Shown here: positions 1 through 22,692 of the stretch, piece after piece
Position numbering within the stretch: the first letter of the stretch is position 1
Layout of the letters: each line of letters begins with the position of its first letter
Virus record (IMG/VR): IMGVR_UViG_3300027971_000238
Coordinates: 1-22,692 of that record
Source of the DNA: a virus
Length of the DNA: 22,692 bases
Strand: one strand, 5' to 3'
Made by a program: the position numbers and the translations under genes
The notes under the pieces: generated by a model
Seen by the model: only the letters and a program-made list of their open reading frames with translations
The model's database searches: none
What the model was told of the DNA's origin: nothing

Positions 1-777
1 ACTATATTTACATAATCTATCAGCTTGTTCTTGAGTATTAGCAAATAAAATACATTTATTTTGAGATTTATCTAATAATTGTTTAGCTAAAACTTCTTTA
101 GATTGTAATTTTTGTAAATACCTCATTCTAATAATACCTAACTTCATAGCTTCTTTAGTATTAACTAAAGTCATTCTACTAGTTAGATAATTATATTCAT
201 CCTTTTCAGATAAATAATAATTAGTACCGTCTTTCTTAGTTTTCTTAATGTTTTTAATATCAGATAATTCTAATGAATGTACAATAATTTGATAATCATT
301 TAACATATTATCATTAACAGCTTCATCAGTAGTATAAGTGAATTTAACAGGAGCATACTTATCAATTAACATACGTTTAATATTTTTAGGATTTTGAGGT
401 AAAGTACCTGTTAACCCTAAAACATTACTTGTATTCTTGTTTAACCAATTATTATGTTTAAATGTTAGATTATGTATTTCATCTAAATAAACCCAATCAT
501 AATTACTATTTTGTTTGTTTAAAGATAAATAAGTAGAAAAAGTAATATTTTTAAGTAAATATTCAAAATTAAATTTATGAGCATCATCAATCCAAGATTG
601 TTTTACACTTAATTTAGGAACAACTACTAAATATTTCTTTTTTACATTAAATACTTTACTTAAATGAGTTAATCCTATACTTGTTTTACCACTTGAACCT
701 GTTAAAGCTATTGTACAATTAGTTTCATTTTTTATTACTTTTAAAACCTCTTCTCTTAATTTATCTCTAGATTTCAT
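1..777 (-). CDS. SF2 (DEAD/DEAH-type) helicase, N-terminal part
   Basis: The frame is open from the ATG at 777 to the window edge, giving 259 residues with the C-terminus missing. It is a superfamily 2 nucleic-acid-dependent ATPase. A Walker A-like motif I (LTGSSGKTS) lies near residues 25-33, motif II is the Walker B box LDEIHNL near residue 100, and motif III-like LTGTLPQNP follows near residue 122. The end of the visible part (KCILFANTQEQADRL) looks like the start of the second RecA-like domain. Its ATG overlaps the stop of the upstream small gene as ATGA, so the two are probably translationally coupled. With DNA polymerase A just upstream, a role in phage DNA replication or recombination is inferred. 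The helicase fold is secure; the exact subfamily is not. Confidence 0.85.
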   Translation of the reverse strand, partial: MKSRDKLREEVLKVIKNETNCTIALTGSSGKTSIGLTHLSKVFNVKKKYLVVVPKLSVKQSWIDDAHKFNFEYLLKNITFSTYLSLNKQNSNYDWVYLDEIHNLTFKHNNWLNKNTSNVLGLTGTLPQNPKNIKRMLIDKYAPVKFTYTTDEAVNDNMLNDYQIIVHSLELSDIKNIKKTKKDGTNYYLSEKDEYNYLTSRMTLVNTKEAMKLGIIRMRYLQKLQSKEVLAKQLLDKSQNKCILFANTQEQADRLCKYS

Positions 778-1085
778 ATTATGTTTAATTTTTTAAAAAA
801 TAGCATTAAATATTTATAATCAGTATTAGTTTGTTTATAATAATCTAATTTGTCTGGATGATTATTAGGTAAATAATCTAAAATTTTTGATAAATTAACT
901 AATTTTAATCTATTGTCTTTATTTCCGCAACTTCCTTCTTCATTATCATATTTAGTATCATTTATTCTTTCACTATAAGACATATATCCAGCAGAATCTG
1001 GTAAATTATGTGAACATTTTCTATAAGATCTTGGATAATCTTTTATACTATACCATCTACCTATAATAAACTTTTTTGTTTTCAT
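774..1085 (-). CDS. Small hypothetical phage protein
   Basis: This 103-residue protein is unrecognised. It is basic and rich in Tyr, Lys and Asn, with two cysteines (about positions 24 and 53) and no predicted membrane segment. It lies between the second exon of DNA polymerase A (stop at 1101) and the helicase, whose ATG overlaps this gene's TGA. Its place in a tight replication operon suggests an accessory replication role, but that is context only. Confidence 0.7.
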   Translation of the reverse strand: MKTKKFIIGRWYSIKDYPRSYRKCSHNLPDSAGYMSYSERINDTKYDNEEGSCGNKDNRLKLVNLSKILDYLPNNHPDKLDYYKQTNTDYKYLMLFFKKLNII

Positions 1086-1100
1086 AATTTTATTTATTAA

Positions 1101-1343
1101 TTACTTAACCCATTCTTTAGTTATAGTAGTATCAACTTTCATTTGAACTTTAGAAACATATTTATTACCACAATCAATCATGATTTTCTCCATTTTTTTA
1201 GCAAATTCTTCAGCTAAATCTTCTCTAACTTCAACATCTATAGCATCATGAACAGTACAAATTAAATAAGCTGTATCAAGATATTCTTGTAAAATTAAAT
1301 TTCTAACACCTATTAAAGCTTCTTTAGTAATATCTGCACCACT
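1101..1343 (-). CDS. DNA polymerase A, exon 2 (C-terminal palm, motif C)
   Basis: This is the downstream exon of the split polymerase gene: 80 residues plus TAA. It begins SGADITKEAL, which continues directly from the NSPIQG that ends exon 1; in family A polymerases the conserved string is NSPIQGTAADIIK-like. It holds motif C as CTVHDAIDVEV, so the catalytic Asp is present (residue 33 of the exon, about 583 of the spliced protein) but the usual HDE reads HDA. It ends VDTTITKEWVK. The exon has no start codon of its own and is translated only after intron removal. Both exons are whole numbers of codons (550 and 81 including the stop), so splicing at 2061/1343 restores the frame and gives 630 residues. 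Confidence 0.9.
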   Translation of the reverse strand, partial: SGADITKEALIGVRNLILQEYLDTAYLICTVHDAIDVEVREDLAEEFAKKMEKIMIDCGNKYVSKVQMKVDTTITKEWVK

Positions 1344-2060
1344 CTTTATTGTTATCTTATAGGTTCTTTATCCTATAATTCATACAGTTATTCTTCCTGT
1401 ATGTTCAGACTATATCTTTATTTTGATAATATGTAAAAATATTTTTATAAAACATTTTTAATTCATTTAAAGAAGCATTATTTTTCATTGTATTAGCTTT
1501 CATGCTAATTATTCTACAATTACTTTTTAAATATCCTAATGAATTATCTATTCTATCTATAGTAGGACTATTTTCATAATTTCCTTTAACTCCTATAAAT
1601 AAAGGAATTTCTAAAATAGGGCAATATATAGGTATAACTAACTCAGATTCTAATAAATTAAATTCTAAATTTTTTTTTATAGCTCTATCTTTTGTCCTTT
1701 TCCATAAATTATGAATATAATTTCTTCTAAAAGATTCTTTTTTTTCTTGTTTTAACTTTTCTACATATTCAGGATTTTCACGTCTTTTTAATCTATATGC
1801 TTTTTGTGTAAGCTTATATTTTTCAGTTTTCCTGTATTTTTTCATTGCCTCATTCATGAATACTCTAATTTATAATTTGGAGTAAACATAATAGTAATTT
1901 ATTTAATATCAAAATATCTTGCTTTCGTGGGTATTTCTTCTGTTCTAGAATACTTTACCTAGTCGTTGAACCTTCTATATATCCCTATATAGCTTGGCTG
2001 CTGATTACCATTTCAGGCTTCCAGACAATTAACAAGATTTAGCCAGGGCAGTGATTGTTC
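1344..2060 (-). ncRNA. Group I self-splicing intron in DNA polymerase A
   Basis: The 717-nt intron interrupts the polymerase between motif B and motif C. The 5' exon ends CCAGGGT, which pairs perfectly with the internal guide GCCCTGG (2043-2049) and ends in the required U-G pair: P1 with an 11-base loop. The bases just before the guide, ATCACT, pair with the start of exon 2 (AGTGGT), which is P10 and fixes the 3' splice site. The intron ends in G. An R-like segment GTTCAACGACTAG (about 1958-1970) and an S-like segment AAGATATAGTCTGAAC (about 1403-1418) pair GACTA with TAGTC and GTTCA with TGAAC, as in the P3/P7 core. An HNH endonuclease gene lies inside. The translation of exon 1 runs only 15 codons into the intron. 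Confidence 0.9.
1405..1857 (-). CDS. Intron-encoded HNH homing endonuclease
   Basis: This 150-residue protein has a very basic N-terminal half and an HNH-type nuclease core: the CPILEIPL segment, then SPTIDRIDNSLGY with the DRID motif near residue 100, then LKSNCRIISMKANTMKN. This is the arrangement of phage endonuclease VII-like HNH enzymes, in which the nuclease cuts intron-less alleles and spreads the intron. It lies wholly inside the group I intron. Its last codons (KDIV and TGA) are the same bases as the conserved S-like segment of the intron core, so the reading frame has been extended into ribozyme sequence. It is probably translated from the unspliced precursor. Confidence 0.88.
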   Translation of the reverse strand: MNEAMKKYRKTEKYKLTQKAYRLKRRENPEYVEKLKQEKKESFRRNYIHNLWKRTKDRAIKKNLEFNLLESELVIPIYCPILEIPLFIGVKGNYENSPTIDRIDNSLGYLKSNCRIISMKANTMKNNASLNELKMFYKNIFTYYQNKDIV

Positions 2061-3710
2061 ACCCTGGATAGGTGAATTCATAGAATTTCTTTCTATTTGT
2101 CCTTCAATAATTAATATTTGTTTCCATAAAAATTTAGATTCAGTAGAACCTTTTTCTACAAATTGTACTTGTTGTCTTAGTTCTCTAGCTGTTTCAATTT
2201 CAGGATAAAATCTTCTTCTTTTACAAGGAGCAAAAGTTAAAGAATATCCATTTAATTTACCAAATTTACCTTGTTGTTCTAACCATTTATTTAATTTAGG
2301 AAAAGATTTACCATACTCTTTAAATAATTGATCAGCTTCTTCTAAACTAATTTGTAAAGTATCTGCTAACTTAGGAGGACCCATGCCATAAGGCTTGCCA
2401 AAGTTTATAGTTTTAGCCTTATTTCTTAATTCTTTGTCAGCTTTAGTAATAGTTTTTTTAAACATCATACTACCAGCATAACAATGTAAATCCTCTCCTC
2501 TGTTTAGTACATCAATAAATCCTTCTTCACCAGAACCATCAGCCATAAGATTTAACTCTTGACCTGAGTAGTCAATAGATACCCATAAATATCCTGGTCT
2601 AGCTTCAAAACAATTTCTAAATATGTTTTTAGCTGGAATATTCTGTAAATTAGGAGCATTATCTTCTTTAGAGCCACTAGATACTCTGCCGGTATTTAAT
2701 ACTTGCCAAAAATTTGTATGTACTCTATTAGTAGCAGGATTAATATAATTTAGAAATCCTTCACCATAAGTACTAATAATCTTAGCTTTCTCTCTATAGT
2801 CTTGTAACTTACTAAAGAATGGATGTTTATTAACTAACTTAGTCAACTCCCGATCATTAGTAGAATCTATATTATAACCTAAAGCTATACACATATTCTT
2901 TATCTGTAAAGGAGAAGCATAATTAATATTTAGTTCACGTTCTTCAAAGCCAAATAAATTACCTTGTACATATTCAGGTACATACTTAGATAATTTAGAT
3001 TCTTCTTTTACAATTTTATCTAAATCTATTTGAATATTATCTAATTCTTGTTTAAAAGTTTTAGTATTATGTATCCATTTATCTTTATTTAAAATCATAC
3101 CATTATACTCAATATCAGCTAAAGCTTTAAATGCTTCATTCTCTAAATTAATACAATAAAGTAAATCTTTTTTTTCAGCTTCTTGATGTTGTAATCTAGC
3201 AACTTTAGATAAATAGGTAACATCTTTAGCTGCATAAACTATTTGAGTATGAGTAAATGGTTCTGAATTTGTGTTAATAAAACTACTTCTAGCATTTTTA
3301 TCTAGATCAATATCTAAATATCTTTTTACTATTTTATCTAAACCATAACCATATTTCTCATAACCACAATATAATACACATTCAGCTAACATTGTATCCC
3401 AACATTTATCTAAAATAATACCTGCATGTTTTAATATTTTATAATCAAATTTTAAATTTTGTCCTATAATTAATTTAGACTCAATTAATTCTTTGAATAA
3501 TAAAACATTAATTACTCTACAGTCAATTATAAATTGATTATTATTATCACCTAATTGTAAACAAAGTAATTTAGCTGTATGAGGGTCTTTACCAGTAGTT
3601 TCTGTATCTAATTGAATACTTCTAAAATCTTTAAAATAATTTAAACATTCTTGTACAGATACTTCTTCAAATTCTTCAAATAAAGAATTACATCCTATTA
3701 TTTTTATCAT
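2061..3710 (-). CDS. polA: DNA polymerase family A, exon 1 (exonuclease and polymerase motifs A, B)
   Basis: This is the replicative family A polymerase, with 550 residues in this exon. The N-terminal 3'-5' exonuclease shows DTETTG (residues 35-40), IGQNLKFD (82-89) and the Yx3D motif YAAKD (159-163). Polymerase motif A is VSIDYSGQELN with Asp380. The O-helix motif B is RNKAKTINFGKPYG, with Arg429, Lys433, Phe437 and Tyr441 at the canonical spacing. The exon ends NSPIQG at 2061, where the group I intron begins. Without splicing the frame runs on to a TGA at 2013, adding 15 non-homologous residues and losing motif C. The gene follows a structured leader (3736-3858). It is the main phage replication enzyme. 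Confidence 0.95.
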
Positions 3711-3735
3711 TTTATTTATTTTATTTAAAAAAATA

Positions 3736-3858
3736 CCAGCCGACTTTAGCTTACTGGATTAATATAAGCATCTATTGGAAAATAGTCTTATATAGCTACT
3801 CTAAATTAGCCTAGAACACGTTAGAGGTACTCAGTTTTGCATAGTTAAACTAGAGGCT
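3736..3858 (-). promoter_or_regulatory. Pseudoknotted RNA leader upstream of DNA polymerase A
   Basis: This non-coding stretch lies between the upstream gene and the polymerase start codon. Complementary blocks, in plus coordinates: CTCTAA (3799-3804) with TTAGAG (3821-3826), and AGCCT (3808-3812) with AGGCT (3854-3858), interleave as a pseudoknot. AGTTT/AAACT (3833-3851) forms a hairpin inside its long loop. ATATAAG/CTTATAT (3762-3793) with CTATT/AATAG inside makes a long hairpin, closed by TAGCT/AGCTA (3747-3798). A CCAG/CTGG hairpin before a U-rich run is nearest the gene. No known riboswitch is recognised. It could act as a cis-regulator or attenuator for the polymerase. Confidence 0.55.
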
Positions 3859-3868
3859 TCTTGGTTCA

Positions 3869-4315
3869 TTATTTTAATTTACTTTTTACTAATTGTTTTA
3901 ATGTTACACTAGCAGTTACATAACCAGCTTTTCTTAAATCCATAAGAGATAAACAAGGCTTGTTAATAATTACATATTCTTCAGCTGCTTCTTTAGTTGA
4001 GAATATTTTATAACCTTGAATTGGTAATTTAATTGTAGTAATTTCTTCAGCTTTTAAAGTATTTAATAAAACAAAATCATTATTAGTTACAATCCAAATA
4101 ATATCTTTAGAATACATTTCAATATTGTCATCTGTAACTAGGATTGGAGTTTTAGCTTTTTTAATATTATTTAAATAATTCCAATAAATTTGATTATCTA
4201 AAACTCCTTTATAATTAACTCTAATTTTATTTTCTTGTATTTGAAAACTTGTAATTATATGTTTACCAGAGTCACTTTCAATTGTATCACCAATTGTAAA
4301 TATATTATCATTCAT
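3869..4315 (-). CDS. Conserved crAss-like phage hypothetical protein
   Basis: This 148-residue protein is predicted soluble. The N-terminal half resembles a small beta-rich domain (FTIGDTIESDSGKHIITSF). The C-terminal half contains FSTKEAAEEYVIINKPCLSL, a helix-containing pattern I associate with small proteins common in Bacteroidota phages. No catalytic motif is visible and the function is unknown. It is the last gene before the structured leader of the polymerase and part of a run of small leftward genes. That it is coding is secure; the family recollection is from memory. Confidence 0.75.
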   Translation of the reverse strand: MNDNIFTIGDTIESDSGKHIITSFQIQENKIRVNYKGVLDNQIYWNYLNNIKKAKTPILVTDDNIEMYSKDIIWIVTNNDFVLLNTLKAEEITTIKLPIQGYKIFSTKEAAEEYVIINKPCLSLMDLRKAGYVTASVTLKQLVKSKLK

Positions 4316-4368
4316 AATTTTTTCTTAATTTTATAATTAATTCTTCTGTATTTAATATTGCATTAGCA

Positions 4369-4878
4369 TTACAAAAATCTTTTAACTTTAGTTATTAAAC
4401 TTCTAGAATCTGATAATAATTCTAATTCTTTTAAATTACTGACATTATCAGAATCATAAGTACCTTTATTATTTTTAAACGCTATACAACCTGAATTTTT
4501 AGAAGTAAATTCTAATATTTCATAATCTTTAGTTTTTTCAATATATAGTTTAAAATATTCTTCAAATTTAAGATCAATACAAGACATAATACCAAATATA
4601 CCTAAAGTACCTCCTTCAGTATTATTAGAACATACTAAATTATGTATAGAACCTTTTTTAATTATAATAGCATGTCTAGGACTGCCTATAATTAATGGTT
4701 TTTTACAGATAACTTTATCACCAGATTTATATTTAAGTTCTATTTTTTGAACATTAGGTTCGTTATTATTTAAAGCTAATATTTCATCAGCTAATTCTGC
4801 TTTATTAATAAATCCTTGATTATAAAATTTAGAAAATCCTTTTCCTAATATTTCAATTATTTTTTCTTTTGTTATCAT
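4369..4878 (-). CDS. Hypothetical phage protein, 169 aa
   Basis: The first 40 residues are helical (ITKEKIIEILGKGFSKFYNQG, then FINKAELADEILAL). A beta-rich middle follows (KYKSGDKVICKKPLIIGSP) that looks like a small barrel or SH3-like fold, then a mixed C-terminal tail with Asn-Lys stretches. There is no recognisable active site and no membrane segment. The start overlaps the stop of the upstream gene by 4 bases (4875-4878), which implies translational coupling. The short interval to the next gene downstream (4316-4368) holds no supportable feature. Confidence 0.75.
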   Translation of the reverse strand: MITKEKIIEILGKGFSKFYNQGFINKAELADEILALNNNEPNVQKIELKYKSGDKVICKKPLIIGSPRHAIIIKKGSIHNLVCSNNTEGGTLGIFGIMSCIDLKFEEYFKLYIEKTKDYEILEFTSKNSGCIAFKNNKGTYDSDNVSNLKELELLSDSRSLITKVKRFL

Positions 4879-5114
4879 TTGTTTAAAAATTGATTAATTA
4901 TATTTTTTAAATTAATTTTTAAAGTTATTATTTCAAACTTTTTAATAATAAAATTATATTTTACTATTTTTCCTTCTTCTTTGATAAATCTTTTAACTGT
5001 ACATATTCTACACTCAATTAATCTACCTTTATCTGATTTAATAACATATTTCATATTATTTTTACCAAATAAGAATAAAGGATATTTTCTAGTGCATTTA
5101 AAACATCTTTTCAT
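4875..5114 (-). CDS. Small zinc-ribbon-like phage protein
   Basis: This 79-residue basic protein has two CxxC pairs: CFKC at residues 4-7 and CRIC at about 35-38. They are spaced as in a zinc ribbon, and the N-terminal pattern (MKRCFKCTRKYPLFLF) resembles the metal-binding entry of endonuclease VII/HNH-like phage proteins. No HNH nuclease residues follow, so it is more likely a metal-stabilised binding protein than an enzyme. Similar small proteins are common in Bacteroidota phages. Its ATG shares a base with the stop of the preceding gene (5114), and its stop overlaps the next ATG, which places it in the same operon. Confidence 0.75.
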   Translation of the reverse strand: MKRCFKCTRKYPLFLFGKNNMKYVIKSDKGRLIECRICTVKRFIKEEGKIVKYNFIIKKFEIITLKINLKNIINQFLNK

Positions 5115-5347
5115 TATAGTTTACCAAAATCTAATTTAGCACTATTATTTTTATTTAATTCTTTAGGATTAACTATTACAGATTCTGTATTAATAGCTCT
5201 AATAAGAACATTTTTATCTTCATTTTTTAGAATATTAGAATTAGGATTACCATTCCAATAGTCATTTAAATCTTCACTTTTAAAAGCATACCACATATTA
5301 TCATAGCAATTAAAAGTGAATAACCAGCCATATAAACTTGTATTCAT
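5114..5347 (-). CDS. Small hypothetical phage protein, 77 aa
   Basis: The N-terminus is aromatic (YGWLFTFNCYDNMWYAFK), followed by a polar Asn-rich region (DLNDYWNGNPNSNIL) and a helical tail. This WLFT...WYAFK opening looks like a short beta hairpin fold found in other small Bacteroidota-phage proteins, but no function is known to me. It overlaps the next gene by one base at 5114 and is separated from the upstream gene by about 30 A/T-rich bases. Confidence 0.7.
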   Translation of the reverse strand: MNTSLYGWLFTFNCYDNMWYAFKSEDLNDYWNGNPNSNILKNEDKNVLIRAINTESVIVNPKELNKNNSAKLDFGKL

Positions 5348-5378
5348 TTTATTTAAAATTAAATTAGTTTTTATTTTT

Positions 5379-5624
5379 TTATTGTTTGTAATAACTTTTA
5401 GCTTCTATATACATTTTAAACATCAACTCTATATTATTAGTAACTACCATTGTATTATTTATTAATACAAATGTAGGACTATCAGTAGGTCTATTAATAC
5501 CTTTAATATCTACTTTTTTACAATCAAAAACATATTTTCTGATTACTTCAATAGCTTCTGTATCTTCTATTTTTTCAGAATCAAGTATTTTATTTAACTG
5601 CTCTTGTGTTAATAATGGTTTCAT
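5379..5624 (-). CDS. Small hypothetical phage protein, 81 aa
   Basis: This unrecognised protein has a helical N-terminus (LLTQEQLNKILDSEKIEDTEA), a short basic central part and two beta-like segments (TFVLINNTMVVTNN) before a helical end. It has one cysteine and no membrane segment. Its ATG overlaps the stop of the upstream gene by one base at 5624, so the pair is probably co-translated. The coding call rests on tight packing with its neighbour and ordinary codon use. Confidence 0.7.
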   Translation of the reverse strand: MKPLLTQEQLNKILDSEKIEDTEAIEVIRKYVFDCKKVDIKGINRPTDSPTFVLINNTMVVTNNIELMFKMYIEAKSYYKQ

Positions 5625-5884
5625 TATATTTTTAAAAAACTTATTAAATCATTTAAATATTCAAAGGCTGATTCATCATTATTTACATGATCTTTAACCT
5701 TATGACAAATATGTTGTAATTGCCTTAATTTTAAATCATAAAATAAATCAAAAATATTACCATTTATTTGATATTTTAATTTATAATAACTTAATATATA
5801 AGTTATACAATTTAGCTTAGTATCAAATTTCTTAGGTACTATATTAGCTTTATTTAGCTCTATCAATTGTCTAGTTAAATTCAT
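5624..5884 (-). CDS. Small hypothetical phage protein, first gene after promoter
   Basis: This unrecognised 86-residue, mostly helical protein (LTRQLIELNKANIVPKKF ... DLFYDLKLRQLQHICHKVKD) has no catalytic or metal motifs. It is the first gene of a transcription unit. The promoter-like site at 5889-5920 would start transcription very close to the ATG at 5884, giving an almost leaderless message. Genes downstream of it on the minus strand run with small gaps or overlaps to the polymerase. Confidence 0.7.
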   Translation of the reverse strand: MNLTRQLIELNKANIVPKKFDTKLNCITYILSYYKLKYQINGNIFDLFYDLKLRQLQHICHKVKDHVNNDESAFEYLNDLISFLKI

Positions 5885-5888
5885 GTTA

Positions 5889-5920
5889 CAAAGTTAAAAA
5901 ACTCCTGTCGAATTAACAAC
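5889..5920 (-). promoter_or_regulatory. Bacteroidota-type promoter
   Basis: On the minus strand, GTTG, a 20-base spacer, then TAACTTTG. The second box matches TAnnTTTG exactly and the first differs from TTTG by one base. The expected start is at or next to the ATG at 5884. The upstream box lies within the terminator hairpin 5897-5930. Confidence 0.65.
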
Positions 5921-5930
5921 AGGAGTTTTG
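5897..5930 (-). terminator. Intrinsic terminator after the tRNA-Arg region
   Basis: A perfect 11-bp stem (AAAACTCCTGT with ACAGGAGTTTT) has a 10-base loop and is followed on the minus strand by a run of T. It should end transcripts coming from the tRNA-Arg side just before the new promoter begins. Confidence 0.85.
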
Positions 5931-6029
5931 ATTAAAAACAACTAAATTAATTAAAATTTTTTTTTTCAATTTTACTAGATTTGAAACTGAACTTATAAAT
6001 GGCTAAGGTACTATATAATAGTACAATAG

Positions 6030-6102
6030 TAGCCAGGACAGGAATCGAATCTGTGACCACTAGGTTTAGAAAACCCTCGCTCTACCACTGAGCTACCTGA
6101 CT
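6030..6102 (-). tRNA. tRNA-Arg (anticodon UCU)
   Basis: The 73-nt gene folds as a cloverleaf. The acceptor AGTCAGG/CCTGGCT has 7 pairs including one G-U. The D-arm is GCTC/GAGC with loop AGTGGTA. The anticodon loop is TTTCTAA with UCU at positions 34-36, U33 and A37. The T-loop is TTCGATT with stem ACAG/CTGT. The discriminator is A and no CCA is encoded. There are blemishes: the outermost anticodon-stem pair is A-A, the next is G-U, and the T-stem pair next to the loop is A-C. UCU reads AGA, a codon frequent in these AT-rich genes, so it may support phage translation. Confidence 0.88.
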
Positions 6103-6108
6103 ATATTT

Positions 6109-6190
6109 GAGGATGAGAAGTCCTCTGTGTTGTAGTGTTTCCTCCATCTGCACTATATGGTATTAAATTCCTTTCTCAAGGGAACAACAC
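6109..6190 (-). ncRNA. Structured RNA element next to tRNA-Arg
   Basis: This non-coding stretch lies between a small gene and the tRNA. On the minus strand GTGTTGT pairs with ACAACAC (6184-6190 with 6127-6133) and encloses two hairpins, TTCC/GGAA and TAGTG/CACTA. A separate 5-bp, 7-base-loop hairpin GAGGA/TCCTC (6109-6125) follows. The 7-bp closing stem is tRNA-like, but there is no T-loop. It could be a decayed tRNA, a tRNA-processing spacer or a small RNA. Confidence 0.4.
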
Positions 6191-6207
6191 TTTAAAATTT
6201 TTATTAT

Positions 6208-6405
6208 TTATTTTTTAAATGTTTCGTTGTAGTATTGTTCACATTGTTTACTTGTCATTGGCATATCTTCCCCACCATCCCAATAAGCACTTTCTATCTG
6301 CTTTTTCTCCATTGCTTTGGCTTGTTCAATAATATCATCACAATTTAAAAATGTAATACTTTTTATATAAACTCCTAACCATTCAACTGCCGTTTGTTTG
6401 CTCAT
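6208..6405 (-). CDS. Small conserved Bacteroidota-phage protein
   Basis: This 65-residue soluble protein opens MSKQTAVEWLGVYI, continues IIEQAKAMEKKQIESAYWDGG and ends EQYYNETFKK. Proteins with this pattern (QTAVEWL..., IEQAKxMEKxQI, EQYYNETF) are, from memory, very common in phages and prophages of Bacteroidota and have no assigned function. It is mostly helical. It is the last gene before the structured element and tRNA-Arg. Confidence 0.8.
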   Translation of the reverse strand: MSKQTAVEWLGVYIKSITFLNCDDIIEQAKAMEKKQIESAYWDGGEDMPMTSKQCEQYYNETFKK

Positions 6406-6472
6406 AATTCTTTTTTTAAGTTTATGTTATACGTTAATATTTATTGTTTCAAGCGAGTAGTTATATGCAATG

Positions 6473-6580
6473 CTATAAATCTTGCAAGTGCTTACTTGTC
6501 TTTCTATAATATTTCCATCTTTCCCAAAGGATACCAATTATGTAGCCCAAAATAAATGTTAAAACTGCTGTTTGTGTCAT
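6473..6580 (-). CDS. Tiny single-pass membrane protein, 35 aa
   Basis: This gene encodes MTQTAVLTFILGYIIGILWE, then a basic tail RWKYYRKTSKHLQDL. Residues 4-19 form one hydrophobic helix and the positive tail predicts a cytoplasmic C-terminus. The ATG at 6580 sits one base after the stop of the preceding gene, as expected in this tightly packed operon. It ends in TAG, one of the few such stops here. The function is unknown. The hydrophobic-basic layout argues against chance. Confidence 0.6.
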   Translation of the reverse strand: MTQTAVLTFILGYIIGILWERWKYYRKTSKHLQDL

Positions 6581-6581
6581 G

Positions 6582-6827
6582 TTATTCTAATTTAAGATTA
6601 TACTCTGATAAACATTCTCTTATTAATTCTCTTACTACTTCTGCTATTTCAACTTCTTCACTACTAGCACTATTTTTTGTATTAATTAAACTAGTACCAT
6701 ATTTAGTAGTTCCTCTTAACTTTTGGTCTAAATTCCACATAGCACCTTTCCACTTGTAACCATCTAAAGCTTCTCTTATTTCAGTAGCTTCTTCTACAGT
6801 ATCAAATTCTATTGTTACTTTTCCCAT
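6582..6827 (-). CDS. Conserved small phage protein, 81 aa
   Basis: This soluble protein opens MGKVTIEFDTVEEATEIREA and continues LDGYKWKGAMWNLDQKLRGTTKYG. From memory, this is a widespread small protein of Bacteroidota phages, with a ferredoxin-like beta strand and helix opening and a conserved WNLDQxLR segment. The function is unknown. It is packed two bases before the next ATG downstream and one base after the upstream stop, so it belongs to the same operon. Confidence 0.8.
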   Translation of the reverse strand: MGKVTIEFDTVEEATEIREALDGYKWKGAMWNLDQKLRGTTKYGTSLINTKNSASSEEVEIAEVVRELIRECLSEYNLKLE

Positions 6828-6828
6828 G

Positions 6829-7263
6829 TTATTTCTTTTTAAATTGTTTAAACAATTCTTCTGTTGTTCTTGTATCGTTTAATTTATCTGAGTAATTCCA
6901 AACATAAGGGTTATTTTTGATCCATTCTCCAAATTCAATAGCTTCACTATACATTCTTTCAGCTTGCCATTTAGCACCTTTACACCAATTAGTTACTTCA
7001 CTGTAAATAACTGTAGATTTATCTTTAGAGAATAATGAAACCCAATCGTTGTAATCATAACCTAATGCTTTACAAGCAGCTTCTTCAAGTTCTTCAAGTG
7101 TTTCTTGTTTAGGTTCAACGTAACCATCTTTTAATCTCATATAGTTAACTGCTCTTTGTTTAGCCTCATCTGAGACTTCTAATGGTCCACAATCACAAGT
7201 TGTAGTATGACCACAATAACATTTTATTTGTTCTTCTTTTGGAATGATGATTTTATATTTCAT
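6829..7263 (-). CDS. Conserved phage protein with Cys/His cluster, 144 aa
   Basis: I start this gene at the second Met (7263), giving MKYKIIIPKEEQIKCYCGHT. The longer frame to 7290 adds nine residues and overlaps the upstream gene further, and the chosen ATG overlaps the upstream stop closely. CYCGHTTTCDC near the N-terminus could bind metal. The middle contains LEEAACKALGYDYNDWVSLF, and later come WCKGAKWQAERMYSE and EFGEWI. The family is common in Bacteroidota phages as an uncharacterised protein. It is mostly helical, with no membrane segment and no assigned function. Confidence 0.75.
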   Translation of the reverse strand: MKYKIIIPKEEQIKCYCGHTTTCDCGPLEVSDEAKQRAVNYMRLKDGYVEPKQETLEELEEAACKALGYDYNDWVSLFSKDKSTVIYSEVTNWCKGAKWQAERMYSEAIEFGEWIKNNPYVWNYSDKLNDTRTTEELFKQFKKK

Positions 7264-7963
7264 AATTAAGTAATTTATTATAAACTTCAATATTTAATTT
7301 CTCTTTGTATTTTTGAGTAATATTTGTTAAATGTTTTTTCTTTTCTTTTTTGTAAGCATTATTTGCTTCTTCAATTGAATTAAAAGTTCCAATATGATTG
7401 TGAATTTTATCTGTACCTATTTGAGATTTATATCTGTTTCCTACTTTTAGTGTTCCTGTAGTTTCTTTTTTCTTTTTAAGTAAACAATTAATTTCTTTAG
7501 GAATAAAACAACAAGAACTTGGAGAATAAATCTTTTTATCAGTATTAAGTAAATCTTTATCTAATTCCCAACCTTCTATATAATTTTCCTCAAACCATTG
7601 TGCGAAGTTTTGAAAATTATACCATGAATCACAAACTTCTACATTTTCATAAGTAGAATTAAAATCTTTATATGTATAATAACATCTTTGTAACATTCCT
7701 CTCCAAATAATATATGGCTTAGTGTGCTTGCTTTTAATAGATGCTTTGTGAATACCATAACCAATATACCCAATACCAAACACAGATTTTTTATTGTTAT
7801 TTTTAATACCACCTGATACTATATTGTGATATTGAACATTTTTTACAATAGTCCCATCTTCAAACTCAATAGTACAATCATTTACTCCATTATATTCTAT
7901 TATGTGTAAATTTTCCCCATCATTATTTACCCAATATTCTCCTTGTCTATTAGTTCTTTTCAT
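7253..7963 (-). CDS. HNH-type homing endonuclease with AP2-like domain
   Basis: This 236-residue free-standing endonuclease opens with a beta-rich region (GEYWVNNDGENLHIIEYNG). The nuclease region contains WRGMLQRCY, VEVCDSWYNFQNFAQWFEEN, LDKDLL and YSPSSCCFIPKEIN, the usual order in phage HNH proteins of this type. The C-terminus, GTLKVGNRYKSQIG then HIGTFNSIEEANNAY, resembles an AP2/ERF DNA-binding domain. It has invaded a run of small phage genes, overlapping its upstream neighbour by 14 bases. It probably nicks or cuts related phage genomes lacking it. Specificity cannot be read from the sequence. Confidence 0.82.
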   Translation of the reverse strand: MKRTNRQGEYWVNNDGENLHIIEYNGVNDCTIEFEDGTIVKNVQYHNIVSGGIKNNNKKSVFGIGYIGYGIHKASIKSKHTKPYIIWRGMLQRCYYTYKDFNSTYENVEVCDSWYNFQNFAQWFEENYIEGWELDKDLLNTDKKIYSPSSCCFIPKEINCLLKKKKETTGTLKVGNRYKSQIGTDKIHNHIGTFNSIEEANNAYKKEKKKHLTNITQKYKEKLNIEVYNKLLNYEI

Positions 7964-8255
7964 CTTCTGTTTTTATTACTTCTACAAAATCAACTTCTCC
8001 ATTTTTTGAACAAAACCACTCTAAGAACTCATCATCAATAGCTTGTACACCATCTTTGATTAGCAATTTATTAGTAGTTAATATAATTTTAAAATCATAA
8101 GCGGTTATATCACCTGTTCTTGCTATAAAGTTATAAATAGTATTATAAAACCAATCGCCATTTAATCCTTCTTTAAAAGTTTGAGTATTCTCTTTAATTT
8201 TTTCAGATAAACTTACTATGTATAATTCATCATCTATTTTGTATAAATTTTTCAT
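7950..8255 (-). CDS. Conserved small Bacteroidota-phage protein
   Basis: This 101-residue protein contains DFKIILTTNKLLIKDGVQAI and then DDEFLEWFCSKNGEVDFVEV. The block KIILTT...L...DGVQAID is shared with the gene at 9339-9662 (RKIILTTDRDLIADGIEEI), so the two are divergent paralogues of a family common in Bacteroidota phages. It has no catalytic motif and the function is unknown. Its ATG overlaps the stop of the GIY-YIG gene as ATGA, and its 3' end overlaps the HNH gene. Confidence 0.78.
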   Translation of the reverse strand: MKNLYKIDDELYIVSLSEKIKENTQTFKEGLNGDWFYNTIYNFIARTGDITAYDFKIILTTNKLLIKDGVQAIDDEFLEWFCSKNGEVDFVEVIKTEDEKN

Positions 8256-8965
8256 AAGTATTTAAAATTTGTTTTGTTAGATTTTTTGTTTCTTAACATC
8301 TCCATAAAGTAGTTATAACAATATTGTTCTTTATGATGATTTTCCCAAGCTTCTCTTGCACAGTTAAAAACTTTATTGGTAATGATGTTAATAACTTTCT
8401 TAGATTTATGATTATTAATTCCTTTCAATTTTTCACGTACTTCAATCCTTTTAGATGGATTATTATCTCCAATCATATCTTCTCTAGTTCTTTCTTTTTG
8501 AGATAAACTCATTTTATCAAGAGATTCTTGAGTGTGTTTATATCCTTTTCTAGATTCTCTCATTTTTGATTTAGTTTCTTCACTAAAGGTTTTACCATAC
8601 CAAAAACACTTTTCTCCTTTATTTGATTCAGATATTTTATTTCTTGTTTCCTCAGAGTGTAAATGCTTTTTATCTTTTGTACTAGTTAGACACAAGTTTA
8701 ACCCTTTACTGGATTCTAAAACATTATATTGTTCTTGCCAATATCTTTCTCTTTCATTAATAAAATCAACAAGACATTCTTCTATTGTTTCAAAAATATG
8801 ATTCTCAACACCATATTTAACAAAACTATTATACAGTTTAACTTGTTTTTTACTTTTGTTAAGTGTTTTATAGGAAGTGAATCTTCTTTTAATATCAACA
8901 GATTGTCCTATGTAAACTTTACCACTAGGTGATGTGATTTTATATATTCCACATACCTTACTCAT
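8252..8965 (-). CDS. GIY-YIG homing endonuclease
   Basis: This 237-residue enzyme has the GIY motif at residues 6-8 (CGIYKITS), YIG at 18-20 (KVYIGQS), the catalytic Arg in DIKRRF near 27, and a downstream Glu in INERERYWQEQYN. The linker carries NUMOD3-like repeats (HSEETRNKISESNKGE, FSEETKSKMRESRKGY, TQESLDKMS), which bind DNA in the minor groove. The C-terminus (KVINIITNKVFNCAREAW) resembles a NUMOD1/IENR helix-turn-helix. It is free-standing rather than intron-borne. Its start overlaps the end of the ribbon-helix-helix gene by 8 bases, so both are read from the promoter at 9114-9145. Confidence 0.92.
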   Translation of the reverse strand: MSKVCGIYKITSPSGKVYIGQSVDIKRRFTSYKTLNKSKKQVKLYNSFVKYGVENHIFETIEECLVDFINERERYWQEQYNVLESSKGLNLCLTSTKDKKHLHSEETRNKISESNKGEKCFWYGKTFSEETKSKMRESRKGYKHTQESLDKMSLSQKERTREDMIGDNNPSKRIEVREKLKGINNHKSKKVINIITNKVFNCAREAWENHHKEQYCYNYFMEMLRNKKSNKTNFKYL

Positions 8966-9095
8966 CTTTAAGTTCTTTTATTAAAGTTAATCTAATGTAA
9001 GAAGACAAAGATAAACCTAGTGATTTAGCTTTTTGTTGTAGTTTTTCTTTTAATTCTGAGTCTACTCTAATCAGAATATCTTTTTCTTTTATCAT
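8958..9095 (-). CDS. Ribbon-helix-helix DNA-binding protein, 45 aa
   Basis: This short protein opens MIKEKDILIRVDSELKEKLQ, then QKAKSLGLSLSSYIRLTLIK and a short acidic end. A single beta strand (DILIRVD) is followed by two helices with the LGLSLSSYIR turn, the classic Arc/MetJ/RelB-antitoxin ribbon-helix-helix layout. It would dimerise and bind DNA. It is the first gene after the promoter and overlaps the GIY-YIG gene (ATGAGTAA), so it may repress its own promoter and thus the endonuclease. No toxin-like partner is evident. Confidence 0.8.
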   Translation of the reverse strand: MIKEKDILIRVDSELKEKLQQKAKSLGLSLSSYIRLTLIKELKDE

Positions 9096-9113
9096 GATAA
9101 TATATCTATACTA

Positions 9114-9145
9114 CAAATATACTACATTTTAAATAGAATTGCAAC
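9114..9145 (-). promoter_or_regulatory. Bacteroidota-type promoter for the RHH/GIY-YIG pair
   Basis: On the minus strand GTTG, a 20-base spacer, then TATATTTG, an exact TAnnTTTG box. The predicted start is about 10 bases before the ATG at 9095. The architecture, including the GTTG variant, is identical to the site at 5889-5920. Confidence 0.68.
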
Positions 9146-9154
9146 TTTTTAATG

Positions 9155-9346
9155 TTAAATAATTGTTAATTTTGAATAAGTAAAATTTAATAGTTCCCAA
9201 ATATTTATTTCAGATTTTGTATAATCATTATCATATTCTCCAATCCAAACATAAATACATATATTTCCTTCCGTATTAAATGATTGAACTCTAGGATTTG
9301 AAACAAGCATTATTTCATTTAAGTAGTTTGCTAATAATTTATACAT
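9155..9346 (-). CDS. Small hypothetical protein, 63 aa
   Basis: This unrecognised short protein opens MYKLLANYLNEIMLVSNPRV and has a beta-like centre (NICIYVWIGEYDND) and a helical end. Its ATG overlaps the end of the upstream gene by 8 bases (9339-9346), which supports it as a real downstream member of that operon. It is the last gene before the RHH promoter. Confidence 0.6.
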   Translation of the reverse strand: MYKLLANYLNEIMLVSNPRVQSFNTEGNICIYVWIGEYDNDYTKSEINIWELLNFTYSKLTII

Positions 9347-9662
9347 TGTTTAAATCTTTAATTATTTTTAATAACTCATCTTCTGAAATCTCCTCTATTC
9401 CATCAGCAATCAAATCTCGGTCTGTTGTTAGGATGATTTTCCTCCAATAATCAGGTAACATTTCAGTTCCATTATGTTTAGATATTATACCACTTGGACT
9501 ACAATACCAATCTCCTTCTTTAACTTCTTCATCAGAAGTGATGTAGATGTTTTGACCATTGATAGTATTTTTACTAAAATTCAAATCACATAAAACTAAA
9601 CCTGAATTTCCTAAATGTAACCTACTTGGTTTATCTGTTGGTAATATGTGTATGTTTTTCAT
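9339..9662 (-). CDS. Conserved small Bacteroidota-phage protein
   Basis: I start this gene at the ATG at 9662 (MKNIHILPTDKPSRLHLG); a Met six codons upstream lies within the preceding gene. The protein has 107 residues with INGQNIYITSDEEVKEGDWY in the middle and RKIILTTDRDLIADGIEEI near the end. From memory, proteins opening MKNIHILPTDKPSRL are very common in Bacteroidota phages and have no known function. It shares the KIILTT...DG block with the gene at 7950-8255. Confidence 0.85.
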   Translation of the reverse strand: MKNIHILPTDKPSRLHLGNSGLVLCDLNFSKNTINGQNIYITSDEEVKEGDWYCSPSGIISKHNGTEMLPDYWRKIILTTDRDLIADGIEEISEDELLKIIKDLNNV

Positions 9663-9663
9663 T

Positions 9664-10035
9664 TTATTTATTTTTAACAATTTCTATTAATTTATTTAGA
9701 CAAGCAAGTTCTGCTTCTTCGTAGGTATGGAAATATGCTGCATATTGAGTTGAAGTATGTTCACCTGATAACACCCAACAAAATGTGGATTTATTACCTA
9801 ATTCCATTGTTACCCAAGAATACAATCCATAATTCTCTCTAAACCATTTAAATGCTTGTGAGTAAGTTGGTGCTGAAATATAACTACCTAATTTAAATTC
9901 TGAGTTGTATTTTTTTGGTGCTGAATAGTCATTTGAGAATTTACCATAAACAGTGTAATATGATATACAAGGTTCATCAAATCCTAATTCTTTTAAAGCT
10001 AATGATGGTTCGTAAGGAGTAAATTCTTTAGTCAT
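9664..10035 (-). CDS. Conserved Bacteroidota-phage protein, 123 aa
   Basis: The N-terminus reads TPYEPSLALKELGFDEPCIS. The centre has SAPTYSQAFKWFRENYGLYSW and the C-terminus YEEAELACLNKLIEIV. These three blocks define a family that I recognise as common in Bacteroidota phages and mobile elements, with no assigned function. It is predicted soluble, with alpha and beta parts. Its stop abuts the next start. Confidence 0.85.
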   Translation of the reverse strand: MTKEFTPYEPSLALKELGFDEPCISYYTVYGKFSNDYSAPKKYNSEFKLGSYISAPTYSQAFKWFRENYGLYSWVTMELGNKSTFCWVLSGEHTSTQYAAYFHTYEEAELACLNKLIEIVKNK

Positions 10036-10040
10036 TTTAT

Positions 10041-10307
10041 TTAATATTTTAAACTGTTTAAAACTTGTCTTTTTCTAATTAATCTTGATTGAATATATTT
10101 TCCATAATCAATATTGTCAGCATCAGTTTCATTTTTAAGCCAAATCCATCTTAAATCTTTTTCATCAAGTTCATCATCAACTGAAACAAACCTAATATAA
10201 GGTAATACTTCATCATCAGATTTATCATAATCAAGTTTAAAATTCATTGATTCTGCTAAAGTTATTATTTCTTCTTTTTTCATATTATTTAATTTAAACT
10301 TTATCAT
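10041..10307 (-). CDS. Small hypothetical protein, 88 aa
   Basis: This unrecognised protein is acidic in the middle (SDDEVLPYIRFVSVDDELDE), includes DLRWIWLKNETDADNIDYGK and ends basic (SRLIRKRQVLNSL). An internal Met at residue 9 (MKKEEIITLAESMNFKL) could be the true start, since the first ATG lies inside the upstream gene. It has no recognisable motif and belongs to the leftward operon of small genes. Confidence 0.65.
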   Translation of the reverse strand: MIKFKLNNMKKEEIITLAESMNFKLDYDKSDDEVLPYIRFVSVDDELDEKDLRWIWLKNETDADNIDYGKYIQSRLIRKRQVLNSLKY

Positions 10308-10533
10308 CTAAGAATATTCCAGGAGGATCAAAACTAATAACAGCACTATAGAGCTTACCTTTAATTGAATTTACTCTATTAAGTAATTGTTCCAACTCTT
10401 CAAAAGTGTTTAATTCTATTTTAACTAGTTCATATGGTGGATACTTTCTATTAGGAAGTTCTTCTATTTTAGCACCAACTTCTACTAATACTTTATCATC
10501 ATGTTCGTGATTAAAATCTATTTCAAATATCAT
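10294..10533 (-). CDS. Small hypothetical protein, 79 aa
   Basis: This unrecognised acidic protein has beta-like segments (MIFEIDFNHEHDDKVLVEVG) followed by TFEELEQLLNRVNSIKGKLY and a final beta segment with DPPGIFLDD. The alternating strand-helix pattern suggests a small ferredoxin-like fold. It overlaps the downstream gene by 14 bases and starts 12 bases after the radical-SAM gene ends. Confidence 0.65.
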   Translation of the reverse strand: MIFEIDFNHEHDDKVLVEVGAKIEELPNRKYPPYELVKIELNTFEELEQLLNRVNSIKGKLYSAVISFDPPGIFLDDKV

Positions 10534-10545
10534 ATTGTTTTATTT

Positions 10546-11403
10546 TTAAAATATATATCTTATTGTATTCCAGTTAATTATTTTATTATGTAATTCAGTC
10601 CATTGATTAATATAATCACGTTTTAAATCATGTTTATATCTAATATTATCTCCACCATATTGTGAGATTTTAGATTCTTGATTTTCTGGAGTCCATAATA
10701 ATTCTTCACCTGTTAATTCAGCATTTACATTATAATGATGTTTGTGTTTATTATGTGTAAGAAATATAACTTCACATTTAACTATATCTTTATAATCTAC
10801 ATATGTATTAACCATGTGAAATAAATCTTCATAATCTTCTAACCAATTATCATAAACAACAACAGGACTAAAGTTTATGTGTACATCATAACCAGCATCT
10901 ATAAAAGCATCAATAGCTTTGATTCTATCAATTATTTTAGATGTGTTAGGTTCTAACTTATCTGAGATATTTTGAGGCATTAAACTGAATCTAATGCGTA
11001 TTTTACCTTCAGGATTATAGTTTATTAGATTTACATTAACATACTTAGTAGCAAATGAACCCATAGCTATTGGATGTTGTTTAAAGAAATCAAATATCTT
11101 TTCCCATTTATGATATTTAGCATGTAAAGCAAAATCTTCATTACAAGATATATCATAAGTAATATAATCTGAATGAGTTTGATTAGGTTTATCTACATTA
11201 ATAAACATAGAATGATTATTAATTTCAGTTAATATATCCATAGTATTTTTTGCTATATCTAAACCTACAGGTTTATGTCTTTTCATATAACAATAAGTAC
11301 AATTATATAAACAACCATGACCAAAGCTAGGACTAATAAAATCAGTACTACGACCTGATGGTCTAATTATCATAGATTTTCTTTTAACTTTTTCAATCAT
11401 CAT
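10546..11403 (-). CDS. splB: Radical SAM, spore photoproduct lyase-like DNA repair enzyme
   Basis: This 285-residue protein has a radical-SAM cluster motif CxxxCxxC in GCLYNCTYCYM (Cys31, Cys35, Cys38), which binds the 4Fe-4S centre that cleaves S-adenosylmethionine. The overall pattern (FGHGCLYNC, later MGSFATKYVN, IRIRFSLMPQ, GYDVHINFSPVVVYDNW) is that of spore photoproduct lyase (SplB). That family repairs the UV-made thymine dimer 5-thyminyl-5,6-dihydrothymine. Cys87 in YDISCNEDFALH aligns by context with the catalytic H-donor Cys of SPL (EASCTSD-like). It is somewhat shorter than bacterial SPLs. It overlaps the upstream gene as ATGA. The substrate in a phage is inferred and could be another photoproduct. 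Confidence 0.85.
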   Translation of the reverse strand: MMIEKVKRKSMIIRPSGRSTDFISPSFGHGCLYNCTYCYMKRHKPVGLDIAKNTMDILTEINNHSMFINVDKPNQTHSDYITYDISCNEDFALHAKYHKWEKIFDFFKQHPIAMGSFATKYVNVNLINYNPEGKIRIRFSLMPQNISDKLEPNTSKIIDRIKAIDAFIDAGYDVHINFSPVVVYDNWLEDYEDLFHMVNTYVDYKDIVKCEVIFLTHNKHKHHYNVNAELTGEELLWTPENQESKISQYGGDNIRYKHDLKRDYINQWTELHNKIINWNTIRYIF

Positions 11404-11648
11404 AAATGTGTATCTAATAATTTAAGTATGTTTAACCAATTCTTTTTAGTTTTAAAATAAATTTCCATTGTACTAGCACCTGCTTTTTCTCTTAGTAGAT
11501 AAATATCTATACCATATAAATCTGTATCATCTTTATAAGCATAGTATCCTAAAAAATCTATTTGATTAAATGAAAACATAACATAACCATCTATATAAAT
11601 TTTTATTCTACCATTAAATATTTTTAAATCGTAAGTATGTTTTGTCAT
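11400..11648 (-). CDS. Small hypothetical protein upstream of the SPL gene
   Basis: This 82-residue, largely beta protein (HTYDLKIFNGRIKIYIDGYV, then DIYLLREKAGASTMEIYF) is unrecognised. It is the first gene after the tmRNA. A TAACAATT motif lies 9 bases before its ATG. Its TGA overlaps the start of the SPL-like gene, so expression of the repair enzyme may be coupled to it. Confidence 0.7.
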   Translation of the reverse strand: MTKHTYDLKIFNGRIKIYIDGYVMFSFNQIDFLGYYAYKDDTDLYGIDIYLLREKAGASTMEIYFKTKKNWLNILKLLDTHL

Positions 11649-11656
11649 ATTAATTT

Positions 11657-11664
11657 AATTGTTA
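11657..11664 (-). repeat. TAACAATT upstream motif
   Basis: Minus-strand context AATTATTAACAATTAAATTA, between the tmRNA 3' end and the ATG at 11648. It is one of seven copies of the same element. Confidence 0.55.
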
Positions 11665-11671
11665 ATAATTG

Positions 11672-12058
11672 TGGAGCTGGAGGGAATTGAACCCTCGTAT
11701 TCCCTAAAATACTTTATAAATTTCTACAAGTTTAGTTAGTTATTTCTACAACTAACAAAATATTGACTTTTAGCTATTATTCAAGTGAATGTCAACAAGT
11801 TCTCTAGTTTTATTTACAGTTAAACTTCTGTTTGCTAATCTAGGCAGCTAACTCTAGTTCCTGTTCAGCTACAGGCGTTAAATTAATAACTTTTGCAGAA
11901 GCTTTTCTAGAAGGGTACAAATCTGCAATTGTACCAACTTCATTTGTAATAGTGTTTCCATCTATACTCACCAACTAATATTTTAATAGCACACGTTAGT
12001 AGGCAATGCTATACTTGCTTAATATAATCTATGATAGGGAGCAAATCCTGGCAGCCCC
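11672..12058 (-). ncRNA. ssrA: Phage-encoded tmRNA (transfer-messenger RNA)
   Basis: This 387-nt one-piece tmRNA rescues stalled ribosomes and tags the nascent peptide for degradation. The 5' end GGGGCTG pairs with 3' CAGCTCC over 7 bp, including the G3-U70 pair that directs alanine charging; the discriminator is A and CCA is not encoded. The T-arm is GAGGG-TTCAATT-CCCTC. The tag frame ends AEQELELAA (codons at 11843-11869) followed by TAG, matching the usual LAA ending. The resume codon is not certain. Upstream, GGTACAA/TTGTACC forms a helix of the first pseudoknot region. GTTAGTT/AACTAAC and other helices follow the tag. It lies between small phage genes just after a terminator. Confidence 0.93.
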
Positions 12059-12061
12059 ATA

Positions 12062-12094
12062 TAAAAACTAGTTGTAGTTTAAGGTACAACTAGT
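12062..12094 (-). terminator. Intrinsic terminator just before the tmRNA
   Basis: A perfect 10-bp stem (ACTAGTTGTA with TACAACTAGT) with an 8-base loop is followed on the minus strand by TTTTTATAT. The tmRNA 5' end is only 4 bases further on, so the hairpin could instead help 5' processing if transcription reads through. Confidence 0.75.
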
Positions 12095-12108
12095 AAAACC
12101 TATTTAAA

Positions 12109-12363
12109 TTAGTCTTTTATTGAAAATCCTAAAAGTAATAAATATACAAGCAATATTGCTATTGATACAATTACAATTAAATTTACATAAGGTACAAAAC
12201 TTAATACAGTTAAAACTTTATACCATTTTTTACGTTTGTAATATTGATACATTGTATAAGGATATTTAATTCCTCTCTCAGAAATATCTCTATCTCTTTT
12301 ATTTATTAATTTAATAATAATAAAAGAAAATACAAGACAAATAAAATATATAGTTGTTGCCAT
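12109..12363 (-). CDS. Two-helix membrane protein, 84 aa
   Basis: Residues 3-20 (TTIYFICLVFSFIIIKLI) and about 50-78 (VLTVLSFVPYVNLIVIVSIA and onward) are hydrophobic helices joined by a basic loop (NKRDRDISERGIKYPYTMYQ, then YYKRKKW). The charge pattern puts the loop in the cytoplasm. The function is unknown. A holin-like or superinfection-exclusion role is possible but not shown. It is the last gene before the terminator preceding the tmRNA. Confidence 0.7.
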   Translation of the reverse strand: MATTIYFICLVFSFIIIKLINKRDRDISERGIKYPYTMYQYYKRKKWYKVLTVLSFVPYVNLIVIVSIAILLVYLLLLGFSIKD

Positions 12364-12365
12364 AA

Positions 12366-12548
12366 TTAATTTTTATTAATAGTTACATCTGCAATTGTTT
12401 TACCATAAATATCCCAAGCTAATTCTCTAGCTTTTTGTAATAATTTATGTTCAGGTAAAATATTATTAAAATCATCTCTTATAAAGTCATCTTTAGTATT
12501 TATTCTATGTGATACTTTAGATTCTTTGATTGTTATTACTATTACCAT
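12366..12548 (-). CDS. Small hypothetical protein, 60 aa
   Basis: This unrecognised protein opens MVIVITIKESKVSHRINTKD, then has a helical part LPEHKLLQKARELAWDIYG. It starts 7 bases inside the end of the upstream gene (12542-12548) and ends 2 bases before the membrane-protein gene, so it fits the operon. There are no motifs to suggest a role. Confidence 0.6.
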   Translation of the reverse strand: MVIVITIKESKVSHRINTKDDFIRDDFNNILPEHKLLQKARELAWDIYGKTIADVTINKN

Positions 12549-12736
12549 GTTGGTCTAATTGTACTTGCTCCTACTAATATATGACTTTCTTGTGAATGGT
12601 ATCTACCAAAAGTTAATCTATTAGTTTTTAGTTTATCCATAAATTGTTTTTTAGACAGTTTTGAGGTTACTGTCAAGTTACCTGGTTCATCATCAATTCT
12701 AAACTGATGATAACCTTTTTTTATTTCCTTTGCCAT
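12542..12736 (-). CDS. Small hypothetical protein, 64 aa
   Basis: This unrecognised basic protein contains KKGYHQFRIDDEPGNLTVTS, then LSKKQFMDKLKTNRLTFGRY. A two-strand opening followed by a helix is likely. Its ATG shares a base with the stop of the DnaA-like gene (12736), which suggests coupled translation and possibly a shared process. Confidence 0.62.
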   Translation of the reverse strand: MAKEIKKGYHQFRIDDEPGNLTVTSKLSKKQFMDKLKTNRLTFGRYHSQESHILVGASTIRPTW

Positions 12737-13062
12737 TATAATTTACCCATTGAAAGGTAGTAATTTTCATCAAAACCATAACCTAATCTTTGGTTACAGT
12801 AATCAATTTTGTTTTTAAATTCTGGTAATTTGATATTTTCATAAGTTGCTATAGCATGACTAATAGATGATCTTCTAATCACATTATTTAATGCTTCAAC
12901 TATTTGATGTTGATAATAACCATAATTAGTAGCTAGTATAGCAAATGCAGCTCTAGCTTCAATTATTTGCCTTTTTCTACATTTAGAGGTTAAATCTTTA
13001 TCTTTAACATTAAATACTTCAATTACTAGTTTTTTAATTTGATTTAATTCTGCTTTTATCAT
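12736..13062 (-). CDS. DnaA domain IV-like DNA-binding protein
   Basis: This 108-residue protein resembles the C-terminal DNA-binding domain of the initiator DnaA: IKKLVIEVFNVKDKDLTSK, then CRKRQIIEARAAFAILATNY, then the helix-turn-helix and RRSSISHAIATYE. Compared with DnaA (...LLSKRRSRSVARPRQMAM... and GGRDHTTVLHA), the SKxRxR, ARxxxxxLA and xHA positions agree, while the RDHT signature reads RRSS. It has no AAA+ ATPase domain. Such stand-alone domains could bind DnaA-box-like sites in the phage origin or compete with host DnaA. It precedes a strong terminator region and leads a group of small genes. Confidence 0.72.
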   Translation of the reverse strand: MIKAELNQIKKLVIEVFNVKDKDLTSKCRKRQIIEARAAFAILATNYGYYQHQIVEALNNVIRRSSISHAIATYENIKLPEFKNKIDYCNQRLGYGFDENYYLSMGKL

Positions 13063-13071
13063 ATTAATGTT

Positions 13072-13109
13072 AAAAAAAGCACACTTTTATCAAGTATTAA
13101 GTGTGCTTT
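13072..13109 (-). terminator. Intrinsic terminator
   Basis: An 11-bp perfect stem (AAAGCACACTT with AAGTGTGCTTT) is followed on the minus strand by a run of T. It lies just after the stop of the 150-residue protein gene and just before the DnaA-like gene. Confidence 0.88.
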
Positions 13110-13120
13110 AAGATTAATTA

Positions 13121-13573
13121 TTAAGCTAATAAAACTGAATTAGCTACAGTAGTACGCTCTAAACGAATTACTTTACCTTCTCCTTTGGCTACTAATGAAC
13201 CATGCTCATAAACTTCAGATCCATTAAAACTAATAGTTTCTCCGGTAGAAGGATTAATTTTAGGAGCTTGACCATCATAAGCTGGAACTGTTTTTTCTTC
13301 AGATAAAATATCTAAAGGTAATACATCACCAACTTTAAATTTAGCTGCAATTGTTGAATCAGCATTGTGAATAGCTCTTACAATTCTGTTACCCCAACCC
13401 ATTAAAAGCTCTTGAGCTGCAGTAGCTCCACCACCTTTAACTTCTTGACAAGCAAAAATTGTCTTGTATTTAGGGTTTTTAGTATCTTCAATAGCGAAGA
13501 TTCTTGTTTGGCCATCTTTAATTTCTGGCATAGCACTTGTAATTTCTGAATTTTTTGAATTTTTTGTTAACAT
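13121..13573 (-). CDS. Hypothetical phage protein, 150 aa
   Basis: This unrecognised protein is richer in Gly, Ala and Val than its neighbours. It contains GQTRIFAIEDTKNPKYKTIF, KGGGATAAQELLMGWGNRIV, FKVGDVLPLDI, and a C-terminal part with INPSTGETISFNG. The composition and strand-rich pattern would suit an abundant nucleic-acid-binding or structural protein. Its own strong terminator and codon use richer than its neighbours hint at high expression. No catalytic motif is visible. It is preceded by a tRNA-like gene and a short hairpin (AATCCTT/AAGGATT, about 13609-13633). Confidence 0.78.
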   Translation of the reverse strand: MLTKNSKNSEITSAMPEIKDGQTRIFAIEDTKNPKYKTIFACQEVKGGGATAAQELLMGWGNRIVRAIHNADSTIAAKFKVGDVLPLDILSEEKTVPAYDGQAPKINPSTGETISFNGSEVYEHGSLVAKGEGKVIRLERTTVANSVLLA

Positions 13574-13670
13574 TTTACTTAATTTTTATAAACTTTTATT
13601 TATTTTAATCCTTAATCCGACAGCAAGGATTTAATCTGTATTATTACTATTACTTGACTATAGTAATTTG

Positions 13671-13748
13671 TTTGCTTAAAGAGAGTCGAACTCTTATTTA
13701 CTTCCGGATAATAACCACGAAGCATCTTTCCATTTAGAAGATAAGCAA
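13671..13748 (-). tRNA. tRNA-like gene, isotype unresolved (possibly degenerate)
   Basis: The T-arm is canonical (AAGAG, loop TTCGACT, CTCTT), and the next seven bases TAAGCAA pair perfectly with a 5' TTGCTTA acceptor half. The discriminator is A. The middle is irregular. The D-stem TCTT/AAGA overlaps the expected positions 8-9. The presumed anticodon arm (CTTCGTGG, TTATTAT, CCGGAAG) is longer than usual with a bulge, so no standard anticodon can be assigned with confidence. It may be a divergent or decaying phage tRNA. Confidence 0.55.
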
Positions 13749-13785
13749 AACCATTAAGCTAACCAATTAATTACCACAAAAAAAA

Positions 13786-14115
13786 TTAGCTTAATTTAAT
13801 TAGGACTTCAGTATCTGATTGCGCTGTAGCAAATTTCCCAAGAAATTGTACTGTTTTAATCATTGCTGATCTTAATTCTTCTTGTTTAAGAATTTTATCA
13901 CATTGATCAACCCAGTAACTCCAGCTATATCCATACCAAGTTCCTTTATGTTGTGTACAAACTTTTTTAACAGACCTTATTTGTCCGTAAGACATTTTTT
14001 CTAAAGTAGTAAAGTTACCCATCCATTTCCATTGAGGAGGATTTGCAAAATTAGGTTTTTGCCTACCTACTTTAAACTCTGATTTAGAATTTAAAGTTTT
14101 AGAATAATTACTCAT
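13786..14115 (-). CDS. Hypothetical phage protein, 109 aa
   Basis: This basic protein is rich in aromatic residues: FANPPQWKWMGNFTTLEKMS, then YGYSWSYWVDQCDKILKQEE and a helical C-terminus. The N-terminus is polar and probably disordered. No family is recognised. The Trp/Tyr-rich centre could form a nucleic-acid-binding face, but this is speculation. Its ATG overlaps the stop of the 29-residue gene upstream. Confidence 0.68.
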   Translation of the reverse strand: MSNYSKTLNSKSEFKVGRQKPNFANPPQWKWMGNFTTLEKMSYGQIRSVKKVCTQHKGTWYGYSWSYWVDQCDKILKQEELRSAMIKTVQFLGKFATAQSDTEVLIKLS

Positions 14116-14204
14116 TAATCTTCTTTGATTTTTTGTTTAATGTTATTAATTCTAATCCACTCTTTAAGAGTTGCAATCTTTTGTTTGTTGCTTGTTTTTG
14201 ACAT
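14115..14204 (-). CDS. Tiny basic peptide, 29 aa
   Basis: The peptide is MSKTSNKQKIATLKEWIRIN, then NIKQKIKED. It is a single basic helix in prediction. The ATG (14204) lies 2 bases after the stop of the glucosaminidase gene and its TAA overlaps the next ATG (TAATG), which makes it a plausible coupled cistron. Very short, so moderate confidence. Confidence 0.5.
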   Translation of the reverse strand: MSKTSNKQKIATLKEWIRINNIKQKIKED

Positions 14205-14206
14205 TG

Positions 14207-14728
14207 TTATTTAATTTGAGTTAATAATTTAGTATAGTTTTTATTTTCAGCATATTTCTCTTGAATGTTATTTAAGTAATATTGTTGTAATCGTTTATAA
14301 TCTTTAATACAATCTTTATAAGAATTATATTTAGCATGTCCATTTAATTTACAAACAGCTAATTTTTGTTTAATATATTTAATACCAAACAGATTCTTAT
14401 TTTGAAATAATATCTTAGATTTTAAATGATTAGTTTCAACTAATACTTGTTTAATAACTAATTCAGGAAATAATATATTTTCTTGTACTAATGCATTAAA
14501 TATTGAATCTTTATTTAATACTATATCTTTATTACTATGTTTTGTAATTTTAAATATTACTTTTTTATTAGCTAAATCTAAGCTTATAATAGATAATATT
14601 ATAAATACAATAATGTATAATAATATAGTATAATAATTAATTTTTGATTTACAATATTGTAAACAATTAGTACAAAATAGTCTGTTTTCATCTAAATGAA
14701 TATGACTATTACAACAATCTGATTTCAT
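14207..14728 (-). CDS. Membrane-anchored glucosaminidase (peptidoglycan hydrolase)
   Basis: This 173-residue protein has three parts. A small Cys-rich N-terminus (DCCNSHIHLD, then FCTNCLQYC, Cys 5, 6, 19, 22, 26) could bind zinc. A transmembrane helix spans about residues 33-52 (YTILLYIIVFIILSIISLDL). The outer domain is of the glucosaminidase/lysozyme type: FPELVIKQVLVETNHLKSKI with probable catalytic Glu98, then the family signature NLFGIKYIK at 112-120, and a later segment KYNSYKDCIKDYKRLQQYYL. It would cleave peptidoglycan from the membrane side, as a lysis or cell-wall-remodelling enzyme. It is upstream of small genes and downstream of a tRNA-like gene, close to several tiny membrane proteins. 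Confidence 0.8.
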   Translation of the reverse strand: MKSDCCNSHIHLDENRLFCTNCLQYCKSKINYYTILLYIIVFIILSIISLDLANKKVIFKITKHSNKDIVLNKDSIFNALVQENILFPELVIKQVLVETNHLKSKILFQNKNLFGIKYIKQKLAVCKLNGHAKYNSYKDCIKDYKRLQQYYLNNIQEKYAENKNYTKLLTQIK

Positions 14729-14759
14729 AATTATTTAGTTTTAATTAATAATTTATTAG

Positions 14760-14850
14760 TAGACTAGGTGAGAATTGAACTCACATTTTCACAATATATA
14801 CATTAAACGTATTTACTAATCTAACATCAACTTATTTTAGACTCTAGTTG
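14760..14850 (-). tRNA. Class II-like tRNA gene, anticodon uncertain
   Basis: The T-arm is canonical (GTGAG, loop TTCAATT, CTCAC) and is followed by acceptor half CTAGTCT and discriminator A. The 5' half CAACTAG pairs at five of seven positions, with the outer two mismatched. The D-stem is TCTA/TAGA with a long loop. An anticodon arm AATAC, loop GTTTAAT, GTATA would place UUA at 34-36, which would read the stop codon UAA; a one-base register shift gives UAA (leucine). A 12-base variable region with a small stem fits Leu/Ser/Tyr types. It is probably tRNA-Leu or a degenerate gene. Confidence 0.6.
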
Positions 14851-14867
14851 ACAAAGAGTTTTTTTCA

Positions 14868-15176
14868 TTATTGTTGAATTAATTCTTCTTTAACGAATAA
14901 TTCAACAACGGAAGTAGATAAAACATAATCAAAATCAGTAATTAAATCCATTAATTCTTGTTTAGAATTAATAAATTTTAACTTGTCAACTTCAACTATA
15001 TCTGTAAATTCAAAAGGATCTCCACTCCATGGATCATATTCTAATCTACTTTTTTCTATAGTAGTTTTAGTTATGATTGATTCTGATAGTTTTCTATTGG
15101 CTATCTCCAATGCTTTTTTATTTGCATCTTCTAAAGAAACAAATAAGGTTGAGCAACCTTTTACCATGAAATACAT
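14868..15176 (-). CDS. Hypothetical phage protein, 102 aa
   Basis: This unrecognised protein has an N-terminus MYFMVKGCSTLFVSLEDANK, in which the second Met could also be the start. A helical region follows (KKALEIANRKLSESIITKTT), then WSGDPFEFTDIVEVDKLKFI and a C-terminal helix-strand part. The pattern resembles a small protein that binds a partner through its beta strands. It is predicted soluble. It directly follows the tiny membrane-protein genes and precedes the class II tRNA-like gene. Confidence 0.7.
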   Translation of the reverse strand: MYFMVKGCSTLFVSLEDANKKALEIANRKLSESIITKTTIEKSRLEYDPWSGDPFEFTDIVEVDKLKFINSKQELMDLITDFDYVLSTSVVELFVKEELIQQ

Positions 15177-15236
15177 TTTTTTTAGAATATTAATTTAAAT
15201 AGTACATATTATATAACGTAATTAACAAACGGTTTT

Positions 15237-15317
15237 TTATTGTGTAACTATAAAAGCTACTGCTACAAAAAATAACACTGTTATAATTGTAGCTACTAAA
15301 TCTAAAAATGTTCTCAT
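15237..15317 (-). CDS. Tiny membrane peptide, 26 aa
   Basis: The peptide is MRTFLDLVATIITVLFFVAV, then AFIVTQ. It is one hydrophobic helix with a short polar start. The ATG at 15317 follows the stop of the next membrane gene by 6 bases. Three tiny hydrophobic genes in a row make chance unlikely, though each alone would be weak. Confidence 0.5.
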   Translation of the reverse strand: MRTFLDLVATIITVLFFVAVAFIVTQ

Positions 15318-15323
15318 TTTAAT

Positions 15324-15533
15324 TTAAAATAAATTGTCTAAATGTCTTTCATAATATTCCATCAATGAAAAACCGACTAACCACCAATGAAGTATTAATA
15401 AATAAGTAATAAACCAATTAGGATTAGTTACTACTTCTTTAAATGGAAACCATAAGCAACCAAATAAAGATAATGAGAAGAAATATAATCCTGTTAGGAA
15501 TATATATAGAAAAATGTAGATAATTACTTTCAT
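15324..15533 (-). CDS. Small two-helix membrane protein, 69 aa
   Basis: A hydrophobic N-terminal helix (VIIYIFLYIFLTGLYFFSLS) and a second one (NWFITYLLILHWWLVGFSLM) end in a charged tail (EYYERHLDNLF). The size and topology would suit a small holin or antiholin, but no family is recognised. A TAACAATT motif precedes the ATG by 14 bases. It lies in a cluster of three small membrane proteins upstream of a glucosaminidase. Confidence 0.68.
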   Translation of the reverse strand: MKVIIYIFLYIFLTGLYFFSLSLFGCLWFPFKEVVTNPNWFITYLLILHWWLVGFSLMEYYERHLDNLF

Positions 15534-15544
15534 TGTTTTATTGT

Positions 15545-15646
15545 TTAATTGTTAAAATTTAAAAACATTGATATAGTTATTGAAACCATTGTTAAAAGAA
15601 AGGTTGTTGCAGCTGTTAATGCTGTAATTAGAATAAATTGTTTCAT
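15545..15646 (-). CDS. Tiny membrane peptide, 33 aa
   Basis: The peptide is MKQFILITALTAATTFLLTM, then VSITISMFLNFNN. Residues 4-29 are a continuous hydrophobic helix with a positive N-terminus. A TAACAATT motif lies 14 bases before the ATG, and a terminator lies upstream at 15674-15714. It may be a signal-anchor peptide or small holin-like protein. Confidence 0.55.
   Translation of the reverse strand: MKQFILITALTAATTFLLTMVSITISMFLNFNN
15547..15554 (-). repeat. TAACAATT upstream motif
   Basis: Minus-strand context AAATTTTAACAATTAAACAA, 14 bases before the ATG at 15533. It overlaps the end of the preceding tiny gene. Confidence 0.5.
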
Positions 15647-15659
15647 TTTTTAATTAATT

Positions 15660-15667
15660 AATTGTTA
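15660..15667 (-). repeat. TAACAATT upstream motif
   Basis: Minus-strand context ATTTACTAACAATTAATTAA, 14 bases before the ATG at 15646 and just after the T-run of the terminator. Confidence 0.55.
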
Positions 15668-15673
15668 GTAAAT

Positions 15674-15714
15674 AAAAAAAAAATGAACAGTTTTTGTTAT
15701 TGTAGTGATGTTCA
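15674..15714 (-). terminator. Intrinsic terminator
   Basis: On the minus strand TGAACA and TGTTCA (15709-15714 with 15684-15689) form a stem with a 19-base loop, followed by about ten consecutive T. It ends the structured interval 15715-15845. Confidence 0.6.
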
Positions 15715-15845
15715 GCACTTTAATCTATTATTAACTAATTACGTTTATCTGTCAATGCAGCATAATTAATAAGTAAGCTAGATAACTTTAATAGGAAATC
15801 ACCCTATATCATATGAAGTAAATTGTTGATTAGACAATTGTATCA
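15715..15845 (-). ncRNA. Structured intergenic RNA element
   Basis: No gene is seen here. On the minus strand AATTGT/ACAATT closes one hairpin, ATAGG/CCTAT (inside GATA/TATC) a second, and TATTAA/TTAATA with inner TTA/TAA a third. The stretch ends at the terminator 15674-15714, as a short non-coding RNA or a long 3' untranslated region would. It matches no RNA family known to me. Confidence 0.4.
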
Positions 15846-15847
15846 GG

Positions 15848-16057
15848 TTAATTACTCCCAGCCTTCTTTATTTTAGCAATTATAGATACATTATAATATC
15901 TATGTCCTTGAGATTCACCTGATGAAATATTAAGTATTCTATTACCTTTAATTTCATAATCTTCCTGATTACTGCAACACCCACAACCTTCCCAATGAAA
16001 AGAAGGTGTGAGTTTTTTGAAGTAATTTTTAGCTTGTGATTGAGATAATATCAGCAT
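15848..16057 (-). CDS. Small conserved protein with Cys cluster, 69 aa
   Basis: I start this gene at the ATG at 16057 (MLILSQSQAKNYFKKLTPSF), just after the upstream stop (TAATATG). The longer frame to 16084 would overlap the upstream gene. The middle, HWEGCGCCSNQEDYEIKGNR, has a CxCC cluster that may bind metal. It continues LNISSGESQGHRYYNVSIIA and ends with a basic tail. From memory similar small proteins occur in Bacteroidota phages. The function is unknown. Confidence 0.72.
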   Translation of the reverse strand: MLILSQSQAKNYFKKLTPSFHWEGCGCCSNQEDYEIKGNRILNISSGESQGHRYYNVSIIAKIKKAGSN

Positions 16058-16058
16058 A

Positions 16059-16217
16059 TTAATATGATTTATAATTATAACCAAATAATTTAACTTTAAT
16101 CACACCAAAATTATAACCAATTCCATGTAAAAAAGAATGGGTAAATTCAGATAATCTAAATACAGCTTTACTGTTGTAGTCATTTGCTAAGTAATAACCT
16201 AATTTTAAGTTTTTCAT
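16059..16217 (-). CDS. Small hypothetical protein, 52 aa
   Basis: This unrecognised protein opens MKNLKLGYYLANDYNSKAVF, then RLSEFTHSFLHGIGYNFGVI and a basic aromatic end. A TAACAATT motif lies 15 bases before the ATG. The stop overlaps the spacing to the next ATG closely, so the two are likely co-translated. Confidence 0.62.
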   Translation of the reverse strand: MKNLKLGYYLANDYNSKAVFRLSEFTHSFLHGIGYNFGVIKVKLFGYNYKSY

Positions 16218-16231
16218 TTGTTTATGAATTT

Positions 16232-16239
16232 AATTGTTA
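16232..16239 (-). repeat. TAACAATT upstream motif
   Basis: Minus-strand context ATTTACTAACAATTAAATTC, 15 bases before the ATG at 16217. Confidence 0.6.
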
Positions 16240-16248
16240 GTAAATATT

Positions 16249-16461
16249 TTATTCATCTTCATCAAAAGACATATTAAACTCATTAGCCATATCACCATTG
16301 AGTTTAAATTTATGTTTTTGACTAAGTACTTTTAATCTATGTTTGTTACTATTGTTTACAATCATTTTAAGTACATTTTTAAGATGGTTGGTGTCCATAT
16401 CATCTATAGACACCTTTTTACCATCTTTTGTTTTCCAGTAAACTATTTCTTTATTACTCAT
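16249..16461 (-). CDS. Small hypothetical protein, 70 aa
   Basis: This unrecognised protein has a short beta opening EIVYWKTKDGKKVSIDDMDT, then a basic helix NHLKNVLKMIVNNSNKHRLK and an acidic end. The WxTKDGxxxxIxxMDxxHLxN pattern resembles a small helical protein family found in phages, but the function is unknown to me. Its start overlaps the upstream stop by 8 bases. Confidence 0.7.
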   Translation of the reverse strand: MSNKEIVYWKTKDGKKVSIDDMDTNHLKNVLKMIVNNSNKHRLKVLSQKHKFKLNGDMANEFNMSFDEDE

Positions 16462-16714
16462 CTGATTGATTTTCTAAAGAGTTAAGTTCACATTCGTTTT
16501 TCAAATCTAAATAAGATTGTTCACGTTGAACATCTTCTAAAGATAAATCATGTGCTATTTCCATTGTTTCGTTAGGAAAGTTAGCAATAATATTACGTTT
16601 TAAAATTAGTGTTTGTACACCATTTTCTTCAATATAGATTTCTTTTTCTCCTACTAAAGGATACTGATTTCTAATTGGGTTAATTAATTGAAAGTATCTC
16701 ATTTTGTTTTGCAT
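16454..16714 (-). CDS. Small hypothetical protein, 86 aa
   Basis: This unrecognised protein has beta strands (MRYFQLINPIRNQYPLVGEK, then NGVQTLILKRNIIANF) followed by an acidic helical tail. Met5 (16702) is an alternative start. A TAACAATT motif lies 29 bases upstream of the first ATG, further than at the other sites. It is the first gene after the long structured interval. Confidence 0.68.
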   Translation of the reverse strand: MQNKMRYFQLINPIRNQYPLVGEKEIYIEENGVQTLILKRNIIANFPNETMEIAHDLSLEDVQREQSYLDLKNECELNSLENQSDE

Positions 16715-16742
16715 ATTATTACAACTTGCCAGTTGCTTTTTA

Positions 16743-16750
16743 AATTGTTA
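16743..16750 (-). repeat. TAACAATT upstream motif
   Basis: Minus-strand context AATTACTAACAATTTAAAAA, at the end of the long structured non-coding interval and 29 bases before the ATG at 16714. Confidence 0.5.
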
Positions 16751-16760
16751 GTAATTAATT

Positions 16761-17674
16761 TGTGTTTGTTTTTATTTATCATCGAAGATATACTCTACAA
16801 TTGTAAGTAATAAAATAACAGGGATGCTTTTTACCTGTAATCAATAGTCTCTTTATTTACTATCATTTGCCTTATTTTAACACATTATTTAGACATTTTA
16901 TCCACCCATCAAGGGATGAGTGTGTGTATAATTAATTACCTTAAATTATTATATTGTAGTTAATACAATAATCTAAGTACTTGCTGATTAGGCTTTGTTT
17001 TCTAGCTTGTGCTCATAGAGGTTAAATAAGTTTGCAACCTTATAAAACATATTTGGATAAGGAAATCTACTCCTTGTAAGAACATTTATTATATTAAAAG
17101 CGAATCAAGCTCTGAATATATTTTCAACAATCAATTCTTACTTTAGATTGTTTAGGTTAGTAACCACCATTTTAATAATAATCCCTCTGCACTCAGTTGT
17201 AAGGTAGGTAGTCATTTGATCCTTATCTCAACTGCTCACCCTTGGGAAGTGAGTTATGGTGCATTAATAATATTCCTTTGTATTTAGTTGTAATAATTTG
17301 TAACCCTACACGCCTCTTACTGTAGGTAATAAATCAGACTTTATATTATTTACATCACATAAATAATAGAGCTGAAGGCGTTTCATAACTTATTACACAA
17401 ATTTGATTAGAATTTGTTTATATTACAACTAATTACATTGGAAAAAAAATAGTTACTATCTTAACTTCAAAGCCTTCTAAAAATTCTAGTTTTTAGTAGT
17501 GTAACTTCTTTTACGGCTCCATTAAGATTAGGTTTATTACCTCATTTATTCATATAAATGAAAAGGTTTTTTACAGGGATAAGCTGCTTAAATTCATAGG
17601 TTTTCTCCTACTATTCTTTTATCAAAAGACACAATATTTTTAAAGTTCACCCTTGATATTATCGCAGGTGAACT
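16761..17674 (-). ncRNA. Large structured non-coding RNA, family unknown
   Basis: Over 900 nt without a convincing gene. Stems in plus coordinates: ACAGG/CCTGT 16818-16838; CACCCATC/GATGAGTG 16903-16922; ATTGTA/TACAAT 16953-16969; AGGTT/AACCT 17019-17040; AAGGA/TCCTT 17059-17075; CAATC/GATTG 17128-17150; TGCAC/GTGCA 17188-17263 enclosing CAGTTG/CAACTG and the hairpin 17235-17253; a 12-bp stem 17284-17295 with 17421-17432 enclosing a pseudoknot (CCTACA/TGTAGG with CGCCT/AGGCG) and an 8-bp hairpin 17345-17367; CTAAAAA/TTTTTAG 17477-17496; AGTTCACC/GGTGAACT 17644-17674. At 16903-16922 and 17235-17253 the minus strand gives T-G wobbles where the plus gives C-A mismatches, so the RNA is probably leftward. 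Confidence 0.65.
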
Positions 17675-17692
17675 CAAATATTTGTAATATGT

Positions 17693-17986
17693 TTACAATA
17701 ACGCTAATATTGTATAAACATCATCAAACTTATCATTTTGTTTATAATGATTAGCTCTTGTATTTTCAGCAATAATAGCACAAAATTGTACAATTTCTTC
17801 TTGTTCTTTATGATATTCTTTATAATAAGAAGTTAAACCACCTTTTAAAAGAGATATTAGAACTTCTAAATCTTGTATATGACTGTAATTTTCATTAACA
17901 ATTTTAATAAGACTTAAATTTTTTTTTAAAACATTCATTAAATGCTCATCAGAGCACATTTCTTTTATTTCTTGAAAACTTTTCAT
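17693..17986 (-). CDS. Small helical hypothetical protein, 97 aa
   Basis: This unrecognised, mostly helical protein runs FQEIKEMCSDEHLMNVLKKN, then LVLISLLKGG-like hydrophobic helix text and YHKEQEEIVQFCAIIAENTR. It has no membrane segment. It is the only gene between two long structured non-coding stretches, which makes it a candidate partner of those RNAs, though nothing in its sequence shows RNA binding. A TAACAATT motif precedes its ATG by 15 bases. Confidence 0.7.
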   Translation of the reverse strand: MKSFQEIKEMCSDEHLMNVLKKNLSLIKIVNENYSHIQDLEVLISLLKGGLTSYYKEYHKEQEEIVQFCAIIAENTRANHYKQNDKFDDVYTILALL

Positions 17987-17996
17987 TTTTATGATA

Positions 17997-18411
17997 TTTA
18001 AATTGTTAATAATTCACGTTTATATGTTTTAACTCTTGCATCTCTATTTCAAGATTGTCCTATGGGAGTTATGGTATATTAAACCAAATACATTATTGTT
18101 TTGCGACTGATGTATTAGCAGACCGTTTACCATCTTATAGTTTTAAGTCATAAGATATGTTGGACTTTATTATTAACTAATTAGCTATTAATTAGTTTAT
18201 GTTGTGAAAATTTGAGAGTTTTTGAGAGTGAGAATAGCAGAAGTAGAGTATTAGTCTTCATTTATTAACTAAAACTAACACTCTAACTGCTTGACTTTTA
18301 CTTCATTAAGTCTAAGTTACCCTATTACTATGATTTACTTATAGTCTGATAATTGATAGAGAAGGATTTTTACAACAGTTAATCCTTAAAATCTGTTACA
18401 TTGGCTTAGTG
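17997..18411 (-). ncRNA. Pseudoknot-rich non-coding RNA, family unknown
   Basis: A gene-free interval with three H-type pseudoknots (plus coordinates). First: AAGGATT/AATCCTT (18362-18368, 18381-18387) interleaved with AACAG/CTGTT (18374-18378, 18393-18397). Second: AGAGTG/CACTCT (18225-18230, 18279-18284) with AGCAG/CTGCT (18236-18240, 18287-18291) and an internal hairpin. Third: ATCTTAT/ATAAGAT (18132-18138, 18150-18156) with AAGTC/GACTT (18145-18149, 18163-18167). The first and third share the 7-bp plus 5-bp design. There is also a 9-bp hairpin near 18176-18198. A promoter-like box at 18419-18449 would start it near 18411. No tag reading frame or tRNA-like ends are seen, so it is not a tmRNA. 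Confidence 0.65.
18001..18008 (-). repeat. TAACAATT upstream motif
   Basis: Minus-strand context AATTATTAACAATTTAAATA, at the 3' edge of the pseudoknot-rich interval and 15 bases before the ATG at 17986. Confidence 0.58.
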
Positions 18412-18418
18412 TTATCTT

Positions 18419-18449
18419 CAAACTTAAAAACAATAACCACAATACCAAT
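18419..18449 (-). promoter_or_regulatory. Possible Bacteroidota-type promoter for the non-coding RNA
   Basis: On the minus strand ATTG, a 19-base spacer, then TAAGTTTG. The second box matches TAnnTTTG; the first has one mismatch. It overlaps the terminator 18427-18466, the same terminator-then-promoter layout as at 5889-5930. Confidence 0.5.
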
Positions 18450-18466
18450 AAAGGTATTATGATTAT
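18427..18466 (-). terminator. Terminator after the OB-fold-like gene
   Basis: On the minus strand ATAATC-AATACC pair with GGTATT-GGTTAT, with a short internal loop and the apical loop TTTATT, followed by GTTTTTAAG. The ATAATC/GGTTAT stem contains a T-G wobble that would be C-A on the other strand. Confidence 0.6.
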
Positions 18467-18493
18467 CGCCAGCCGAAGGCTCAAGCCAATAAG

Positions 18494-18829
18494 CTAAATA
18501 AGTTTACCTGAGTACCCTACACCACTTACAGCTAATAAGCTAATAGCTGATGGTTCTACAACCTCAATATCCATTGGGTTAAAGTATTGTTTACCCTGAT
18601 ATTCACGCATTGTACCTACAAACTGCACTTTACAGCCTATAAACAACGCAGGAATATCTTTGGTTAATACTCTAACAGGATAAGGTAATCCTTTAAGCTT
18701 GAACTCTAATCCCTTGAGACCTGTAGATGTACTGTAAGGTACACAGGTAAGAACTGTATCTATGTGTACAGTAGTTCTCTCAATTTTGGTTTCACGCTCG
18801 CTAACAACTAAGTTCGTTAAATTTCCCAT
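18494..18829 (-). CDS. OB-fold-like phage protein, 111 aa
   Basis: This 111-residue beta-rich protein contains LEFKLKGLPYPVRVLTKDIP, then FIGCKVQFVGTMREYQGKQY and FNPMDIEVVEP. The V-x-F-x-G-x-M-R-E-Y-x-G-K-x-Y-F pattern followed by IEVV resembles an OB-fold strand 3-5 arrangement, as in ssDNA-binding and RecG-wedge-like domains. I infer nucleic-acid binding; no specific family is recognised. Its base composition is richer in G and C than neighbouring genes. It is the first leftward gene beside the divergent intergenic region, so it is probably expressed early. Confidence 0.62.
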   Translation of the reverse strand: MGNLTNLVVSERETKIERTTVHIDTVLTCVPYSTSTGLKGLEFKLKGLPYPVRVLTKDIPALFIGCKVQFVGTMREYQGKQYFNPMDIEVVEPSAISLLAVSGVGYSGKLI

Positions 18830-19040
18830 TTGTGATAATTATTTGTGGGATTTTTGTAGCACTTGTAAGTAGCTACACACACTTAGCATCGGGTATCTTC
18901 CTCCGCCCAAACTTAGGTAGGGGTGATTGTTGAACTGGTATCTACTCTAATCCAAATCCATTTTTTCAAAAAATATAAAAAATTTTTTTTTATTTTTTTT
19001 AGCTATAAATTCACTCTTTAAAAAAGTACTTAAAAATAAA
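18830..19040. other. Divergent intergenic region with AT-rich tract
   Basis: No gene is present. The part next to the leftward gene is G/C-richer (GTAGCTAC palindrome near 18873, and a TAAGTTTG box on the minus strand at about 18905-18912 without a good upstream partner). From about 18960 to 19010 there is an almost pure A/T tract. Such a tract between diverging arms is where a phage origin or unwinding element would sit, but no iterons were seen. Confidence 0.4.
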
Positions 19041-19072
19041 TTTGCATATTAAATATATACTTTTTACTTTTG
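19041..19072 (+). promoter_or_regulatory. Bacteroidota-type promoter of the rightward operon
   Basis: TTTG at 19041-19044, a 20-base A/T-rich spacer, then TACTTTTG at 19065-19072. Both boxes match the Bacteroidota sigma consensus exactly. The predicted start is near 19079, giving a leader of about 365 nt before the first rightward gene. Confidence 0.8.
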
Positions 19073-19078
19073 CTCCCA

Positions 19079-19444
19079 GTTCACAATTAACTATTGTACC
19101 AGAGGTTAAAGATAAGAGTAATTAACTTATAATACCTTTTAGAAGTTGGATAGTATGAGTATGGTGAGTTGCCAAATAACTATTGGCCCTGTCATCCAGA
19201 AAAGAGGTTTCTCCAATAGAACTAAAAAGAAAATTTCTGATGTTTAAGAAGATCTAATTAGCTACAAAAGTAGTCCGAAGAAGTTACCGGGGATCTGAGG
19301 TAAGTGGAAGTATTCTATAGACGGCTTAAATAAAGGAGATTTTTGAATTATTAAAATTTCAAAGGGCTAATTGTGCCTAATTCAAAATAAATTTGGTTTA
19401 TAATTTTATTTGTTACAGATTTGTACTAACAATTAGAGTTATAA
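19079..19444 (+). promoter_or_regulatory. Long structured leader of the rightward operon
   Basis: No gene is seen. CTATTGG (19180-19186) pairs with CCAATAG (19213-19219), and CAGAAA (19197-19202) with TTTCTG (19234-19239), interleaved as a pseudoknot. The same TTGG bases can instead pair in a local hairpin GCCAA/TTGGC (19171-19187), so two exclusive folds exist. ACAAT/ATTGT near 19083-19098 and TTTGAA/TTCAAA further on form other hairpins. An SD-like AAAGGAGA (about 19335) has no gene after it. It may be an attenuator or a structured 5' untranslated region. Confidence 0.5.
19427..19434 (+). repeat. TAACAATT upstream motif, plus strand
   Basis: Context TGTACTAACAATTAGAGTTA, 10 bases before the ATG at 19445. 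It is the only rightward copy of the element otherwise seen on the minus strand. Confidence 0.58.
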
Positions 19445-19792
19445 ATGACAATTAATATACAAACAGAAAAAGCTAAGATTTATATACATTATTTAAATGT
19501 AGTTAATTACTCTTTACCTAAATCTTTAACTGGTAATGAAATTAAAGTATTAGCTACTATGATGTATATAAGGAATATTTACTCACATGTTAAAGATGTT
19601 AATAAGTTAATATTCTTAACTTCTACTAAGAAAAGGATTCAACAATCTTTAAAGTTAAGTGTACCTGTATTTAATAATACTCTTTCTTCTCTCAGAAAAA
19701 AGAAGATTTTTATTAGTAAGGATAAATTGTTATTAAAAGAGCCGGTAGTAAATAATGAAATTAATATAAATTTTAAAATAAAAATAAAATGA
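19445..19792 (+). CDS. Winged-helix-like phage protein, first gene of rightward operon
   Basis: This 115-residue basic protein contains LTGNEIKVLATMMYIRNIYS, then STKKRIQQSLKLSVPVFNNT and LSSLRKKKIFISKDKLLL. An N-terminal helix, a helix-turn-helix with a recognition helix (SVPVFNNTLSSLRKKKIF) and a beta wing (ISKDKLLLKEPVV) match the winged-helix layout. I recognise it as a conserved type in crAss-like phages near the packaging genes. It may regulate the late operon or act in packaging. Its stop overlaps the next ATG (AATGAATA), and a TAACAATT motif precedes it. Confidence 0.78.
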   Translation: MTINIQTEKAKIYIHYLNVVNYSLPKSLTGNEIKVLATMMYIRNIYSHVKDVNKLIFLTSTKKRIQQSLKLSVPVFNNTLSSLRKKKIFISKDKLLLKEPVVNNEININFKIKIK

Positions 19793-20076
19793 ATACAGTA
19801 AATTTTGGAACTGCTTTAGAAGCTTTAAAACAAGGAAAAAAAATTGCAAGATTAGGTTGGAATGGAGCTAATATGTTTGCTATCTATTCTCCTGGATCAA
19901 ATAAACCTTTAAAAAATGAAGATTGGTTTTCTCCAGCTATGAGAGAATATACTAAAGATGGTAAAGAGTTAAATGTTAGACCTTCATTGTTATTAAAAAC
20001 AGCTCAAGAGGATGTGGCTTATTGGGCCCCTAGTGGATCTGATTGTTTAGCTGAAGATTGGGTTATTTTAGACTAA
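19789..20076 (+). CDS. tad2: DUF2829 protein, Thoeris anti-defence 2 (Tad2) family
   Basis: This 95-residue protein fits the DUF2829 signature along its length: NFGTALEALKQGKKIARLGW at the start, NGANMFAIYSPG, then VRPSLLLKTAQEDVAYWAPS and DCLAEDWVILD at the end. DUF2829 includes Tad2, a phage protein that sequesters the cyclic ADP-ribose-derived signal made by Thoeris ThsB and so blocks activation of ThsA. Its place just inside the rightward operon is unusual for an anti-defence gene, which may mean a different or additional role here. Family assignment is confident; activity against Thoeris is inferred. Confidence 0.85.
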   Translation: MNTVNFGTALEALKQGKKIARLGWNGANMFAIYSPGSNKPLKNEDWFSPAMREYTKDGKELNVRPSLLLKTAQEDVAYWAPSGSDCLAEDWVILD

Positions 20077-20077
20077 T

Positions 20078-20299
20078 ATGAACAGTAAATACGAAGATAA
20101 AATACTTACTGAAATTGCTAAAGAGATGAGTTTAAAACCTGAAGTTATTAATTCTGTTATTAAAACTACAAACAGATTTTTAATAAAAGAAATAGGTGAA
20201 GGATCTATAGATGAAATAGATAAATTACAAACAATCTGTTTACCTGTGTTAGGTAAATTTATTCCTAAAAAAAATTTAAAAAAATGGAGCCAGAAATAG
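20078..20299 (+). CDS. IHF/HU-like small DNA-binding protein
   Basis: This 73-residue basic protein contains YEDKILTEIAKEMSLKPEVI, then NSVIKTTNRFLIKEIGEG and a C-terminal ICLPVLGKFIPKKNLKKW. The opening helix-turn-helix and the later LGKF segment resemble the dimerisation and beta-arm start of HU/IHF proteins, but the arms are shortened. From memory crAss-like genomes often carry such IHF-like genes next to packaging genes. It might bend DNA for packaging or regulation. It overlaps the next gene by 16 bases. Confidence 0.6.
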   Translation: MNSKYEDKILTEIAKEMSLKPEVINSVIKTTNRFLIKEIGEGSIDEIDKLQTICLPVLGKFIPKKNLKKWSQK

Positions 20300-20676
20300 A
20301 AATAATTTTAAATACTATAGTATTTAAAGAAGAGAAGAAAATTATTCAACCTAGTATTGTAAAATTATATCCTACTCACGGTGAATTTTACTTAAATTTT
20401 GATTATAGCCATTCATTTAAAATTAGTACTGGAGATGATTTAATGGATAAACTTAAACCTCAATATGAAACTAGTGCTAAAAAGATTATTGAAACTTTAT
20501 ATATAGAAAAAGATAGTATTACTTTGTTTACAGCTTCTGAAGAAGTATCACCTGATGGTACTATAGCTTTATTAACTATAGAAAGTGAATGTACTCAAAT
20601 TAATTTATTAGTTAGTACTTACAACGAAGCTTTAGAAATTATTAATTTATTTAGAAAGTGGAAATATGGACATTAA
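20284..20676 (+). CDS. Hypothetical phage protein, 130 aa
   Basis: This beta-rich protein (IEIILNTIVFKEEKKIIQPS, then YPTHGEFYLNFDYSHSFKIS and GTIALLTIESECTQINLLVS) has two short helices. The strand-rich repeat pattern may represent a small jelly-roll-like or lectin-like fold, but no family is recognised. It overlaps both neighbours slightly, which supports it as coding in the packaging operon. Confidence 0.7.
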   Translation: MEPEIEIILNTIVFKEEKKIIQPSIVKLYPTHGEFYLNFDYSHSFKISTGDDLMDKLKPQYETSAKKIIETLYIEKDSITLFTASEEVSPDGTIALLTIESECTQINLLVSTYNEALEIINLFRKWKYGH

Positions 20677-20884
20677 TTTAAAGGAAATAGCTACTGGTTG
20701 GTTTAACTTAGTTACTGGTAAAGAAAGAGAAACTGCAGAATTAAAGTTAAAAACTTGTTTTGAATGTAATTATAACTCAACTCCTAAAAAGATGAAAGTT
20801 ACTAGTTACTGCCTTTTGTGTAGTTGTCCTTTAAAAGCTAAAACAAGAAACCCAGATAGTAAATGTCCAGCAAACAAATGGTAA
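20666..20884 (+). CDS. Small zinc-binding phage protein, 72 aa
   Basis: This protein has six cysteines in CxxC-type arrangement: TCFECNYNST (first pair near residues 31-34), SYCLLCSCPL (near 48-53) and DSKCPANKW (near 68). It opens MDINLKEIATGWFNLVTGKE. A zinc ribbon with a basic linker (KKMKVTSYC) is likely. From memory similar small proteins, ending in SKCPxNKW, sit upstream of terminase genes in crAss-like phages. It may bind DNA or a packaging protein. Confidence 0.75.
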   Translation: MDINLKEIATGWFNLVTGKERETAELKLKTCFECNYNSTPKKMKVTSYCLLCSCPLKAKTRNPDSKCPANKW

Positions 20885-21072
20885 ATTTTTTTAAGAGTTG
20901 GTTTAGTAAAACAGAAAGAAGTTTATATACTTTAATATTAGCCACTATAATAGTGTATAAAATAGATGATCATTATCATAATTTATTTACAAATACAATG
21001 TGTATGATATTCTTAATTATTTGGGCTAGTTTATTCAGTTTTCAAATGTATAATGTAATTAAAAATAGATAA
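20878..21072 (+). CDS. Small membrane protein, 64 aa
   Basis: I start this gene at the ATG at 20878 (MVNFFKSWFSKTERSLYTLI), which overlaps the upstream stop as ATGGTAA. A Met 15 bases earlier is the alternative. One or two hydrophobic helices follow (LYTLILATIIVYKI and MCMIFLIIWASLFSFQM). The function is unknown. It is an odd membrane gene between small packaging-side genes. Confidence 0.68.
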   Translation: MVNFFKSWFSKTERSLYTLILATIIVYKIDDHYHNLFTNTMCMIFLIIWASLFSFQMYNVIKNR

Positions 21073-21073
21073 T

Positions 21074-21391
21074 ATGACAAATTTAATCCCTTTTACACCA
21101 TTTAATAATGGTATTATTATTGAAAGTCCTAAAATAGAAGATGAGAAAGTACTATCTTCTGGTATAGCTTTACCTGATGGTATGAAAGCTTCAGACTTTG
21201 AACAAAAAGAATTTAAAGGCTACAAAGTTTTAGCTGTAGGTCCAAATTGTACACAAATTAAAGTAGGAGATGTAGTTATGTTTAACTCAAATGCTACTCC
21301 TGATGGATTTATGTATAATAAAGTATTATATGCTGTATTTAGAGAACATCATGTAGTAGTAATTAATAACAGTGTAGAAGAACTAGCTTAA
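21074..21391 (+). CDS. GroES-like co-chaperonin
   Basis: This 105-residue protein has the co-chaperonin pattern. The N-terminus NNGIIIESPKIEDEKVLSSG corresponds to the RVLVK...E...SAGGI start, followed by a mobile-loop-like region (IALPDGMKASDFEQKEF). Then come YKVLAVGPNCTQIKVGDVVM and FNSNATPDG, with the final AVFREHHVVVI strand. GroES proteins and phage analogues such as T4 gp31 cap the host GroEL to fold capsid proteins. Its place just before the terminase fits a role in late capsid assembly with the host chaperonin. Confidence 0.82.
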   Translation: MTNLIPFTPFNNGIIIESPKIEDEKVLSSGIALPDGMKASDFEQKEFKGYKVLAVGPNCTQIKVGDVVMFNSNATPDGFMYNKVLYAVFREHHVVVINNSVEELA

Positions 21392-21933
21392 TGAAATTAT
21401 TTGAGTTAGTTAATCAACAACCTATTATAACAACAGAAGCTTTACTGATTCCTGTATTTAAAAAAATATGGGATTCAGATAAGTCTAAAGATAAAGGTTT
21501 GGCTATTAAAGAATTAGCTTATGTGTATTTATCTACAGATTACAAAAGTGTTTATGCTGCTTTCCCTCAAGATATTAAAATAGTTACTATTATTAAAGAT
21601 TTATTTGGAGGTAAATATACTCCTAGTAAAGATGTAGTAGAAGCTATTAAAAAATATGAGGAATTACAAGATACTTTTAACATGAGGTTTTTAAAATCAG
21701 CTAAATCTGCTGCTGAAAAACTATGGGGTTATTTTGATAGTATAGATTATGAAGAAAGAGACGCTAAAGGAAATTTAGTTTATAAAGTAAAAGAAGTAAC
21801 TAGTGCATTAAAAGATTGTGCTGGTATTATAGAAACTTTAGATAAGCTAATTGAAAAAGTAAGTAAGGAACAAAAACTAAAAGAATCTAGAACTAGAGGT
21901 GGAGGAGAAGGATCTTGGTTTGAAAATACATAA
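21391..21933 (+). CDS. Putative small terminase-like protein
   Basis: This 180-residue helical protein sits immediately before the large terminase. It has helical segments ALLIPVFKKIWDSDKSKDKG, AIKELAYVYLSTDYKSVYAA and a coiled-coil-prone C-terminal region (TSALKDCAGIIETLDKLIEK) with a Gly-rich tail (TRGGGEGSWFENT). Position and helical oligomerisation pattern suggest the DNA-recognising small subunit of terminase. No family match is certain, so this is inferred from context. It shares the base 21391 with the upstream stop. Confidence 0.6.
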   Translation: MKLFELVNQQPIITTEALLIPVFKKIWDSDKSKDKGLAIKELAYVYLSTDYKSVYAAFPQDIKIVTIIKDLFGGKYTPSKDVVEAIKKYEELQDTFNMRFLKSAKSAAEKLWGYFDSIDYEERDAKGNLVYKVKEVTSALKDCAGIIETLDKLIEKVSKEQKLKESRTRGGGEGSWFENT

Positions 21934-21936
21934 TAA

Positions 21937-22692
21937 ATGAATATAATAGATATTAATGAATGGACAGCTGCTAGACAACACTTTGATGAATATAAAGTGT
22001 ACACCAAGTTATTGCCTGGAACTTCTCAATGGATAAAATTTTGGGAAGAAGAAAGAAAAAGATGTTTATTTGGGTATCATACAGGTAGAGATTTTATACC
22101 TGGATATTTTTATGATTATTTAAACTATTCTCCAATCATGAAATCAGAGGAAGTTAAATCAGACCCTAGTGGATTAATATTACCACCAACTGATATTGTT
22201 ATTACAGGTAATGTACAAGCTGAAAGGATTGAAGGATTTCCTAATTTTTGGGATGGAGATTATGATTGGTTTCATTATTTAGATGAGTCTGAAAAAATGG
22301 CTGAACATGCTTTCTTAGGTGGAAGTCGTGGTAAAGGTAAATCATTTAAAGCTGGTAGTATGCTATGCAGAAACTACTTTCATATAGAAAAATCTAAATC
22401 ATTTGCTTTTGCTTATTCTCTAGAATTCTTAACAGGTGATGGTATTATAACTAAAGCCTGGGATATTATGGACTTCAGGGATACATATACTCCTTGGGGT
22501 AAAAGAAGACATTTTAAAAATACAGATTTACATAGAAGATCTTCATATCAAGAAATAGATTCAGAAGGTTTAAAGATTGAAAAAGGTTGGAAGTCTGAAA
22601 TCATTGGAGTTACTGTAGGTGATGATATTGATAAATTAAGGGGTAAACGTGGTAAGTTAATTATCTTGGAAGAAGCCGGTAACTTTAGAAAA
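21937..22692 (+). CDS. terL: Terminase large subunit, N-terminal part
   Basis: The frame opens at the ATG at 21937, three bases after the previous stop, and is cut by the window end after 252 residues. It shows the ATPase Walker A FLGGSRGKGKSFKAG (residues 127-140) and a Walker B-like KLIILEEAG near 242-250, in which Glu follows the hydrophobic strand. The order and the aromatic-rich N-terminus (EWTAARQHFDEYKVYTK, DGDYDWFHYL) suit the packaging motor of tailed phages. The nuclease domain lies beyond the window. This identifies the rightward block as the packaging/structural arm. Confidence 0.88.
   Translation, partial: MNIIDINEWTAARQHFDEYKVYTKLLPGTSQWIKFWEEERKRCLFGYHTGRDFIPGYFYDYLNYSPIMKSEEVKSDPSGLILPPTDIVITGNVQAERIEGFPNFWDGDYDWFHYLDESEKMAEHAFLGGSRGKGKSFKAGSMLCRNYFHIEKSKSFAFAYSLEFLTGDGIITKAWDIMDFRDTYTPWGKRRHFKNTDLHRRSSYQEIDSEGLKIEKGWKSEIIGVTVGDDIDKLRGKRGKLIILEEAGNFRK

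Follow-up and report, generated by a model that had tools for sequence, protein, structure and literature searches.

The window, i.e. the whole stretch of DNA analysed here, is an IMG/VR record of 22,692 bases. A terminase large subunit gene of crAss type begins at its right end (phrog_6681, E 6e-39) and the best named relatives are Crassvirales, with identities of up to 48 %; both results bear out the crAss-like phage origin assumed in an earlier note on this DNA. A Family-A DNA polymerase, a GroES-like protein and a tmRNA also fit Crassvirales. Genes are read leftwards to the left of about 18.8 kb and rightwards to the right of 19.4 kb, so the gene-free interval studied here (16715-17692) belongs to the opening part of the early arm, which is read leftwards. 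An empty-site comparison with the related locus L005, which is too diverged for breakpoints to be placed, identified the interval and a 97-aa gene as accessory.

Several other features of the window were recorded. The phage-encoded tmRNA (11669-12058, minus strand; ARAGORN and Rfam) has a 28-residue tag, and one is also annotated in the early arm of the named crAssphage cr115_1. At 1405-3710 (minus strand), the Family-A DNA polymerase ORF is cut short at 565 aa, and after it comes a small ORF resembling an HNH-type endonuclease. This is possibly a split gene or an intron; no Rfam intron match was found at 1405-3710. A radical SAM protein resembling spore photoproduct lyase (PF20903, E 1e-24) is encoded at 10546-11403 (minus strand). 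A non-coding block of ~60-70 nt at 18093-18165 is near-identical in L144, whose flanks otherwise differ.

The gene-free interval

The interval contains no ORF that reaches 60 aa, and the longest one (27 aa) is below the level of about 50 aa seen in shuffled sequences. The interval is thus gene-free, as the earlier note had described it, and the protein-coding signal which that note had named as evidence against its reading is absent. When folding was compared with shuffles over 953 nt, the minus strand was clearly better (z -4.85) than the plus strand (z -2.05). Most 150-nt sub-windows were unremarkable. The exception was 16865-17014 (minus strand, z -4.1), a strong local hairpin region including a 16-bp AT-rich stem around 16930-16970 that was not found in other loci.

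At least ten complementary helices had been claimed for the interval, a count that is weak when taken alone: there are 10 perfect helices of at least 8 bp within 200 nt compared with 6.6 in shuffled sequences, of which 3 in 30 have at least as many, and two of at least 9 bp compared with 2.0. The 12-bp stem formed by 17284-17295 and 17421-17432 is exact, and an equal length was reached in 1 of 30 shuffles. The pseudoknot domain at 17284-17432 had no match in other contigs. Judged on the window alone, the claim of structure is suggestive. The search against all Rfam models that the note had proposed (cmscan) returned nothing beyond chance-level matches for the interval or for the element described below, at the gathering score or at E ≤ 10.

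A conserved element and its relatives

A total of 80 loci with related terminases were collected. When the interval was compared with them using BLAST, one short, strongly conserved block (17223-17270) was observed, in eight loci. An exact degenerate pattern of this block was used to search viral and bacterial contigs; at least 119 further viral contigs contained the core, and there was one match among 11.3 million bacterial contigs. Of 129 collected core matches, 114 share one geometry, with exactly equal linkers in 110 of these. BLAST searches of 50,697 phage records with the whole interval and with the core gave zero matches, and no relatives were found through the two flanking small proteins.

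The conserved unit, hereafter E, is ~99 nt long (17175-17273, minus strand) and is read leftwards, with the three-way junction at 17188-17263 inside it. This junction, already noticed in the earlier note, is real and represents the conserved part of the interval; outside E, the interval showed no conservation with other E loci. The window copy scored 79.6 bits (E 4e-21) with covariance model R2 and 59.7 bits with model R1, which lacks P1. In a set of 14 crAss-like or related reference records, R2 gave weak matches at most (best 20.8 bits, Bohxovirus). The literature searched, of which few subscription papers formed part, contained no description of such ribozymes in crAss-like phages.

The positions 17275-17475 (minus strand) are a candidate for a decayed second copy of E. 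A 21-nt block at 17275 shares 17 of 21 positions with the E block (41 shuffled windows reached at most 16), and the 12-bp stem described above would enclose an insert of ~125 nt. Model R1 did not report this region, and the resemblance is suggestive only.

These results also bear on the size of the RNA. The earlier note had proposed one uncharacterised structured RNA of ~0.9 kb and named GOLLD and ROOL as the obvious comparison. The structured RNA is supported; the single unit of ~0.9 kb is not supported. GOLLD and ROOL are likewise structured RNAs with phage links, but they are much larger than E. A single large ornate RNA of this type across about 0.9 kb would agree with the minus-strand folding over 953 nt and with the 12-bp long-range stem. 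However, no Rfam family matches, most sub-windows fold no better than shuffles, conservation with other E loci does not extend to the rest of the interval, and E recurs alone amid unrelated flanks, as one to four separate copies per phage. We therefore regard this reading as highly improbable.

Structure and covariation of the element

In the RNA sense, the plan of E is P1-U^AA-P2 (UGCAY)-CAYAA-P4 (C NNNN)-UUC(C/A)CAAGG-P4'-P5 (20-160 nt insert)-A-P2' (RUGCA)-GAG(G/U)G-P1'. In the window copy, where all parts are on the minus strand, the 5' arm of P1 (17267-17272) pairs, imperfectly, with the 3' arm at 17177-17182. The 5' side of L1 is U-A-A (17264-17266), with a predicted cut between U17266 and A17265, at the place of the N^A site of twister (PMC5408937, PMC6154101). 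It is followed by the 5' arm of P2 (UGCAC, 17259-17263), which pairs with GUGCA at 17188-17192, and by the junction C-A-Y-A-A (17254-17258), which is invariant except for Y and takes the place of the GC dinucleotide of twister T2; its letters are part of the search pattern. The P4 hairpin (17235-17253) consists of CUCAC/GUGAG and the loop L4, UUCCCAAGG. Within L4, the CCC strand of the T1 pseudoknot (17244-17246) pairs with 17183-17185. The P5 stem, CAGUUG/CAACUG, with its variable insert, occupies 17194-17234; the insert is identical in L157 and near-identical in L134. The 3' side of L1 is GAGGG (17183-17187), which supplies the T1 partner GGG and a G at the place of the catalytic guanine of twister. 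In L141 (9881-10014, minus strand), the P4 loop of an E copy apparently carries a long insertion after CCCUUGGGA.

Covariation among relatives, which the note had suggested as a check, was tested for E against shuffles, using model A1 (59 sequences, P1 left out) and model A2 (66 sequences, P1 included). In A1, 97.7 % of cells are paired, 0 of 500 shuffles reached the observed values on any measure, and sliding the partners abolishes the signal. In A2, 91.6 % of cells are paired with double changes in 21 of 28 pairs, again with 0 of 500 shuffles on all measures. Copies were selected using the pairing of P2 and P5, while P1, T1 and the free P4 positions played no part. P2, whose pairing was part of the selection, is paired in 99.7 % of cells in A2, and C-G/U-A double changes occur in two of its five pairs. 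P4 is paired in 100 % of cells with double changes in four of five pairs.

In the case of P1 alone, 105 double-change cells were observed compared with 58 in shuffles (score 0.54 compared with 0.23; 0 of 500 shuffles). The signal is confined to a single register (z 8-12), and P1 pairs in only 67 % of cells. T1 was analysed in a relaxed set of 99 copies in which any triplet was allowed: CCC/GGG was found in 74, CAC/GUG in 18 and CCA/UGG in 4, and the pairing was broken in 3. T1 is thus fully paired in 96 of 99 copies, with three compensating types.

The search pattern fixed AA, the P2 5' arm, the junction and L4, so that the invariance of these parts exists partly by construction. Two conserved features lie outside the pattern, namely the U at -1 (63 of 66 relatives) and GAG(G/U)G. 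In the RNA sense, G.U cells outnumber A.C cells in P4 (8:0), P5 (15:3) and P1 (44:25), and this bias indicates selection acting on the RNA of one strand. The leftward reading proposed in the earlier note is supported by this asymmetry in relatives together with covariation and synteny.

Comparison with twister and other ribozymes

A twister used in circular-RNA vectors has the sequence CTGTA-G-AA-CAC-TGCCAAT-GCCGG-TCCCAAG-CCCGG-ATAAAA-GTG-GAGGG-TACAG (PMC12236469); its division into stems is that of the present analysis, following reviews. In twister, P1, P2 and P4 are essential and P0, P3 and P5 are optional, the U-A cleavage site adjoins P1, T1 consists of three Watson-Crick pairs between L4 and L1, and T2 is formed from a conserved GC in L2 (PMC5408937, PMC6154101). 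P1 is conserved yet dispensable, at times with just two pairs (PMC5408937, PMC6154101).

When E was compared with twister (RF03160 twister-P1 and RF02684 twister-P5), the order P1-L1-P2-(P4 hairpin)-P2'-L1-P1' was the same. Both have N^AA on the 5' side of L1, GAGGG adjoining P1 on its 3' side, the loop UCCCAAG, T1 as CCC/GGG between L4 and L1, and the same P1 register. E thus shares with twister a P1 abutting the cleavage-site loop, P2 and P4, T1 and the conserved nucleotides of L1 and L4. The differences are also clear. The canonical GC of L2 for T2 is absent from E, where L2 is C-A-Y-A-A in all copies with an invariant C-A, leaving room for no more than a single C-G pair with L4. L4 of E contains one extra U and one extra G. 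P5, found in 1 % of known twisters, is universal in E as a stem-loop of very variable length that is joined directly to P4 and has a conserved base sequence. The Rfam models RF03160 and RF02684 did not match at E ≤ 10 in 11 E-bearing records, and cmscan, which alone covered twister-P3, gave no twister match. As the T2 feature is lacking, we describe E as twister-like and keep it out of the twister family. With its topology, register and core letters, E is very probably a twister-like self-cleaving ribozyme located between small early-arm genes of a crAss-like phage.

E could instead be a structural, non-catalytic RNA, such as an exonuclease-blocking or protein-binding junction and pseudoknot that stabilises early mRNAs, its likeness to twister being convergent or its activity lost. 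A three-way junction with a pseudoknot to its 3' flank, in an intergenic and co-directional position, would suit such a role, as would the lack of the canonical T2 GC and the base of P5, CAGUUGUAAUA, which is conserved without obvious reason and beyond catalytic need. However, both active-site segments of L1, N^AA and GAGGG, agree letter for letter with twister and are in register with P1, and a known ribozyme class, hatchet, is found in the same tracts. We consider a purely structural RNA unlikely.

Twister-sister resembles E in its multi-stem junction and, in known members, in similar P4 loop letters. It differs in having no such pseudoknot and in being cut on the other loop strand (PMC5408937), whereas T1 of E covaries.

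Other candidates were rejected. Phage Y RNA with a TROVE/Ro protein was ruled out as PF05731 was found in 0 of 31 records, and an integron attC-like site, an IS200/605-type hairpin, hammerhead, pistol, HDV-like ribozymes and exonuclease-resistant RNA were dropped by eye.

Genomic context, copy number and insert exchange

Among 27 long E-bearing records, 23 contain the crAss terminase and the remaining four are partial contigs of 51-61 kb. E is directed away from the terminase in every one of these 23. The next downstream gene is co-directional with E in 73 of 79 loci and the previous gene in 68 of 79. Each phage carries one to four copies, and clusters of two to four same-strand copies within about 1 kb are frequent.

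A conserved junction upstream of co-directional genes might be taken for a ligand-binding riboswitch or leader that controls the next gene. Such a function is very improbable: the distance from E to the next ORF can be as short as tens of nt or exceed a thousand, the neighbour genes vary, up to four copies cluster, and no expression platform was seen.

The P5 insert is shared at a level of more than 80 % by 23 pairs of loci. Ten of these pairs represent one locus seen twice, both flanks are unrelated in the other 13, and in none is only one flank related. The inserts of the 13 pairs, which include the window with L157 and L134, are ~95-100 % identical. The pairs L086/L147 and L098/L165 share inserts and differ in P4 with compensation, which makes recombination within conserved stems a simpler reading than movement of the whole unit.

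The 13 pairs could also be explained by a mobile or recombination element that acts at the DNA level through a single-stranded DNA hairpin. A related reading is a promoter hairpin for the virion RNA polymerase, by which the early genes of Crassvirales are transcribed (PMC10136315). Against both stand the excess of G.U over A.C, the match of T1 and P1 to an RNA enzyme, and the P4 differences in the two insert-sharing pairs, so that the whole unit does not move intact. We consider a DNA-level function very unlikely.

Hatchet and other modules in the same tracts

Hatchet (RF02678) is the one Rfam-named ribozyme in the tracts that contain E, and was found in 4 of 50 E-bearing records; it is not present in the window. 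Hatchets are an established class of self-cleaving RNA; in crAss-like phages they share early-arm tracts with E, from which they differ in sequence and fold. In the three comparable records (L083, L172 and G009), hatchet is on the same strand as E and 0.8-1.1 kb upstream of it. In 2015, hatchet was unknown from any completely sequenced organism (PMC4604424). In cr115_1 (L226), hatchets are located at 9624-9747 and 11800-11938, corresponding to 38623-38746 and 40799-40937 of NC_055898.1 (plus strand). They score 103.5 and 69.6 bits with Rfam, lie in the first gaps of the early arm near a tRNA and a tmRNA, and point away from the terminase.

Other conserved modules surround E in changing combinations and nearly always share its strand. 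We found no Rfam name for any of those described here. Module BA (19 copies; L112, L166, L130, L176 and others) consists of UACUCUCAUCCAAGCAGG and CAAGGGUUGCAACCUUGUGAGAGUA separated by an insert, is on the same strand as E, and shows compensatory changes in its closing stem (CUCA/UGAG, CUUG/CAAG and CUUA/UAAG). Module C (CUUUAACC..UCUAUCCAGUAAGCUGCUGGCG; about 20 loci, including L109, L134, L186 and L192) is on the same strand and often directly upstream of E. Module FD (L135, L141, L086 and L201) is a short and extremely conserved two-hairpin motif, CCCUAGAAGCGGGGUU-AAGGU-AGAUAUAAUGCGAAGUGAAACU-ACCUU. Modules G (ACAAUAGAAAGGACGUGAUAUUCGUCGUAUUCCUAAGCAUGAAGACAAACUGCUUA) and I (GGUCUGAUUUGUCGAUACAAGUCUUUCGACUGAUAUGUUGUUGG) are conserved in L033, L036, L040, L105 and L197.

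We tentatively suggest, with some doubt, that the early-arm gaps of Crassvirales are mosaic tracts of E, hatchet and at least five unnamed same-strand modules, some of them perhaps new ribozymes, which exchange inserts and which together would form a host-independent, RNA-only system for the processing of early transcripts.

Proposed mechanism and significance

By analogy with twister, whose topology, register and core letters it shares, E RNA would cut itself between U17266 and A17265, leaving a 2',3'-cyclic phosphate on the upstream product and a 5'-hydroxyl on the downstream one. In this way E could process early or middle transcripts that are polycistronic, with no need for host nucleases, the early ones being those that the virion RNA polymerase would make. 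That self-cleavage serves such processing is a real possibility, to which we give slightly less than even weight. The downstream message would then start with a 5'-OH and a compact fold, and may be protected from 5'-end-dependent decay. A partner ligase that would circularise the cleaved RNA was also sought. RtcB was found in 0 of 25 records and an RNA ligase in 1 of 25, and such a partnership was rejected.

Self-cleaving ribozymes are found widely among bacteria and phages, where no biological role is known for them. A twister-like class that crAss-like phages carry at a fixed position, along with the hatchets of a named Crassvirales genome, would provide a defined genomic setting for such ribozymes, and this setting suggests a job for those of phages, namely the cutting of early mRNAs. 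It would also mean that the Rfam twister models miss a well-supported subclass. Judged by the likeness of E to twister, crAss-like phages, which are very common, probably use RNA enzymes missed by current databases to cleave their own early messages.
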